64,000 bases of DNA from Candidatus Nanosynbacter sp. HMT-352 (GTDB lineage Bacteria > Patescibacteriota > Saccharimonadia > Saccharimonadales > Saccharimonadaceae). Position 1 is the stretch's first letter. Each line of letters starts with the position of its first letter. The position numbers and the translations under genes are program-made. Location of the stretch: the NCBI RefSeq assembly GCF_022819365.1, contig NZ_CP089289.1, positions 372,001-436,000 of the forward strand, in the 5' to 3' direction. The notes beneath the pieces were generated by a model. It saw only the letters and a list, made by a program, of their open reading frames with translations, ran no database searches and was not told where the DNA came from. Shown one piece after another: positions 1-64,000 of this stretch.

Positions 1-1428
1 GCCCGCGGCAAGCACTATTTTATATTCACTAAATACTGGGTGATGGCGCAACATTTTCTCCATAGCCTTCGCTGAAGCAACACGGTTTCCTACCAACCAA
101 AACGTGTGCTTTAACTGGTCTCTTAATTCAGGAGTCGAGAATGGATATTTTTCATTTGAAGTTAATTGATTTAAGAATGTTGAAATATCATTCTCATGAA
201 CGAACTTGCCACTTGTGTCTGTTGCAAACATCTCATTCAGCTCAAAAGCATAATCGATATTTTCATCATCCATCTCCATGCCTTTTTCAAGCCGATCAGA
301 GATAATATCGGACATCTTGTAGGTAAATAACCTCATATCTGGCAAATTGACATGATCACCCGAATCGTCCAGATTTTTCAATTCTTCCTGCTTAGCTTTT
401 TGCTCATCAATATAAGTCCAGTTGAATATCTGATTATCCTTAAAATGTCCATCCGCTATCGCCTTAAAAGGCGTTCCAGATAAGTGCAGCGTGAACCTGC
501 GTTTAATTTTTCCAAAAGCTTCATTAGTCCTATCTGTATCAACACCTTCATGAGCCTCATCTATAATTAACAAATCCCAATTAAGATCCGCCACCCATTT
601 TAATTTATTGTGTGGTCCACCAAAAACTTTACCACCCTTTAAGTCCTGTAGACTTAAGAAAGTTATCTGTTTATCCTCACTTGATGAATTGGCTTTATTG
701 AGAAAATCATACCTAGACAAAGTTTCACGCTCTTTCAATGAATCCGCAGTCGAAATAAAATAATATCCGTCAATAAATTTATCGAAATCATCAAACCACG
801 AATTAGCGATTGCTGGACGATTAGTAACTATCAAAACATTCTTAGCATCGAATTTTTTTGCAAAATCGTAAGAAGAGAGAGTTTTACCAAAACGCGGTTT
901 TGCGTTCCATAAAAATTCCGCTTCTTTATTTGGCGAAGAAAAATCTGTAGTCTGGTGAGATTCTGCATAAGCAAGGGTTTGAGAAACGGCACGTTCTTGC
1001 TCCTTTCTCAACTTATACGGACTTTTCTCGGAAGATCGACTGAATAAATTGCCATTAGCGTAATCATCAAACAATTCTTTAGATTTTTCTGGCGTACCAT
1101 TGAAGTAAAACCACTCTTCACCTAATCCGCCATCGTCCTGTTTTTTACTCTTCTTGATTCCATTCTTTATGTAATATTTGTGAAGATCTTTGTCCTTGAA
1201 GAATTCGTGAGTTGCGTTAGAAAAAGAACTAGCACTCCACAATTTCTCATATCGCAATTTTACAGCCGCAGTCTTAGTCTGTTCTAATATTCGCGAATCA
1301 ACGTCTTTACGTTCTGTATATCCGACTTTTTGCCAACCTTTATTTGCTGGAATATCTGGCAGAGTATAAGAGTATATTTGAGGATAAATCCTCTTTGTGG
1401 TTTTTATTATTTTCTTATCATCATTCAT
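1..1428 (-). CDS. GIY-YIG/T5orf172-like + DEAH-box helicase protein, C-terminus outside window
   Basis: Partial: reads open from an ATG at 1428 (RBS GGAGG seven bases upstream) leftward to the window edge, so about 476 residues are visible. The first 40 residues (IYSYTLP...GWQKVGYTER...RI) resemble the GIY-YIG/T5orf172 nuclease fold. A superfamily 2 helicase core follows: motif I PRFGKT near residue 175, DEAH in LLIIDEAHEG near residue 290, and motif III SGTPF near 315. Proteins with this layout are usually restriction or phage-defence ATPases that act on DNA; that role is inferred from family resemblance. A TATAAT-like box and a small palindrome (TCACTAAGTGA, near 1445) lie upstream. The helicase assignment is firm; the nuclease domain is likely but not proven. 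Confidence 0.8.
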   Translation of the reverse strand, partial: MNDDKKIIKTTKRIYPQIYSYTLPDIPANKGWQKVGYTERKDVDSRILEQTKTAAVKLRYEKLWSASSFSNATHEFFKDKDLHKYYIKNGIKKSKKQDDGGLGEEWFYFNGTPEKSKELFDDYANGNLFSRSSEKSPYKLRKEQERAVSQTLAYAESHQTTDFSSPNKEAEFLWNAKPRFGKTLSSYDFAKKFDAKNVLIVTNRPAIANSWFDDFDKFIDGYYFISTADSLKERETLSRYDFLNKANSSSEDKQITFLSLQDLKGGKVFGGPHNKLKWVADLNWDLLIIDEAHEGVDTDRTNEAFGKIKRRFTLHLSGTPFKAIADGHFKDNQIFNWTYIDEQKAKQEELKNLDDSGDHVNLPDMRLFTYKMSDIISDRLEKGMEMDDENIDYAFELNEMFATDTSGKFVHENDISTFLNQLTSNEKYPFSTPELRDQLKHTFWLVGNRVASAKAMEKMLRHHPVFSEYKIVLAAG

Positions 1429-1563
1429 AAATATCCTCCGCAGTCACTAAGTGAGTAACCTTTCTGATAATTATACTATAAAACAGTCGCCAAAAACTTA
1501 GCTGAACGACATAATCTTAATAAAAAATCTGATATGAGTCTAGCATTTTCACTTCACCCATGC

Positions 1564-1569
1564 TATAAT
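1564..1569 (+). promoter_or_regulatory. Extended -10 promoter of rpmG
   Basis: TGCTATAAT is an extended -10 element 38 bases before the rpmG start. Unlike many neighbours in this window, the gene has a short leader; a weak GAG-type ribosome site precedes the ATG. Confidence 0.6.
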
Positions 1570-1606
1570 TAGTCAAGACGTTTTATAAAATCTAACGAGT
1601 AAAGAG

Positions 1607-1825
1607 ATGGCAAAGAAGAATACGAAACGAAAGCTGATTGGTTTGGTGAGTAACTTGAGCAACCACCGAACTTACTATACTACTGTTAACACCCAGAACC
1701 GCACCACAAAAGGTCAGGGTAAATTGACACTACGTAAGTACGACCCAATTGCAAAGCAGCACGCTACTTACACCGAGACTAAGAAAAACCTTGGTCGTAA
1801 CGAAGTTAAAGCTCGTAAAAGCTAA
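1607..1825 (+). CDS. rpmG: 50S ribosomal protein bL33
   Basis: Encodes a 72-residue basic protein with the bL33 core: KLIGLVS near the start, a tyrosine/threonine-rich strand, then LRKYDPIAKQH, which is the family hallmark (usually LRKYDP..RKH). It is a structural protein of the large ribosomal subunit near the E site. It is about 15-20 residues longer than typical L33, through an internal insertion and a charged C-terminal tail. None of the zinc-binding cysteines of the C+ form are present, so this is the zinc-free type. It is a monocistronic unit with its own promoter and a strong terminator directly after the stop. Confidence 0.93.
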   Translation: MAKKNTKRKLIGLVSNLSNHRTYYTTVNTQNRTTKGQGKLTLRKYDPIAKQHATYTETKKNLGRNEVKARKS

Positions 1826-1844
1826 TTTAACAGGATTATGCAGA

Positions 1845-1873
1845 AACTCCCTCGCGTTCAGAGGGAGTTTTTA
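1845..1873 (+). terminator. Intrinsic terminator after rpmG
   Basis: A 9-bp stem (AACTCCCTC / GAGGGAGTT) with a 7-base loop is followed by a T-run. It ends rpmG transcription and lies just before the convergent GH57 gene. Confidence 0.9.
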
Positions 1874-1891
1874 TTTGGCAATAATGTCTGA

Positions 1892-3094
1892 CTATTTCCT
1901 CAATCGAGACTTCATATCACGAATGGTATTCATATAGTAAAGAAAAGCGTCGTATGGCGAATCATACGGACTAAAATAAGCGTGGACATCGCCGTCGGTA
2001 AAATTCTTCGTTCCCATGTAATAGAAGTGGTCTGAAGTTTGCAATTTTCGCCAATCGCTAATTAAACCTTCGTCTTTGCTATTCAAGACCTCATCTTCAA
2101 GCTCATAAACATATCGCAAAGCTTCTTTCTGTAGGCTGTTTCCGTTCCAAGCCGTCAAATCCCGCTCGGCGTCCGCCCACGTTACCGGCGACGGCATACT
2201 TATTTCACCGGCAGGCGCATTCGCGTCCAGTGCTTCGCTAACGGTATAGAAAGTATTGCCATCAGCACTCAGCCATTTATCAACAAAGTTCTCAAAGAAG
2301 CCGAAAATCCCAGATTCCGCCCATTGATGTTCACCGAAAGTTTCATAGTCCATGAACAAGTTAAGTAGTGGCGCGTAACGGACAGAATCTTCCACCCACG
2401 TATTAAACTTGTCCGCAGTCAACGGCCATTCATTCCATTTTCGATCGCTAAACCTAAACGCCAAATCATCACTCAATCGATAATTCTTAAGTAGTAATCC
2501 AATCTTCTTCGTGCCTCTCGGGCGATATACATAATTCGGACTGCGCCAATTCAGAATCGGATCCCAGCCTTCAGCCAGCACACCCTTAAAACCATCCTGC
2601 TCAGCCCATTTTGCCAAGTCATCGCTATATGCCAATTCTGTATTTGCTAAAACTCGAGTTTCCGCACCAAAAATCTCGCGAATCTTCCAGCGATGAAGCT
2701 CAACTTGACGCTCGAATTCCTTGCGCGAATAGAAAAACGCCAGACTGTGATGATATGGACTTGATAAGATTTCTACTTGACCAGTTTTTACTAAGCGCTT
2801 GAAACTTTCCAAAACTTCAGGATTAAACCTTTCGGCTTGCTCTAAAAACGTTCCACTAAAACTCAGTGAAATCTTAAAATCAGGATATTTTTTCAATAAT
2901 TTTTCAAGTAAAGCATTCATCGGCAAATACGACTTTTCTGCAACTTTTTGGAATATTTTTTGATTGTCCTGATCTGGATTTTGACCGCCAGAGAAATAAT
3001 TATGCTTCCAAGCCACGTCAAATATACTATACTCGCGTATTCGCCACGGTTGGTGCACGTGTAGATATAAAACTATTCCTTTATTTTTATTCAT
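1892..3094 (-). CDS. Glycoside hydrolase family 57 (alpha-amylase-like)
   Basis: A 400-residue protein with the GH57 layout. LYLHVHQPWR at residues 9-18 is the family's first conserved region. NTELAYSD near 155 carries the likely catalytic glutamate, and LFMDYETFGEHQW near 250 the likely catalytic aspartate and the characteristic DYETFG stretch. GH57 enzymes cleave or transfer alpha-1,4-glucans by a retaining mechanism; no signal peptide is seen, so it should act in the cytoplasm. Its ATG overlaps the stop of the upstream glycosyltransferase by four bases (ATGA), so the two are translationally coupled. The pair probably makes and degrades an alpha-glucan; the exact substrate is unknown. Confidence 0.88.
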   Translation of the reverse strand: MNKNKGIVLYLHVHQPWRIREYSIFDVAWKHNYFSGGQNPDQDNQKIFQKVAEKSYLPMNALLEKLLKKYPDFKISLSFSGTFLEQAERFNPEVLESFKRLVKTGQVEILSSPYHHSLAFFYSRKEFERQVELHRWKIREIFGAETRVLANTELAYSDDLAKWAEQDGFKGVLAEGWDPILNWRSPNYVYRPRGTKKIGLLLKNYRLSDDLAFRFSDRKWNEWPLTADKFNTWVEDSVRYAPLLNLFMDYETFGEHQWAESGIFGFFENFVDKWLSADGNTFYTVSEALDANAPAGEISMPSPVTWADAERDLTAWNGNSLQKEALRYVYELEDEVLNSKDEGLISDWRKLQTSDHFYYMGTKNFTDGDVHAYFSPYDSPYDAFLYYMNTIRDMKSRLRK

Positions 3095-4293
3095 GCCAGC
3101 GCTCCTTTATACAGTTTCAGACATTTTCTAGCGGCATCCTGCCAGGAAATTCTCGCGTATTCATTCTTAACGTTTTTCTTCAGAGATTTCTGTAAGGCAG
3201 GCGATTCAGCGACATTAACAATTTCATCCGCCAATTTATTCACATCCCAATAATCAAACCGCATAATATTATTCAGAACCTCACCAACGCCGGATTGACG
3301 ACTAATAAGTAACGCGGTATCATGGTGTGCCGCCTCCAAAGCAGTTAAACCAAATGGCTCAGAAACCGAACTCATCACAAAAACATCAATCAAACAGTAA
3401 ATATCTCGCCACTGTTTTCCGCGCACAAATCCCGTAAAAATCATCTTATCGCTAATCCCTAAATCTGCCGCCAGCTCAATCAGTTCATCTCTCTGCTCGC
3501 CATTTCCGGATAAAACAAAAACAATTTTCTCATATTTCTCAAGCGCCTTCGCTGCGGCTCGCACAAAATACGTCAAACCTTTCTGAACCGTAAGTCGCGT
3601 CAACGCGCCAACAACCGTATAGCCATCCTTTTTCAACTCCTCCAAATATCTGTAAGTGCCGGCGTCGTACTCGTGTGGCGGCAAATCAGCCAAATCAATC
3701 GCGTTATAAACCACCTCAATTTTCTCTGACGGAATGTGATAATTCTTAACAATTATTTCCTTCGTGATTTCACTAACGGCGATTATCCGATCAGCCATCA
3801 ACAAGCCTTGTTGCTCAATTTCGTGAACCAGAGGATTCCCGGACTGCTCGCCAGAACGGTCAAATTCCGTCGCGTGAACGTGCACAATTAGCGGTGCGCC
3901 CGTCATTTCCTTAGCAATTATTCCAGCTTCCATCGTCAACCAATCATGCGCGTGAATCGCGTCAGGCTGATGATTTTTCACAAACTTCCGAACATATTTA
4001 CCGTAACGCCTCTGTACAGCGCGCATCGGCGAAAGACCATATTCGTCCTTAGCGTTTTCACGGTCTTCCTCCGAACCGTTATTATACGCACCCAAATCGT
4101 GATAATTCGGCGGCAAAGGAGTGGCTGAATATATATTCATATAGTCGATTCCGGGATGCTCGGCGGTGTAGGGGATGATAAAGTCGATATCAACACCCTC
4201 CGAAGCAAGCGCTTTCGACATCTGATAGCAAGCAACGCCAAGTCCGCCACTATTGTGCGGAGGAAGTTCCCACCCAAGCATTAAAATTTTCAT
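3091..4293 (-). CDS. GT4/GT5-type glycosyltransferase (glycogen synthase-like)
   Basis: GT-B glycosyltransferase of about 400 residues. The N-terminus MKILMLGWELPPHNSGGLG is the typical donor-loop start of glycogen-synthase-like GT4 enzymes. The C-terminal half has GALTRLTVQKGLTYF, VLSGNGEQ and SEPFGLTALEAA, which form the nucleotide-sugar binding site including the E-x7-E region. A TTG 13 codons upstream (4332) keeps the frame open, but the ATG at 4293 starts exactly at the conserved motif and is preferred; a weak AGAG precedes it. It is co-transcribed with the GH57 gene. Likely acts on a glucan from ADP- or UDP-glucose; substrate not provable here. Confidence 0.88.
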   Translation of the reverse strand: MKILMLGWELPPHNSGGLGVACYQMSKALASEGVDIDFIIPYTAEHPGIDYMNIYSATPLPPNYHDLGAYNNGSEEDRENAKDEYGLSPMRAVQRRYGKYVRKFVKNHQPDAIHAHDWLTMEAGIIAKEMTGAPLIVHVHATEFDRSGEQSGNPLVHEIEQQGLLMADRIIAVSEITKEIIVKNYHIPSEKIEVVYNAIDLADLPPHEYDAGTYRYLEELKKDGYTVVGALTRLTVQKGLTYFVRAAAKALEKYEKIVFVLSGNGEQRDELIELAADLGISDKMIFTGFVRGKQWRDIYCLIDVFVMSSVSEPFGLTALEAAHHDTALLISRQSGVGEVLNNIMRFDYWDVNKLADEIVNVAESPALQKSLKKNVKNEYARISWQDAARKCLKLYKGALA

Positions 4294-4419
4294 CTCTGAG
4301 TTAATTGTAGAACTACGCTTATGTTTTTTCAAGGGATTTTGGGATCTTTTTCACGAGTTTTTATTTTTCACAATTTTAACATTTGCAACAAAGCTAATTC
4401 GTGATAAAATGATTACTAT

Positions 4420-4496
4420 AGGAGTGTAGCTCAGGTGGCTAGAGCACTGGTCTCCAAAACCAGGTGTCGGGGGTTCGAGTCCCTCCACTCCTGCCA
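4420..4496 (+). tRNA. tRNA-Trp (anticodon CCA)
   Basis: Complete cloverleaf: acceptor AGGAGTG pairs with CACTCCT, the anticodon stem CTGGT/ACCAG encloses loop CTCCAAA (anticodon CCA at 4454-4456), the T-arm is GGGGGTTCGAGTCCCTC-like, and the 3' CCA is encoded. It reads only UGG, in keeping with UGA being used as a stop in this genome. Confidence 0.97.
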
Positions 4497-4525
4497 AGAT
4501 TCTCGCTTGAAAGAGAATCTTTTTT
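4497..4525 (+). terminator. Intrinsic terminator after tRNA-Trp
   Basis: Stem AGATTCTC / GAGAATCT (8 bp) followed by six T residues, immediately after the tRNA CCA end. Confidence 0.88.
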
Positions 4526-4556
4526 ATTAGTCAAAAATCTGCTATAATTTCTCAAT

Positions 4557-5099
4557 ATGAAACCTCTATCACCTTCATCTCCGCACATCATCGCCATGGT
4601 TGGTGCGCCAGGTTCAGGGAAGACGCAATTCGCTGTAGAGTTTGCGAAGATTTTCAATTCTCCAGTAGTAAGCTCTCGACAATTTGAAGTTTTTACGGAC
4701 AATACAAAAACCATTTCTGACGCAACATTGTCACTTTTGGAAGAATTTTTGAAGACTAAACAAACTGTCATTTTGGACGGATCAACGGATCAGCGCACGA
4801 ATCGTATGCGTATCAATCGCCTCGCCAGGGAATATGGATATAAAGTCCTATTTGTTTGGGTGCAAACCGATCCCGCCACAGCCAAACATCGCTGGATAAA
4901 GACTTACGGCGGAAATGACGAATCTTTTGAACGACGATTGAAGCAGTTTTCAGCGCCGCACAGCAGTGAGTCTTATATCGTGATCAGTGGTCGACACACC
5001 TTAAGTAGCCAGGCTCGCACCGTTCTTAAGCAAATTGGCGCCAGTCGCCCAGAAGCTCCACGCCGCCCAATTGCCGGAAATCGCATTAACATAGGTTAA
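4557..5099 (+). CDS. P-loop ATP-binding protein (kinase/zeta-toxin-like AAA)
   Basis: A 180-residue P-loop protein. The Walker A motif GAPGSGKTQFA lies at residues 18-28. A Walker-B-like hydrophobic strand ends in ILDGSTD near residue 78, and arginines follow in NRMRINRLAREYGYK, the pattern of small nucleotide or nucleoside kinases of the AAA_33/zeta group that act on a phosphoryl acceptor. The C-terminal 25 residues are Pro/Arg-rich. TATAAT lies eight bases before the ATG and there is no Shine-Dalgarno, so the mRNA is probably leaderless. Only two bases separate it from the next gene, so they form an operon. The substrate is unknown. Confidence 0.75.
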   Translation: MKPLSPSSPHIIAMVGAPGSGKTQFAVEFAKIFNSPVVSSRQFEVFTDNTKTISDATLSLLEEFLKTKQTVILDGSTDQRTNRMRINRLAREYGYKVLFVWVQTDPATAKHRWIKTYGGNDESFERRLKQFSAPHSSESYIVISGRHTLSSQARTVLKQIGASRPEAPRRPIAGNRINIG

Positions 5100-5101
5100 C
5101 C

Positions 5102-5794
5102 ATGACAATTATTACCGACGAAGAATTCGGAGAAATTGTCGTTAAAAAACGTAGCTTAGCGAAGACTGTTAGTTTGAAAATTGCGCCAGACGGACGAATA
5201 CAAGTTACAATGCCGCCATATGCGCCACTGTTGGCTGCAAAGGCATTGATTAAAACCTCTCGAAAGCAAATCCACGAATTAGTTTCTCAATACCGAGAAA
5301 AACTTTCTTATACGGAGAATCAGCAGATCGGCAAAAGCCATCATTTATTGATACAAACGACTACGAAACCTTCAAGCGTGAAAATCGTCGGAACACAGAT
5401 ATTAGCAGAAATAAATGAAGCAGAATCCGTCGAATCGGCCGCAAACCAACAACTTATTCGCAGTAAAATTCTGATCGCACTTAGAAAAGAAGCCAAGTCA
5501 TATCTGCCGAGGCGATTGTCGTTTTTAGCGGAAGAACACGGCTTTTCTTTTGCTCGGAGTAAAATCACACACTCATCAAGTCGCTGGGGAAGCTGCTCTT
5601 CATCTGGAACGATTAGCTTGAACATCGGGATGATGAACTTGCCATTTGAGCTAATTGATTACGTAATTATTCATGAGTTATGCCACACCAGGCATATGAA
5701 TCACTCGACGAAATTCTGGGACGAAGTTGCCAAATTTGACCCGCATTATAAAATGCACCGAAATGAATTGAAAAAATATTCGCCATACATATAG
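5102..5794 (+). CDS. YgjP/WLM-like metallopeptidase family (DUF45)
   Basis: 230 residues, COG1451/YgjP-like. The zinc signature HELCHTRHMNHSTKFW lies near residues 185-200, with HExxH and a downstream His typical of the family; the preceding SSRWGSCSSSGTISLN strand is also a hallmark of DUF45 proteins. These are predicted cytosolic zinc peptidases often found next to nucleotide-binding or restriction genes; their true substrate is unknown. The N-terminal half is a beta-rich region with KKRSLAKTVSLKI. It lies two bases behind the P-loop gene and is probably co-translated with it. Confidence 0.85.
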   Translation: MTIITDEEFGEIVVKKRSLAKTVSLKIAPDGRIQVTMPPYAPLLAAKALIKTSRKQIHELVSQYREKLSYTENQQIGKSHHLLIQTTTKPSSVKIVGTQILAEINEAESVESAANQQLIRSKILIALRKEAKSYLPRRLSFLAEEHGFSFARSKITHSSSRWGSCSSSGTISLNIGMMNLPFELIDYVIIHELCHTRHMNHSTKFWDEVAKFDPHYKMHRNELKKYSPYI

Positions 5795-5824
5795 AAACGC
5801 ATATGCTTATGTTATACTTTAGCT

Positions 5825-7018
5825 ATGTGGGCGCTAATTTTTCTATTGATTACTCTGAGTGTTGTTTTAGGTGTTATAGCTATTGTTTTACATAAAATAT
5901 TGTCGGAAATTAGCGATAAATCTGATTATAAAAATGATAAAAAAAGCCTTAGTGAACATCAAAGAATGATCACGCTTATCAATAACATCACCGACGCGAT
6001 TCTCAGTACGGACGAACACGGAATTATCAATACGTACAATTCTGCAGCGCTTAATTTGATTGATACGAACAGCGGAATTAACGGCGAACATATCAGTCAA
6101 GTGCTGAACCTTGAAACGACAGATAGAAAGCCGATTGACATTTTTAAGGAACTCACCAAGTCTTCCGCAATTCGCCAGCGCGACGACATTCTGATGAAAA
6201 TCGAAGATGGCGATTATATTCGCCTGGAAGTTACACTTGCGCCAGTTCAAGGCGGCGACAAGATGACGCCGGACGGATATGTGCTTATTTTGCGCGACAT
6301 CACGAAGACGAAGAGTCTCGAAGAGGAGCGCGATGAATTTATTAGTGTAGTTAGTCACGAATTACGCACACCAATTGCTATTGCTGAAGGTTCGCTGAGC
6401 AACGCCAAATTGCTGGTCGAACGTAAAATGACTAGCAAAATTCCCGAAGCCATTGACGAATCCCATAAGCAAATTTTATTCTTAGCGCGAATGATCAACG
6501 ACCTCAGTACGTTATCACGCGCCGAGCGAGGTGTGGCTGATGAAACAGAAATAATCGACGTGACAGAGTTGGCGGCTCAGATAAATTCAGAATATTCACC
6601 TCAGGCGAGCGAAAAAGGTTTGGCTTTCAATTTGGATATCGGCGGACGGCTTGGCGTAGTTAAAGTTTCTCGTCTATATCTGGAGGAAATTCTCCAAAAC
6701 TTCATTACCAACGCCATTCGATATACACAAAAAGGCTCCATCACTTTATCCATCAAGAAAAATAAATCTGGCGAAATCACCTTCAAGGTTATTGACACGG
6801 GAATTGGCGTTAGCAAAGCTGACATAGCAAAAATTTTCGACAAGTTTTACCGCGCAGAAGATTATAGAACCCGCGAGACGAAAGGCACGGGATTAGGTCT
6901 ATACGTTTCCGCTAAGTTGGCGAAGAAATTGGGCTGCAAAATTGAGGTAGAAAGCCGGTTAAACCACGGATCGACGTTCGGATTCAAGCTGAAAGAGTTC
7001 AAAAATAATGACAAATAA
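5825..7018 (+). CDS. Orphan sensor histidine kinase with PAS domain
   Basis: 397 residues. One N-terminal membrane segment (about residues 2-24), then a PAS-like domain (about 50-160: NITDAILSTDEHGIINTYNSAA and the C-terminal ILRDITKTKSLE). The dimerisation/H box is VVSHELRTPIA with the phosphorylated His near residue 178. HATPase_c has N box NFITNAIRYT, G1 DTGIGV, F box FDKFYRAED and G2 GTGLGLYV. It should sense an internal or membrane cue and phosphorylate a response regulator. No regulator gene adjoins it; the nearest is at 31035, which has its own kinase. TATACT ends six bases before the ATG, suggesting a leaderless mRNA. Confidence 0.92.
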   Translation: MWALIFLLITLSVVLGVIAIVLHKILSEISDKSDYKNDKKSLSEHQRMITLINNITDAILSTDEHGIINTYNSAALNLIDTNSGINGEHISQVLNLETTDRKPIDIFKELTKSSAIRQRDDILMKIEDGDYIRLEVTLAPVQGGDKMTPDGYVLILRDITKTKSLEEERDEFISVVSHELRTPIAIAEGSLSNAKLLVERKMTSKIPEAIDESHKQILFLARMINDLSTLSRAERGVADETEIIDVTELAAQINSEYSPQASEKGLAFNLDIGGRLGVVKVSRLYLEEILQNFITNAIRYTQKGSITLSIKKNKSGEITFKVIDTGIGVSKADIAKIFDKFYRAEDYRTRETKGTGLGLYVSAKLAKKLGCKIEVESRLNHGSTFGFKLKEFKNNDK

Positions 7019-7107
7019 TATTCGGTCAACTTGTTTTTTTGACTCGGATGAATTACAATGACTATTGACAGTCTGTGAAAAACAGACTTTTTAAATTGGG
7101 AGAAAAT

Positions 7108-7437
7108 ATGGCACAGAAAGGCAAGGCAAGCAGCAAAACTACGGTTCGTCGAATCAAGGCTACTGACGACGCGCCAAAAAAAGAAAAAGCTGTAGCGAAA
7201 AAAATCAATAAACCAACAAAAATCACCACAAAAACACCTAAAAAATCTGGCGAAAAAGGTGGATTGATTGGATATTTCAAGGGAGCTTGGGAAGAGTTGA
7301 AGCTAGTTCGCTGGCCAACCCGCTCAGCAACTTGGGCAATGACAGCGGCGGTGCTTATATTCACCTTTGTTTTTGTCGTTCTGATTTTATTACTTGACGC
7401 CGCATTCAACTGGGGCTTTAACCAAATTTTGAAATAG
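7108..7437 (+). CDS. secE: Preprotein translocase subunit SecE
   Basis: 109 residues from the ATG at 7108, which has GGGAGA at the right distance; a GTG at 7075 would add eleven residues but lacks such a site. The first 55 residues are Lys/Thr/Ala-rich and disordered, an extension often seen in SecE of reduced genomes. The conserved amphipathic stretch FKGAWEELKLVRWPTR is followed by a single membrane helix TAAVLIFTFVFVVLILLL. SecE clamps SecY in the membrane. Eleven bases separate it from nusG, the classical secE-nusG-rplK order. Confidence 0.95.
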   Translation: MAQKGKASSKTTVRRIKATDDAPKKEKAVAKKINKPTKITTKTPKKSGEKGGLIGYFKGAWEELKLVRWPTRSATWAMTAAVLIFTFVFVVLILLLDAAFNWGFNQILK

Positions 7438-7447
7438 AGGAGAGATT

Positions 7448-7993
7448 ATGAGTTCAAAACGATATGACGACAGTAAGCAATGGTATGCAATTCATACCTA
7501 TTCTGGCTACGAAGAAAAAGTTGCTGAATCAATTCGCCAACGAATCAACGGCGTTGATATGGCTGATAAGATTTTTGACGTTATCGTGCCAAAGGAGAAG
7601 CAAATTCAAATTCGTAACGGTAAGCGTAAAATTGTTGAAGCTAAGATCTTCCAGGGCTATGTCTTGGTTGAGATGAAATTGACCGACGAAACTTGGTACA
7701 TCATCCGCAACACGCCAGGCGTTACAGGATTTGTGGGCGCCGACACCACACCAACTCCAGTTTCTGAAAAAGAGATTGCGAAGATTAAGAAGCGAATGGG
7801 CGTTGAAGAGCCAAAGCACCAGATTGACTTCTCAGAGGGCGAAGTTGTTTCAATTATCGACGGTCCGTTCAAGGGCTTTGATGGCGCCGTGAGCGAAATT
7901 GACGCATCTAAGGGAACTTTGAAGGTTATGGTCAGTATGTTTGGTCGTGACACTCCAGTCGAGTTGGACGCTCTGCAGGTTAAAAAAGTTTAG
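7448..7993 (+). CDS. nusG: Transcription termination/antitermination protein NusG
   Basis: 181 residues. The NGN domain starts with KQWYAIHTYSGYEEKVAESI and includes IFQGYVLVEM and TPGVTGFVG; the KOW domain is at the C-terminus (FSEGEVVSIIDGPFKGFDGAVSEID). NusG binds RNA polymerase and links it to Rho or the ribosome. RBS GGAGAG lies upstream of the ATG. It shares a transcript with secE. Confidence 0.97.
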   Translation: MSSKRYDDSKQWYAIHTYSGYEEKVAESIRQRINGVDMADKIFDVIVPKEKQIQIRNGKRKIVEAKIFQGYVLVEMKLTDETWYIIRNTPGVTGFVGADTTPTPVSEKEIAKIKKRMGVEEPKHQIDFSEGEVVSIIDGPFKGFDGAVSEIDASKGTLKVMVSMFGRDTPVELDALQVKKV

Positions 7994-8059
7994 CTTGCAA
8001 TTTTAAGCATTTTTCGATATAATATTCGAGTTACGCACTACAAACTATAAGGAAGAACT

Positions 8060-8485
8060 ATGGCAAAGAAAATCATTGGTAATTTGAAATTACGCATTCC
8101 AGCCGGTCGAGCAACAGCAGGTCCTCCAGTGGGATCAACGCTTGGTCAGTGGGGACTAAACATGATGGACTTTATCAATCCATTTAATGACGCTACAAAA
8201 GACATGATGGGTAAGGACGTAATTGTTCACATTCAAGTTTACGAAGACCGAACATTTACTTGGAACTCACTTGGTCAACCAGTTGACGATATGATTCGTG
8301 AGAAAGCTGGCATCCAAAAGGGTAGCGGCAAGCCACACTCAGACAAGGTCGGTAAGATTACTCGCGCACAATTGCAAGAAATCGCTGAGGCGAAAAAAGA
8401 CCAATTGAACGCAATCGACATTGAAGGCGCAATGAAAGTTATCGCCGGATCAGCACGCTCAATGGGAGTTGAAGTCGTCGACTAA
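8060..8485 (+). CDS. rplK: 50S ribosomal protein uL11
   Basis: 141 residues, normal length for uL11: KLRIPAGRATAGPPVGSTLGQWGLN at the start (the proline-rich switch) and GTA/GSARSMGVEV at the end. It binds 23S rRNA at the GTPase centre. A TATAAT-like box at about 8019 suggests extra transcription apart from secE-nusG. In most bacteria rplA follows directly; here the transcript ends at a terminator and rplA lies 2.6 kb away. Confidence 0.97.
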   Translation: MAKKIIGNLKLRIPAGRATAGPPVGSTLGQWGLNMMDFINPFNDATKDMMGKDVIVHIQVYEDRTFTWNSLGQPVDDMIREKAGIQKGSGKPHSDKVGKITRAQLQEIAEAKKDQLNAIDIEGAMKVIAGSARSMGVEVVD

Positions 8486-8503
8486 TCTACAGAACTTTTA
8501 GCA

Positions 8504-8532
8504 AATAGCCCCGGACTTCTCGGGGTTATTTT
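8504..8532 (+). terminator. Intrinsic terminator after rplK
   Basis: Stem AATAGCCCCG / CGGGGTTATT (10 bp, one G-T) with a short loop and TTTAT tail. It separates rplK from the next gene. Confidence 0.85.
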
Positions 8533-8544
8533 ATGGTAAAATAA

Positions 8545-9102
8545 ATGATTGTGAAGAATATTTTAGACGACAGTGTAATTTCCGCGCTCCAGAATGAGCA
8601 ATTGATAATTGCTAAAACTGACACGATTTACGGAATATTAGCCGCTGCCAATTCAGAAAAAGCCGTCGAGAGATTATACGAAGTTAAGCGGCGCCCCTTG
8701 GATGAACCCGTTATTATTTTGGTTGCGGATATTGATGACATTCCCAATCTCACGCCGTCGATCAAATGCAAATATCAAGAAATCTCCAAAAATAGACCAA
8801 CAACAATCGTCACCAAAGTGAGTCCTAATTTTCTGCCACATCTTCCGAGGAACGGCGAAACATTAGCATTCAGAGTCGTGCCAGAATCTCCGTTGGCGGA
8901 GTTAATTCGAATCGTTGGTCTTTTGGTCGCGCCCAGTGCAAATCCATCAGGAGAAGAACCGGCAAAGAACGTCACCGAAGCGATAAATTATTTCCACGAA
9001 TTAGTGCCGATTTATGTCGATTCTGGAGAAGTCGCCGACGCTCAACCATCACAAATTGTCCGAATCAACGAGGGTGGGGAAATTGAGTTTTTAAGAAGAT
9101 AA
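8545..9102 (+). CDS. tsaC: Sua5/YciO/YrdC-family threonylcarbamoyl-AMP synthase
   Basis: 185 residues with the YrdC fold: KTDTIYGILA near residue 22, the KRRPLDEPVIILV region (KxR...P motif) near 50, and APSANPSGEEPA near 130. It makes threonylcarbamoyl-AMP from Thr, bicarbonate and ATP for the t6A37 tRNA modification. The start is uncertain: TAAAAT ends only two bases before the ATG at 8545, while the in-frame GTG at 8551 is eight bases away and would better fit a leaderless start. No RBS is seen. The symbol rests on family only. Confidence 0.88.
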   Translation: MIVKNILDDSVISALQNEQLIIAKTDTIYGILAAANSEKAVERLYEVKRRPLDEPVIILVADIDDIPNLTPSIKCKYQEISKNRPTTIVTKVSPNFLPHLPRNGETLAFRVVPESPLAELIRIVGLLVAPSANPSGEEPAKNVTEAINYFHELVPIYVDSGEVADAQPSQIVRINEGGEIEFLRR

Positions 9103-9123
9103 TCCTCAAAAAATCGCCAAATA

Positions 9124-9161
9124 AAAAAAGACTTCCTCTGAGCTACAAGGAAGTCTTTTTG
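9124..9161. terminator. Bidirectional terminator between tsaC and eno
   Basis: AAGACTTCCT / AGGAAGTCTT stem flanked by an A-run on the left and a T-run on the right, so it can stop transcription from both convergent genes. Confidence 0.88.
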
Positions 9162-9167
9162 CGTGAG

Positions 9168-10448
9168 TTACTTCACAAACGGATGCGCAATTTCCAAATC
9201 TGGACGCTTTTCCGCAATTCTCAGCAGCTCGTTATACTTAGCAATTCGCTCTGAACGCGACATCGAGCCAGTCTTAATTTGACCCGTGCCCAGACCAACC
9301 GCCAAATGAGAAATCGTTACGTCCTCCGTCTCGCCAGATCGGTGGCTCATCACTGTATTCCAACCAGCATTCTTAGCCATCAAAACAGCCTGAATTGTCT
9401 CAGTCAATGTGCCAATTTGGTTCGGCTTGATTAAGATCGCATTGCCAGCCTTTTCTTCGATTCCGCGCTTCAATCGCTCGACATTCGTCACCAAAAGATC
9501 ATCGCCAACCAATTGCGCAAAATTGCCCAAATCAGCCGTCATTTTCTCCCAATCTTCCCAAGCTTCTTCGTTCAATCCATCTTCAATCGAGAGAACAGGG
9601 ACGCGTTCCAACAGGGCTTTATACGTGCGAATCATTTCGTCAGCCGACAGAATTCGATGTTCGGTCGCCAAGTTATATTTGCCGTCCTTATAAAGCTCGC
9701 TCGCTGCAACGTCCAGCGCAAAACCAAAGTCCACGCCTAATTTATAGCCAGCCTGCTCGATGGCGCGAGATAGCAACAAAATAGGCTCCATATTGCCATT
9801 CCTGACATGAGGAGCGTAACCGCCTTCATCGCCAACCGTTGTAGGATAACCTTCGTCTTTCAGGATTTTTGCCAACGCGTGAAAAACTTCCGCACTCATT
9901 CGAACCGCGTCCGCAAAAGTTGCCGCGCTAGTCGGGATAATCATATATTCCTGAAAATCAGTCGCGCCCAACGCATGTTGACCACCGTTCATTACGTTGA
10001 TCATCGGCATCGGCAGGCACATTGCAGGATTTCCAGCCAAGCTATTGACATATTGATACAACTCCACGCCACGCGACTTAGCAGCGGCTTTCGCTGCAGC
10101 CAGCGACACCGCCAAAATCGCATTAGCACCCAAACGCGCCTTATTCGGCGTACCGTCCAGACTCTTCATTTTTTCATCAATTGCAGCCTGATCAAATGGA
10201 TTAGAGCCTTTCAAAGCCTGTGCAATCTCACCGTTGACATTTTCGGCCGCACGAAGCACGCCTTTACCACCGAACGCCAACTCGCCGTCCCGAAGCTCAA
10301 CAGCCTCGAAAGAGCCAGTGCTTGCGCCAGACGGAACAGCCGCACGACCGAACGAACCGTCACTCAAAGTCACGTCCGCCTCAACCGTCGGATTTCCACG
10401 CGAATCTAAAATTTGCCTTGCTTGTATGTTTGTAATTGTTATATCCAT
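9168..10448 (-). CDS. eno: Enolase
   Basis: 426 residues, full length. Key sites: [16 protein letters not shown] at the N-terminus, SGASTG (Ser loop) near 40, the Mg ligands in DVAASE, IEDGL and GDDLLVTN, the catalytic Lys in [10 protein letters not shown] and the SHRSGETED signature. It interconverts 2-phosphoglycerate and phosphoenolpyruvate in the cytosol. TAAAAT ends seven bases before the ATG with no RBS, so the mRNA is probably leaderless. It is inserted, on the opposite strand, between rplK and rplA. Confidence 0.98.
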
Positions 10449-10481
10449 AATTACTATTTTATCAAAAACAGCAATTATATG

Positions 10482-10985
10482 TTAATCTTTATTTCCCTCC
10501 AGATCGCGCTGTATTATCACCGGCTCACCAATTTGAGTTTCACCCAATCCTGAATAAAACACCTTCGGACTATCACACATAGCGACGTTCACAAACCGAT
10601 AACCATCAGACGCCCTAAGAGCTAAAGGTCCTCTGCATTCTTTGGTTATAGTAGAAATATGTCTCTGTGTTTCTGCTATTTTTTCGCTTAATCCGCCCAA
10701 TTTACCGCCAGCTATTTTACAAGCGTAGTCAATAACTCCTTCAGACACTCTTTCGCCAGTAAGTACGTCAACTACTACAATTTCCTCCTCTTTCGCCGAC
10801 GCCATTCTCAGGAGTTCGCCTACCGCTTTCTTATATTCAGCCAATTCAAGTAGTGCCGCCATTACTCTCGGGCAAGATTCACATTGTGGCGGAATGATTA
10901 TAGCGTCTTCCTTTTCCCAAGACGAAGTAATTCCACTTACTATTTCCTCAAAATTATCATCTGGACTACTTAAAACTTCACTCAT
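10482..10985 (-). CDS. Unknown protein with CxxC motif
   Basis: 167 residues from the ATG at 10985 (a TTG at 11003 is possible but less likely). Not recognised. It has an acidic N-terminus, then PPQCESCPRVMAALLELAEYKKAV: a CxxC followed by a predicted helix. A second helical part (residues 80-120) precedes a beta-rich C-terminus with two further cysteines (KECRG, AMCDS). TACAAT ends nine bases before the ATG on the minus strand, fitting a leaderless mRNA. It sits alone between eno and rplA. It could bind zinc or be redox-active, but four cysteines in two separated pairs is the only support. Confidence 0.55.
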   Translation of the reverse strand: MSEVLSSPDDNFEEIVSGITSSWEKEDAIIIPPQCESCPRVMAALLELAEYKKAVGELLRMASAKEEEIVVVDVLTGERVSEGVIDYACKIAGGKLGGLSEKIAETQRHISTITKECRGPLALRASDGYRFVNVAMCDSPKVFYSGLGETQIGEPVIIQRDLEGNKD

Positions 10986-11050
10986 AGTATAAATATTGTA
11001 CAATTCTTCTCCATAAAATCAAACATTTGCCTCATTCTCTGAAAATATGG

Positions 11051-11056
11051 TATAAT
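11051..11056 (+). promoter_or_regulatory. -10 element of the rplA unit
   Basis: TGGTATAAT extended -10 box upstream of the L1 leader; transcription should start about 11063, giving an approximately 70-base leader. Confidence 0.6.
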
Positions 11057-11074
11057 TTCAACATTATCAATCAA

Positions 11075-11123
11075 TGTTGGGAGGCTGATTTGTTAAGATG
11101 ACAAATTGCCGTTCGTACCACAG
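11075..11123 (+). promoter_or_regulatory. Probable L1 autoregulatory leader
   Basis: The rplA leader contains TTGGGAGG on one side and GTTCGTACCA on the other, flanking a central hairpin GATTTGT / ACAAATT with a TAAGATG loop. This arrangement (GUGGGAG... ...UACCAC around a GAUG-containing loop) resembles L1-binding sites on L11/L1 mRNAs, which mimic the 23S target. L1 would bind and repress its own translation; the RBS AAGGA lies just downstream. Inference from pattern, not a covariance search. Confidence 0.55.
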
Positions 11124-11134
11124 AAAGGATTTTT

Positions 11135-12142
11135 ATGGCAAAGAAAGCCGAGTTGCTAGAAAAAGCAGCAGAACTAAAATTAGAAGTCAGTGAGAAAAAC
11201 ACAATCGCTGAAATCGAAGCAGCAATTGCAGAAGCTACAGACGCAAGCAAATCTCACGACAACAAAGACAAAGACGTTGTTGCTGAGCGCGAAGCTACTG
11301 TCGCTAAGTCTGGCAAACGTAGCCAAAAAGCTCTTGACGAAGCTGCTGAAAAAGCAGAGAAGGAAGCTCGCAAGGAAGCTGGCGACACTACTCCACAATC
11401 AGACGACGCCGAAGCTCACGTAAAGAAAGGTCCAAAGCCAGTTACTCGTCCACGCTTGGAGCGCCGCGGTAAAAAATATCAAGACGCTGCAAAAAACGTT
11501 GAAAAGAACAAATTGTACAGCTTAGACGAGGCTTTGAAATTGGCTACTGAAACCAGCCCAGTCAAGTTCGACGCTAGCGTTGAAATCCACATCCGCCTAG
11601 GTGTTGACCCACGCCAAGCCGACCAAAACATTCGCTCAACCGTAGCATTGCCACACGGTACAGGTAAGGATGTTCGCGTTGCTGTTTTCGCACCAGAATC
11701 AGAACACGCTGCCGCTAAAAAAGCTGGCGCCGATATCATCGGTGATGAAGAATTCCTAAGCCAATTAGACAAGGAAGAATTGAACTTCGACATTTTGGTC
11801 GCAACTCCACAGTACATGCCAAAGCTTGGTAAATACGCACGTTTGCTTGGCCCGCGCGGTTTGATGCCAAATCCAAAGTCTGGCACCGTTGCTACCGACG
11901 TCGCTAAAGCCGTTTCTGAAGCAAAAGCCGGAAAAGTTGAATACCGCGTTGATAAGCAAGCCATTGTTCACTTGTCAATCGGTAAGGTGTCATTCGGCGC
12001 TGAAAAATTGTCAGAAAACGCACGCGCATTCTTAACCAGTTTGAACTCCCAGAAGCCATCCAGCTTAAAGGGCGTTTACGTTAAGAGCGTTGCAATTGCC
12101 ACAACTATGGGCCCTGGCATTAAAGTAGAGAACTCTCTGTAA
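11135..12142 (+). CDS. rplA: 50S ribosomal protein uL1 with N-terminal extension
   Basis: 335 residues, about 100 longer than usual. The L1 core begins near residue 108 ([20 protein letters not shown]) and includes [37 protein letters not shown] and the C-terminal TMGPGIKVE. The extension starts with [18 protein letters not shown] followed by [12 protein letters not shown], which resembles a small HeH/SAP-like helix-extended-loop-helix, and then a highly charged Glu/Lys/Ala linker. L1 forms the mobile L1 stalk at the ribosomal E site. It has an RBS (GAAAGGA) and an autoregulatory leader, and is transcribed alone. Confidence 0.96.
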
Positions 12143-12163
12143 TCTTTATATTTCAGGCAATTA

Positions 12164-12190
12164 AATCCCGTCGATTCTGGCGGGATTTTT
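12164..12190 (+). terminator. Intrinsic terminator after rplA
   Basis: AATCCCG / CGGGATT stem with a 10-base loop, followed by TTTTT. Confidence 0.85.
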
Positions 12191-12199
12191 GCGTTACTA

Positions 12200-12339
12200 T
12201 TGCATTTTTCATTTTTTATGATAAAATAGTAAAGTCCACCTAGATGGCTGATGTTCAGAGCTTCTGATTTCCAGCCTAGCGCTGGATAAGAACCTTAACA
12301 TCTGCTATCTAAAGTTTTCACGAGAGAAAGGATGGCGCG
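12200..12339 (+). promoter_or_regulatory. Promoter and multi-branched structured leader of the LAXTG gene
   Basis: TTGCAT (12200-12205), a 16-base spacer and TAAAAT (12222-12227) form the promoter. The leader has a closing stem of 15 bp (12241-12255 with 12297-12311, one mismatch and one wobble) enclosing two hairpins: TCAG/CTGA around 12255-12267 and CCAGC/GCTGG at 12271-12285. The result is a three-way-junction shape. A strong RBS (GAAAGGATGG) follows outside it. It could be a riboswitch, a stabilising 5' structure or a protein site; the sequence alone does not decide. Confidence 0.6.
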
Positions 12340-13764
12340 ATGAGCCGTCACACCAAGACTCCACTGAGAGTCTCAATGCTGGCAATTCTTGTCGGCATTA
12401 TCGGAATGCTCCTCTTCGGAGGAGCATCGTACGCCACCAACGAGGCACAGTCCTCGTCTGGTATCGAAGTGGCGTCTACCGCCACTACCGGTCACCAGAT
12501 GACCGCCGAAATCACCCGGGTAACCTCTTCCGGCACTCACGTCACGTCTTCCGTCCGCGTGGACGGTACGTGGGCGACGGAAAAACTTGAGATCGGACAG
12601 AGTTTCTCTGTCCATGCTAACGTAGATCTCAAATGGGCCACCAATTTCCCGTTTGTCCTCGACGGAGGAGAACGGATTGGTGACTGCACGGTTGATAATA
12701 CCGCCCTCACCTGCACCGTTGACACGGTGCCCGACACCATGGTCAACAAGACAAATGTCACAGGACATTGGTGGTCGGCAGCCCGAATTCAGGAAAGTGC
12801 GGTCGGTAAGACCACCGCAGAGTTTATCCTGGAGGGCAAGACGTCGACAGTCACGTTCGGTGATAGCAACGGCGATGGTACATGCGATAGGGACTGCGGT
12901 CCTGTGCATTACCCCTACGCAAGTATCGACAACTTCAAGGCGGGATGGGTCAATCCTGACAACACCGTCTCTTGGATGATCAGCTGGGTCACCACGCCTG
13001 GCACTGAGTACACAATTCACGACGAGAGCACCCGTCTCTCGAATGTTGTCTCGTGCTCTACGGATGAGACGTGGAACCCGAAGACCGTTATCAAGGTCAC
13101 GGCTACTCAGGTTAACAACGAGACCATCAAGATGATGGCTCCCGAGGGATCGAAGGTCTGTGTGACCTACACCCCCGATCCGGTGAACCCTGATGGCGCA
13201 AAGGCGGTCACGAATGTGGCTACCGTCAATGGCGTCCGCTATGAGAAGACGGTCGAGATCAAGGCTGATGGAGGGACCGACGGAGACGGCACGACGCCTG
13301 CTCCTCAGCCTACACCCACTCCCTCTGTGACCCCGACCCCGGCACCGAGTCCGACTCCAACCGCGACTCCGACCCCGGAGCCGACACCGTCGACACCTAG
13401 TGTGACACCGGAACCGACTCCGAGTCCGAGCCCATCGACGACTCCTGAACCGAGTCCGTCGGCACCAAGCCCGGCACCGAGCCCGACCCCGTCGGCACCC
13501 ACGCCGAGCACGACCCCGTCGGTGACTCCGACTCCGAGTCCGAGCACAACGCCTACTCGTAGGCCTGTACCGCTCCCCACTCCCGTTATTGAACGGTATA
13601 AGGAGCCTACGCCCTCGGCTATCCCCACACCAGCACCCCAGCACAAGAAGCTGGCGGTCACTGGTGCTACCGGGAGCGCGATCGCCGGCGCGGTCGCGCT
13701 AGCGGCCCTCGGGGGTCTCGCTCTTTGGGCGCGTCGCCGCCAGGCAGCGCGCTCGAAGGACTAG
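12340..13764 (+). CDS. LAXTG-anchored, actinobacterial-like surface adhesin
   Basis: 474 residues. An N-terminal signal segment (residues 14-33, [20 protein letters not shown]) is followed by a beta-rich ectodomain of about 270 residues with paired cysteines (GDCTV...LTCTV, CDRDC, VVSCS, KVCVTY), like the Ig-type bacterial adhesion domains. A Pro/Thr/Ser linker of about 110 residues follows, then LAVTG, a hydrophobic helix and an [10 protein letters not shown] tail: a sortase sorting signal of the LAXTG kind usual in actinobacteria. The GC content and codon choice (many GTC, CTC, ACC, GCC, CCG) differ clearly from neighbours, suggesting transfer. It is probably displayed on the cell surface; binding partner unknown. 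Confidence 0.85.
13300..13600 (+). repeat. Degenerate Pro-Thr-Pro-Ser coding repeats
   Basis: About 300 bases of imperfect short repeats (variants of CCGACTCCGAGTCCG) encode the proline-rich wall-spanning stalk of the LAXTG protein. They are in frame throughout and may change length by slippage. Confidence 0.85.
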
Positions 13765-13773
13765 TCCTTCTCG

Positions 13774-13885
13774 TCGAGGGGTGTTAGTTTAATCGACTAG
13801 CACCCCTCGACAGAGAACTCAGATACAGAAAGATACAGAGAGGAGGTTCGCCCGCCCGCTCCACCACGGAGCGGGCTTTCTCTTT
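13774..13885 (+). terminator. Double hairpin terminator region after the LAXTG gene
   Basis: First a 14-bp stem (TCGAGGGGTG... at 13774-13787 with 13797-13810, no T-run), then a 9-bp GC-rich stem GCCCGCTCC / GGAGCGGGC (13854-13876) followed by TTTCTCTTT, the actual terminator. The palindrome AAGGACTAGTCCTT overlaps the end of the gene. Confidence 0.85.
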
Positions 13886-13962
13886 GATTAGATATAGACG
13901 CCTATTGATTTTATTACGTTATTATTGTAAAATAATCGGCTGGAAAATAATTGCCATAACTC

Positions 13963-13991
13963 TTGTTTTTCGTTGTCATTTCTGCTACAAT
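13963..13991 (+). promoter_or_regulatory. Promoter of rplJL
   Basis: TTGTTT (13963-13968), 17-base spacer, TACAAT (13986-13991) preceded by TG: an extended -10 promoter that places the transcription start at about 13998, just before the L10 leader. Confidence 0.6.
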
Positions 13992-14004
13992 AGTCTGGAA
14001 CATT

Positions 14005-14125
14005 ACCAAAGACAGTGGCGACTTGACGTAAAACAAGTGTAAAAATGCCACCGAGGGATGAAACTAACAGTTTTATTTGACGTCTTTGGTAGTGCGAGAA
14101 TCAAAGACGTTTTTTGATTCTCCAT
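14005..14125 (+). promoter_or_regulatory. L10 leader with competing intrinsic terminator
   Basis: The leader forms a closing stem ACCAAAGAC (14005-14013) with GTCTTTGGT (14082-14090), an inner stem GTGGC/GCCAC (14015-14019, 14047-14051) followed by CCGAGGGATGAA, and a small hairpin AAACT/AGTTT, matching the known L10(L12)4-binding leader. The 3' arm of the closing stem is shared with a terminator hairpin ACGTCTTTG / CAAAGACGT (14080-14088, 14102-14110) followed by six T residues. The two folds exclude each other, so free L10-L12 complex bound to the leader could change the balance and set rplJL expression. Confidence 0.85.
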
Positions 14126-14183
14126 TACCGCACGTTAACAAATTGGCACATAACAAATTAACTCAATCAAAGAAAGGATTTTT

Positions 14184-14708
14184 ATGGCAATTTCACGCGA
14201 TAAAAAACAAACTTTGGTTGCTGAACTGACAGAGCTATTAAAAGACGCTAAGGGTACAGCTTTTGCTCGATATCAAACCCTTACCGTTGCCGACCTACAA
14301 GAACTACGCAAGGCAGCTCGCGAAGCGGGCGTTACTATCAAGGTTGTTAAAAACCGATTGGTACGCGTAGCTCTTCAGGAAATCGACACTTACAAAGAAA
14401 CCGACACCAGCTTATTGGTTGGTCAATTGGTTTACGCCGTAAGTAGCGAAGATGAAGTTATGCCAGCAAAGGTATTGGACACGTTTGCAAAAACGCATCC
14501 AGCACTACAACTTGCAGGTGGCTTCTCAGGCGAAGGCTTGGCAATTAGCGAAGCTGACGTTAAAGCATTGGCAGGCCTACCAAGCAAAGACCAACTCGTT
14601 GCTCAAGTGGTATCACAATTGCTATCACCAGTACACGACACAGTCAACGCGCTTGGCGGCAATTTGCACGGACTTTTGGACGGCATCGAAGCCAAAGCTA
14701 CTGCTTAA
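14184..14708 (+). CDS. rplJ: 50S ribosomal protein uL10
   Basis: 174 residues, normal length. The N-terminal RNA-binding domain has LKDAKGTAFARYQTLTVADLQELRK and VVKNRLVRVAL; the C-terminal helix (LVAQVVSQLLSPVHDTVNALGG) carries the L7/L12 dimers. It anchors the ribosomal stalk. RBS AAAGGA precedes the ATG. It is co-transcribed with rplL behind an L10 leader. Confidence 0.96.
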   Translation: MAISRDKKQTLVAELTELLKDAKGTAFARYQTLTVADLQELRKAAREAGVTIKVVKNRLVRVALQEIDTYKETDTSLLVGQLVYAVSSEDEVMPAKVLDTFAKTHPALQLAGGFSGEGLAISEADVKALAGLPSKDQLVAQVVSQLLSPVHDTVNALGGNLHGLLDGIEAKATA

Positions 14709-14773
14709 GTTTAGCAATCAACACTAGTAACGTTGCAATCATCGCAACAATATAATAATAAAGGAGAATATCA

Positions 14774-15151
14774 ATGGCTGATATTAAGAAATTGGCTGAA
14801 GAACTTGTAAAATTGACAGTTCTAGAAGTTAACGAATTGAAAAATCATCTTAAAGAAGAATACGGCATCGAGCCAGCTGCTGCAGCTGTCGCTGTTGCTG
14901 GTCCAGCTGCTGGTGGTGACGCCGCTGCTGCTGACGAAAAAACTGAGTTCACAGTTACTTTGAAAGACGCTGGTTCTCAGAAGGTTGCAGTCATCAAGGC
15001 TGTTAAGGAAATCACTGGCCTAGGTCTAGGTGAAGCAAAAGCTATCGTTGACGGCGCTCCAGCACCAGTCAAGGAAAAAGTTTCTAAAGACGAAGCTGAA
15101 GCTGCAAAGAAAACTTTGGAAGACGCTGGCGCTACTGTCGAGCTTTCATAA
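14774..15151 (+). CDS. rplL: 50S ribosomal protein bL12 (L7/L12)
   Basis: 125 residues. Helical N-terminal dimerisation region ([18 protein letters not shown]), an Ala/Gly hinge ([20 protein letters not shown]) and the globular C-terminus [12 protein letters not shown]...[24 protein letters not shown]. It recruits translational GTPases. RBS AAAGGAGAA lies upstream. Confidence 0.97.
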
Positions 15152-15181
15152 TTTGTTATATAACGCCAATTTGTTTCGTTT

Positions 15182-15213
15182 AATCACCGTCCGCTCTGGG
15201 CGGTGATTTTTAT
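15182..15213 (+). terminator. Intrinsic terminator after rplL
   Basis: AATCACCG / CGGTGATT stem with an 11-base loop and a TTTTAT tail. Confidence 0.88.
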
Positions 15214-15401
15214 GTCGCCAATCTTAATATCACGAACCGCACATCATTTTCAAGAGTAAAATTTGCAACACTTTTTTATTCATATCTTATAGTGCTGTGG
15301 AAAATTGGATAAAAATAGATAACGCGACTTGATATAAATGTAAGGATATGCTATATATTAGTTAAGTATTATAAAAAATAGACAAAGGAATTGCGAGAAC
15401 C

Positions 15402-15917
15402 ATGTCTGAATTACCAGAAAAGCAAATTAAGCGTCTGAGGACACTTATTCAAGAGGCGGAGACCAATTTAGCTGCCGCAAAAGAATTATTGATTAGTATT
15501 ATCGGCGACGATGGACAAGTTGTCACACCAAAAACTTCGTCAGATGATGTAACAGGAAAGATTATCGAAGGCGTATTTGACGGCCAGATGATGCTTAGCC
15601 CAGACGGCAAAAATTACCCAATCCCAGCCAACTACGCTTCAAAGTCGAAGCTGGTTGAAGGTGACCTGATGAAATTGACAATCGCTGAAGACGGCAGCTT
15701 TATCTATAAGCAAATCGGTCCTGTACCACGAAAGCAAGTTATCGGAACACTTGTCCAGCACGACGGAATTTACTATGTCGAGGCTTCCGGCCGCGAATAT
15801 CGTATTTTGCTTGCTAGCGTAACTTACTTCCGAATTAACGTCGGCGACCAAGTTACAATCATCATCCCTGAAGACAACCCTGACGCAACTTGGGCTGCTG
15901 TCGAAGCTGCATTGTAA
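15402..15917 (+). CDS. Conserved-looking unknown protein, coiled coil plus beta domain
   Basis: 171 residues, not recognised as a named family. Residues 5-35 form a charged helix (KQIKRLRTLIQEAETNLAAA) that may form a coiled coil. After a short linker come two beta-rich segments: KIIEGVFDGQMMLSPDGKNYPIPANYASKSKLVEGDLM, and after PRKQVIGTLVQHDGIYYVEASGREYRILLASVTYFRINVGDQVTIIIPE; each resembles a small barrel. A 250-base intergenic region with a TATATT-like box lies upstream. A nucleic-acid or ribosome role is possible but only a guess. It lies six bases before the DUF2797 gene. Confidence 0.7.
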   Translation: MSELPEKQIKRLRTLIQEAETNLAAAKELLISIIGDDGQVVTPKTSSDDVTGKIIEGVFDGQMMLSPDGKNYPIPANYASKSKLVEGDLMKLTIAEDGSFIYKQIGPVPRKQVIGTLVQHDGIYYVEASGREYRILLASVTYFRINVGDQVTIIIPEDNPDATWAAVEAAL

Positions 15918-15922
15918 ATATT

Positions 15923-16798
15923 ATGCTATCGAGCGAATTTCTGCTCAGTTACGCCAGTTTTAATACTGACAATAAGCCATTCGTCGAATGTCAAGTTGAC
16001 GGTAAAATTGAGCGTTATGAATTATTTGGACAAGATTTATCTCTTGAGTTCGATTTTTCTGTTAAATATTGCGCGGGTTGGGTGGACTTTGAGAATCACT
16101 GCAGCCAAATTTGTCCAGATCAAGCCGCAGTTGATGAAAAGTATGAAAATTGCTTAAAATGCCGCGACAGAACTGGCTTTAACCCAGCATTTTACAACGC
16201 CAGTTCGGTTTCCGTCCAACAAGAAAAAATCAATCAAAATCCGCACTTTGTTTACTTGGCATACTTCGCACCGAACGTCATAAAAGTTGGAATCTCGCAA
16301 GAAGAGCGCGGAATTCGGAGATTATTAGAGCAGGGAGCGCGATTAGCCATAAAATTAGAAACATTTTCTTCGGCATTGATCGCCAGACAATACGAGGCGA
16401 AAATTTCTAAGCTGGACGGAATAATTGAAACTCTGCCAGTTCACAAAAAGATGGAATTGATAAAACAACCTTTTGACCGTGCAGCCGGCGAAAGGAAATT
16501 GCGACAAAAATTACTTGAAATTGAACAGAAAATTGGCGTGTCGTTTCCGAAATCCGAACTAATTCCTTGTGAAGATTATTTTCAAACCGCTGGCGTTGAT
16601 TTGTCACGTGTCGTTTTAATGAAAGATTGCGGTCAATTGGTCGGGCATGTACGCAGCGTCATCGGCTCAATTGTCATCACTGATTACGACGGTCAGCTGC
16701 TGGCTTACAATATCAAAAAGCTTATTGGCTATCGGGCGCAAAAAGTTGACGGAGAAATTGAGCTAGATTTACCAACCGAGCAATTAACGTTATTTTAA
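15923..16798 (+). CDS. DUF2797 family protein (GIY-YIG-like)
   Basis: 291 residues from the ATG at 15923. It has a cysteine-rich N-terminal half (YCAGW...HCSQICPDQ...CLKCRDR, a zinc-ribbon-like set) and FVYLAYFAPNVIKVGISQEERGIRRLLEQGARLA, the hallmark of DUF2797, which resembles the GIY-YIG nuclease fold. The C-terminal part has IGVSFPKSELI and a final beta domain. Function in the family is unproven; a DNA- or RNA-acting role is inferred. It follows the 15402 gene closely, so probably one operon. Confidence 0.8.
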   Translation: MLSSEFLLSYASFNTDNKPFVECQVDGKIERYELFGQDLSLEFDFSVKYCAGWVDFENHCSQICPDQAAVDEKYENCLKCRDRTGFNPAFYNASSVSVQQEKINQNPHFVYLAYFAPNVIKVGISQEERGIRRLLEQGARLAIKLETFSSALIARQYEAKISKLDGIIETLPVHKKMELIKQPFDRAAGERKLRQKLLEIEQKIGVSFPKSELIPCEDYFQTAGVDLSRVVLMKDCGQLVGHVRSVIGSIVITDYDGQLLAYNIKKLIGYRAQKVDGEIELDLPTEQLTLF

Positions 16799-16900
16799 GA
16801 CCTTATTTTTACAATATATTTTTGATGAAATAGCTTGAAATTTTACTCTATTATTGATATATATATATAAATCAAACTTTCACAGTAAAGGAGACTACCA

Positions 16901-17122
16901 ATGAGCTTAACTACAATATTATTAAATACTTCAATAGTACTAGCACGATACTTGCCATACATCTTGGGAACGGTGACTCTAATTACATCAATATTCATCC
17001 TTAAGAAAGAAAAAAATAGCAAGAAGTCTAAGGCTCTGCTGTTAACTTGCATAATTACTGCCATTATCACAATAATAATCGTATTTATGCGATCTCGAAT
17101 ACTCGGAAATCACATTTGTTAA
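16901..17122 (+). CDS. Small two-helix membrane protein
   Basis: 73 residues with a strong RBS (AAAGGAGA) seven bases before the ATG. Two predicted membrane helices (about residues 10-32 and 43-62) flank a Lys-rich turn KKEKNSKKSK, which should face the cytoplasm. No family recognised. The gene runs directly into the remnant sequence described next, so its last few codons may not be original. Confidence 0.6.
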   Translation: MSLTTILLNTSIVLARYLPYILGTVTLITSIFILKKEKNSKKSKALLLTCIITAIITIIIVFMRSRILGNHIC

Positions 17123-17320
17123 CGTCTACTACGGCGGCAGGTTTAGTAACATCCCCGGTGATAGTCATGGTCATGTCAGAGCCACTGGCGGTCCGCTCGG
17201 CGAGAATATCGTCTATTAGAGACTGCCTGAGAGCGAGGGTGGTCAGGTTATCGTCGACAACGCATGGGAAACCAACCATGAACGGCAACGACTTGCGCGA
17301 TCACCTCACTGATTTCTAAG
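17090..17320 (+). pseudogene. GC-rich gene remnant with in-frame stop
   Basis: One frame reads like a real protein: EITFVNVYYGGRFSNIPGD, then HGHVRATGGPLGENIVY, a TAG at about 17217, then RLPESEGGQVIVDNAWETNH and a second stop. A Trp-to-stop change (TGG to TAG) would explain the break. The segment has higher GC than its flanks, and no start codon or RBS in this frame. Best read as the 3' end of a decayed gene; a minus-strand reading (17085-17288) is open too but looks less protein-like. Family unknown. Confidence 0.5.
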
Positions 17321-17375
17321 CCATAAGACCTGGATATGTCTGAAAACTGTCCATCTTACCTGATATAATTTCATT

Positions 17376-17768
17376 ATGAACAATTACTCAAATTTTGTAT
17401 TTCCGTCTGTAGTTTTTGAAGCATTTCCAATTCTGAAAAAATTGGGTTATGTTCGACAATTCGCACCACTGATACCGCTTAGTCCAGATACGACTTTTCA
17501 TCTATTCGGCGGTAAGGGTGGATACTTTCTTATACTAGTTATGACCGACTATGCCGACCCAATAGATCAGAGTCGAGAACTAAAGAATATTTCTGGTGAA
17601 TATGCGTTTGAATTTACTAAGCTTATCAAGCCGTATAGTAACGATGAATATATTGAGATAAAAGAAAACGACGAGATACTTGAAAATCCAACCGTGTCAG
17701 ACCCTAATAGTTACTACCGTTTTTATGTCGCCGAAACAAAACACAAAATCGATCTGCGCTATCCATAA
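17376..17768 (+). CDS. Unknown 130-residue protein
   Basis: Not recognised. It is acidic, with no signal or membrane segment and no cysteines, and has a mixed alpha/beta look (YVRQFAPLIPLSPDTTFHLFGGKGGYFLILVMTDYAD). TATAAT ends six bases before the ATG and there is no RBS, so the mRNA is probably leaderless. It precedes dnaX by 46 bases and may be read through into it. Confidence 0.6.
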   Translation: MNNYSNFVFPSVVFEAFPILKKLGYVRQFAPLIPLSPDTTFHLFGGKGGYFLILVMTDYADPIDQSRELKNISGEYAFEFTKLIKPYSNDEYIEIKENDEILENPTVSDPNSYYRFYVAETKHKIDLRYP

Positions 17769-17814
17769 AAAATGCCGTTTTCTGATATAATTATCTCATG
17801 AGGAGCATGAGGGG

Positions 17815-19263
17815 ATGAGTCAGGCGCTATATCGTAAATATCGCAGTCGCAGTTTGGATGAAGTTTTAGGTCAAGATAACGTGACTAGTATTTTACGCCG
17901 AGCGTTAGAGCAGGGAAAAATTGCTCATGCGTACTTGTTGACTGGACCGCGTGGCGTGGGAAAAACATCGGTGGCGCGAATTCTGGCACACGAGATTAAC
18001 CATTTGCCATATGATGACGACGCTTCAAACTTGGATATTATTGAAATTGACGCAGCCAGCAATAACGGCGTTGACGACATTCGTGCTTTAAGGGAAAAAG
18101 CCCAAGTCGCACCTGTTTCTGCACCAAAAAAAGTTTATATCATCGACGAAGTTCATATGCTGTCAAAATCAGCATTTAACGCGCTATTAAAAACCTTGGA
18201 AGAACCGCCAGAGCACGTGGTGTTTATCTTAGCTACAACCGACGCCGACAAACTTCCAGCCACAATTCTTAGTCGTGTGCAGCAATTTTTCTTCCGCCCA
18301 ATTCCGACGGAAATTATGACGCGCCAGTTAATGAATATAGCGAAGCAAGAGGGATTCGCAATTGAAGAGGACGCCGCCAGATTAATCGCTGAACGTTCCC
18401 GCGGCGGATTCCGTGACGGTATTAGTACGCTTGACCAATTGTCGATTTTAGCAACTCCAGACCAGCCGCTGACGGCGAATATGGTTACCGAATATTTGGG
18501 ACTGAGCGACGCGACGATGCTCGGCAATTTGTTGGATTCATATCCATCCGACGACAACGAGAAAGTCTTAAATATCTTCCAGGAATTAGAAAATAGCGGT
18601 GCGAATTCAGTTATCGTGTCACATCAATTATTGTCGATTGCTCGCAATAGGTTACGAAAAAATCCGAATCTTATTGGGCTGGTTCAACAACTGATCGAGG
18701 TTGATCGACACCCACACCCAGACTTGAAATTATTGACGATATTCATGAATAGCAATTCTCAGCCAACAGAAAAGCCAGTCGCGACAAAGAAAGATACAAC
18801 TCAAGCTGCGCCCCAAAAACCCGCCGAAAAACCAACGCCAATTAAGCCCACAGAGTCAGCAAAACCGACCGAAAAGCCGATTGAAAAAGAAGAAAAACCA
18901 GCCGAGCCAGCAAAAAAACCCACCGCAAAACCAAAGAAAACTGACGCGCCACTAGAGCTAAATTGGGAGAAAGTCATTGAGCGAGCAAAGGAAAAATCCC
19001 TCGGGCTGGTGTCATTATTGCAGAAAAGCCAGTGGTCGTTTGACGGTGAAAAATTGACAATTTACGCAGGTTCCGCGTTTTATAAGAAAAAGCTGGACGA
19101 CGCAAAAAACAAACCATTGATCTCGGAAATTATCTCAGAAGAAACCGCGATGGATTTGGAGATTGATATAATTGGAGAGAAGAAGCCGCCAGAGGACGAA
19201 AAATTGGCGGAAATTGCAGAATTAATGGGTGGCGGCGAAGAAGTTAAACTGGAGGATATTTAA
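17815..19263 (+). CDS. dnaX: DNA polymerase III subunit gamma/tau, zinc module absent
   Basis: 482 residues. Clamp-loader AAA+ core: YRSRSLDEVLGQDNV, Walker A GPRGVGKT near 43, EIDAASNNGVDDIR, Walker B IIDEVHML, TLEEPPEHVVFILATTD and the SRVQQFFFRP sensor region. The usual zinc module between Walker A and EIDAAS (four Cys) is missing: the text goes from ILAHEINHLPYDDD straight to the aspartate strand. A Lys/Pro/Glu-rich linker (about 320-390) precedes a tau-like C-terminal domain. It loads the sliding clamp on DNA. RBS GAGGGG; its stop overlaps the dnaB start by one base. Confidence 0.95.
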   Translation: MSQALYRKYRSRSLDEVLGQDNVTSILRRALEQGKIAHAYLLTGPRGVGKTSVARILAHEINHLPYDDDASNLDIIEIDAASNNGVDDIRALREKAQVAPVSAPKKVYIIDEVHMLSKSAFNALLKTLEEPPEHVVFILATTDADKLPATILSRVQQFFFRPIPTEIMTRQLMNIAKQEGFAIEEDAARLIAERSRGGFRDGISTLDQLSILATPDQPLTANMVTEYLGLSDATMLGNLLDSYPSDDNEKVLNIFQELENSGANSVIVSHQLLSIARNRLRKNPNLIGLVQQLIEVDRHPHPDLKLLTIFMNSNSQPTEKPVATKKDTTQAAPQKPAEKPTPIKPTESAKPTEKPIEKEEKPAEPAKKPTAKPKKTDAPLELNWEKVIERAKEKSLGLVSLLQKSQWSFDGEKLTIYAGSAFYKKKLDDAKNKPLISEIISEETAMDLEIDIIGEKKPPEDEKLAEIAELMGGGEEVKLEDI

Positions 19264-20615
19264 TGGCAGATAAAAGTGAAGAAGTAAAAGGGAAGATACC
19301 GCCACAAAATTTGGACGCGGAAAAGAGTTTGCTTGGGGCAGTTTTAATTGACGAGGAAGTTTTGGCGGACGCCGCAGAAATTACTCACCCTAGCGATTTT
19401 TACGACAAGAATCACGGATTGATTTTTGCCGGAATGATGCGACTATTTGAAAAACATAAGCCTGTCGATCTATTGACCTTAACTGATGAGCTGAAACGTA
19501 AGGATGAGCTGGAATTGGTCGGCGGATCAGCGTATTTAACAGAACTAACAAACTACGTCCCAACGGCAGCGCACGCATCAGCTTACGCGGAAATGATTGC
19601 ACAAGCGGCGGTTCGCAGGCGTCTAATAAAAGCGAGCGGCGATATTTCCGAACTTGGCTATGACGAATCGACGACCACGCAGGAATTATTAGAGAAGGCT
19701 GAAGCTGAACTTTTCAGCGTGTCAGACCAATCAACCAAGCAAGATTTGGTCAGCCTGGAAAGCATTCTGACGGATAGTTTTGACCGAATTGAAGAACTCA
19801 GTAAGAATAAAGGTTCTCTCAGAGGAGTCCGCACTGGCTATCGCGATCTGGACAATATGACCGCTGGCTTGCAAAAATCGGACTTGATTATTCTGGCTGC
19901 GCGTCCAGCCATGGGTAAAACGACGCTAGTGACAAATTTGGCTTATAATGTGGCGACAATTGAGAAAAATCCTGTCCTATTTTTCAGCCTAGAGATGAGT
20001 AAGGAACAGCTGGTCGACCGTATGCTGGCGGATGCGTCGGGTGTTGATAGCTGGAATATTCGCACCGGAAACTTGAGCGATGAAGATTTTGCGAAGTTGT
20101 CTGAAGCTATGGGAGAAATGGCTGAGGCGCCGATTTACATCGATGACACGCCAGGATTATCAGTTTTGGAAATGCGAACTAAAGCGCGTCGAATTGCCCA
20201 TGAGAATCCATTAGGACTAATCATCGTCGACTATTTGCAGCTTATGCAGGCTAACGGAAACCACAACGGAAACCGCGTTCAGGAAGTTTCGGAAATTTCA
20301 CGCGGACTGAAGCTTATTGCTCGCGAATTGAATGTGCCGCTAATTGCCCTGAGTCAGTTGAGTCGTTCTGTCGAATCTCGCACGCCGCCAATTCCACAAC
20401 TAGCCGACCTGCGCGAATCCGGCTCCATTGAGCAGGACGCCGACATCGTGAGCTTTATTTATCGCCCTGGATATTACGAACCCGACAACCCAGAAGTTCA
20501 GAACATTACAGACTTAATCATCGCTAAGCATCGTAACGGCCCAGTTGGTAAAGTCCAATTGTACTTCCACCCAGAGCGCCTACGCTTTATGAGCTTCGAT
20601 CCCAATCATAAATAG
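19263..20615 (+). CDS. dnaB: Replicative DNA helicase DnaB
   Basis: 450 residues. N-terminal collar domain (PPQNLDAEKSLLGAVLID) and RecA-like helicase domain with Walker A ARPAMGKTTL, FSLEMSKEQLVDRM, IIVDYLQLM, VPLIALSQLSRSVE and DLRESGSIEQDADIV. Unwinds DNA ahead of the replisome, 5'-3' on the lagging strand. TAATG overlap couples its translation to dnaX. Confidence 0.98.
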   Translation: MADKSEEVKGKIPPQNLDAEKSLLGAVLIDEEVLADAAEITHPSDFYDKNHGLIFAGMMRLFEKHKPVDLLTLTDELKRKDELELVGGSAYLTELTNYVPTAAHASAYAEMIAQAAVRRRLIKASGDISELGYDESTTTQELLEKAEAELFSVSDQSTKQDLVSLESILTDSFDRIEELSKNKGSLRGVRTGYRDLDNMTAGLQKSDLIILAARPAMGKTTLVTNLAYNVATIEKNPVLFFSLEMSKEQLVDRMLADASGVDSWNIRTGNLSDEDFAKLSEAMGEMAEAPIYIDDTPGLSVLEMRTKARRIAHENPLGLIIVDYLQLMQANGNHNGNRVQEVSEISRGLKLIARELNVPLIALSQLSRSVESRTPPIPQLADLRESGSIEQDADIVSFIYRPGYYEPDNPEVQNITDLIIAKHRNGPVGKVQLYFHPERLRFMSFDPNHK

Positions 20616-20636
20616 AATTGTGTTATAATCATACCA

Positions 20637-22097
20637 ATGAAAAAGCAAAAAGTTACCGATATATTTCTTTACCGATGGCGCTACGTTTTCGGCTATACGT
20701 TGCTGGCGCTGTTGTATATAGGAGCTATTATAATTTCTGCGTTGCACGTGCCGGGAGGTTTGTCGCAAGCAGAAATCGACATGGTCAATACGACAAATCA
20801 CTTGAACTTCAGTATCGAAGGAATAGCCGTCACAAATCTGCCATTTCACCTTCTTCAATTGCTATTCTTCAAGCTATTCGGCGTCAGTTTATTAACAATT
20901 AAAGCGCCCGCCGTAATCCTTTCAATCGCCAGCTCTGTCGCTATTTTCTTCCTCTTAAAGCGCTGGTTTAAGCCGTCCACAACGATTCTATCGCTATTAA
21001 TCATGGCAACGACCGGACAATTCTTATTCATCGGTCAAAGCGCAACTGTTGGCATTTTATACATCTTTTACACCGCGCTAACTTTACTTTTTGCTACATT
21101 GATTCTCCAGAAAGCCCAGAACGCCTCCATTTGGCGAATCAGCTTAGCCATCACCACGGTGCTCAGCCTCTTCACTCCGTATTTTTGGTATATCAATCTG
21201 GGACTTCTGATCATCGCCTTTCTACATCCACACCCACGCTATTTTCTCATCTCCCGAAAACATCGTAAATCTTGGATCGTGCCGTCCGCTATTTTATTCA
21301 CAATTGGTTGTGCGATTAGTTTTCTTTGCTATAAATCCCACGCGCTATTTTACAACCTCATCGGCATCAACGGCCTAAGTTTTGATATTGTTGCGAACCT
21401 CAGGACTTTATATTACACATACATCCGCATTTTCCCATCAGTCGTAGGAAATCAAATCACACCAATTATGGACATCAACGCAATGGTGCTAATCGGACTA
21501 GGGCTATTCCGCAGCTTCCAAAAAATCTCCAGCGCCCGCTCGTTTATGATTTGGTCGTGGCTAATCTTAGCATTGGCGCTACTCATCTTCCAGCCAAGCC
21601 TCACCCCGATAATCATCATCCCGCTATTCATTCTCTTGGCGGTCGGATTGGAATCCCTAATGAATATGTGGTACGGACTTTTCCCGCGCAACCCATACGC
21701 TCGCGGCACAGGACTGGTTCTCATATCAATGCTAATTATCGTTATGGTGGCAGGCGGCAGCTTCCGCTATATTGACGGTTATCGTTATTTCCCAGAAGCA
21801 GCTTCACGCTTTAATAAAGATTTATCGCTACTCCGTAAAAATACCGCACCGACCGATTCATTCTCGTTATTGGTCAGTAAAGAAGAATCACCGATTTACG
21901 AAGCGCTTAAAAAGCACAACTATCACCAGATATCAATTATCCACACAGCGCCAGCAAACGTCGGGCAAACATTATACGTTAGCCACAGCGTAAAGTCTCA
22001 AACTCCGCAGACTTACTCTGGACACCTATCGTCAGTAATTGTCAATGACCATAAAGACGGCGATCGATTCTATATATACACATCCGACCGCAAATAG
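20637..22097 (+). CDS. Membrane glycosyltransferase-like protein (GT39/ArnT type)
   Basis: 486 residues with about ten membrane helices. After the first helix comes GLSQAEIDMV, an acidic first loop like that of GT-C enzymes (ArnT/PMT type), which use lipid-linked sugars at the outer face. The last 100 residues form a soluble domain. TATAAT ends seven bases before the ATG (leaderless). It lies between dnaB and ybaB with no apparent link to them. Substrate unknown; GT-C identity is inferred from layout. Confidence 0.7.
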   Translation: MKKQKVTDIFLYRWRYVFGYTLLALLYIGAIIISALHVPGGLSQAEIDMVNTTNHLNFSIEGIAVTNLPFHLLQLLFFKLFGVSLLTIKAPAVILSIASSVAIFFLLKRWFKPSTTILSLLIMATTGQFLFIGQSATVGILYIFYTALTLLFATLILQKAQNASIWRISLAITTVLSLFTPYFWYINLGLLIIAFLHPHPRYFLISRKHRKSWIVPSAILFTIGCAISFLCYKSHALFYNLIGINGLSFDIVANLRTLYYTYIRIFPSVVGNQITPIMDINAMVLIGLGLFRSFQKISSARSFMIWSWLILALALLIFQPSLTPIIIIPLFILLAVGLESLMNMWYGLFPRNPYARGTGLVLISMLIIVMVAGGSFRYIDGYRYFPEAASRFNKDLSLLRKNTAPTDSFSLLVSKEESPIYEALKKHNYHQISIIHTAPANVGQTLYVSHSVKSQTPQTYSGHLSSVIVNDHKDGDRFYIYTSDRK

Positions 22098-22129
22098 GGT
22101 ATAATTATAAGTGTTAAATAAGGAGGAAT

Positions 22130-22420
22130 ATGGCGTTTGATCAGGTAAAAATGCTGCAACAATTACGCAAAGCACAGAAACAATTAGGCAAAGAAATCAT
22201 CGAAGTTGAGGCTGGCGATGGCGCTGTGATCGTACAAATCACTGGCGAGTTAAAGATTAAGTCTGTAAAGATCGACCCAGAAATGGTCGACTTGGAGAAT
22301 ATCGAAGAGTTGGAGCACTGGATCGAAATCGCAGTTCGCGACGGTATGACAAAGGCTCAGGAAGTCGCTGCTGAAACTATGAAACCATTGATGGGCGGCT
22401 TGGGCAACTTGCCGTTCTAA
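22130..22420 (+). CDS. ybaB: YbaB/EbfC nucleoid-associated protein
   Basis: 96 residues: DQVKMLQQLRKAQKQLGKEIIEVEAGDGAVIVQITGELKIKSVKID and the C-terminal AAETMKPLMGGLGNLPF match YbaB. It forms DNA-binding dimers. RBS AGGAGG. It lies four bases before recR, the usual neighbour. Confidence 0.93.
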   Translation: MAFDQVKMLQQLRKAQKQLGKEIIEVEAGDGAVIVQITGELKIKSVKIDPEMVDLENIEELEHWIEIAVRDGMTKAQEVAAETMKPLMGGLGNLPF

Positions 22421-22424
22421 AGTC

Positions 22425-23042
22425 ATGTCAATCGACATTTTGCCAAAAGCTCTAACTGCTTTAATTGATGATTTTGGTAATCTACCTGGAGTTGGACCGC
22501 GTACGGCTGAAAGATATGCCTACGCGGTTTTACGCCGCAACCCCAAATCCGCAAAGCAATTAGCGCATTCATTAGACCAATTGCACGACCGAGTAAAAAC
22601 CTGCCCGAAGACATTTGCGTTGATCGACTCAGATGACGACGTATCGCCTTTATACGCAGATTCGAACAGGAATAAAAAAGTCGTTTGTGTAGTCGAGGAG
22701 CCGCTAGATATTGTTGCCATAGAAAGAACAGGGCAGTTCCTGGGTACGTACCACGTGCTGGGCGGCGTTATCTCACCGATTGACAATATTGGACCGGAGC
22801 AATTGCATATCCCAGAGCTAATTGAACGTATAAAAACCGACGATGTCCAAGAGATTATTATCGCCACGAACGCTTCAGTAGAAGGCGAGTCGACCGCGCT
22901 ATTCTTACAGCGCTACATCCAAGAAGCTGGCTTGAATACGACTATCACACGCTTGGCTAGAGGTATTCCAGTCGGCGTTGACCTCGAGTATGCAGATCAA
23001 ATTACACTAACTCACGCACTGGAAGGTCGAAAACAGCTATAG
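22425..23042 (+). CDS. recR: Recombination protein RecR, degenerate zinc finger
   Basis: 205 residues. HhH region LIDDFGNLPGVGPRTAERYAYAVL, Toprim domain VVCVVEEPLDIVAIERTGQFLGTYHVLGG and ATNASVEGESTALFLQRYI, and the C-terminal TRLARGIPVGVDLEYAD. RecR works with RecO/RecF to load RecA at gaps. The C4 zinc finger (CxxC...CxxC) is absent: the region TCPKTFALIDSDDDVSPLY has a single Cys. Adjacent to ybaB. Confidence 0.94.
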   Translation: MSIDILPKALTALIDDFGNLPGVGPRTAERYAYAVLRRNPKSAKQLAHSLDQLHDRVKTCPKTFALIDSDDDVSPLYADSNRNKKVVCVVEEPLDIVAIERTGQFLGTYHVLGGVISPIDNIGPEQLHIPELIERIKTDDVQEIIIATNASVEGESTALFLQRYIQEAGLNTTITRLARGIPVGVDLEYADQITLTHALEGRKQL

Positions 23043-23066
23043 ACTCAACGGTTTCGTCGCCAATAA

Positions 23067-23097
23067 AAATACCCGTCATCTCGGCGGGTATTTCGTT
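23067..23097. terminator. Terminator between recR and the LPXTG gene
   Basis: AAATACCCG / CGGGTATTT stem (9 bp), flanked by A and T tracts, serving convergent genes. Confidence 0.82.
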
Positions 23098-23111
23098 GCT
23101 AGCTTAGCTTA

Positions 23112-24287
23112 TTACATTTGGCGGCGGCTAGCGATGTAAGCGATAGTAGCTGTAGTTAGTCCACCTAGGCCTAGTGCTGACATAATCGCGTCACTTGCAC
23201 CAGTCTTTGGTAGTTCTGGGCTAGGTGTTGGTGTTGAAGGAGTGTTTGGTGTAGGAGTTTCCTTACATTCGTCCAAGTTAGTCTTGTGAATCTTTTCGTT
23301 AAACTCTTCCTTTTTAATCTCCTTAGTGTACTTCTTGCCACCTTCTTCAATTACACAGACTGTGATCTTAGCAGGTGCTTCTTTACAATCGTTTGGATCC
23401 TTTGAATGCTTGCTTTTATCGAACTCTGATTCCTTAATCTCTACTGGATATTTATTGGTCTCACGGTTGCAAACGATCATTTTTGGCTCTGGCTTAACCG
23501 TAACAGTTTTTTGACAATTAGGGTTTTGCCTCTTAACTTCACCAGTTTCTTTACCGTTTACAGTAATAGTAACCGTGTAGTTGCCTTCTTTTGCGTAAGT
23601 GTATTGAATTTCTGATGAGTTAGTTGTCTTGATGTTGTTATCACCAAAGTTGTATGTGTAGCTAGTGATAGATGCACCATCCTTAGCGGTTGCCTTAACG
23701 CTGAACTTGAAGGTGTTACGAGAAATTTCAGTTACTTGCAAAGCGTCACATGTTAGAACAGGCTTTGCTGGAGGTGTCGTTGGATTACCCCAAACTGGGT
23801 TACCACAGTCTTTAATCACACCAGTGATAAATGAGCCGTTATTGTCAAACCATGCGTAAATATTGTAGCTCTTAGGTCCGTCAACGAAGCTCTGACCAGT
23901 TGTGTATTGGTAGTAAGTATATCCGTTTGAGGTCTTGTAGCTACGTTGTGGCTGAGGCTGACGAGTACCAGCTTTAGATTGTACGGTTATAGCGTTTGTA
24001 GCTACAACACGGCCATCAACTGTAATGTTGCCGTTTGCGTCAACTACACCTTCGCGCATATTTGATCCGCCCTGAACCATAGTCTCAGTAACGTACCACT
24101 CTTTGTATAGTTCTTTAATTTCTGTACGGCTGTATGCTGTTTGCAATTCTGACATAGAATGTGTACCACAGTATACAACGTTAAATTTGTTACAGCCGGC
24201 AGCCTGTGAAGGTGATGCCAACCAGATTCCACCGAGCATAGCAAATCCCAAAGAGATAGCAATGCCGATTTTCTTAAATTTATTCAT
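23112..24287 (-). CDS. LPXTG-anchored surface protein with PKD domain
   Basis: 391 residues. Signal peptide 1-29 ending in SQAAG. The mid region (about 185-250) is a PKD-like Ig fold (SYTYNFGDNNIKT ... YTYAKEGNYTVTITV). Two similar units follow, around KMIVCNRETNKYPVEIKE and KITVCVIEEGGKKYTKEIKK, each ending in DxxDCKE; they look like a tandem repeat with paired cysteines. After a Pro/Thr linker comes the sorting signal LPKTG, a hydrophobic helix and SRRQM. Codon use matches the local genome, so it looks native. RBS GAGGAG; promoter TTGACA-17-TAGTAT at 24332-24360. Confidence 0.9.
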   Translation of the reverse strand: MNKFKKIGIAISLGFAMLGGIWLASPSQAAGCNKFNVVYCGTHSMSELQTAYSRTEIKELYKEWYVTETMVQGGSNMREGVVDANGNITVDGRVVATNAITVQSKAGTRQPQPQRSYKTSNGYTYYQYTTGQSFVDGPKSYNIYAWFDNNGSFITGVIKDCGNPVWGNPTTPPAKPVLTCDALQVTEISRNTFKFSVKATAKDGASITSYTYNFGDNNIKTTNSSEIQYTYAKEGNYTVTITVNGKETGEVKRQNPNCQKTVTVKPEPKMIVCNRETNKYPVEIKESEFDKSKHSKDPNDCKEAPAKITVCVIEEGGKKYTKEIKKEEFNEKIHKTNLDECKETPTPNTPSTPTPSPELPKTGASDAIMSALGLGGLTTATIAYIASRRQM

Positions 24288-24331
24288 AAAAACTCCTCTT
24301 TTCCAGCCCTATCTTCAGGCTTTATGTCCTC

Positions 24332-24360
24332 ATACTAGCACAATCTTTATATTTTGTCAA
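24332..24360 (-). promoter_or_regulatory. Promoter of the LPXTG gene
   Basis: On the minus strand: consensus TTGACA (24355-24360), a 17-base spacer and TAGTAT (24332-24337). About 40 bases of leader with a small AGCC/GGCT hairpin lead to the GAGGAG RBS. Confidence 0.6.
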
Positions 24361-24494
24361 TAATAATTTATAAAAATGTTTATGTTTTTTGATTGCGCAG
24401 TATTTTTAATAGTCCATCACATATTATACCACTTATGTAATTAAAAACAATGTATATTATATTAGAGTAAAAATCATTTGTTATAATAAATAAT

Positions 24495-25475
24495 ATGCTA
24501 GACACAGCTAAACAATTCATTCAATCCGCAAACAATATAGTTATTATTCAAGCCGAAAATCCCGACGGCGATAGCCTAGGTTCAAGCCTGGCGCTGGAAG
24601 AAGTCTTAAGCGACCTAGGGAAGACCGTTACTTTATATTGTCCAGTAGATATACCGAAATATCTTCATTATATTCGCGGTTGGGATCGAGTGCAGAACGA
24701 CTTTCCGTTTCAAGCCGACGCCGCGATAATTGTCGATACAAGCGCGGACGTGCTTCTCAGCAAGGTATTAGAAACTCCTGGAGCGCGACATTTTCTGGAA
24801 ACGCACCCAACTCTAGTTATTGACCATCACACAGCCGAATCGACGCTCAGTTTTGACCATATTATGCTGTCAGAAACCGTTGTGGCGACCGGGGAATTAC
24901 TGTATAAGCTGTTCAAGCATTCCGACTGGAAGATAAATCCTCAGGCGGCCGAAGATTTATTGATAGCTATTATGAGCGATAGCCTGGGTCTTACTACGCA
25001 AAACACTACAGCTCAGACTTTTCATACGGCGGGAGAACTTACAGAACTGGGCGCTTCCAACGCGGAAATTGAAGAGCGACGACGTGAATTTATGAAAAAA
25101 TCGCCAGAAATTTTGGCGTACAAGGGAAAATTGATCGAGCGAATCGAATATTTATTAGACGGACAATTGGCGCTAGTACACGTGCCATTTGAAGAGATTC
25201 AGCAATATAGCGACGCTTACAACCCCGGCGCGTTGATTGGTGATGAATTGAGGCTGGTTGAAGGCGTGGCGCTTAGTTGCGTTATTAAAACTTACCCTGA
25301 CGGCAAATTAACTGCGCGCTTAAGAGGTAATTTACCAATCGCCGACACCGTAGCTGGATATTTCGGTGGCGGCGGCCATCCGTACGCGGCAGGATTCCGT
25401 GTATATGAAAGCTATGATGAAATCGTAAGGGAATTAGTCACAGCAACGGATCAGGCTCTACAAGAAGCAGATTAG
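24495..25475 (+). CDS. nrnA: DHH-family phosphoesterase (NrnA-like)
   Basis: 326 residues with DHH/DHHA1 motifs: ENPDGDSLGSSLALEE near 23, VDTSAD near 82, VIDHHTAEST near 111, MSDSLGL near 165, and GGGGHPYAAGF near 290. The family breaks down nanoRNA and pAp in the cytosol with Mn. TATAAT ends seven bases before the ATG (leaderless). Symbol by family resemblance only. Confidence 0.88.
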   Translation: MLDTAKQFIQSANNIVIIQAENPDGDSLGSSLALEEVLSDLGKTVTLYCPVDIPKYLHYIRGWDRVQNDFPFQADAAIIVDTSADVLLSKVLETPGARHFLETHPTLVIDHHTAESTLSFDHIMLSETVVATGELLYKLFKHSDWKINPQAAEDLLIAIMSDSLGLTTQNTTAQTFHTAGELTELGASNAEIEERRREFMKKSPEILAYKGKLIERIEYLLDGQLALVHVPFEEIQQYSDAYNPGALIGDELRLVEGVALSCVIKTYPDGKLTARLRGNLPIADTVAGYFGGGGHPYAAGFRVYESYDEIVRELVTATDQALQEAD

Positions 25476-25477
25476 TA

Positions 25478-25690
25478 TTGACTTTTTAATATAAGTGTGG
25501 TATAAATGAATGCAGCTTTTGTTGACGAGTAAATTCTTGTCCGAAAGCGAACCTTGACAAGCAGCCTAGCACGGGATGAGGTTTTATTCCTTTTTTGAGG
25601 AGAAAATATAAAGAGGAATGGAATCTCATCCTGTGTTGAAAAGAACAACGCTTAACCACATTCAGTGGGGATGAGAAGAGAGGTAGAACG
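25478..25690 (+). promoter_or_regulatory. Promoter and 22-bp hairpin leader of the 25691 gene
   Basis: TTGACT (25478-25483), 17-base spacer, TATAAA (25501-25506). The leader of about 180 bases has a hairpin CTTGTC/GACAAG (25536-25561) and then a continuous 22-bp stem (25569-25590 paired with 25615-25636, several G-T pairs) with a 24-base loop that contains GAGGAG. A strong RBS (AGAGAGGT) precedes the start. No open frame of note is present in the leader. The long stem suggests a processing site or a structural regulator. Confidence 0.6.
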
Positions 25691-26242
25691 ATGGAACTCA
25701 TCGATTCTCGAACGGGTACATGCAAAGGGAACATCCTGATTCTAGACAACCCAGCCGAGAGCCCAAGCCGACGCCTGCTCACGATCCACGTAGATCAAGA
25801 GAATTGGGAAATGCTAGAGGCTATCACTAATTTCCGAAAGGAATTAGTCAAGGCCTTTAGGGACGATTATGGCTATGAATCTCAGAGACTACTAGATGTA
25901 CTAAACTCTGTCGACGAATGCATAATCACCATTGCAGCCTATGGACGCACAGATCGGCAACTCTCGAAAGATAACGAGAGGGTTTCCACGAGAAACCTAT
26001 CCGCTATTACAGATAGGCTCAGCAATATGATTGTTGGAGATTTTTCTCCGCTAATCGTACATGCCGAAGGTAAAAGGGTAAAAAAGGAACACTCCCTGAG
26101 TATGGTTCCACTCTACTCCTTTGCTTACGTCAACGCTGTATGGCACTATGCGCTGAATAGCACTAGCTGTGCACTGAGGGTGCAGGACTTCAGAAATACT
26201 CTCCTCGTGATGGCATACGGCTTAAGACCAGATGCCAACTGA
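25691..26242 (+). CDS. Unknown 183-residue protein
   Basis: Not recognised. A mostly helical soluble protein without signal or membrane segment; residues 1-30 include GNILILDNPAESPSRRLL, then a long helical part with DRLSNMIVGDFSPLIVH. Codon use is somewhat unlike the neighbours. It has its own promoter, a structured leader and its own terminators, so it is a single-gene unit inserted between nrnA and cysS. Confidence 0.65.
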   Translation: MELIDSRTGTCKGNILILDNPAESPSRRLLTIHVDQENWEMLEAITNFRKELVKAFRDDYGYESQRLLDVLNSVDECIITIAAYGRTDRQLSKDNERVSTRNLSAITDRLSNMIVGDFSPLIVHAEGKRVKKEHSLSMVPLYSFAYVNAVWHYALNSTSCALRVQDFRNTLLVMAYGLRPDAN

Positions 26243-26257
26243 GAGAGTCTGGCTCAC

Positions 26258-26342
26258 AATAGCGACAAGTTGTTCTTTTTTATAAAGGCTGCTTGTCGCT
26301 ATTCCTTGGAAATTATTAAGTCCCAACTGGGGCTGTTTTTTA
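26258..26342 (+). terminator. Two hairpins after the 25691 gene
   Basis: A 12-bp stem AATAGCGACAAG / CTTGTCGCTATT (26258-26269, 26292-26303) with a T-run inside its loop, then AGTCCC / GGGGCT (26319-26334) followed by GTTTTTT, a usable intrinsic terminator. Confidence 0.78.
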
Positions 26343-26386
26343 TATCAATTTTGAAAAACTGACCAGAGTAACGTACAATAGAACTA

Positions 26387-27820
26387 ATGATAAAACTCTA
26401 TAACACGCTCACCAGACGAAAAGATGAACTGACGCCACTTGACGGAGAAACGGTCAAATTTTACACCTGTGGTCTAACGGTCTATTCGCAACCGCACATC
26501 GGCAACTGGGTTGGCTATATTTACTGGGACGTGTTGGTGCGACTGCTACGCTGGCAAGATATTCCTGTTATTCGAACGCAAAACATCACCGATGTTGGTC
26601 ATTTGACCAGCGACGACGATAATGGCGAAGACAAAATGGAAAAAGGTGCGCGCCGTGAAGGGAAGACTGCCTGGGATGTGGCGGAAAGATATATTTCCGT
26701 TGCAAATCATGAAGCCTACGACGTGCTGAAATTGATAAAACCAGATTACTTGGTGCGAGCAACAGACTATATTCAGCAGCAGATTGACTTCGCAAAAGGA
26801 CTGGACGAAAAAGGATTTTTATATAAAATCGACGGCGACGGCATATATTTTGATACGTCGCTTTTGAAGGATTACGGGAAATTAGCGCGGCTAGACGTGG
26901 CGGGTCTGGAAGCTGGCGCCAGAGTGAGCGTTGAGGGAAAGCGCAATATTACTGACTTCGCCGTATGGAAGTTTTCGCCAAAAGACGCCAAGCGCGATAT
27001 GGAATGGGACAGTCCGTGGGGAATCGGTTTTCCTGGCTGGCACCTGGAATGTTCGACAATTGCTCGTGAAACACTTGGGGATTCCATCGATATTCACGCG
27101 GGCGGAATTGACCATATTCCGGTTCATCACACGAATGAAATTGCCCAGAGCGAAAGTCTGACTGGAAAACAATTTTCTCAAATTTGGTTACATAATAATC
27201 ACATAAAAGTCGACGGCCGAAAAATGAGTAAATCCCTGGGAAATATTATTACGCTGGAAGATATTATTTCGCGAGGGTTTAGTCCGATGGCATTTAAGCT
27301 GGCGATTCTCAGTAAGCATTATCAGACGGAGGGCAATTTTACCTGGGAAATCCTGGAAGCAGCACAGGCGCGATTAAATCATTGGCGGGATTACGCGGTT
27401 CTGAGACATCAGACTCACGACACGCTGGAGGATGACGATGATAAGAACGAGCAGGACGATTCGGTTTCGTTGCTAGCGGGACATCAGGCGTTGGTCGAGA
27501 AATTGAACGATGATTTGGATACTCCAGGCGCACTGGCATTGATTGATGAAGTATTTTCAAAGTTGGATCATACGCCGCTTGATAAAATTCATCGACAGAG
27601 TTTAGTGCAGTTTATTGATGAAATTGACGAGATTTTAGGGCTGGATTTGGCTGAGTCTACGCCTGATATTACTGACGATTTGAAGAGGTTGATTATCCAG
27701 CGACGTCAAGCACGCGCAGAGAAAAACTGGGAAGAATCCGACAGAATTCGCGATGAACTTCTTCAGGCTGGCGTTGCCGTTCGTGATACGCCAAGCGGCA
27801 GCATTTGGACATGGAAATAG
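26387..27820 (+). CDS. cysS: Cysteinyl-tRNA synthetase
   Basis: 477 residues. Class I motifs: TCGLTVYSQPHIGNW (HIGH equivalent HIGN), zinc ligands C28 and a downstream C/H set in WHLECSTIARETLG, IHAGGIDHIPVHHTNE and KMSKSLGN near 280. The C-terminal anticodon region ends RRQARAEKNWEESDRIRDEL. It charges tRNA-Cys. TACAAT ends seven bases before the ATG (leaderless). Confidence 0.97.
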   Translation: MIKLYNTLTRRKDELTPLDGETVKFYTCGLTVYSQPHIGNWVGYIYWDVLVRLLRWQDIPVIRTQNITDVGHLTSDDDNGEDKMEKGARREGKTAWDVAERYISVANHEAYDVLKLIKPDYLVRATDYIQQQIDFAKGLDEKGFLYKIDGDGIYFDTSLLKDYGKLARLDVAGLEAGARVSVEGKRNITDFAVWKFSPKDAKRDMEWDSPWGIGFPGWHLECSTIARETLGDSIDIHAGGIDHIPVHHTNEIAQSESLTGKQFSQIWLHNNHIKVDGRKMSKSLGNIITLEDIISRGFSPMAFKLAILSKHYQTEGNFTWEILEAAQARLNHWRDYAVLRHQTHDTLEDDDDKNEQDDSVSLLAGHQALVEKLNDDLDTPGALALIDEVFSKLDHTPLDKIHRQSLVQFIDEIDEILGLDLAESTPDITDDLKRLIIQRRQARAEKNWEESDRIRDELLQAGVAVRDTPSGSIWTWK

Positions 27821-27850
27821 CCCGCTGGATTCAACGGGCTATATTTTTAT
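27817..27850. terminator. Terminator between cysS and the AI-2E gene
   Basis: ATAGCCCG / CGGGCTAT stem overlapping the cysS stop, followed by ATTTTTAT; the convergent gene ends just after. Confidence 0.85.
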
Positions 27851-27860
27851 TTCGTGCTAA

Positions 27861-28994
27861 TTAATCTTCGTTTTTCAATTTCTTAACTAATTTATTAAGC
27901 GGCTTTTCGTTCTCAACGCGCTTAGATTTGGCTTGCTCTAAGTAATTGTCCAGCAAAACCTTCACGACGCCAGCGGCTGGAATAGCAACCAAACCACCCA
28001 ATAGACCGCCAACGTACAAACCAATTGTCACCGCGACCAAGACAGTCAAGGCCGACAACTCAACCTTCTTTGATTGGATAGAAGGAGAGACAAAGTTGTT
28101 CTCAATCTGCTGGTAAATCACGAAATAAATCGCGTAAATAACGCCAGCTGTCATGTTATTGAAGAATAGTAGTAGTGATATCAACGCACCAGCAATCGTT
28201 GCGCCAAACATCGGAATTAGCGTCAACACAAACGTCGCCATAACGGTGAGCATTGCCAAATTGGAATTTATGACAGGGAATGTCAAGCTCAGCACAAACA
28301 CCACGAAACCTGATAATATCGCATCGATTCCAGAAACCGTCAATTGTCCAGAAACATAACCTGTGACTACGTTATACATTCGACCAACCAGCTTCTTATG
28401 ACGCTCCATTTTTTCTTCGTCGTTGTACAATCCCCACAAACGCTTCACCCAAGTTGGACCCTCGAGGAGCATCAGGAATGACAGCACTAGCACCAAGAAT
28501 AGCGAGCCCAAGAACGACGCCAAAGAGCCAACGCTGGACAATAGATTCGTGCCGACGCTCGTCGCCCAAGACGAAGATTGCTGCTTGATGTTTTCCATCA
28601 TCGAATCGACCTGCGGGCGCAAATTGTTCTTATCAATAAAATCATTGACGCCACGCCACTGTGAGCTGGCTTGGTCAATTATACCCGGAATGCTCTCGAC
28701 AAATTTGGCAGATTGTTGGACAATTGGCGGAATAACAAACCAGATCACACAACCCAAAAGCAGAACCAGCGTCGTGTACGCCAGCGCCGTGCCGCCTAAT
28801 CGGCTTTTTCCAGGCAATTTTTTAGCAATTGCTGCAACTGGACGATTCAACGCCAACGCCAAAAACAGGGAAATTCCCAATAAAACCAGCGCATCCTTCG
28901 CGGAATAAATTGCCAGACCAGCCAGACCAAATCCCATAACGACCAGCCAAAACCGCACAAATGTTTTCGTGTCTATCTCTATACGTACTTTCAT
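27861..28994 (-). CDS. AI-2E family transporter (PF01594-like)
   Basis: 377 residues, about seven to eight membrane helices. FLALALNRPVAAIAKKLP near 40 and the C-terminal IYQQIENNFVSPSIQSKKVELSALTVLVAVTIG are hallmarks of the AI-2E/PerM family. Members move small solutes or ions by poorly understood means; autoinducer export should not be assumed. A Lys-rich C-terminal tail is cytoplasmic. It starts two bases after the ABC permease stop, so it shares that transcript. Confidence 0.88.
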   Translation of the reverse strand: MKVRIEIDTKTFVRFWLVVMGFGLAGLAIYSAKDALVLLGISLFLALALNRPVAAIAKKLPGKSRLGGTALAYTTLVLLLGCVIWFVIPPIVQQSAKFVESIPGIIDQASSQWRGVNDFIDKNNLRPQVDSMMENIKQQSSSWATSVGTNLLSSVGSLASFLGSLFLVLVLSFLMLLEGPTWVKRLWGLYNDEEKMERHKKLVGRMYNVVTGYVSGQLTVSGIDAILSGFVVFVLSLTFPVINSNLAMLTVMATFVLTLIPMFGATIAGALISLLLFFNNMTAGVIYAIYFVIYQQIENNFVSPSIQSKKVELSALTVLVAVTIGLYVGGLLGGLVAIPAAGVVKVLLDNYLEQAKSKRVENEKPLNKLVKKLKNED

Positions 28995-28996
28995 AA

Positions 28997-30229
28997 TTAA
29001 ACTTTACCAGCTTTTCGGCGTGTCCGCAACGCCGACAGAGATAATTTACTATCATAAGACATCGCGCCGTAACGGAAAACGCGCACTGATAGCCACATAA
29101 CAAACACCGCTGTAGCGACCAAAATTGCCGTACCGAGCAAAGCTTCCCAAATTGGCAAATTGCCTATTGCGTTTCGTAATAACAATGGAATCGGCGCGGT
29201 GAATGGAAATAGTGACAAGAACTTAACGAAGAAATAATCAGGGAAGGAAACGAACGCCGTGATTCCGTAAAATGGACCGATAAATAGCATAATCACAATT
29301 CCGAACCACTGACTGGCTTCTTTGGCGGTCGGCATCATCGCGCCCAAAGTTACCAACATTCCCGTAAATAAAGTGAAGCTTGCAGAGAAAATTATGATTG
29401 CCAGACCAATTCTCACAGGATCAAATACGAGCGTGCTCAAGTCCAGATTAGGCAATTGCAACTTCGAGCCAAACGCCAAATAGCCCGCCAAAACTGGCAA
29501 AACAATCACCAAAATCTGAATCAAAGCCAACACCATCAAAGACAGAATTTTACCCGTAATCAAAGTGTCTGTTTTAACGGTCGTAAGCAACATTTCAACC
29601 GTGCGATTTTCTTTTTCCTCGGTGGTGCTAATGAGCATTTGATTGCCAAAAATACTGATGAGGATAAACAAAATAGCCAAAAACATTCCCGGCACAATCA
29701 TCTCATTAATGCCGCCGTGCTCTTTTCCGTCCAGATATGTAGTTGATGACAATTGGACTTTACCGCGTAAAATTGCGACCTGAGCTGGGCTGACGTCGCT
29801 CGCCACTGATTGACTTAACAAATTCTGCGCCACCGCGCTGTATTTTCCGTTTTGAAATAACCCAACATCTTTACCGTAAACTTCAACCTTTTGCTTGCTC
29901 AAATCCTTTGGAAAATAAATATATGCGTCAATTTTATTATTTTTTACATTATCAATTCCAGATTCTTTCGATTTGGCGGTTTTAGCTTTAATTGCTACCA
30001 GTAATTCTGGCTTCACCAACTTCGAATCGTCCGTGACTTCCAGTGAAAATTCTTGCTTTTCCAGATTTTTTGACGCTTCAATAGTCGTGCTTTGCGACCA
30101 AAACATAATGCCATACAGCACGCCAATCAACAAAGGGAATCCCAAGGCCGTCAACCAAAACGTCGGTTTCTTCAGTGTTCTAAGAGTTTCAAATTTGAAA
30201 ACCGTCCCCAAATTATGCATTTTACTCAT
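28997..30229 (-). CDS. ABC-2 type transporter permease (NatB-like)
   Basis: 410 residues. First helix near residue 20-45 (TFWLTALGFPLLIGVLYGIM), a large outer loop of about 130 residues with KVEVYGKD, then five helices (ISIFGNQMLISTTEEKENRTVEMLLTTV is the classic NatB/ABC-2 cytoplasmic motif). It should export an unknown substrate such as a drug, ion or lipid with the next gene. Its start overlaps that ATPase stop by eight bases. Confidence 0.88.
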   Translation of the reverse strand: MSKMHNLGTVFKFETLRTLKKPTFWLTALGFPLLIGVLYGIMFWSQSTTIEASKNLEKQEFSLEVTDDSKLVKPELLVAIKAKTAKSKESGIDNVKNNKIDAYIYFPKDLSKQKVEVYGKDVGLFQNGKYSAVAQNLLSQSVASDVSPAQVAILRGKVQLSSTTYLDGKEHGGINEMIVPGMFLAILFILISIFGNQMLISTTEEKENRTVEMLLTTVKTDTLITGKILSLMVLALIQILVIVLPVLAGYLAFGSKLQLPNLDLSTLVFDPVRIGLAIIIFSASFTLFTGMLVTLGAMMPTAKEASQWFGIVIMLFIGPFYGITAFVSFPDYFFVKFLSLFPFTAPIPLLLRNAIGNLPIWEALLGTAILVATAVFVMWLSVRVFRYGAMSYDSKLSLSALRTRRKAGKV

Positions 30230-30971
30230 CGCTCAACTCCTTCGCTTCGCCGCCGTAAACTTGGACAAAAATGTCGTCCATTGACGCTCCGCCAAATTGA
30301 CTTTTTACTTCTTCCAATGTTCCATATGCTGCCGCTTGACCGTCCTTCAATAAAATCAAGCGGTCGCACAATCTTTCAACTTCCTCCATCTGGTGTGTAA
30401 CGTAAATAATTGTCGCGCCAGCTTTTCGCTGCTCCTCAATTATATTCATCAACAAACGGCGATTCACCGGATCAAAACCTTTGGCTGGCTCGTCCATAAT
30501 CAGCAGTTCTGGATTGCCCATAATTGTTACGCCAAGCTGAATCTTCTGCTGCTGTCCGCCAGATAGTTTATCAAGTTGCGTATTAGCCTTGTCGCTCAAA
30601 TTGACGCGCTCCAAAAACTTCATAGAAAAATCCTTAGCTTCTTTGCGACTCAAACCTTTCAATTGACCAAAGTAAAGCATCACGTCTAAGACTTTTTCTT
30701 TTTTATACAAACCACGCTCCTCCGGAAGATATCCGAGGCGAATCTGGCTTCCCACCGAATATGGCTTGCCGTTCATCAATAAGTCGCCCGCGGTCGGCTG
30801 ATATAGTCCAAGCAATGCGCGCAACGTCGTAGTTTTTCCCGAACCATTGCTTCCCAAAAAACCAAAAACTTCGCCGCGAAAAACATCAAAACTCAGATCT
30901 TTAATAACAGTTTTATCACCGAAACTCATCTTAAAATGACGAATCTCAACCATTTTTTTATTATCTGGCAT
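30222..30971 (-). CDS. ABC transporter ATP-binding protein (NatA-like)
   Basis: 249 residues: Walker A LGSNGSGKTTT near 40, Q-loop, signature LSGGQQQKIQ near 137, Walker B LLIMDEPAKGFDP and switch His in VTHQMEE. C-terminal tail with VKSQFGGASMDDIFVQVYG as in NatA-type ATPases. First gene of the three-gene unit with the permease and AI-2E genes; RBS AGGAGGTG. Confidence 0.93.
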   Translation of the reverse strand: MPDNKKMVEIRHFKMSFGDKTVIKDLSFDVFRGEVFGFLGSNGSGKTTTLRALLGLYQPTAGDLLMNGKPYSVGSQIRLGYLPEERGLYKKEKVLDVMLYFGQLKGLSRKEAKDFSMKFLERVNLSDKANTQLDKLSGGQQQKIQLGVTIMGNPELLIMDEPAKGFDPVNRRLLMNIIEEQRKAGATIIYVTHQMEEVERLCDRLILLKDGQAAAYGTLEEVKSQFGGASMDDIFVQVYGGEAKELSDE

Positions 30972-31034
30972 ACACCTCCTTTTCTTTAAATAAAATTATA
31001 GCACTTAGCGCAGGAAAAAAGATATAATATAAAT

Positions 31035-31703
31035 ATGCGACTGCTAGTCATTGAGGACGAACGAAAAATTGCGAGGGTCATAACCGAATCTTTGAAGCGC
31101 GAAAAATACGCGGTTGATACAGCGTATGACGGAGAAGAGGGCTTTAATTTGGCGGACAGTCAGCCGTATGATTTGTTGATTGTTGATCGAATGTTGCCGG
31201 GATTAGAGGGTACGGAGATTGTTAAAAAATTGCGTGAAAACGGTAAAAATATGCCAATTTTGTTTCTGACAGCACTGAGTACGACCGAAGATAAAACTCT
31301 CGGGCTGGACGTGGGTGCTGATGATTATTTGACTAAGCCTTTTGCAATTGATGAATTGTTGGCGCGCGTGCGAGCTTTGCTTCGTCGTCCACCAATTCAG
31401 CAACCAGACATCTTGAAAATTGACGATTTGAAAATTGACAAGCAGCAGCAAACCGTAACGCGAGCTGGAAAGAATATCGACCTCACGAACAAAGAATATG
31501 CGCTGCTGGAATATTTGATGCAGCATCCGAATCAGATTCTCAGTAAAGAAACGCTGATTGATCACGTTTGGGATTTTGACGCTGATATTTTGCCGAATAA
31601 CGTCGAGGCGTACATAAAAAATCTGCGCCAAAAAATCGACAAACCGTTCAAAAAACAATTGATAAAAACCGTGCGCGGTTTCGGTTATAGGATTGAATCA
31701 TGA
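31035..31703 (+). CDS. OmpR-family response regulator
   Basis: 222 residues. Receiver domain with acidic pocket EDE (8-10), phospho-acceptor Asp51 in LLIVDRM, Thr in FLTA and Lys in TKPF. C-terminal winged-helix Trans_reg_C ends with IKTVRGFGYRIE. Controls transcription on phosphorylation by the next gene product, which it overlaps by four bases (ATGA). TATAAT ends six bases before its ATG (leaderless). Confidence 0.96.
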   Translation: MRLLVIEDERKIARVITESLKREKYAVDTAYDGEEGFNLADSQPYDLLIVDRMLPGLEGTEIVKKLRENGKNMPILFLTALSTTEDKTLGLDVGADDYLTKPFAIDELLARVRALLRRPPIQQPDILKIDDLKIDKQQQTVTRAGKNIDLTNKEYALLEYLMQHPNQILSKETLIDHVWDFDADILPNNVEAYIKNLRQKIDKPFKKQLIKTVRGFGYRIES

Positions 31704-32650
31704 AAATTTTTACTTCAGCAACAATTAAGTTGGCGGGCTGGTATTTGATGATTTTGATGATTGTCAGTCTACTGTTTAGTAGCATTATTTTTCAGGTGGC
31801 GCGCTCGGAAGTTGATGCGCAAATTCATAAAATTATCGTTCAAAGGAAGGGCGATTTTCCTGCAATCAATTTGTCGGAAAGAATAGATAATTCAACTCGA
31901 AATCTTTTGATTAGTCTGGGCTATATAAATCTTATCGTTCTGCTCGCTGGCGGTTGGTGTTCATATTTATTGGCAAAAATCACTTTGCGGCCGATAGAAA
32001 CCGCCCACAAAGCTCAATCGCGATTTGTTGCCAATGCCAGCCATCAGCTCCGAACACCTTTGGCAATTATGAAAGCAGAAACTGAATTTGCGCTAAAAAA
32101 TCGGAAGGCGAATAAAGCGGAACTTACAGAAACTCTGGAAAGCAATTTGGAGGAAATAAATAAATTGACCGAACTTACAGCAATGCTTCTGGAGTTATCA
32201 CGGACGGAAAATAAGTTGGCGCTGGAAGATAAAAGTTTCAATTTGACGGAATTGATATCCGAACTCGTTCGCGAACGAAAAGCCGAAGCGCGAGTTAAAA
32301 TGAATTGCCCAGAACACATAAATATTCCGCTTCATCACACTGCGACGCGAGAATTGTGCGCGATTTTGCTCGACAATTCATTGAAACATAGCCCGAAAAA
32401 TTCTGTGGTAAAAATTCGCATTATCCCATCAAAACAAAACATCACCGTCAACTTCATCAACGACGGCACGATTTCACAACAAACTTTGCCACACGTTTTT
32501 GAGCGATTTTTCCGCGGCAGCCAAAGCACAAAAGGCTACGGATTAGGATTGCCGTTAGCGGAACAATTGACAAGAGCGCTAGGCGGACAAATCTCTGTTA
32601 ACACCTCGAAAAACTCAACCATTTTCACAATTTCCTTGCCGATTCTGTAA
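31700..32650 (+). CDS. Sensor histidine kinase, partner of the 31035 regulator
   Basis: 316 residues. Two membrane helices (about 10-32 and 67-90) around a short external loop of some 35 residues; H box FVANASHQLRTPLAIM with His near 115; N box LLDNSLKHSPKN; F box FERFFRGS; G2 GYGLGLPLAEQL. The short sensor loop suggests it senses the membrane itself or a partner protein. The adjacent divergent ABC exporter suggests a possible target, which is inference. Confidence 0.94.
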   Translation: MKIFTSATIKLAGWYLMILMIVSLLFSSIIFQVARSEVDAQIHKIIVQRKGDFPAINLSERIDNSTRNLLISLGYINLIVLLAGGWCSYLLAKITLRPIETAHKAQSRFVANASHQLRTPLAIMKAETEFALKNRKANKAELTETLESNLEEINKLTELTAMLLELSRTENKLALEDKSFNLTELISELVRERKAEARVKMNCPEHINIPLHHTATRELCAILLDNSLKHSPKNSVVKIRIIPSKQNITVNFINDGTISQQTLPHVFERFFRGSQSTKGYGLGLPLAEQLTRALGGQISVNTSKNSTIFTISLPIL

Positions 32651-32727
32651 ATTTTCAGCTATTTTTCAGAATTAGATGTTGTAATAGGATTGTTGATTGG
32701 CAGAGTTGCCGATCCGAAAGGGGAAGT

Positions 32728-33186
32728 ATGAGTACAACATTTTTAAGTAAAAAAGGATTTAAGGAACTGCAAAAGGAAATTTCCGGACTAGAGATTTCAG
32801 AGAAAGCGCTCACGTTGGAATTGAAGGAAATTGGGCGCGCCAAATCGCGTGATGACAAATTGCGCCGAAGCGACGTAATTACGCAATTGGAAAATATTCA
32901 ATCAAAAATCTTTATGAAGAAGGACATTTTGCGTCACGCTAAGCCACTACCAAGGAAGCGCGATCGATTGAAAATTGCTATTGGCTCAGTCGTGGATTTG
33001 GTGGATCAGCAAGGAAAAATTTTCCGCTATACGCTGGTTCATAGCCTGGAAGCAAACCCTCTGGACGGGCGAATTTCCGTGGATAGTCCGCTGGGAAAAA
33101 GTCTGCTAAATCACAAAAAATCCGAAACTGTCTCTTGGAAAAATGGCGTGATGACCAGACAACTACAAGTCGTCAAAATTAGCTAA
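32728..33186 (+). CDS. GreA/GreB-like transcription elongation factor
   Basis: 152 residues. N-terminal coiled coil (GFKELQKEISGLEISEKALTLELKEIGRAKSRDDKLRRSDV), then an FKBP-like C-terminal domain with IAIGSVVDLVDQQGKIFRYTLVH, ISVDSPLGKSLLNHKKSETVSW, as in GreA. The coiled-coil tip has SRDD in place of the DLSENAEY loop of GreA, so acidic residues are kept but the context is diverged; cleavage-stimulating activity is likely but not sure. RBS GGGGAA. It is single and followed by a terminator. Confidence 0.82.
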   Translation: MSTTFLSKKGFKELQKEISGLEISEKALTLELKEIGRAKSRDDKLRRSDVITQLENIQSKIFMKKDILRHAKPLPRKRDRLKIAIGSVVDLVDQQGKIFRYTLVHSLEANPLDGRISVDSPLGKSLLNHKKSETVSWKNGVMTRQLQVVKIS

Positions 33187-33211
33187 TCTCAATTGTCCAC
33201 CACGACAGTTT

Positions 33212-33241
33212 AGCTCTCACTGGCAAGTGGGAGCTTTTTTA
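33212..33241 (+). terminator. Intrinsic terminator after the GreA-like gene
   Basis: AGCTCTCAC / GTGGGAGCT stem (one G-T) with six-base loop and TTTTTTA. Confidence 0.9.
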
Positions 33242-33329
33242 TATAAAGCAATAAGCCGATGCTGCGACATGCTATAATTACACTAAGAATATTCACAAAT
33301 TTAGCGACAAAAAATAAACGGAGGATATT

Positions 33330-35078
33330 ATGTCAAAGCTAAACGTAGACCAGAAAAGTATCTATGAGCTTTTATCGGATAGAAAAGCGGACTACATCAT
33401 ACCAGATTACCAGCGTCCATATGCATGGGATGAGGATAGCTGCCAAACTCTCTGGGATGATATATTTTCTTTCGCGATACCAGATAATGATGCTACAAAA
33501 TTCGACACAAGCGATGAATATTTTCTTGGCTCAATTGTGACTTTTGAAAACGACAAGAAACAGCAAGAAGTAATTGATGGTCAACAACGTCTGACAACAT
33601 TCATGCTTCTTCTCCGAGCTTTCTATGACCGCTTCACGAAAATGCAAGATCAAGATTCAAAAGACTTTTCCGAACGCATTGCCAGCTGTATATGGAAAAC
33701 AAACGAAATGGGCAAGCCAGATAAGGAGCACCTAAAAATAGACTCTGTTGTCGCCACAGACAAAGATAAAGACGAATTCTTATCAATTCTAAAAACTGGC
33801 AATGTAAACAGCAGCCAGACTAGTCGTTACGCGAACAACTTCCGGTTCTTCCTTAAAAAAGTTGACGATTTCATCAATGATTTTCCGAAATTTGCCGAAA
33901 AACTTCCTGCTCGCATCTTAAACAACTGCATTCTTATGCCAATCGAAGCCGAGTCCCAAGATACCGCTCTTCGCATATTCTCAACATTAAACGATAGGGG
34001 TCTTCCGCTTTCGGACTCCGATATTTTTAAGGCTCAATTCTATCAATATTACAAACAGAAAAGTGAAGACGACAGGGATGAGTTTATTAAAGATTGGAAA
34101 AAACTCGAGGAGACATGTGAAAAAATCTTTCACCCAATCACCGGCACACCAATGGACGATTTGTTTACGAGATACATGTATTTCATTCGCGCCAAGCGAG
34201 ACAATAACAAGTCTTCCACGACCGAGTCACTTAGAAGATTCTATGAGCGTGATAAATATTCCGTACTTAAACAAGATGACACTTTTGAAAATCTTAAAGA
34301 TCTTGCTCAATTCTGGGAAGACATTACCGATCAAAATCGTGAACGTTTCAGTGAAGAGGTTTTAAAGAAATTATTCATATTAAACTATGCGCCAAATAGC
34401 ATGTGGAATTATTTCATATCTGTTTACTATTTAGCAAATCGCACCGAAGACGGAAAATTGGATGATGAAGATTTTAAGATGTTTCTCGATCGTACAATTG
34501 CATTCATATGGGGATACGCAATAATGCATCCAGGCGTGAACGCATTAAGAACGCCTATTTTTGCCGAGATGCTAAATATAGTTAATCTAAATGAAGTTAC
34601 ATTCTCAGACTTCAAATTTGATAAGGAGCAAACACGCAGTGCAATCCTTATTTATGATTTCAAAAACGGCAGACCAATCACTAAATCCATGCTGGCGCTT
34701 CGTATGATGCTCAATAAAGAGCAATCATATCCAAAACTCTCTCAGCAGTTTGATATTGAACATATTTATCCCAGAAAGCGACAGGAAAATGAGAAAGGGT
34801 TATCTAACAATCGACAAATCGACCTTCTTGGCAATAAATCTCTTTTAGAAAAACGGATCAATATTCGCGCATCCGACTATAGATTTGAAGATAAAATTAA
34901 ATATTACCAGGGTTTTGACAACAGTAGAGGACAGCGCATAGGCGGAACAGAAAATCTTGAGCTCAAGAATATAAGCAATGTTTATAAAAAATTCGGAGAA
35001 AAAGAAATTGTCGAGAGGACTGATTTGTTTATTGACGATTTTATGAATTTACTAGATAAAAATGGCTTGATTGCTTAA
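33330..35078 (+). CDS. DUF262/DUF1524 protein (GmrSD-like, type IV restriction-like)
   Basis: 582 residues in a single fused chain. The DUF262 domain has IPDYQRPYAWDEDSCQTLWDDI near residue 27 and IDGQQRLTTFMLLLRAF near 76 (the DGQQR NTP-site). The C-terminal DUF1524 HNH-type nuclease has FDIEHIYPRKRQEN near 475 with NNRQIDLLGNKSLLEKRIN. GmrSD systems cut phage DNA with modified (glucosylated) cytosines using NTP energy; this protein has both halves. RBS GGAGG. AT-rich codons are like those at the window start. A defence role is inferred. Confidence 0.9.
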   Translation: MSKLNVDQKSIYELLSDRKADYIIPDYQRPYAWDEDSCQTLWDDIFSFAIPDNDATKFDTSDEYFLGSIVTFENDKKQQEVIDGQQRLTTFMLLLRAFYDRFTKMQDQDSKDFSERIASCIWKTNEMGKPDKEHLKIDSVVATDKDKDEFLSILKTGNVNSSQTSRYANNFRFFLKKVDDFINDFPKFAEKLPARILNNCILMPIEAESQDTALRIFSTLNDRGLPLSDSDIFKAQFYQYYKQKSEDDRDEFIKDWKKLEETCEKIFHPITGTPMDDLFTRYMYFIRAKRDNNKSSTTESLRRFYERDKYSVLKQDDTFENLKDLAQFWEDITDQNRERFSEEVLKKLFILNYAPNSMWNYFISVYYLANRTEDGKLDDEDFKMFLDRTIAFIWGYAIMHPGVNALRTPIFAEMLNIVNLNEVTFSDFKFDKEQTRSAILIYDFKNGRPITKSMLALRMMLNKEQSYPKLSQQFDIEHIYPRKRQENEKGLSNNRQIDLLGNKSLLEKRINIRASDYRFEDKIKYYQGFDNSRGQRIGGTENLELKNISNVYKKFGEKEIVERTDLFIDDFMNLLDKNGLIA

Positions 35079-35206
35079 AAACAAAAAATCACCCAAAAGA
35101 GCGGAAGGTCGCTACTAAGATTTTAGTGATTTCCATTTAAATATTACACTTAATAAATAGCGTTGCCCTTATAGTAATACTTATATTATTGCAGTATAGT
35201 AAAACC

Positions 35207-35872
35207 ATGAGCAAACTTCACCTACACATCGCTAACGCCAACCAAATTTTCACCGATGCCGAAATTGCCATATTCAAAAATACAGCGCAACAAGCCGAGA
35301 CTTTTATTTCGAGCGAGTTCGCACAGTTTGATTACGAAGTTGATGTAATTATCACTACGCCTTCGTTTATGCTACCAACTATCGCCGAGGACGGAATCGC
35401 TGGCAAAACGCTTCATTCGCACTTGATTATGATTTCTGTTGATAAAAGCCAGCACGGGGTTAGCGAGGATTTTATTTTCGAAACGATTTGCCACGAAATG
35501 TCACATTCGCTGCGTTGGGAAAAACTGCCTGAATATGCCGAAACTATGTTTGATGGGATGATTTTGGAGGGCTTGGCGGTCGCGCTAGAAGAGGAAGCGA
35601 TGATTAAACTCGGACGGCGAAATCAACAATTTTTCTTGAGAGAAATGCAGAAAACTTCTCAAGCTGAAATTGACAAGATAATTGCCGCATTACAAGGCAA
35701 TTTTGAAGACAAGGTTTACGATTATACCAAAATATTTTTCACCGGCGATGATGTTTTACCGCGCTGGGCGGGGTATAAACTTGGGTATTACTTTGTGAAG
35801 CAACACCTACATCAAACTAGTCAGACTATTGCACAGGCGACTTTGGCAAGTTACAAGGATTTTATCCTATAA
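35207..35872 (+). CDS. DUF2268-like predicted zinc protease
   Basis: 221 residues from the ATG at 35207; a TTG at 35189 is less likely because TATAGT ends six bases before the ATG (leaderless). The motif ICHEMSHSLRW near residue 100 is HExxH-like (HEMSH), with glutamates in LEGLAVALEEE about 30 residues later, as in gluzincins of the DUF2268 group. No signal peptide; cytosolic. Substrate unknown. Confidence 0.7.
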   Translation: MSKLHLHIANANQIFTDAEIAIFKNTAQQAETFISSEFAQFDYEVDVIITTPSFMLPTIAEDGIAGKTLHSHLIMISVDKSQHGVSEDFIFETICHEMSHSLRWEKLPEYAETMFDGMILEGLAVALEEEAMIKLGRRNQQFFLREMQKTSQAEIDKIIAALQGNFEDKVYDYTKIFFTGDDVLPRWAGYKLGYYFVKQHLHQTSQTIAQATLASYKDFIL

Positions 35873-35882
35873 ATTGAAGAGT

Positions 35883-35938
35883 CCCCGTCGCGATATGTGT
35901 AACAACGGGGAGGAGACGTAGTTTTAAACTACGATTTT
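35883..35938 (+). terminator. Hairpins downstream of the 35207 gene
   Basis: CCCCGT / ACGGGG (35883-35910) and a palindromic stem CGTAGTTT / AAACTACG (35917-35933) followed by ATTTTTG; the second looks like a terminator. Confidence 0.6.
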
Positions 35939-35946
35939 TGTGATCG

Positions 35947-36092
35947 CTCATTAAATACGTCGAATATGACGATTCGGGCTCAGTCATTAAGAGAGGTATT
36001 CTTTTGAGGAGTATAAGGAGAAGCGCCGCCAAGAAATTAGAGAGTACAACATTGCGCGCGGCATTCCAGAAAATGAAGGAACAGCCTTTTAA
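35947..36092 (+). pseudogene. Frame-disrupted small gene remnant
   Basis: The last 29 codons read EEYKEKRRQEIREYNIARGI followed by PENEGTAF and TAA at 36090. Upstream, a different frame reads IKYVEYDDSGSVIKRGIL, and another starts with ATG (35966: MTIRAQSLREVFF then TGA). All converge at a TTTT run (36002-36005), so one inserted or lost T probably broke a short gene. No RBS. Family unknown. Confidence 0.45.
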
Positions 36093-36736
36093 GAATCAGA
36101 ATATTCTAGCGTAACCCACAAAAAATCCTGCCCATTCAGCGCCTGCATATACGGCACGTCGTTGATATCATCCCGCATTAGCTCACCCAGATACAATGCG
36201 GCATCGTTGAGTAATGTATATTTTTCTCCCTGAGATGCAGCAGTAGGGCTATCAACACCACATATCTCAGCAACTTGTTTCATAATCGCTTCACGATACA
36301 GTGCAAACGAATTACAATCGAGTGCTGCCAGCATGTATGCCCAGGTAGACGGAGCAAAGCTTTTGTCTGACATAAACAATTGTGCAAGTCGACTAGCCGT
36401 CTGAATGCATTCCGCAGCCGTTTCAGGTTTTGCAATCCATAATTCACTCAGAACCGAATGCGCATTTCTTCGCGATAAGAGGTCCTTTAGGTCATCAATA
36501 TCACGCCAGTTAGGAAAATTGCTAGTATTTGTATGGTGCGTTACAATATGCGCGATATCTGCAATCGAGTCGCCATTAACCGAGTCGTACGCCGCCAGTT
36601 CTTTATTAAGGCGCGGCAATATATCCCATTTGTATGATTCATCCCATAAGGCTTTGTCACCAGAAAATCGTCGCCGCAAGTACTCGTCTCTGTGTGATTC
36701 ATAAAATGCCTGTAAAGCAAGTTTATTGATTCTCAT
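36089..36736 (-). CDS. Unknown 215-residue helical protein
   Basis: Start at the ATG 36736, where AAAGGAAAA is a good RBS; frames upstream are open but not needed. No family recognised. Mostly helical, with HTNTSNFPNWRDIDDLKDLLSRRNAHSVLSELWIAKPE in the middle and no membrane segment. It overlaps the preceding 44-residue frame by 14 bases, so the two are likely translated together. Confidence 0.65.
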   Translation of the reverse strand: MRINKLALQAFYESHRDEYLRRRFSGDKALWDESYKWDILPRLNKELAAYDSVNGDSIADIAHIVTHHTNTSNFPNWRDIDDLKDLLSRRNAHSVLSELWIAKPETAAECIQTASRLAQLFMSDKSFAPSTWAYMLAALDCNSFALYREAIMKQVAEICGVDSPTAASQGEKYTLLNDAALYLGELMRDDINDVPYMQALNGQDFLWVTLEYSDS

Positions 36737-36857
36737 CTTTTTCCTTTCTTTCGATAAATTCATCAAGCGCAGCAATTACCTTACAAGCCGTCCAACCATT
36801 CCGGACTGGACAATAATTCCTATTTAACCAAGCTTTACAACAGAGGTAGTTATTCAT
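36723..36857 (-). CDS. Small Cys-rich ORF upstream of the 36736 gene
   Basis: 44 residues starting MNNYLCCKAWLNRNYCPVRN and continuing GWTACKVIAALDEFIERKEK. Four cysteines (6, 7, 16, 25) precede an amphipathic helix. There is no clear RBS. Overlap with the next gene suggests coupling. It could be a tiny zinc-binding protein, or the C-terminus of something lost. Too short to be certain that it is expressed. Confidence 0.4.
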   Translation of the reverse strand: MNNYLCCKAWLNRNYCPVRNGWTACKVIAALDEFIERKEKDENQ

Positions 36858-36904
36858 GGTAGCTAAAGGTCACGGAACCTTGTCACTCACTCTGTTATAC
36901 AGCT

Positions 36905-36979
36905 TGGCTGGGACGGCAGGATTCGAACCTGCGAATGCTGGGACCAAAACCCAGTGCCTTACCACTTGGCGACGTCCCA
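36905..36979 (-). tRNA. tRNA-Gln (anticodon TTG)
   Basis: Acceptor TGGGACG pairs with CGTCCCA, anticodon stem CTGGG / CCCAG encloses loop with TTG, T-arm GCAGGTTCGAATCCTGC and encoded CCA are all present. Reads CAA, and CAG by wobble. Confidence 0.96.
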
Positions 36980-37052
36980 CTATTGCCAGGACAATGACGA
37001 TTATAGCACGCCAGACAGAAAAAATCCACACATCCTGATATAATATAACCTA

Positions 37053-38366
37053 ATGAGAAAACAAATTTTTGAGACTTTAAGATTGGAAAAAATCGTTGGC
37101 GGCGGACAAGCCATCGGGACGCTTGACGACGGCCGCAAAGCGTTCGTCTGGGGAGGACTGCCGAAAGAACTTGTAACGATTCGCGTGACAAAGAAAAAAT
37201 CGCACTTCATCGAGGGAATAGTGACGGAAATTATCGAGAAAAGTCCAGAGCGAATTACGCCGAAGGATGAAAATATCTATTTAAGCACCAGCCCTTGGCA
37301 AATAATGCCGATGTCCAGCGAGCAATCGTACAAAGCGTCGCTAATCGAAGAAGCTTTTTTACTTCACAACATCACATTGCCTGAAAAAATCGAGGTATTT
37401 TCTGACGGCGTAGAATTTAATTATCGCAATAAAGTCGAGTTCAGTTGGTTCGGCGACAAAACGGACGACGACGAAAAAGAAACTTTAGACTTGGCATTCT
37501 TCAAACGCGGCGGCAAGGGGAAAGTCATCGTCAACGGAACCAGCTTGGCACACCCGAGCATAAATAAATTGGCAATTGAAATCCGCGACCTTTTACGAGA
37601 AAAGCCAATCGTCGCACGCCAATTAAAAACGCTCCTGATTCGCTCAGATCAACAAGGAAACGCCGTCTGGCAATTATACGTAAAAGATAAGATAGAAAAC
37701 CTAATTTCCGACGATGAAGCCAAATTGCTATCAGCCAAAGGTGGCGAAATAATTTATTCCGACCCCAAAAGCCCAGCCAGCCGAATCACCGAACGCTTGA
37801 ACAAATTCGGCGACACGACACTGAGCGACACGATTTTAGGCGTTGTCTTCAACTACGCCTGCGAAGGATTTTTCCAAGTCAACATTCCCGTTTACGAAAA
37901 AGCCTTAAGCGACATGAAAGCGTGGATTAATTGCAATGAAAAATTGCCAACGCTCGACCTTTATTCTGGCGTTGGGACAATCGGTTTGACAATTGGAGGT
38001 GATGACGTGACGCTCGTGGAAATTAACGAACATGCCGTCGCGGAAATGCAGAGGAATATTGCCAAGTTGAATCGACCGAATGCCAAGGCGATTTTGGCAC
38101 CGAGCGAAAAATCCCTGGAATATATAACGGGCGAGCAAATTGTCATCGTTGATCCGCCGCGCGCTGGGCTTCACGCGGATGTTACTAATAGACTACTGGA
38201 AACAGCGCCACCTCGGATTATCTATCTGAGCTGCAATCCTGTCACGCAAGCGCGAGACGTCAGCCTGCTTCAGGAAAAATACAAAATCGTGCATCATCAA
38301 GGCTACAATTTCTTCCCGAGGACGCCGCATATTGAGCACCTTGTAGTTTTGGATAGAAATATATAA
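37053..38366 (+). CDS. 23S rRNA (uracil-5)-methyltransferase, RumA/TrmA family
   Basis: 437 residues. N-terminal TRAM-like part (IGTLDDGRKAFVWGGLPKELVTIRV), central NYRNKVEFSW, SAM-binding LDLYSGVGTIGLTIG, VDPPRAGLH, and LSCNPVTQARD with the catalytic Cys. Makes m5U in rRNA or tRNA. The Fe-S Cys set of true RumA is not seen (few cysteines in the N-terminal half), so I leave the exact target open. TATAAT ends eight bases before the ATG (leaderless). Confidence 0.9.
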   Translation: MRKQIFETLRLEKIVGGGQAIGTLDDGRKAFVWGGLPKELVTIRVTKKKSHFIEGIVTEIIEKSPERITPKDENIYLSTSPWQIMPMSSEQSYKASLIEEAFLLHNITLPEKIEVFSDGVEFNYRNKVEFSWFGDKTDDDEKETLDLAFFKRGGKGKVIVNGTSLAHPSINKLAIEIRDLLREKPIVARQLKTLLIRSDQQGNAVWQLYVKDKIENLISDDEAKLLSAKGGEIIYSDPKSPASRITERLNKFGDTTLSDTILGVVFNYACEGFFQVNIPVYEKALSDMKAWINCNEKLPTLDLYSGVGTIGLTIGGDDVTLVEINEHAVAEMQRNIAKLNRPNAKAILAPSEKSLEYITGEQIVIVDPPRAGLHADVTNRLLETAPPRIIYLSCNPVTQARDVSLLQEKYKIVHHQGYNFFPRTPHIEHLVVLDRNI

Positions 38367-38387
38367 ACATAGAGTCACGGAGGTTTT

Positions 38388-38735
38388 ATGAAATTATTTA
38401 ATAAAAAAGAAGCTCCTCTTATACAAAACGCTGGAGGTGCTATTATAACTAAGTCGATTTATGAAGGAAAATCTAAGCTGAAATGGCTTTTTAGAGAGGA
38501 AGGAGCCAATCCAGCCGATTGTGGATGGCGAGCAATAGGAGACACTGATACTCAAGAATATATAGATAACCCAAAGAATCTCGTCATTGTAGATTTCAAT
38601 ACCCTTGCAAATATTGAACCTGCGGTTTTAGCAGTATACGACATGCCCATAGGTACAGACCTAACGTTCCATTTTGATGAAAGCGGAAGGTATTTTACCG
38701 ATTCAAATACTGGTAATCGAATAAAAATGTATTAG
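38388..38735 (+). CDS. DUF2185-like protein (Imm33-type immunity fold)
   Basis: 115 residues. The stretch DCGWRAIGDTDTQEYIDNPKN matches the GWRxxxGxExxEYxxN pattern of DUF2185, a family grouped with Imm33-like immunity proteins of polymorphic toxin systems. No toxin gene lies beside it in this window, so it may be an orphan or act otherwise. RBS GGAGG. Confidence 0.65.
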   Translation: MKLFNKKEAPLIQNAGGAIITKSIYEGKSKLKWLFREEGANPADCGWRAIGDTDTQEYIDNPKNLVIVDFNTLANIEPAVLAVYDMPIGTDLTFHFDESGRYFTDSNTGNRIKMY

Positions 38736-38824
38736 TAGAATCAATAGCATCTAGAAAATACCCAAATTAAAATATTCGCTATCTCCTCTACGGTACAGAT
38801 AGGTGCACCCTCTAGTATTTACAT

Positions 38825-41137
38825 TTATCGAACAATTCGCCGACCAGCCCAGCGAGCAATGAATAGTTGGACTAACATCGCTACGACAATTGCGCCAGTT
38901 GCTGGCCACATTATGAACAAGTTTGGCACGGTAAAGTCGAAGAAGTCGCGCAGGAACCCAAAGCTAAAGCTTCCGGCCGCCACAATAATCACCGACAGAA
39001 GATAAAGCAGACGAGCGCGCTTGGCAGATTTATCGATGGTTACGTCCAGCATAATTCCCACCAAGAACACCAAATATACGCCAAACAAAGTCGCGGTAAG
39101 TACGGTCATCGTTGCGACTTCTGCAGCATGACCAGGGAACATAACAGAGGTAATCCAATAGGTGAACGCGACAGCCACGCCAGTAATCAAGGCAATCGGC
39201 GTAACAGCCAGCAAAGTATCGTGCCAGAATCTCTTCGGATTTATTCGATGCTTCGGAACGGGCGGAAACAGCGTCCACATAAGAGTTGGCATCGTCACCA
39301 GAAAAATATTCATAAACGTAATGTGGCGCGGCGAATACGGATAATTCATATCGATAAGAATCGTCGCAAGAAGAAGTGTCACGCCGTAAATAATTTTATG
39401 AAAAAACAGGACAGCGATGACTTCGATTGCTTGCATTATTTGATTGCCCAATTTCATTCCCATCGGAAGGGAAGTGAACGAATTGTTGAGCAATATAATG
39501 TCAGAAACTCGACGAGAAGCCGGCGCACCAGCGTACATCGCCACACCGAGGTCTGCCTTTTTCAGAGCCAGAGCGTCATTCACACCATCACCAACCATGC
39601 CGGTGAACTTGCCCGATTGCTGGAATCTGTTTATTAAACGCTCTTTTTGGTCTGGCAAAACTCTGGCAAAAATTGTGTAAGTATCGGCAGCCTTATTAAA
39701 TTCATCTTCGCTAAGCGCCGCCAAATCTTCGCCTAAAATCGCCTTTTCTGGATGTTTAATTCCAGCTTCTTTGGCGATATATTGAACTGTGCGCGGATTA
39801 TCACCAGAGATTACGCGAATAGTTACGCCTTGGCTCTGCAAAAAATCCACCGTTTCAACAACGCCATGACGCAGGGAATTGCGCAGAACAACCGCGCCAA
39901 TTGCCGTTCCAGAGCCGTTTTTCAAGTCTTTCAATTTGGTTTTATCGTCTGAAAATTCAGCCAACATCAGAACGCGCAAGCCATTGTCAGCCCAATCATT
40001 CAGCTTCTTCTGAGTCTCCTTATCTACTGGCGCCAACTTCGACACAAACTCTGGCGCGCCCATCATCAAAGTCCGAATTTCGCCGTCAATATTCGCCCTC
40101 ACGCCAGCCATTTTACGCGCCGACGAAAACGCCATCACTTCCAAAACTTTCGTATTTTTTGGCGACGTAGCTTCCGCCAAAATTGCACGACCAGTGATAT
40201 TTCCGCCGCTGGTTTCATGAGCAATTAACGCCGCAAAACTGGCAACGTCAGAGTCTGAATAGTCATTTTCATCACCGAAAGCCGCGACTTTTTCAAGCGT
40301 AACTTCATCGCTGGTCAAAGTGCCTGTTTTATCTACAGCCAGCAGATTCAAAAGCGCCATCGCTTCAATCGCTGACAATTTTTGCGGCAAGACTTTCGCC
40401 TGAGCTAATCGCAGTGAGCCGAACGCCAAAAGCAGCGAACTCGCCAACAATAAACCTTCCGGCACAACTGTAACCGCTGCCGAAGTGATGGTTTTTAAGA
40501 TGACGACGACATTATCGCCAGAGAAATAATAGACAATAGCGATAAGTAGCGACAGGACAATTGCGCCATAAGTCAAGAAGTAAATTGCGCGCCAAATCGC
40601 CAATTGCAAAGGCGTGAGCTCTGGTTTGTAACGCTTCAGAACTTGGCTAATCGCGCCAGCTTTCGTGTCGTCGCCAATCGCAATTACTCGCGCCGCACCT
40701 TCACCAGCCAAAACCGTCGTCGCCGCCAACACGACATCGCCGTCCTTTTTCTCAATCGACGCAGACTCGCCGGTCAACATACTTTCGTTCAGCTCCAAGC
40801 CTTTTGACTCAATAACTTTCGCGTCCGCCGGTAGTTCATCGCCAGCCTGAATAATAATTTCATCGCCAATTTTAAGCTCATCATAACCGACCTCGACAAC
40901 ATTTCCATCTTTTAACAATCGAGCTTTCGGCGCGCTCATCAGCTCCAATTGCCGCAAAACTCGCTTAGCCCTTAGCTCCTGAATAATGCCAATCGTCGAG
41001 TTCACGACAATCACCACTGAGATGAACCACGCATCACGATATTCGCGAACATAAACCAGCGCGCCAGCCAGCAGAAAAATCACCACGACAATAGGTGAGA
41101 GCAGATTCCGCTTAATAATATCCAGGTAGTCGCGCAT
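38825..41137 (-). CDS. P-type cation-transporting ATPase (CtpE/PEGL type)
   Basis: 770 residues from ATG 41137, which overlaps the stop of the upstream gene (TAATG); the TTG at 41185 is not needed. Actuator motif TGESAS near 120, M4 motif VVPEGLLLASS near 230, phosphorylation motif DKTGTLT near 275, MVGDGVNDALALKKADLG near 540. Ten or so membrane helices. The PEGL motif and lack of heavy-metal CPC place it with Ca/alkali-type pumps such as CtpE. It exports or imports a cation at the cost of ATP. Confidence 0.9.
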   Translation of the reverse strand: MRDYLDIIKRNLLSPIVVVIFLLAGALVYVREYRDAWFISVVIVVNSTIGIIQELRAKRVLRQLELMSAPKARLLKDGNVVEVGYDELKIGDEIIIQAGDELPADAKVIESKGLELNESMLTGESASIEKKDGDVVLAATTVLAGEGAARVIAIGDDTKAGAISQVLKRYKPELTPLQLAIWRAIYFLTYGAIVLSLLIAIVYYFSGDNVVVILKTITSAAVTVVPEGLLLASSLLLAFGSLRLAQAKVLPQKLSAIEAMALLNLLAVDKTGTLTSDEVTLEKVAAFGDENDYSDSDVASFAALIAHETSGGNITGRAILAEATSPKNTKVLEVMAFSSARKMAGVRANIDGEIRTLMMGAPEFVSKLAPVDKETQKKLNDWADNGLRVLMLAEFSDDKTKLKDLKNGSGTAIGAVVLRNSLRHGVVETVDFLQSQGVTIRVISGDNPRTVQYIAKEAGIKHPEKAILGEDLAALSEDEFNKAADTYTIFARVLPDQKERLINRFQQSGKFTGMVGDGVNDALALKKADLGVAMYAGAPASRRVSDIILLNNSFTSLPMGMKLGNQIMQAIEVIAVLFFHKIIYGVTLLLATILIDMNYPYSPRHITFMNIFLVTMPTLMWTLFPPVPKHRINPKRFWHDTLLAVTPIALITGVAVAFTYWITSVMFPGHAAEVATMTVLTATLFGVYLVFLVGIMLDVTIDKSAKRARLLYLLSVIIVAAGSFSFGFLRDFFDFTVPNLFIMWPATGAIVVAMLVQLFIARWAGRRIVR

Positions 41138-41625
41138 TAAATTGCCCGAATCCTTCTGTAACTGAACCTTGCGCCGACTCGCCAATTTCCGTACGCATCA
41201 GAATCGAATTGATATATCTCGCCATTTTTCACTTCAGAAATCAAAACCAAGGCAGGATTATACGGTGCCAAAGTTTTATAAAAATGCAAATCTTCATCCG
41301 TAACGTGCTTTCTTCCAGGAAAAACTTCGCGGAATTTGCGCTTGCCAATGTCTTCAAAATATCGCGGCTGACCTTTTGGCGGAAGAAATAATTCCGCACG
41401 CATACCCATTCGCGAAATTATCTTTTTAACGTCAGATAAAATCAACGGCGAAGTCGCCTCCAAATACATCATCAACTGCTTTTTATTCGTCAAAAACACC
41501 GACGCCTTAGCAGTGCGACTAACATCGGCGTGCCACAAAATTATCGATTGAACATCAATTGGAAAACCAAATTTTTCCTTAGCAATTCGCTCCAGCGCCA
41601 GCTCGTCGTACGTCGCCTTATTCAT
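41137..41625 (-). CDS. Unknown 162-residue protein upstream of the P-type ATPase
   Basis: No family recognised. Mixed alpha/beta, basic C-terminus (NWRVGARFSYRRIRAI), no membrane segment. SVFLTNKKQLMMYLEATSPLILSDVKKIISRMGM in the middle. TAAAAT ends seven bases before the ATG on the minus strand (leaderless), and its stop overlaps the ATPase start, so the two are one transcript and the protein may regulate or assist the pump. That link is inferred from coupling only. Confidence 0.65.
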   Translation of the reverse strand: MNKATYDELALERIAKEKFGFPIDVQSIILWHADVSRTAKASVFLTNKKQLMMYLEATSPLILSDVKKIISRMGMRAELFLPPKGQPRYFEDIGKRKFREVFPGRKHVTDEDLHFYKTLAPYNPALVLISEVKNGEIYQFDSDAYGNWRVGARFSYRRIRAI

Positions 41626-41680
41626 AGATAATATTTTACCATTTTTTTATGAGGTGCGCGAGATGGCAAAGATGTGAAAT

Positions 41681-41998
41681 CTAATAGCCAGCCTGTATGG
41701 TCGATTTGACTGCTTGACGGGAAATATCCAAGTGGCTTTTACCCTTAAACGCGTCTTCTGGATGTTTTTCATTCCAAGCGTCGACATTTTCTTCAGTACA
41801 ATCTTTAATGGCGTGATTAACACAAAACTCAAGTCGCTTAATACTTTGGGCGTTTTCAAGATAATCAATAGAGGACTGGACTGATATTCGATATTCTTTT
41901 TCATTCAGCCAGTAGACTTGATAACTCAGAAAGATCAACGCAATCGTCAGTACAAACATATATATATGACTAGATTTTATCTTCTTTAAGTTCTTCAT
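41681..41998 (-). CDS. Small single-pass membrane protein
   Basis: 105 residues with a strong RBS (AAGGAGG). One membrane helix at about residues 12-30 (YMFVLTIALIFLSYQVYWL), then a soluble outside domain with two cysteines (FCVNHAIKDCTE) that could form a disulfide. No known family. Single gene. Confidence 0.65.
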   Translation of the reverse strand: MKNLKKIKSSHIYMFVLTIALIFLSYQVYWLNEKEYRISVQSSIDYLENAQSIKRLEFCVNHAIKDCTEENVDAWNEKHPEDAFKGKSHLDISRQAVKSTIQAGY

Positions 41999-42097
41999 TT
42001 AATCCTCCTTATGCTAAATTTACAGCCTTGGACGAATTTTGTAAATAGCAATTTTGATATTGCGTTCTGAAGACTGCCAACATGGTAAAATAAAACT

Positions 42098-45000
42098 ATG
42101 GATTTCAATGCTCGTTACGCTAAATTAAACGATAATCAACGACAAGCAGTCGACTACATTCACGGATCACTTTTGGTAATTGCTGGGCCAGGAACGGGGA
42201 AAACCGAGCTTCTAAGTATGCGCACCGCCCAAATCCTGAAACAGACCGACACTTTACCGAACAGTATTTTGTGTCTAACGTTTACTGAAAGCGGCGCCAC
42301 AAATATGCGCCAACGACTCCGCCAGATTATTGGTGAAGATGCGTATAAAATTGCGATTCATACATTCCACAGCTTCGGCACAGAAATCATCAATCAGCAC
42401 CGCGAGTATTTTTTCCGTGGCGCCGACGCTCAGCCAGTTGACGAATTGACGCAATATCAAATTATCTCTGGAATACTTGAAGGACTTGATTGGCGAAATC
42501 CGTTAAGCGCGAAAAACAACGGGGAATTTGTTTATATTAAAGACCTCATCCGCATTATTTCCGAGTTCAAGCAAAGCGGCTTAACGCCGTCAGAATTACG
42601 GGCAATTATTGAGGACAATCAAAGCACAATCGCCGAAATCGCGCCAGATATTCAGCAAGTATTTTCCGCCAAAATATCGAAAAAGACAATCGAGTTGTTC
42701 GCGCCGATAGCTGAGAAAATTGCCAATTTAGCCGCCAAAAATCCTGACGAGAAAAACTCAAAATTGCCAGCCTCAATCACGCCATACGCCAACGTTTTAG
42801 CGCTGAGCATCGTGCACGCCACCCAGGAAGCAATTGACGAAAACTCAACCAAGCCACTGACTGCTTGGAAAAATAAATGGTGCGAAAAAAATGCCAATGG
42901 CGAATTTGTCCTGAAAGATTTTACCGCCGCAGAAAAATTATTCGCCGCAATTGACGTTTACGAAAAATACGTAAATATTTTATCCGAGCGCTCGTTATTT
43001 GATTATGACGATATGATTTTATCCGTTATTCAAGCCTGCGAATCCCATCCAGAACTGCGCGCAAATCTCCAAGAGCAATTCCAATTCATCATGGTCGACG
43101 AGTTCCAGGACACGAACTTGGCGCAATTACGATTATTGTTCAATTTGACCAGCGAGAACGACGACAATCCAAACATCATGGCGGTCGGCGATGACGACCA
43201 AGCAATCTTCAGCTTCCAGGGCGCAGACGTGGGCAACATCCAGCGTTTCCGCCAACATTATAACGATCCAAAAATCATCGTTTTGACCGACAATTATCGT
43301 TCCGCCGAAAACATTTTATCGTCAGCACGGAACGTCATCACTCAAGGCGCGGATCGATTGGAAAACACAATTGATGGGCTATCAAAACAATTGACCGCAC
43401 ATGCAAATAGCGAAGGCTCAAAAGTCGAAATCCAAGAATTCTCATCTGTTAGCGAAGAGCGAGCGGGAATTGCCAAACAAATTGCCGAGCTGATAAAAAA
43501 CGGCGAGAAACCAGAAAACATCACGATTATTGCGCGCCACCATAAAGAACTCATTGAAATTCTTCCGCATCTTTATAAAGAAAATCTTTTTGTCAATTAC
43601 GAGCGTCACGACGATATTTTGGAGCAAGATATAATTCAGATTCTGGACAAATTAGCGCGAACTGTCGTGGCGATTAGCCAGAATAATTTGGACGTCGCTA
43701 ATAGTTTATTGCCGGAAATTACGGCTCATCCAGCATTTGGATTTTCTGCACTGGACATCTGGAAATTGAGCCTTCAAGCTTACAAAAATCGGCAATTGCG
43801 GCTGGAAAGTATGTTGGCGAATAGCGTATTTAAGGAATTTGCGGAGTGGCTTTTGGAACGCGCTAAAGACGTACCGAATCTGCCATTGGAAGAGCAATTG
43901 GACAATTTATTAGGCTTAACTAACGATGAAAGCGGCGATCTTCCGGTCAATTCTCTCGCCAATTTCTATTTCTCGCCAGAAAAGCTAGATAAAAACCCAG
44001 AAGCATATCTGACAATTCTGGAAAGTTTGCGCACTTTGCGCCAAAAACTTCGCGATCGAATCACCGATAAAAACCCAACTCTGGAAGATTTTTTGGAATT
44101 TATTGACCTACATATTTCAACAAAAACTCGCTTGACACAAATCCGTACACAAGCAAGCTCACTCAGCGGCGCCATAAATTTGATGACCGCTCATAAATCC
44201 AAAGGTTTGGAATTCCCGCACGTTTTCGTGATTGGGGCAATTGACAGCGCTTGGGGCGAAAAAGTTCGTTCACGTAGCCGAGCTATCCGATATCCCGCAA
44301 ACCTCCAACTTCAGCCAGCGGGCGCCACTTACGACGAACGACTTCGGCTGTTTTTCGTAGCGATGACTCGCGCCAAAACCACATTGACCATGACTTATTC
44401 TCAAACCAACGATTCTGGCAGCGACACGATAATCGCCAGTTTCTTGACGAATTGCACGCCAACCACCATTCCGACCAGCGATAATCCAGCTGAACAAATT
44501 GAACTCGCTGAAACCGACTGGACGACGCGGCTAACTTCGCCGATTATTCCAGAATTAAAGGATTTATTGGCGCCAGCGCTCGAAACATACAAGCTTTCCG
44601 CAACGCATTTGAACAACTTCCTCGACGTTTCACGTGGCGGGCCGCAGAATTTCTTATTGAACAATTTGCTGCATTTTCCATCCGCCAAAAATTCCGCCGC
44701 AGCTTACGGAACCGCGATTCACAGCAGCCTTCAGCAAGCACATTGCTCATTCAGCGCCGATCATCAATTGCCAAGCACCGAACAAATCCTCCAATTCTTC
44801 CAAAAATCCCTCGAGAGTCAGCATTTGCCAGCGGACGATTTTCAATTGTACTTGGATAAAGGGAAGTCGGCTTTGACTGCGTTCTTAAACGCCAAATCTT
44901 CAGATTTTCACGACACGGACTTGGCGGAATTAGACTTTTCAAATCAAGGCGTAATTATAGATAGCGCCAGATTGACTGGTAAACTTGACGTCGTTGATAT

Positions 45001-45394
45001 TGATAAACAGAATAAAACCATCTTCGTAACAGATTATAAAACTGGCAAGCCGTCGCATTCTTGGAAAGGTTCGGCCGATTACGAGAAAATCAAACTTCAT
45101 AAATATCGTCAGCAATTGATGTTCTATCAGCTGCTGGTCGAGTATTCGCGCGATTATGGCAATTTCACGTTTACTGGCGGGCGATTACAATTTGTCGAAC
45201 CAGACATGAAAACCGGCGATATTCTTAGCTTGGAAGACACGTTCTCCAGAGAAGAATTGTCCGAATTCGCGAAACTCGTAAACATCATTTGGCGAAAAAT
45301 AACCACATTAGACCTGCCGTATATTTCTGACTATTCGGCGGATTATAAGGGAATGTTGCAATTCGAAAAAGACCTGCTGGCGGGCGAAATATAA
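42098..45394 (+). CDS. UvrD/Rep-type helicase fused to RecB-like nuclease
   Basis: 1098 residues. SF1A helicase: Walker A IAGPGTGKTELL near 30, TFTESGATNMRQRL, Walker B MVDEFQDTNLAQ near 330, GDDDQAIFSFQGA, TDNYRSAENI, LMTAHKSKGLEFPHVFV and the FVAMTRAKTTL motif VI. The C-terminus (about 840-1090) has the PD-(D/E)xK nuclease: AYGTAIHSSLQQA, GKLDVVDI and DYKTGKPSH. Such fusions process broken DNA ends like AddAB/RecBCD in one chain. TAAAAT ends six bases before the ATG. Confidence 0.93.
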   Translation: MDFNARYAKLNDNQRQAVDYIHGSLLVIAGPGTGKTELLSMRTAQILKQTDTLPNSILCLTFTESGATNMRQRLRQIIGEDAYKIAIHTFHSFGTEIINQHREYFFRGADAQPVDELTQYQIISGILEGLDWRNPLSAKNNGEFVYIKDLIRIISEFKQSGLTPSELRAIIEDNQSTIAEIAPDIQQVFSAKISKKTIELFAPIAEKIANLAAKNPDEKNSKLPASITPYANVLALSIVHATQEAIDENSTKPLTAWKNKWCEKNANGEFVLKDFTAAEKLFAAIDVYEKYVNILSERSLFDYDDMILSVIQACESHPELRANLQEQFQFIMVDEFQDTNLAQLRLLFNLTSENDDNPNIMAVGDDDQAIFSFQGADVGNIQRFRQHYNDPKIIVLTDNYRSAENILSSARNVITQGADRLENTIDGLSKQLTAHANSEGSKVEIQEFSSVSEERAGIAKQIAELIKNGEKPENITIIARHHKELIEILPHLYKENLFVNYERHDDILEQDIIQILDKLARTVVAISQNNLDVANSLLPEITAHPAFGFSALDIWKLSLQAYKNRQLRLESMLANSVFKEFAEWLLERAKDVPNLPLEEQLDNLLGLTNDESGDLPVNSLANFYFSPEKLDKNPEAYLTILESLRTLRQKLRDRITDKNPTLEDFLEFIDLHISTKTRLTQIRTQASSLSGAINLMTAHKSKGLEFPHVFVIGAIDSAWGEKVRSRSRAIRYPANLQLQPAGATYDERLRLFFVAMTRAKTTLTMTYSQTNDSGSDTIIASFLTNCTPTTIPTSDNPAEQIELAETDWTTRLTSPIIPELKDLLAPALETYKLSATHLNNFLDVSRGGPQNFLLNNLLHFPSAKNSAAAYGTAIHSSLQQAHCSFSADHQLPSTEQILQFFQKSLESQHLPADDFQLYLDKGKSALTAFLNAKSSDFHDTDLAELDFSNQGVIIDSARLTGKLDVVDIDKQNKTIFVTDYKTGKPSHSWKGSADYEKIKLHKYRQQLMFYQLLVEYSRDYGNFTFTGGRLQFVEPDMKTGDILSLEDTFSREELSEFAKLVNIIWRKITTLDLPYISDYSADYKGMLQFEKDLLAGEI

Positions 45395-45589
45395 AAATAT
45401 TCTGGTATATTGTTGCATTTTTTTATAATTAGTGTTATTATAATAAACGCTTTATTGATAAAGCAGCTCTCGACTTGACACCATAAATAGTGTCAAGTCC
45501 TGACCATGCTTCGCACAAAAGCATGGTCTGAAAGATGGTTAGAGCACTTGCCTATAGCCGATACTTCGGCGGGGAGGGGGTGAAAACCC

Positions 45590-45766
45590 TTGGCTGGAAA
45601 CCAAACTGACGCACGCCGCCGCGCGCAGCAGGACTACGAGTCCGCTGTCAGAAACGGCGCCGAAAAGTCCACTCTGGACCGTCTGTACGCGACGGTTCTG
45701 GACAAGCAGGCCGCGGAAAACGCAGCCACCGGTCAGAGCGACCGTCCCAGGAAGCTCCACTGGTAG
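45590..45766 (+). CDS. Small GC-rich ORF with TTG start
   Basis: 58 residues from a TTG with a very strong RBS (GGGGAGGGGGTG) eight bases upstream: MAGNQTDARRRAQQDYESAV and a helical, basic remainder ending PRKLHW. GC-rich codons (CGC, CTG, GTC, GCC) unlike the AT-leaning neighbours point to foreign origin. No family recognised. No ATG in frame, which lowers confidence. Confidence 0.45.
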   Translation: MAGNQTDARRRAQQDYESAVRNGAEKSTLDRLYATVLDKQAAENAATGQSDRPRKLHW

Positions 45767-45884
45767 TCTTTTTCTTTGGCAGTCGGGGCTTGTGCGACCC
45801 CGAAACCGCTGACTCCGCGTCAGCAGAGGGCGTCTGTCCGCCCTCGGCTTGATTCGCCGACCGGTAATCCGGAAAAGAATCAAA

Positions 45885-45970
45885 GGACATGATTCTGGAA
45901 AAATCCCGCCGCTTTGTTGTGAAAATGGAGTAGCGGTTGATAAGTGGGTTCGACTCCCTCCATGTCCGCC
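45885..45970 (+). other. tRNA/tmRNA-like end pairing within the island
   Basis: GGACATG (45885-45891) followed by ATTCTGGA, as at the 5' end of tmRNA, pairs perfectly with CATGTCC (45961-45967), which is preceded by a T-arm-like GTGGGTTCGACTCCCTC (one mismatch) and followed by GCCG rather than CCA. The interior is only about 50 bases, with CCGCT/AGCGG. No normal anticodon arm or tag frame fits. It may be a shrunken tmRNA or an integration scar in a tRNA/tmRNA gene. Confidence 0.4.
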
Positions 45971-46094
45971 GGGAAGCAAGACAACGGTGTTTTGCTTCCC
46001 TCCCATTCTTGGGCTCGCGAGATTCGTTCGTCGCAGATTCTTCTCTCAAAGATGAGATTAGAAACTCCGAACAGAACCGCTTGAGCCCGCCCAC

Positions 46095-46132
46095 ACCCTA
46101 TCTCGATGATGAGATAGGGTTTTCTCCTTTTT
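46095..46132 (+). terminator. Strong intrinsic terminator closing the island
   Basis: ACCCTATCTC / GAGATAGGGT perfect 10-bp stem with a six-base loop, followed by TTTCTCCTTTTT. Confidence 0.9.
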
Positions 46133-46149
46133 GTGATAAAATAACAGAA

Positions 46150-47109
46150 ATGACATCGTTTTGGAATGATTTACCACAGCCATTTTTTATATTGGCACCA
46201 ATGGAAGCCGTCACCGACGTCGTGTTTCGTCATGTCGTGAAACAGGCTGGCGCGCCAGATATATTTTTCACCGAGTTCGCAAATGCCACCGGCTGGGTTC
46301 ACGCTGGCGACAAAGCTATAGCTGGGCGACTAATTAAAACCGACGATGAGCAGCCGCTTATTGCGCAAATCTGGGGTGGCGAGCCAGGGGATATGGAAGC
46401 TTTCGCTAAGCACTGCGCGGAACTTGGCTTTAACGGAATTGATATCAATATGGGATGTCCCGCCAAATCTGCCATTAAAAGCGGTGGCGCAGCTCTGATT
46501 CGTCGACCTGACATAGCGATAGCTGCAATTGAAGCCGCCAAAAAATCTGGATTGCCAGTTAGTGTAAAAACTCGGCTGGGCTATACTTATGTCGATGAAT
46601 GGCGAGAGTGGCTGACGACAATTCTCAAACAAGACATCGTGAATTTGACGATTCATCTGCGCACCAAAAAAGAGATGAGTAAAGTTGCGGCGCATTACGA
46701 ATTGATTGACGAGATTATTAAGCTGCGCGATGAAATTGCCCCACAAACGCTCCTGACTATCAACGGCGACATTCGCGACCGAGAGCATGGGCTGGAAATT
46801 GCCAGAAAACATCCCGGCGTGAATGGAATTATGATTGGGCGAGGCGTTTTCAGTGATCCGTTTTGCTTCCGCGAGTCGAAGGTCAACATAGATAATCATA
46901 AAGAAGAACTGTTGACACTTCTTAATTATCACTTGGATTTGTTTGATTCTTATCAGCCGATTTTAGGGCGACCTTTTGAAACCCTAAAACGTTTTTTCAA
47001 GATTTATATTCGCGATTTTGACGGCGCAAAGGAGCTTCGGGAGAAATTGATGCACACCACGACGACAGACGAAGTCCGCCTAGCTATTGCAAATATACAT
47101 GATTTATGA
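46150..47109 (+). CDS. dus: tRNA-dihydrouridine synthase
   Basis: 319 residues from ATG 46150; an in-frame extension into the structured island upstream (to 45937) is spurious. FMN-binding TIM barrel with LAPMEAVTDVVFR, FTEFANATG, QIWGGEPGDM, DINMGCPAKSAIKSGGAAL (catalytic Cys), VSVKTRLGY, NGDIRD and IMIGRGVFSDPF. Reduces U to D in the tRNA D-loop. TAAAAT ends seven bases before the ATG (leaderless). Confidence 0.95.
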   Translation: MTSFWNDLPQPFFILAPMEAVTDVVFRHVVKQAGAPDIFFTEFANATGWVHAGDKAIAGRLIKTDDEQPLIAQIWGGEPGDMEAFAKHCAELGFNGIDINMGCPAKSAIKSGGAALIRRPDIAIAAIEAAKKSGLPVSVKTRLGYTYVDEWREWLTTILKQDIVNLTIHLRTKKEMSKVAAHYELIDEIIKLRDEIAPQTLLTINGDIRDREHGLEIARKHPGVNGIMIGRGVFSDPFCFRESKVNIDNHKEELLTLLNYHLDLFDSYQPILGRPFETLKRFFKIYIRDFDGAKELREKLMHTTTTDEVRLAIANIHDL

Positions 47110-47122
47110 TATAAAATAGTTT

Positions 47123-47998
47123 ATGCGTCAGCTCGAAAGATATTCATCTATAACACCAATCGCTATTGATGATACGAGCGATTTACGGGAACAAGTAGAT
47201 CAACTGTTTCCAGGAGATATTGCATTATTTGGCACTGACCGGTTAGGCGTGCCGTTAGATTATCTTTATATAGGATTAAATCCTCGCGACGACTACTCAG
47301 AAGGTCGCCGCAATAGCATCAATGAAGTTGGGTTTTATGATGCGACATCGTACTGCTCGGGCATACCTCTCGCAACCCAACCTTGGGCAATCAAGCCATA
47401 TCTTACACCGCGCGCAGCATTGAAAGATATTGATACTATGCGACACATCAATAGTCTAGAACATCCTCAAGCAATTCGTACCTTCGAACCGAAAGGCGTT
47501 ATCCGCCTCGAGAATAGAGAAGTGGCAGTGATTACCGATTTTATACAAGGCGTGCGGAGCTGCGACAGCCTAGTCGACGAATACCGCGAAACTATGCTAC
47601 CTGAAGAAAAAGCACGGCTTATCGCCCGTACTGCATTCGCTACTATGCACTATTTTCACAGCCTAGAAAAACCGTATACAATGAATGACGCGCAAATAAA
47701 AAACTTTGCATTTACCATCAACACTGAACCGTGGTGCATTGATACCGAAACATTTCAGCAGACCAACAAAGACTCGGCAAAAATCTCTAGGTTCGTGCGA
47801 GACGTTGGGAGTTGCGCCTATTCAATGAGCGGTCAATACAATTACGACGGTCAGCGGATGCTAGATCCAGAACTTATTATCAAGTACTTTATTAATCCAT
47901 ACGAAGAGAGTATCCCTGATCTATATTCTTATGGCACTGTCGATATCGTGCAAGCGTCAATCGAAGGCCTCAAGCAAGACATAGCACGAGGAGCCTAA
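47123..47998 (+). CDS. Kinase-like fold protein, unknown
   Basis: 291 residues, not firmly assigned. The C-terminal half has features of a protein-kinase-like fold: TMHYFHSLEKPYTMNDAQIKNFAF (a possible catalytic-loop equivalent with D and N) followed by CIDTETFQQ, which may equal the metal-binding DFG position. VIRLENREVAVITDFIQG resembles the hinge strand. It could phosphorylate a small molecule or lipid, or be a pseudokinase. TAAAAT ends five bases before the ATG (leaderless). It lies just after dus. Confidence 0.6.
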   Translation: MRQLERYSSITPIAIDDTSDLREQVDQLFPGDIALFGTDRLGVPLDYLYIGLNPRDDYSEGRRNSINEVGFYDATSYCSGIPLATQPWAIKPYLTPRAALKDIDTMRHINSLEHPQAIRTFEPKGVIRLENREVAVITDFIQGVRSCDSLVDEYRETMLPEEKARLIARTAFATMHYFHSLEKPYTMNDAQIKNFAFTINTEPWCIDTETFQQTNKDSAKISRFVRDVGSCAYSMSGQYNYDGQRMLDPELIIKYFINPYEESIPDLYSYGTVDIVQASIEGLKQDIARGA

Positions 47999-48033
47999 TA
48001 ATCAGGCTCCTTCGTAGTATTGCCGATATATAA

Positions 48034-48459
48034 TTAGCGTCGTCGCTTACGCCTATGAAGATCAGCAACCTTCAATCGCACCATATGACGGTCGATAAGC
48101 TGCTTGGCTTTCTCACGCTCAACTTGATCGCCAGCTTCATCACGCGCCTTAATAGCACGTTCCAGAGCCTTCTGAGTTTCCGCCTCGATGATGTCATCGC
48201 CGTGATCAGCTTCATCAACCAGAATCTGCACCGACGAATAGTCAATTTTTACCACGCCACCAGAGATTGCAAAATATTCCAACTGGTTATCGGAATCTTC
48301 TTTATGTCGACGCACGGTAATCACGCCGTCCCGTGCAATCGTCACTAGCGGCTCGTGGCTTGGGAAAACGGAAATTTCGCCGTCAGTAGTCGGAATTGAC
48401 ACCGAATAAACTTCTTCGTCAACCTTCGTACCGACAAGTGTGACTAATGACAATTTCAT
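48034..48459 (-). CDS. atpC: ATP synthase epsilon subunit
   Basis: 141 residues. N-terminal beta sandwich (LVGTKVDEEVYSVSIPTTDGEISVFPSHEPLVTIARDGVI) and C-terminal helical hairpin ending LKVADLHRRKRRR. Part of the rotor that couples F1 and can inhibit ATP hydrolysis. Last gene of the atp operon; starts two bases after atpD. Confidence 0.93.
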   Translation of the reverse strand: MKLSLVTLVGTKVDEEVYSVSIPTTDGEISVFPSHEPLVTIARDGVITVRRHKEDSDNQLEYFAISGGVVKIDYSSVQILVDEADHGDDIIEAETQKALERAIKARDEAGDQVEREKAKQLIDRHMVRLKVADLHRRKRRR

Positions 48460-48461
48460 GA

Positions 48462-50791
<2,330 letters not shown>

Positions 50792-50794
50792 GAA

Positions 50795-52321
50795 TTACTC
50801 CTCAAATCCTTTCGCTATTTCTTTTGTAGCTTCGTCAATCAATTTCAATTGCTCATCCGAAGGCTTGTCGCCCTTGTTTAACTCACGCATAGCATCTTTA
50901 GAATTTTTCCAGAGATAAGTCAATAGGGCAGACTGCGCGTCTTTAATCTTAGAAACTGGAACATCGTCAAACATACCGCCAGTCACCGCGTGAATGCTGA
51001 CAAATTGTTCCCAAACGCTCATTGGTTGATATTGTGGCTGCTTCAGAAGTTCAGTGAGTCGCTGACCGCGGTCAATTTGAGCCTTTGTCGCATCGTCAAG
51101 GTCTGAGCCGAATTGAGCGAATGATGCCAATTCGCGGAACTGAGAAAGACCAAGCTTTAAGTTTCCACCGACAGATTTAACGGCTTTCGTCTGAGCTGCG
51201 CCACCAACACGAGAAACTGATAGACCGGCTGAGATGGCTGGGCGAATGCCTTGATAGAACAAGTCGGTTTCCAGGAAAATCTGACCGTCGGTAATAGAGA
51301 TCACGTTGGTCGGAATGTAAGCGGAAATGTCGCCAGCTTGCGTTTCAATGATTGGTAGAGCAGTCAAGCTTCCCGCGCCAAGTTTATCTGACAATTTAGC
51401 CGATCGCTCCAATAATCGTGAGTGCAAATAGAAGACGTCACCTGGGTAGGCTTCGCGTCCTGGTGGACGGCGCAACAATAGCGACATCTGTCGATAAGCC
51501 ACCGCGTGCTTGGTCAAATCGTCATAAATCATCAATGCGTGACCGCCGTTGTCTCGGAAGTATTCTCCCATGGCTGTACCAGCGTAAGGTGCCAAATAAA
51601 GCAGGGAGGCCGCGTCGGACGGGCTGGTTGCGACGATAATCGTCTGGTCCATCACGCCTTCTTCTTTCAATCGGTCGACCAACCTGGCAATCTTCGACAA
51701 TTTCTGACCAATAGCCACATAAACGTTCACCACGCCAGTTTTTTGACGAGCCTGGTTAATCATCGTATCGATAGCAATTGCCGTCTTACCAGTCTGGCGG
51801 TCACCAATGATAAGCTCACGCTGACCACGACCGATCGGGAACATCGCGTCAATCGACATAATACCAGTCATCAGAGGTTCGTGAACTGACTTACGACCCA
51901 TCACGCCAATGGCAGGACGCTCAATTAAACCACGTTTCTTCGTTTTAATCGCTGGACCATCGTCAAGAGGTCGACCTAGCGGGTCAACCACTCGGCCCAA
52001 TAGTTCTTCGCCAACAGGAACGTCTAGCACCGAACCTTTACGGCGAACGCTAGCACCGGCCTTAACCTTATCTTCGCCGCCAAGAATCACCGCACCAATT
52101 TCATCTTCCATCAAGTTCAAAGCAAATGCTTCAACCGTTCCGCCGTCAGTTTCAATTTCCAGCACTTCACTATAGCCAGCGCTACTTAAGCCGTGCACCC
52201 AAGCCACACCATCACCGACGCGAATAACCACGCCGGCATCTTCCAAACCTTCTGTCGCCTCCAGCTGCGCGATTTTTTCCCGCAGGCTTTTGGCTAATTC
52301 TGTCACATCAATCTTGCTCAT
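50795..52321 (-). CDS. atpA: ATP synthase alpha subunit
   Basis: 508 residues. [13 protein letters not shown]-loop, [46 protein letters not shown], and [21 protein letters not shown]-terminal tail. Non-catalytic nucleotide subunit of F1. Confidence 0.98.
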
Positions 52322-52329
52322 TTTTCCTC

Positions 52330-52728
52330 CTAGATTTTCTTCGCCCGCAAGTCGTTTAACTTCTTCGAAACCGTTGCGTCCAGTGTTGCGGTCGGCGTTT
52401 GTAGCTTAAATCCGCCAATCAACGTCGGGTCAATTGATTCTCTTAGCGACACTTTTGGCTTGCTATTTTTATCGCTCGCCGCAGCCGCCAGAAATTGCTC
52501 TATTTTACGCCTTGTATTATCATCAAGCGCTCTCGCGCTCTCGACCGACGCCACAATCTCACCACGCTCAGCCAATTCAGCCTCAATATCTCGCACCAAC
52601 AAATCAACTTCACGTTCGTGCTTTTCGTAAATCAAAAGACCAGCAATTTCTTCCAACACCGCGTCATTGCCAGCTAAAATTTGTTCAGCTGCGTATCTCG
52701 CCAACTTTCTCCTGGACACTAATCTCAT
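52330..52728 (-). CDS. atpH: ATP synthase delta subunit
   Basis: 132 residues, shorter than the usual 175-180. It has the C-terminal [36 protein letters not shown] hallmark of OSCP/delta. The N-terminal domain is reduced. Links the stator to alpha3beta3. Its start is adjacent to the atpF stop. Confidence 0.88.
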
Positions 52729-53271
52729 CTATTCAGCCTCCTCAAGCGCTTCCGAAATCAGCTTTGTATCTTTCTTCGCATCAATTTTCTCGCCCAAAAC
52801 CTTGCCAGTCGCTTCAGCCACCAACTCTAATGTCGAATTGTGCAGGTCTTTCTTAGCGTTTTCAATTTCTTGAGCAATCGTATTATGCGCTTCTTTAATC
52901 AAAGCTTCAGATTTGGCAGTCGCTTTTTTAGCCGCTTCTTCAACAACTTCGGTCGCTTCTTCTCGAGCAGACGCCACGATGTCGCTAGCTTGCGCTCGTG
53001 CTTTTCGCATCATTTCGGCGGTCATTTCTTCGGCTCGATCGGCATTTTCCTTGGCAGATTTTGCCGCCGCGTCAGCCGCCTTCAGGTCTTTTTCTCGCTT
53101 GACGAGCATTTCCATCATTGGCGGATAAACAAACTTGCGAAGAACAAATAGCAAGATTAAGAATGCTACCGTCTGAAACGCCAACAGCGCCCAATCAATA
53201 CCTAGCGAATCAAACAAACCAGCTTTTTCCGATGCGCCAGAATTGGCAAATTGTGTTAATATTTTCTCCAC
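52729..53271 (-). CDS. atpF: ATP synthase b subunit
   Basis: 180 residues. One membrane helix (LLAFQTVAFLILLFVLRKFVYPPM, about 28-50), then a long Ala/Glu/Lys coiled coil, as in the peripheral stalk. KSAKENADRAEEMTAEMMRKARAQA is typical. Confidence 0.95.
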   Translation of the reverse strand: MEKILTQFANSGASEKAGLFDSLGIDWALLAFQTVAFLILLFVLRKFVYPPMMEMLVKREKDLKAADAAAKSAKENADRAEEMTAEMMRKARAQASDIVASAREEATEVVEEAAKKATAKSEALIKEAHNTIAQEIENAKKDLHNSTLELVAEATGKVLGEKIDAKKDTKLISEALEEAE

Positions 53272-53287
53272 AATTTACTCCCGAAAA

Positions 53288-53500
53288 CTACATAACTTTG
53301 CCGACGATTGCTGCGACGAAACCGATAATAGCAATAGCGTCGATGAATGAAATACCCAAGATCATCATTGTGCGTAGGTCGTTGATTTTTTCTGGGTTAC
53401 GACCAGCTGCGTTCATAGCTGCTGCACCAACGATTGCGGCACCAATTGCTGCAAATGCTGCTGGGATTGCGTAGGTAAGTGTGAATGCTAATGCTTCCAT
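53288..53500 (-). CDS. atpE: ATP synthase c subunit
   Basis: 70 residues, two helices. The turn GRNPEKINDLRT and the ion-binding helix MMILGISFIDAIAIIGFVAA, with Asp (ISFIDA) in the place of the essential acid. The polar residues typical of sodium-type c-subunits (Gln/Ser pair) are not obvious, so proton coupling is more likely. Confidence 0.95.
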   Translation of the reverse strand: MEALAFTLTYAIPAAFAAIGAAIVGAAAMNAAGRNPEKINDLRTMMILGISFIDAIAIIGFVAAIVGKVM

Positions 53501-53536
53501 GGTTAATATTCTCCTTTTAATTAATTATTACCTAAT

Positions 53537-54373
53537 TTAATCACTCTCTGATATTGCTAATTTATTAGTTTCAACAGAGGAGTGAACTTCATCAATTGGC
53601 TCATGCGAATCATGGTGAGCCAGCCCCAGGGAAATAAACACAGTTGATAGCATAAAGAAAATATACGCCTGAATACCGCCAATAAACAGCTCAAAGAAAT
53701 AGAATGGCTGCAGAGCCACAGGTGACAAAAACTTCGTCATGTAAGCGATAATTGCCAAGAGAATTTCGCCAGCCAAAACGTTACCAAACAGACGGAAACT
53801 CAGCCCCAGCATTCGCGAAAACTCAGCCACCAATTCCAGAATGCCAACAAATGACATAATTGGATCACGTAGCGGGTTAACGAAATATCGCCCCAAATTG
53901 CCCTTAAAGCCCAAATACTTAAACGCGTAAATCTGAGCCGCAACAATCGTTACAATTGCCAAACCGAATGTCATATTAAGATCCGCCACACCACCACGGA
54001 ATAGAGGAGTGTGATGCTCGCCAATTGTAATTGGACCAACGATCGGCAAAAGCCCCAGCCAGTACTGCGCAACGATAAAGAAAAACAACGTAATACAAAG
54101 CGGAGCAACTTTACGCGCCCATTTTTGATCTGGAATAACTTGGCAAACTGTATTATAAAGTCCGTCGAACGTCCACTGAATTAGTCTTGTGATAAAATTA
54201 TGTTTCTTTTTACCTAAAACCGCCGCACGAGTACGGAACATTGCCCACACCAATACGATCAATCCCAAGAATCCCATCAGGTGCGAATTCGTAATAGATA
54301 CGCCAGCAATATTGAGAACTTCGTCAACCTTTACTGAAATATGCGGACCAGCGCTTGCCATATAATCAATCAT
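53537..54373 (-). CDS. atpB: ATP synthase a subunit
   Basis: 278 residues with five or more helices. The conserved Arg helix is seen in SRMLGLSFRLFGNVLAGEILL, and FFELFIGGIQAYIFFMLSTVFISLGLAHH at the end. Holds the ion path. The atpI stop overlaps its start by four bases. Confidence 0.95.
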   Translation of the reverse strand: MIDYMASAGPHISVKVDEVLNIAGVSITNSHLMGFLGLIVLVWAMFRTRAAVLGKKKHNFITRLIQWTFDGLYNTVCQVIPDQKWARKVAPLCITLFFFIVAQYWLGLLPIVGPITIGEHHTPLFRGGVADLNMTFGLAIVTIVAAQIYAFKYLGFKGNLGRYFVNPLRDPIMSFVGILELVAEFSRMLGLSFRLFGNVLAGEILLAIIAYMTKFLSPVALQPFYFFELFIGGIQAYIFFMLSTVFISLGLAHHDSHEPIDEVHSSVETNKLAISESD

Positions 54374-54630
54374 TTCTTCAACTCCTGCTGTTTAATTTTA
54401 GCAATTTGCAAAGCCACGAGAATCACTGAGATAATCGCGCCAGAAATAATTCCAGCAAGTAACCATCTCATCTTCATTCCGCTGACATTATCCAGCCACA
54501 ATCCCAACAAGGTCAAACCAATTGTTGGCAAAAACATTCGCCACATTGTACCAATCATCGTCCTTGCTAAAATCATCATCGCACCAGAATCGCCTGTATC
54601 ATTAGCCGAAATGTCAGTTTCTTTTACCAT
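54370..54630 (-). CDS. AtpI/AtpZ-like small membrane protein, first in atp operon
   Basis: 86 residues, two membrane helices (about 28-48 and 54-76: FLPTIGLTLLGLWLDNVSG, LLAGIISGAIISVILVALQIA). Small hydrophobic protein at the head of the ATP synthase operon, like AtpI or AtpZ, which help assemble the c ring or handle Mg. TATAGT lies eight bases before the ATG, so the operon mRNA may be leaderless. Confidence 0.75.
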   Translation of the reverse strand: MVKETDISANDTGDSGAMMILARTMIGTMWRMFLPTIGLTLLGLWLDNVSGMKMRWLLAGIISGAIISVILVALQIAKIKQQELKK

Positions 54631-54669
54631 TACTTTCCACTATATCAATCTGTTATACTATTTTGCAAG

Positions 54670-54900
54670 ATGCCGCGGCGAAATTATTCAAAAAATAGTC
54701 AAAAAACCCAAAAAACATCATTGATGTCAATTTCAGGGTTGGCTAATTGCCAGAAAAAACGTCGCTTCTCAACAGAGATAAAAGCCCGCCAAGCAGCAGA
54801 AATCCAAGAATTAGCAAACCCGAATTTGTCGATTGATATATATCACTGCGAATGGTGCAAAAATTGGCATTTGACGTCGAAGAATTCTAAATATACGTAA
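54670..54900 (+). CDS. Small protein with CxxC end motif
   Basis: 76 residues. Basic, Lys/Gln/Ser-rich N-terminus with MPRRNYSKNSQKTQ, then a helix and the C-terminal IYHCEWCKNWHLTSK: a CxxC followed by WH, typical of small zinc-ribbon-like phage and mobile-element proteins. TATACT ends ten bases before the ATG. Function unknown. Confidence 0.6.
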   Translation: MPRRNYSKNSQKTQKTSLMSISGLANCQKKRRFSTEIKARQAAEIQELANPNLSIDIYHCEWCKNWHLTSKNSKYT

Positions 54901-54942
54901 CCGTTATGCTATAATTGGAAGTGTTATTAAATAGGGGAATAT

Positions 54943-55230
54943 ATGAGCGAAGACACAACGAACAACCATCAAGACACAAAAGTTGTCGTGTACAACACTA
55001 GCTGGTGTGCGTTTTGCCACACGGAAATGGAATGGCTGAAGAAGCTGGGAATTGATTTTGTTTCCAAAGATATCGAGGCCGATCCTGGCGCAAAAGAGGA
55101 ATTGCTAAATAAAAATGGCGGCAATTTCCAAGGCGTGCCCGTAACGGATATTAACGGAGAATTAGTGCTTGGTTTTGATCGACCGAAACTACAAGATTTG
55201 CTACGAAAAAACGGCTTACTAGCCGACTAA
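54943..55230 (+). CDS. Glutaredoxin-like protein
   Basis: 95 residues. VVVYNTSWCAFCHTEMEWL carries the CxxC redox site near residue 25; GVPVTDINGELVLGFDRPKLQDLL has the cis-Pro and the C-terminal helix of glutaredoxin/NrdH. It reduces disulfides in the cytosol. RBS AGGGGAA; TGCTATAAT about 28 bases upstream. Confidence 0.9.
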   Translation: MSEDTTNNHQDTKVVVYNTSWCAFCHTEMEWLKKLGIDFVSKDIEADPGAKEELLNKNGGNFQGVPVTDINGELVLGFDRPKLQDLLRKNGLLAD

Positions 55231-55251
55231 TTTTCTTAAAAACAATTCAAG

Positions 55252-55283
55252 ATTTTCCGTCAAATTCTGGCGGAAAATTTTTA
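55252..55283. terminator. Terminator between the glutaredoxin and ABC-F genes
   Basis: ATTTTCCG / CGGAAAAT stem with T-tail; serves both convergent genes. Confidence 0.85.
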
Positions 55284-56939
55284 TTCTGCGCCAATTTGCA
55301 CAACTTTTCCGCCAAGTTTTTCGCGGAAATAATTATCGTGGCTGACGTAAAGAATCGCGCCGGAATATTTGGCCAACGCCGTTTCCAGCTCTTCGATACT
55401 TGGCAAATCCAAGTGATTCGTCGGCTCGTCTAGAATCAGCAGTTGCGGGTCGTTCGCCAGCATAGCAATAATCTGAAAACGCGCCTTTTGACCGCCAGAT
55501 AAGCGAGCCAGCGGCGTCATCCGATCAGCGTCAGTGAACAAATAGTCAGCCAAAAGTTGCCGAATTTTCGTATCAGAAATCGACAAATCGCGACTCATAT
55601 ACAATTTTTCAATCGCTTTTTCTAGCGGATCAGCCAGATACTTTTCGTCAATTTCTTGCTCGTAAACGCCAATTCGAACCTGCGGATCAAGGAAAATATC
55701 GCCAGAATAAAGAATAGGACCATTGTCAAAACTCTTGCCCGACGCCAGAATCATCCGAATCAATGTAGTTTTACCAGCGCCATTGCGACCCCTAATTTCA
55801 ATCGCTTCACCTTCGCGCAAATCAATATTCACGTCCTCAAACAATATCCGCTCACCAATCCCAACCGCCACATTTTCCGCACGAACCAACACGTGCTGAC
55901 TGCGACTGGAAGCATCTTTCATACTCAAGCGAATATTACGCGACTTGAATTTTCCGTAACGCTCGGCGGATTTATAATCCAATTGACTAGCAGATTCTTT
56001 GTCAATCCAAAACGTCGGCTTTTCCATCTCCGACAATTCCTCCAGCTCCGCTCGCGCCTCATTCTCCAAGCGCTTAAATTTCTGAATCGTGCCGGGATTT
56101 CGCGACTTTTCCTTAAGCCTTTGATAGTCCAAAACTTTTTGCTTCAGGTTAACAATTCGCTTCTCAATCTGCTCAAAATTATTCATTCCAGCCGTCGTCG
56201 CTTGCGCATTCTGCTTCAAATACGCGTCATAATTTCCGCGGTAGCTCACGGCCTGTCCGTCCTTAATCTCAACTATTCGATCAACTTGCCCAAGTACATC
56301 ACGATCATGCGTAATGATTAGCATCGCTTGATGTGGCTGCGAATTCATCCAGTCAATAAACTGCTGTTTCGCAACGTAATCCATGTGGTTTGTTGGCTCG
56401 TCAATTAGCGCCAGATGCGCCTCCGAGTGCATAATTTTAACAATTTCCACCAGCCTTTTTTGGCCGCCAGACAGGGAAGAAATCTTCCGATCACCAAAAC
56501 CGTCTAATTGAAAATTGCTCAGCTCTCGTTCAATTTTTTCTTCAACTTGATAAAATCCTTTTTGGTCAAATCGTTCCAAAGCCTGCGTATATTCCTCAAT
56601 TTTTCGCATATTGTCGCCCATAGTCAGCGGATATTCATCGATGATTTTCTTTAACTTGGAATATTCTGGAAGCCCGCCAAGAATATACGACATGACCGTT
56701 TGATCACCCAAACCGTGATGCTCCTGAGCGGTCGTCGCAACCGTAATGCCGCGCCGAAAAATAACCTCGCCAGTATAATCAGTATCTTTTCCGCTCAATA
56801 TTCCAAACAGCGTCGACTTGCCAACACCGTTACGACCAACCACGCCGACTTTCTCGCCGTCGTCCACACTGAACTTGACGTCTTTCATCAACGTCTTATC
56901 GCCAAAACTTTTTTCAGTAATGTGAATGTCGGCTATCAT
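55281..56939 (-). CDS. ABC-F family ATPase
   Basis: 552 residues from ATG 56939, with TACAAT nine bases upstream on the minus strand (leaderless); the TTG at 56981 lies upstream of the probable RNA start. Two ABC domains: Walker A GRNGVGKST and GRNGAGKTT; signatures LSGGQKRLVEI and LSGGQKARFQI; Walker B LALIDEPTNHMD and LLILDEPTNHLD. Linker with KQKVLDYQRLKEKSRNPGTIQKFKRL. ABC-F proteins act on the ribosome (stalled translation or antibiotic protection). Confidence 0.93.
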   Translation of the reverse strand: MIADIHITEKSFGDKTLMKDVKFSVDDGEKVGVVGRNGVGKSTLFGILSGKDTDYTGEVIFRRGITVATTAQEHHGLGDQTVMSYILGGLPEYSKLKKIIDEYPLTMGDNMRKIEEYTQALERFDQKGFYQVEEKIERELSNFQLDGFGDRKISSLSGGQKRLVEIVKIMHSEAHLALIDEPTNHMDYVAKQQFIDWMNSQPHQAMLIITHDRDVLGQVDRIVEIKDGQAVSYRGNYDAYLKQNAQATTAGMNNFEQIEKRIVNLKQKVLDYQRLKEKSRNPGTIQKFKRLENEARAELEELSEMEKPTFWIDKESASQLDYKSAERYGKFKSRNIRLSMKDASSRSQHVLVRAENVAVGIGERILFEDVNIDLREGEAIEIRGRNGAGKTTLIRMILASGKSFDNGPILYSGDIFLDPQVRIGVYEQEIDEKYLADPLEKAIEKLYMSRDLSISDTKIRQLLADYLFTDADRMTPLARLSGGQKARFQIIAMLANDPQLLILDEPTNHLDLPSIEELETALAKYSGAILYVSHDNYFREKLGGKVVQIGAE

Positions 56940-57028
56940 GCTTGAGATATTGTAACATAAGTCATATTTCAGCCGCACCAAACTAGTCTAAATATACTGT
57001 CGCGTTAAGTTTTGCTATAATATAATCC

Positions 57029-57505
57029 ATGTCAAAGCCAAAAGCTAAAAAACCAGCCACACAGAATATCATCAATCGTCGCGCACGGTTTGATTATGAA
57101 CTTGGTGAAGAAATTGTAGCTGGCTTGGTTTTAACTGGGATGGAAGTACGAGCCGCCAGAGAAGGACACGTCCAGCTTAAAGGCTCATTTGTTAGCTTAA
57201 GAAATGGCGAATTGTGGCTAAATAACGCCAGCTTTTCACTGCGATTAAACGTTCGCGGAGAAGCAAATAGCCGCTCAGTCGACACTTCGGCGCGGAAATT
57301 ATTGGTAAGTAAAAGGCAATTGTCCAATTTTACAGAAGCAAAAAAACAGGGAATGACAATTGTCCCGACCAAATTGTTGACCAACGGAAAATTCATTAAA
57401 GTTGTAATTGCGCTCGGAAAAGGTAAGAAAAATTACGACAAAAGACAAACCATCAAACGCCGCGACCAAGACCGAGAAACCAGGCGACTTATCTCTAATA
57501 GATAG
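57029..57505 (+). CDS. smpB: SsrA-binding protein SmpB
   Basis: 158 residues: NRRARFDYELGEEIVAGLVLTGMEVRAAREGHVQLKGSFVSLRNGELWLNN and the KRQTIKRRDQDRETRR tail. Binds tmRNA for trans-translation. TATAAT at 57016-57021 (preceded by TGC) ends seven bases before the ATG (leaderless). Its presence means that a real tmRNA should exist in the genome. Confidence 0.97.
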   Translation: MSKPKAKKPATQNIINRRARFDYELGEEIVAGLVLTGMEVRAAREGHVQLKGSFVSLRNGELWLNNASFSLRLNVRGEANSRSVDTSARKLLVSKRQLSNFTEAKKQGMTIVPTKLLTNGKFIKVVIALGKGKKNYDKRQTIKRRDQDRETRRLISNR

Positions 57506-57534
57506 CCGCACCGATTACAAACTCAGCCTGAGAT

Positions 57535-58833
57535 TTATTGATTTTCGCGCGCGTCAATTAGCTTTTGATAGAGCTTTTCAAGTTTCTTCACTTGACTGCG
57601 CTCCGTGAATTTATTAGCCAGTTTCTTACTTTCAGCGCTAAATTCTGCTTGTTTCTTCGGGCTTTTTAGAATTGCAATTACTTTTTCCGCGACACTTTCT
57701 GGATTGTTCTCCGCAAAATAGCCATTAACTCCGTCCTTCACAACCTCTGAAACTTCCTTGTCAATAATAACAATCGGCTTTCCAGCGTGAGCGGCTTCAT
57801 GAAGAACCCAGCCCTGCGTATCTTTAAGCGAAGGAAAAGTAAACACGTTCATCACTTTATACGCCACACCCAAATCTTCTCGCGGCATGGCGCCAGTAAA
57901 GATAATCCTATCCGCGAAATCCGTCTCAGCCGCCATTTTCTCCAAAGTCTTTCGATACTCAAAATCGCCAACAAACAACAGCTTCGATTTCGGACGAACT
58001 TCAGCAATAAACTCACTAAACGCCTGAATCAAAATTGGCAAATTCTTTTCCTCGCCCAAACGCCCCACGAATCCAAACACTTCATCTTTTTCATCAAGAC
58101 CCCATTGCTCGCGAAATTCCGCAACTCGCTTCACGCTCGCCCGCGGAAGAGAATTCACTCCGTTTGGCATTAAAGTAACATCGTACGTGTAATCTTCAGT
58201 CTGCCAAGATTCCAATTGATCACGGCTTTTACGCGACAGGGCAATCACCGCATCCGCCTTGCTGTATAAAATAGTAATAACCCGCTCAATAATATCTTTA
58301 TTCCATTTCGTTACGCCATTACGCGGACGATATAATTTGGCAACCTCCAACAAATCCTGTCCATTCAATTTTACCGACAATGGAAAAACCACTCCCGCCA
58401 ACGCCAAAACTCCCGGCAAAACCGCAGGATAATGATCGACGAATTCATATAGATCCGTACAATGCTGGATAATCAAAGGAATATTATTTTTCTTCGCCGC
58501 CTTCACACCCAATAGCCCAATTTGCGACGGCGTAAAAATATGCACCACATCCAAATTCATATTGGCAATTTGACGCTGCACCACAGGAGGGAAGAATACC
58601 GACGTGTCGTAATCGTCAAAGAACGCGCCCGTAATTGAGCGGAAACGAATTATTCGACTATTTTCATCTTCATGAAGAAGTTCGGCCTGCTTGGACGGAC
58701 TAATAGACTTTGCCGGGCAAAAAACATAAACCTCATGCCCCAAAGCTTCCAACTCGCGCTTTAATGATTCAACAACGTAAACGATACCGTTAATGGACGG
58801 TCTATAGCTGTCCGTAAAAAGTCCTATCCTCAT
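57535..58833 (-). CDS. GT4 glycosyltransferase (MgtA/PimB-like)
   Basis: 432 residues. MRIGLFTDSYRPSINGIVYVVESLKRELEALGHEV is the typical N-terminus of diacylglycerol or phosphatidylinositol glycosyltransferases; FVGRLGEEKNLPILIQAF, GAMPREDL and DTQGWVLHEAAHAGKPIV in the C-terminal domain. Likely builds a glycolipid at the inner membrane. TATAAT ends eight bases before the ATG (leaderless). Confidence 0.9.
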   Translation of the reverse strand: MRIGLFTDSYRPSINGIVYVVESLKRELEALGHEVYVFCPAKSISPSKQAELLHEDENSRIIRFRSITGAFFDDYDTSVFFPPVVQRQIANMNLDVVHIFTPSQIGLLGVKAAKKNNIPLIIQHCTDLYEFVDHYPAVLPGVLALAGVVFPLSVKLNGQDLLEVAKLYRPRNGVTKWNKDIIERVITILYSKADAVIALSRKSRDQLESWQTEDYTYDVTLMPNGVNSLPRASVKRVAEFREQWGLDEKDEVFGFVGRLGEEKNLPILIQAFSEFIAEVRPKSKLLFVGDFEYRKTLEKMAAETDFADRIIFTGAMPREDLGVAYKVMNVFTFPSLKDTQGWVLHEAAHAGKPIVIIDKEVSEVVKDGVNGYFAENNPESVAEKVIAILKSPKKQAEFSAESKKLANKFTERSQVKKLEKLYQKLIDARENQ

Positions 58834-58852
58834 AATAGCCCCATTATACCAT

Positions 58853-59875
58853 TTATATCAGCGATCGATAAAATTCGACCAATCGCTCGGCGCCGGCACT
58901 ACTATCAAAACGCTCAGCAATTTTCTCAGCACCAAGTTGCGCTTTCTTATAAGCTTTCTTATCTTTGCGCAATTTACTGATCAACTCCAAGAACTCATCG
59001 TCCGTTTTCGCCATAACAGCGTCGCCCTTAAATGTGTCATTGTACTGCGGAATGTCGCGTAGAATGATCGGCAAGCCAGCGCCAGCCGCCTCCAAGACGC
59101 ACATAGGATGATTTTCCTGCATAGCCGGCAAAACAAAAACGTCGGCAGCGACATAATAGTCACGAACATTCTCCAGAGGTATCACACCAGTTACAGTGAG
59201 ATTGTCCGGCGCATTTTTTATCATATTTTGCATGGCGTTATAATCCGCGCCCAAATTCTTAAACGGAATTCCTCCCACCCAGAAAAACTTTACATCTGGC
59301 ATTTCTTTGGCAGCTTTTATTAAAATATCCAAACGTTTTCGCGGCTGGACTTGACCATTTCCCATAACCACAAAATCATCGTCCTTCAAGCCAAGCTTTT
59401 TCCGAGCCAACTTTTTCTCCGCAGCAGAATGCTTATATCTCGACATATTTATCGTATTGTAAAGAACTTTCGTCTTTGGCACGTGCATGTCATTTATCAA
59501 TTCATCAGCAACCATGCCAGAGCAAGCTAAAACCAAATCAGCCTTTTTGTAAAAGAATTTCAGCCACGCTCGACCTAAAGGCTTCCAATATTTCGCACCT
59601 TTAATCGAACCGATAAAGCTATCCGGTACAATGTGAGCAGAAACAACTTTTTTGCCACCTTTTTTCATCAAATGCCGAAACGAATATAAACCCATAGTCT
59701 GAATATGGATAATGTCAGCAGGACGATCAGAATTCACTTCAATATCAATATCTTTTCTTTTACGCAGCGCGTCCGTAATCTCCTTATAAGCCGTATGCAC
59801 ACCGTGACCCTGAACGGTGAATTCGCTCTCAGAAATCATATTAACAATTAGTTTTTTATCGTCTTTCTTACTCAT
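58853..59875 (-). CDS. GT4 glycosyltransferase, second copy
   Basis: 340 residues. Starts MSKKDDKKLIVNMISESEFTVQGHGVHTAYKEI; VMGNGQVQPRKRLDILIKAAKEM near 170 and LPAMQENHPMCVLEAAGAGLPIILRDI near 250 mark GT4. TATACT ends six bases before the ATG (leaderless). Together with the neighbouring GT4 it suggests two sequential sugar transfers in a glycolipid path, by analogy. Confidence 0.88.
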   Translation of the reverse strand: MSKKDDKKLIVNMISESEFTVQGHGVHTAYKEITDALRKRKDIDIEVNSDRPADIIHIQTMGLYSFRHLMKKGGKKVVSAHIVPDSFIGSIKGAKYWKPLGRAWLKFFYKKADLVLACSGMVADELINDMHVPKTKVLYNTINMSRYKHSAAEKKLARKKLGLKDDDFVVMGNGQVQPRKRLDILIKAAKEMPDVKFFWVGGIPFKNLGADYNAMQNMIKNAPDNLTVTGVIPLENVRDYYVAADVFVLPAMQENHPMCVLEAAGAGLPIILRDIPQYNDTFKGDAVMAKTDDEFLELISKLRKDKKAYKKAQLGAEKIAERFDSSAGAERLVEFYRSLI

Positions 59876-59895
59876 ACCTACAGTATAGCAAATAA

Positions 59896-60699
59896 TTATT
59901 CCGCCAATATCAATTCGGCAACCAGTTCTGGGCTATCTAACACCGACAAATGTCCTGTATCAATCTCCACAAATTTATCAATTTTTATACCATCGGCGGC
60001 GTTCACGGGAAGCGAAATCTTGTCCCGTCGCCCAACTATCAATCCCGTAAATTCGCGCTCAGAAATAATAATTTTTTCACCCCGAGAAATGTCCCGCGCA
60101 ATTTTCGATTGCTCCAAATATTGCCACCGCGTTACTCGCGTATTTTTCGTCAGCCATCGTATCAAATCCACGACATTTTTCCGTCTATTATTCACCAAGC
60201 ACAGCCCACGAAACACCGAAAAATAATAGTTTAAATAAATATATTGATTCGCCCGACGAGTGCGATAAAAGAACGACGAGGAAATTCTCGACATAGCCGA
60301 AGTTTTAATCGGAGGGCTGATGTACCAAATTTTTTGGCATTGCATTTTATTTGCCGCCAAACATCCAAGCGAATGGGCGACAACCTCGTCAATTGACACA
60401 CCTTTACCGTCAAAAGCCGACATCAAATTCATCGCCCAATTTTCAACGTCGCTCATTTTCATATCTTTTATCAATTGACTTCTACCGTGAGAAGGCAAGT
60501 CAACAAACACCAAATTCGCGTCATTTTTCAGTCGGTAAGCTAGCGGAATCATCCCGTGAAAATCGCCACCAATGCCGTGAATTAGCAAAATAGTTTTATT
60601 TGAGCCGCCTTGATAAAAATAATAAGCAGTTTTCACGCCTCCGACGTCCATGAAATCGCTTGATATTTTGCCCAAAAACTTATCATACATTGGTAGCAT
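59896..60699 (-). CDS. Alpha/beta hydrolase
   Basis: 267 residues from ATG 60699, whose spacing after TATAAT fits a leaderless start better than the ATG two codons earlier. TILLIHGIGGDFHG (oxyanion loop), VDLPSHGRS, nucleophile elbow VVAHSLGC near 110, VGRRDKISLP acid region and IDTGHLSVLD with the catalytic His. Cuts an unknown ester or amide; lies next to the glycolipid-type glycosyltransferases. Confidence 0.85.
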   Translation of the reverse strand: MLPMYDKFLGKISSDFMDVGGVKTAYYFYQGGSNKTILLIHGIGGDFHGMIPLAYRLKNDANLVFVDLPSHGRSQLIKDMKMSDVENWAMNLMSAFDGKGVSIDEVVAHSLGCLAANKMQCQKIWYISPPIKTSAMSRISSSFFYRTRRANQYIYLNYYFSVFRGLCLVNNRRKNVVDLIRWLTKNTRVTRWQYLEQSKIARDISRGEKIIISEREFTGLIVGRRDKISLPVNAADGIKIDKFVEIDTGHLSVLDSPELVAELILAE

Positions 60700-60735
60700 A
60701 TTCATTAAATTATATCATCACGGTATAATAAAATT

Positions 60736-61536
60736 ATGAAGCTTTTCTCTTGGAACGTAAACGGCATTCGTGCAGTTATAAATAAAGGTGAATTCGCGAA
60801 GTTTATTAACACGTACAATCCAGATATTTTATGTCTACAGGAAACTAAGGCCGCCAGAGATCAGGTTGAAATTGACCTGCCAAATTATCACGAGCATTTC
60901 TATTCCGCCGCCAAAAAAGGCTATTCTGGCACGGCGATTTTCTCAAAAATCTCGCCCTTGAGCTGGCGCGACAGTTTTCCGCCGAACATCATTGAAAGGT
61001 TTGATTTGACGGGCGATGAATACGGCAATCCAGCCGACGAAGGACGAATTATTACCGCCGAGTTTGACGATTTTTGGGTTGTCAATTGCTACACTCCGAA
61101 CTCAAAAGGGGATTTGAGTCGATTGGATTTGCGATATAAAAAATGGGACAAGGCAGTATTGGCTTATCTGGAAGAATTGGAATTGTCAAAGCCAGTCCTT
61201 TACTGCGGCGATATGAACGTGGCACATCAAGAAATTGACTTGGCAAATCCGAAACCCAACGTCGGCAAGCACGGCTTCACCGACGAAGAGCGGGAGGGTT
61301 TTCAGAACTATTTGGACGCTGGTTTTACAGACACTTTTCGGGCGGCTTTCCCCGAAAAAACTGGTGCGTATACTTGGTGGACGCATTGGGCGAATGCCAG
61401 GGCGCGAAATGTTGGTTGGCGAATTGACTATTGGCTAGCGTCGCGTGAAATTGCAAATCGCGTTACTAATCCGCAAATTCATCCAGAGCAAATGGGCAGC
61501 GATCATTGCCCGGTGAGTATTGAGGTAAATTTGTAA
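60736..61536 (+). CDS. xth: Exodeoxyribonuclease III
   Basis: 266 residues. MKLFSWNVNGIRAVINKGEF, CLQETKA (metal-ligand Glu), VVNCYTPNSKGDLSRLDLRYKKWDK, YCGDMNVAHQEIDLANPK and GSDHCPVSIEV with the catalytic Asp-His pair. AP endonuclease/3'-5' exonuclease in base excision repair. TATAAT ends six bases before the ATG (leaderless). Its stop overlaps the next start by one base. Confidence 0.96.
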   Translation: MKLFSWNVNGIRAVINKGEFAKFINTYNPDILCLQETKAARDQVEIDLPNYHEHFYSAAKKGYSGTAIFSKISPLSWRDSFPPNIIERFDLTGDEYGNPADEGRIITAEFDDFWVVNCYTPNSKGDLSRLDLRYKKWDKAVLAYLEELELSKPVLYCGDMNVAHQEIDLANPKPNVGKHGFTDEEREGFQNYLDAGFTDTFRAAFPEKTGAYTWWTHWANARARNVGWRIDYWLASREIANRVTNPQIHPEQMGSDHCPVSIEVNL

Positions 61537-62327
61537 TGGATATGAAATTTTGGCAAAAACAAGAACCAGGGAAGCCACTTTTTCCAGATGTCGAATGGAA
61601 CAAGCCAGAACGACGCGACCAAGCGGGAAAATTGGGAATCATCGGCGGTAACAAATTAGGCTTTTTGGCGGTGGCAGAAAGCTATCAAGAGGCGCTCAAG
61701 GCTGGCGTGGGCGAGGCTCGCGTTTTACTCCCTGATGCCTTGAAAAAAAATGTTCCCGCGAATATGACCGACGTTTTATTCGCACCAACAAACCAATCAG
61801 GCAGTCTGGCCAACGAAGCACTTGACGAGGCGTTGGCGCTGGAAAGGTGGGCGGATGTATTGCTATTATGCGGCGACGCTGGGCGAAATAGCCAAACGGC
61901 AATTGTCTACGAAGAATTGATCAAAAAGTCAGAAGTTCCCGTCGTGCTGACGCGAGATGCGATTGACCTCGTGCAAAATAGTTTTCAGGAAATTTTGGAC
62001 AATCCGCACGTGGTTTTCGTGGCAAGTCTGGCGCAAGTTCAGAAAATATTCCGCGCAATTTTTTATCCAAAAATGATTACGTTCAGCATTCAATTGTCGC
62101 AACTCGTCGAGGCGCTCCACAAATTCACCATCACGTACCCCGTAACAATTTGCGTTTTTCATGCCGACAATTTAATAATCGCCCACAGCGGAGAAGTCGT
62201 CACCCAAAAATGGGACGCACCAATGGCAATCTGGCGGGGAACCGTCGGAGCCCGCGCCGCAAGCTACTTGATTTGGTCGCCGAAAGCGCCGCTAGCAGCA
62301 ATCAGTACCGCTATTTGCAAAATGTAG
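61536..62327 (+). CDS. NNRD/ribokinase-like domain protein
   Basis: 263 residues. KLGIIGGNKLGFLAVAESYQEALKAGVGEARVLLPDAL resembles the start of NAD(P)HX dehydratase (NnrD) domains; LLCGDAGRNSQTAIVYEEL and VLTRDAIDLV correspond to the nucleotide loop and the DAD motif, but the catalytic Asp is not in its usual context. It is diverged, so enzymatic activity is uncertain. Coupled to xth by TAATG. Confidence 0.6.
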   Translation: MDMKFWQKQEPGKPLFPDVEWNKPERRDQAGKLGIIGGNKLGFLAVAESYQEALKAGVGEARVLLPDALKKNVPANMTDVLFAPTNQSGSLANEALDEALALERWADVLLLCGDAGRNSQTAIVYEELIKKSEVPVVLTRDAIDLVQNSFQEILDNPHVVFVASLAQVQKIFRAIFYPKMITFSIQLSQLVEALHKFTITYPVTICVFHADNLIIAHSGEVVTQKWDAPMAIWRGTVGARAASYLIWSPKAPLAAISTAICKM

Positions 62328-62345
62328 CTTCTTATAAATATCTGC

Positions 62346-62463
62346 TTGACATTACGTATAATTAGTTGTATTATACTACCAAGCTTTCGCTCGGATTCAT
62401 CAAAGGGCGAAAGTAGCCCTTGGTCGTGAGTGAAGAGCATCTCTTTTAGGGAGTGATTTTATC
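62346..62463 (+). promoter_or_regulatory. Consensus promoter and hairpin leader of the 62464 gene
   Basis: TTGACA (62346-62351), 17 bases, TATTAT (62369-62374). A composite hairpin follows: ACCAAG/CTTGGT (62378-62383, 62419-62424) and CTTTCGC/GCGAAAG (62384-62390, 62407-62413). A small AAGAG/CTCTT hairpin comes next and then RBS TAGGGAG. The promoter is close to sigma-70 consensus. Confidence 0.65.
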
Positions 62464-62682
62464 ATGCGAAGAATCGGAATCGCATTAATCATGGTTGTGT
62501 TCTTAGCGACGGTCGTCGCCGCTTCCGCTGCAATCGGAGCAGCGGCTGGGATGCTGATCGCATGTCTGCTTGCCGCAGACATGTCCTCCGCGGCGCCCAT
62601 TGGAGCATTTGCCGGAGGCTTCGCTAGCCTCATGTTCCTAATAAACGCAAAAACTAACGGAGGGAAAGGGCTAGGGATGTAA
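62464..62682 (+). CDS. Small Ala-rich membrane protein
   Basis: 72 residues. Two hydrophobic helices rich in Ala/Gly: MVVFLATVVAASAAIGAAAG and APIGAFAGGFASLMFLI, with a short polar turn; basic N- and C-termini. Codons are richer in GC than the neighbours. Strong RBS GGGAG; own promoter and terminator. No family known; it could be a holin-like or structural peptide. Confidence 0.6.
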   Translation: MRRIGIALIMVVFLATVVAASAAIGAAAGMLIACLLAADMSSAAPIGAFAGGFASLMFLINAKTNGGKGLGM

Positions 62683-62755
62683 AGCCCGCAGAGAAGACAG
62701 CTCGCCTGGAAGGCTATAAAGCCTCGGTAGCGCCTTTCTGCGGGCTGTTTTCTTT
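62683..62755 (+). terminator. Terminator of the 62464 unit
   Basis: AGCCCGCAG (62683-62691) pairs with CTGCGGGCT (62738-62746), followed by GTTTTCTTTG; the loop contains a secondary stem GGCT/AGCC. Confidence 0.8.
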
Positions 62756-62803
62756 GCATAAAAAAATCGCCCAAAGTGGACGATTATCACCTGAAGCTGC
62801 CTC

Positions 62804-62890
62804 TGGTACCGCGGGCCGGACTTGAACCGGCACGAGCTATTGCTCACCAGATTTTGAGTCTAGCGCGTCTACCAATTCCGCCACCGCGGC
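62804..62890 (-). tRNA. tRNA-Leu (anticodon CAA)
   Basis: Acceptor GCCGCGG pairs with CCGCGGT, anticodon loop CTCAAAA (CAA) between CTAGA/TCTGG, long variable arm and CCA end are present; reads UUG. Confidence 0.95.
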
Positions 62891-62993
62891 ACAAGAGAAC
62901 GCTCCAAGCTACCGTACGATTGTAGCACAACTAGCAATTTCTCACAAGCACGACTTTTATTTGATGTCGATTTGACGTATAATGAAAGAAGTT

Positions 62994-64000
62994 ATGTATC
63001 CGACGGATGATCAATCAAACGGTCGAGTGGGCATGCCGGTATCAGATCAGCGCCGATCTCTCACGCCGCCAACTCGCGACTCGGTAGCCTCACGAAATGC
63101 CGCTGCTGATGTTATTCGTGGGCAACTTGACGCTATTTATTCCAAAACAGAAGAGCAGAATTCTGCGCCAGAAAAACCTCAGCCACAACCATTTTCCGCT
63201 CAATTGCAATCAAAACCCGAAGCCCGATCAGAACAGCCCAAGGCACAAATATCCAAACCTCAGCAAGCTTCAACAGCACCGCATCCAGAGCTAAAAAAAG
63301 ACTCTGCTAATCACGCTATGCGGACGGCGCCAATTACCCAAACCCAGGTTCAGCCAAAGCCGCAAATTAGCAATTCCGTTCCCGCAAACCAAACCACTCA
63401 AACTCAAAATTCAGCCGTCCACACTCAAGTTTCAGCCGACCAATGGAAGCAATACCACAGCGCTTGGCAGAAATATTATCAGATGTATTACGAGCGTTAC
63501 TACGCGGGCGACATCGCGGCAAAAAACCGTGAGATTTCTCGATTGACGAAGGAAAATCAGAATATCACGCCAGTAATCAGCGCAGACGAGCCTCTGGATC
63601 CACAAAAAGCGGCCATAAAAGAACTCCGCAGTCAAATTCAGCAAAAGGTTCGCGACTCCGCAAATAAAGTGAAAAAATCCCGACATTTTGTTCCGGCGAT
63701 TGCTGGATTATCAGTGCTATTAGTCTTCATGTTTTTGCAATATAACCGCGTTATTTTCGGCGCGGTCGCAGCTTACACAACACCTGGCGCGATTAACCCA
63801 CAAAACATCATCGTTGACGCCTCCACCGACGTAACTGTCGGACCCGAGCCTAGGATTATTATTCCAAAGATTAACGTTGACGCGCCAGTTATTTACGGTG
63901 CCGCCAGCGACACGAAATCGCAATCAAAAGCTATGGAGAAGGGGGTGGCTCACTTTTCAATTCCTGGTGCCAGCGCCGTGCCAGGCGAAGTCGGAAATGC
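62994..64000 (+). CDS. Sortase family protein with long N-terminal extension, 3' end outside window
   Basis: Open to the window edge (about 335 residues). Start at ATG 62994, ten bases after TATAAT; an ATG at 62982 overlaps that box and is rejected. Residues 1-229 are a Gln/Pro/Ser-rich, likely cytoplasmic region with a short coiled coil; a membrane helix follows (about 230-250). Then IIIPKINVDAPVIYG (about 287) and the start of the sortase beta-barrel (GVAHFSIPGA, PGEVGN) appear; the catalytic Cys and Arg lie beyond the edge. It would cross-link LPXTG/LAXTG proteins to the wall. Confidence 0.85.
   Translation, partial: MYPTDDQSNGRVGMPVSDQRRSLTPPTRDSVASRNAAADVIRGQLDAIYSKTEEQNSAPEKPQPQPFSAQLQSKPEARSEQPKAQISKPQQASTAPHPELKKDSANHAMRTAPITQTQVQPKPQISNSVPANQTTQTQNSAVHTQVSADQWKQYHSAWQKYYQMYYERYYAGDIAAKNREISRLTKENQNITPVISADEPLDPQKAAIKELRSQIQQKVRDSANKVKKSRHFVPAIAGLSVLLVFMFLQYNRVIFGAVAAYTTPGAINPQNIIVDASTDVTVGPEPRIIIPKINVDAPVIYGAASDTKSQSKAMEKGVAHFSIPGASAVPGEVGN

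Follow-up and report, generated by a model that had tools for sequence, protein, structure and literature searches.

The window, meaning the whole 64,000-nucleotide stretch of DNA analysed here, carries at positions 45395-46149 an island that lies between a UvrD/AddA-like helicase gene (uvrD), with its stop at 45394, and dus, which starts at 46150. ATP synthase-like frames were seen by eye farther out than either gene. The features of the island and its two neighbours are listed below in window coordinates.

42098..45394, + strand: UvrD/AddA-like helicase with a PD-(D/E)XK nuclease domain (Pfam), upstream neighbour outside the unit
45400..45453, + strand: promoter-like, AT-rich island start, 54 of 54 positions identical in the relative L002
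45472..45499, + strand: 5' hairpin 1, perfect 10 bp, GACTTGACAC/GTGTCAAGTC, read directly
45502..45528, + strand: 5' hairpin 2, perfect 10 bp, GACCATGCTT/AAGCATGGTC, read directly
45573..45577, + strand: Shine-Dalgarno sequence GGAGG, read directly
45590..45766, + strand: 58-aa microprotein gene (family here named AGNQ), TTG start, TAG stop, from homologues, alignment and fold prediction
45784..45802, + strand: core hairpin H1, two of five pairs changing on both sides, 76.7% of cells paired, out of register in L004 and L008
45808..45824, + strand: core hairpin H2, GCTGAC/GTCAGC, one pair with changes on both sides
45828..45843, + strand: core hairpin H3, GGGCG/CGCCC, one pair with changes on both sides
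45844..45882, + strand: predicted H-type pseudoknot, stem a TCGGC/GCCGA, stem b TGATTC/GAATCA, inner hairpin CCGG/CCGG, A4 linker
45885..45967, + strand: tRNA-like structure, 7-bp acceptor GGACATG/CATGTCC, T-arm with TTCGACT loop, four of five T-stem pairs, abnormal lower half
45968..45969, + strand: G73-C74 after the acceptor stem, CCA not encoded (G-CCG)
45971..46000, + strand: hairpin 3' of the tRNA-like structure
46011..46088, + strand: 3' block closed by GGGCTC/GAGCCC, with conserved GCGAGATTC and CAGA(A/G)CC-GCTT (six loci)
46095..46132, + strand: intrinsic terminator, hairpin with T-run (terminator scan)
46150..47109, + strand: dus, tRNA-dihydrouridine synthase (Pfam PF01207), downstream neighbour and flank

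The original prediction of a structured GC-rich island of about 700 bp was borne out. GC content was 0.576 at 45500-45999 against 0.386 at 45000-45499 and 0.490 at 46000-46499, and the 673-nt island strand folded with a z of -7.16, with 0 of 20 shuffles equally stable. Single pieces folded alone stood out less from shuffles than the whole strand (5' hairpins at 45460-45540, z -4.85; 3' block, z -3.12; core, z -2.50, 3 of 200 shuffles equally good; tRNA-like structure, z -1.90, 9 of 200 equally good). The two hairpins, small ORF, three tandem hairpins, tRNA/tmRNA-like pair and terminator that had been described were all present in their places, and what had been seen merely as an ORF is a conserved protein gene. 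The claim that these elements stand behind a single promoter was not confirmed: a strict sigma-70 consensus scan returned 0 promoter sites, though the stretch at 45400-45453 is identical in L002. Across islands, promoter-like pairs directly followed uvrD in 51 of 80 compared to 19 of 80 control stretches. The terminator scan gave 2 sites, with a shuffle average of 1.0.

The AGNQ microprotein has 35 homologous clusters by profile search, with homologues aligning along its length, and is predicted to form a helical hairpin (pLDDT 87.7). A second island microprotein family comprises 92 clusters and is predicted to fold into a three-helix bundle (pLDDT 93.5), and other islands carry Cys-rich zinc-finger-like or different short proteins, with unrelated families occupying one slot. 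Codon differences were mostly at the third position in all five comparable frame pairs (e.g., 18/13/37). A Foldseek search of the PDB with both predicted microproteins gave no match at E <= 0.001, and Pfam, NCBIfam, PHROGs and PADLOC gave no assignable family for the selected microproteins; the Cys-rich ones showed weak similarity to the DnaJ zinc finger (E 0.014 and 0.13). Three microproteins tried against defence models gave no match, phage families gave nothing beyond an Rz-like match (E 0.031), and a search for viral contigs with a microprotein returned 32 pattern stretches, of which 0 were confirmed. Eight of the ten closest AGNQ homologues lie on database contigs of 607-847 nt, roughly the length of an island, which fits either an abundant transcript or assemblies interrupted by islands that vary between strains.

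The two microprotein profile families matched 13 and 4 of 198 genomes, once each, and 16 of these 17 matches lay no more than 0.9 kb upstream of dus and on the same strand as dus. The profiles were built from island members and nine of the 17 matches are training members; among the non-training matches, seven of eight occupied the dus-upstream slot. In a phylum-wide sample the second family was detected in 2 of 379 genomes, both previously found in this analysis.

Comparison of the uvrD-dus locus started from a dus search in which the best 80 of 438 relatives were taken as loci, with more added from genomes: dus was found at E <= 1e-60 in 182 of 198 family genomes and 80 regions were added, 79 of them upstream of dus. 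From the resulting 221 records, 14 without dus and 33 without uvrD were set aside, and the remaining 174 gave 90 distinct uvrD-dus junctions, all from Saccharibacteria-type records, some titled only 'bacterium' or 'Patescibacteria'. Islands of 245-2336 nt were present at 80 of the 90 junctions, and the other ten have uvrD and dus almost adjoining, -1 to 63 nt apart. GC content was higher in the island than in the adjacent uvrD in 75 of 79 cases. The layout is kept at one locus in many Saccharibacteria. Whole-island blastn within the genus gave matches in 4 of 9 genomes.

The hallmarks of the island were strand-specific. Sense-strand tRNA-like structures were detected in 30 of 80 islands compared to 0 of 80 reverse complements, 0 of 72 equal-length uvrD flanks and 0.4 in shuffled sequence. 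Frames of 36-70 aa with a Shine-Dalgarno match of at least 6 were found in 35 of 80 islands (2 of 80 reverse, 1.7 shuffled), and with a match of at least 8 in 24 islands (0 reverse, 0.3 shuffled). At least one hallmark (tRNA-like structure, closing helix or microprotein frame) was present in 60 of 80 islands, and the 20 without any include L001, which has a microprotein by profile, and L012, which has a tRNA-like structure by ARAGORN. A covarying 13-bp long-range helix, GACAG.../...CTGTC, connects the two ends of some islands; its compensated versions include GACAGAGATAGTG, GACAGGAATAGTG, GACAGGCACAGTG and GACAGAAATGATG among others. This closing helix scored at least 10 in 29 of 81 units; a null that paired 5' and 3' parts from different loci averaged 4.5 such units and never exceeded 8. 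The search was designed after the motif had been seen and is not an unbiased test. A general complementarity scan of the first against the last parts of 56 islands gave a weak signal (4 at < 0.01, 7 at < 0.05). A search of the window for the GACAG closing helix found it absent; the window's clade has the hairpin core and pseudoknot instead.

In an alignment of six hand-chosen loci the window's core covaries, with 94% of cells paired compared to 27-48% in slid controls. Seven pairs show changes on both sides, a value reached by 1 of 500 shuffles; pair types, one of five measures, were not above shuffles (395 of 500 reach the value). The core model matched only 5 of 198 genomes, all training members. 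The pseudoknot ends 2 nt before the tRNA-like structure, and in a scan in which the tRNA-like starts of L001 and L011 were set by hand, a pseudoknot lay directly 5' of the tRNA-like structure at p <= 0.05 against shuffles in 12 of 40 cases. Eight of nine window-clade loci reached this level, the exception being L004 (p 0.079), and L100 is a tenth case by eye, for which the scan scored none. The nine window-clade pseudoknots, which were hand-marked, have fully complementary stems and an A-rich linker (AAAA or longer) throughout; about four a-stems and three b-stems are truly different, the raw count of 8 distinct a-stems including trimmed variants. The combined pseudoknot and tRNA-like module is limited to about ten window-clade loci plus L036, L064 and L142.

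The tRNA-like structure in the window is contiguous over 83 nt and was not called by ARAGORN. Under a strict definition (7 of 7 acceptor pairs) 39 tRNA-like structures were found in the 30 islands, the other 50 of 80 islands having none. C74 was present in 39 of 39, a purine at position 73 in 33 and C75 in 7; a looser scan gave 51 structures, 45 of them with C74. CCA was encoded in 4 of the 39, the window's copy not among them, and in 3 of 3 tRNAs in the window. Run on 57 loci, ARAGORN called 24 genes upstream of dus; it named an anticodon for 21 of them, 10 of these starting with A, and gave no triplet for the other 3. Anticodons starting with A are rare in bacterial tRNAs. A few single copies look ordinary (e.g., Pro GGG, Phe GAA), but the island tRNA-likes mostly do not look like decoders. 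A functional elongator tRNA was rejected for the window copy, which has neither a decoding cloverleaf call nor an encoded CCA. In L112 and L038 (5508-5634) the anticodon arm of the tRNA-like structure has grown to a hairpin tens of nucleotides long, and L021 (5438-5814) has three tRNA-like genes and long hairpins in one island in which the scans gave no microprotein frame.

The protein frame is less alike between close species than the RNA around it. Between the window, L001 and L002 the 3' part of uvrD is 93-94% and dus 89-94% alike, compared to only 62-74% for the islands. Aligning L001 with L002, 129 of the first 150 columns agree, followed by 77 of 200 across the protein-frame columns (151-350), 49 of 50 in the first core block, 36 of 50 in the next block (which holds an insertion), 32 of 50 in the tRNA-like block and 175 in the last 200 columns. 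Because the frame columns diverge where the surrounding RNA columns agree, we conclude that close species have swapped the protein frame within an RNA that is otherwise largely kept. The unit may also travel. The sole exception among the 17 microprotein matches was G017, in which uvrD and dus nearly abut (L016) and the whole unit, closing helix included, lies at another site (L201, contig 23, ~2152-2860, minus strand), which suggests the locus can move as a whole. By eye, the L201 unit adjoins a sigma-factor-like frame.

Layout, protein, covariation, frame exchange and the slot placement of the protein families are supported by these sequence comparisons, and they likewise support reading the island as what appears to be an independent structured protein-coding transcript, a conserved chassis with exchangeable cargo. 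The original prediction of a new large non-coding RNA stands in its first part, given the covariation, the conserved layout and the lack of an Rfam family, but not as non-coding, as the island encodes a conserved and confidently folding microprotein.

We propose, and give it an even chance of being right, that the island is a structured mRNA on which RNase P, acting at a tRNA mimic, generates the 3' end. The pseudoknot would then seal this end, in convergence with MALAT1. The transcript would consist of the 5' hairpins, the ribosome-binding site and the 58-aa helical protein, followed by a 3' untranslated region in which the covarying core ending in the H-type pseudoknot is succeeded by the tRNA-like structure, further stems and the terminator. 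RNase P reads the acceptor stem and T-arm of its substrate, and it is because the acceptor stem, T-arm, R73 and C74 are kept in the tRNA-likes that we favour this enzyme. It would recognise the stacked acceptor and T-arm with R73-C74 and cut at 45884/45885, after which the A-rich pseudoknot would lie close to the freshly made 3' end and could hinder exonucleases. The microprotein might, more speculatively, bind its own or another RNA and so form a fast-evolving ribonucleoprotein. RNase P RNA was above the cut-off in 8 of 8 genomes tested. Pairing between the substrate RCC and RNase P RNA has been described (PMC12710915). With C74 kept but not C75, this contact is incomplete, and the role of C74 could instead lie in trimming of the 3' end and addition of CCA, which might then allow the tRNA-likes to be charged.

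Precedents for such a 3' end exist outside and inside bacteria. MALAT1 and NEAT1 obtain their 3' ends through RNase P and a triple helix, a route described as unique to these two among lncRNAs (PMC12941219). The island shares with them a stable tertiary element (here predicted) directly 5' of a tRNA-like structure, the T-arm side of which is conserved while the anticodon side varies. We claim no homology: MALAT1 and NEAT1 are animal lncRNAs processed by RNase P and RNase Z with a triple helix at the new 3' end, whereas the island is bacterial, would be a microprotein mRNA with a putative cleavage, and has a predicted H-type pseudoknot with an A-rich linker. RNase P also cuts some bacterial mRNAs and transient riboswitch structures, according to a review (PMC11143913); the island differs from these sites in that the presumed cleavage would fall in a dedicated covarying module and set the 3' end of a one-gene message. 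Should the processing model be correct, RNase P would here generate the 3' end of a bacterial mRNA by acting on a tRNA mimic, with a tertiary element as the seal.

A possible but rather unlikely alternative is that the final product of the locus is its RNA, as a large ornate RNA or RNP particle of the GOLLD/ROOL type in which the tRNA folds are structural and the microprotein is a dedicated partner. The island is likewise several hundred nt long and highly structured with tRNA folds near or within it, and the 13-bp closing helix in 29 of 81 units, with its several compensated versions, and the anticodon arms extended to long hairpins (e.g., L038, L112) speak for it. Against this, Rfam at the gathering score gave no match in the window's island or in 10 relatives, strong ribosome-binding sites and conserved proteins argue for an mRNA role too, and the closing helix was not found in the window. 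Identity with GOLLD, ROOL or OLE itself was rejected as no Rfam model matched in the window or the 10 relatives, and for GOLLD and ROOL the context is also wrong: they belong to phages or prophages (PMC12286853), whereas the island has chromosomal housekeeping neighbours and a search of phage relatives with it gave no match.

It is also conceivable, though we doubt it, that the microprotein acts against a host, rival or phage as an effector or immunity factor, with the RNA serving only as a stability and translation device and the exchange of frames reflecting an arms race. Unrelated protein families in one slot and a frame replaced between close species in which uvrD is still 93% alike would fit such a history; however, no defence model matched the three microproteins tried, the phage side offered only the Rz-like match, and the constraint on RNA structure seems beyond what a stability device needs. 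A type III toxin-antitoxin system was rejected: in such systems a toxin gene is preceded by tandem RNA repeats that form pseudoknots, and the island has no direct repeats and its pseudoknot lies downstream of the frame.

Combining these strands into one picture, in which a chassis transcript carries swapped, unrelated RNA-binding microproteins, acquires an RNase P/pseudoknot 3' end in the oral clade and acts as a hypervariable RNP for epibiont-host-phage recognition, would define a gene class not described before, and we consider it improbable as a whole. Nothing on the locus turned up among the papers listed in a search of mostly open-access literature with few preprints; the broad queries, which matched tens of thousands of papers, weigh little here. 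Despite their very small genomes, Saccharibacteria reserve 0.25-2.3 kb at 80 of 90 junctions for a locus unnamed in the databases tried. A swappable protein slot in a conserved RNA chassis could be used to track diversity at the strain level, and it is a testable candidate for a part in interactions of the epibiont with its host or with phage.

A second, tmRNA-like ribosome-rescue RNA is very improbable. It would bring mRNA-like and tRNA-like parts together in one RNA, the tRNA-like ends resemble those of tmRNA (RF00023), and among four sub-threshold matches in a relaxed Rfam scan of the island the best by E-value was a partial tmRNA (13.3 bits against a cut-off of 47, E 0.0038). The acceptor pair G3.U70, the alanine identity element of tRNA-Ala and tmRNA, occurs in the tRNA-likes of L004 (5764-5831) and L008 (4521-4646). 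The window's copy, in contrast, has A3-U70 and G-CCG where tmRNA has G3.U70 and a CCA end, 35 of 39 tRNA-likes encode no CCA, and the frame lies upstream of and outside the tRNA-like structure with its own start and stop, whereas the tag frame of tmRNA sits between the tRNA-like halves. The island is not the genome's canonical tmRNA either, as a tmRNA over the cut-off was present elsewhere in 12 of 12 relatives tested.

That the island is a regulatory 3' region of uvrD or a leader of dus is suggested by its constant position between the two genes, but a terminator precedes dus, the island is absent at 10 of 90 junctions and G017 has the whole unit elsewhere while its uvrD and dus nearly abut, which leaves this reading highly unlikely. 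The integrated, decaying element of the original prediction, or a remnant of a tRNA array, would account for variable content, GC richness relative to the surroundings, tRNA-like pieces and the 20 of 80 islands without scanned hallmarks, but is scarcely credible given the conserved order, strand-specific hallmarks, covariation with compensatory changes and protein-level constraint seen in intact frames with third-position bias, and an integrated origin found no backing in the phage search (no match), the plasmid search (20 short weak matches of 32-51 nt, judged chance) or the viral contigs (none confirmed).

Two minor observations concern known RNAs. In the 3' block (window 46017-46082) the conserved GCGAGATTC and CAGAACCGCTT are similar to the AGAU...ACAGAACCCGGCUUA segments found in RNase P RNA (L226 alignment); homology of the block to RNase P RNA was rejected, as Rfam gives no support and the likeness may be chance. 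Elsewhere in the window an ordinary ribosomal protein L10 leader (RF00557) lies at 13988-14124.
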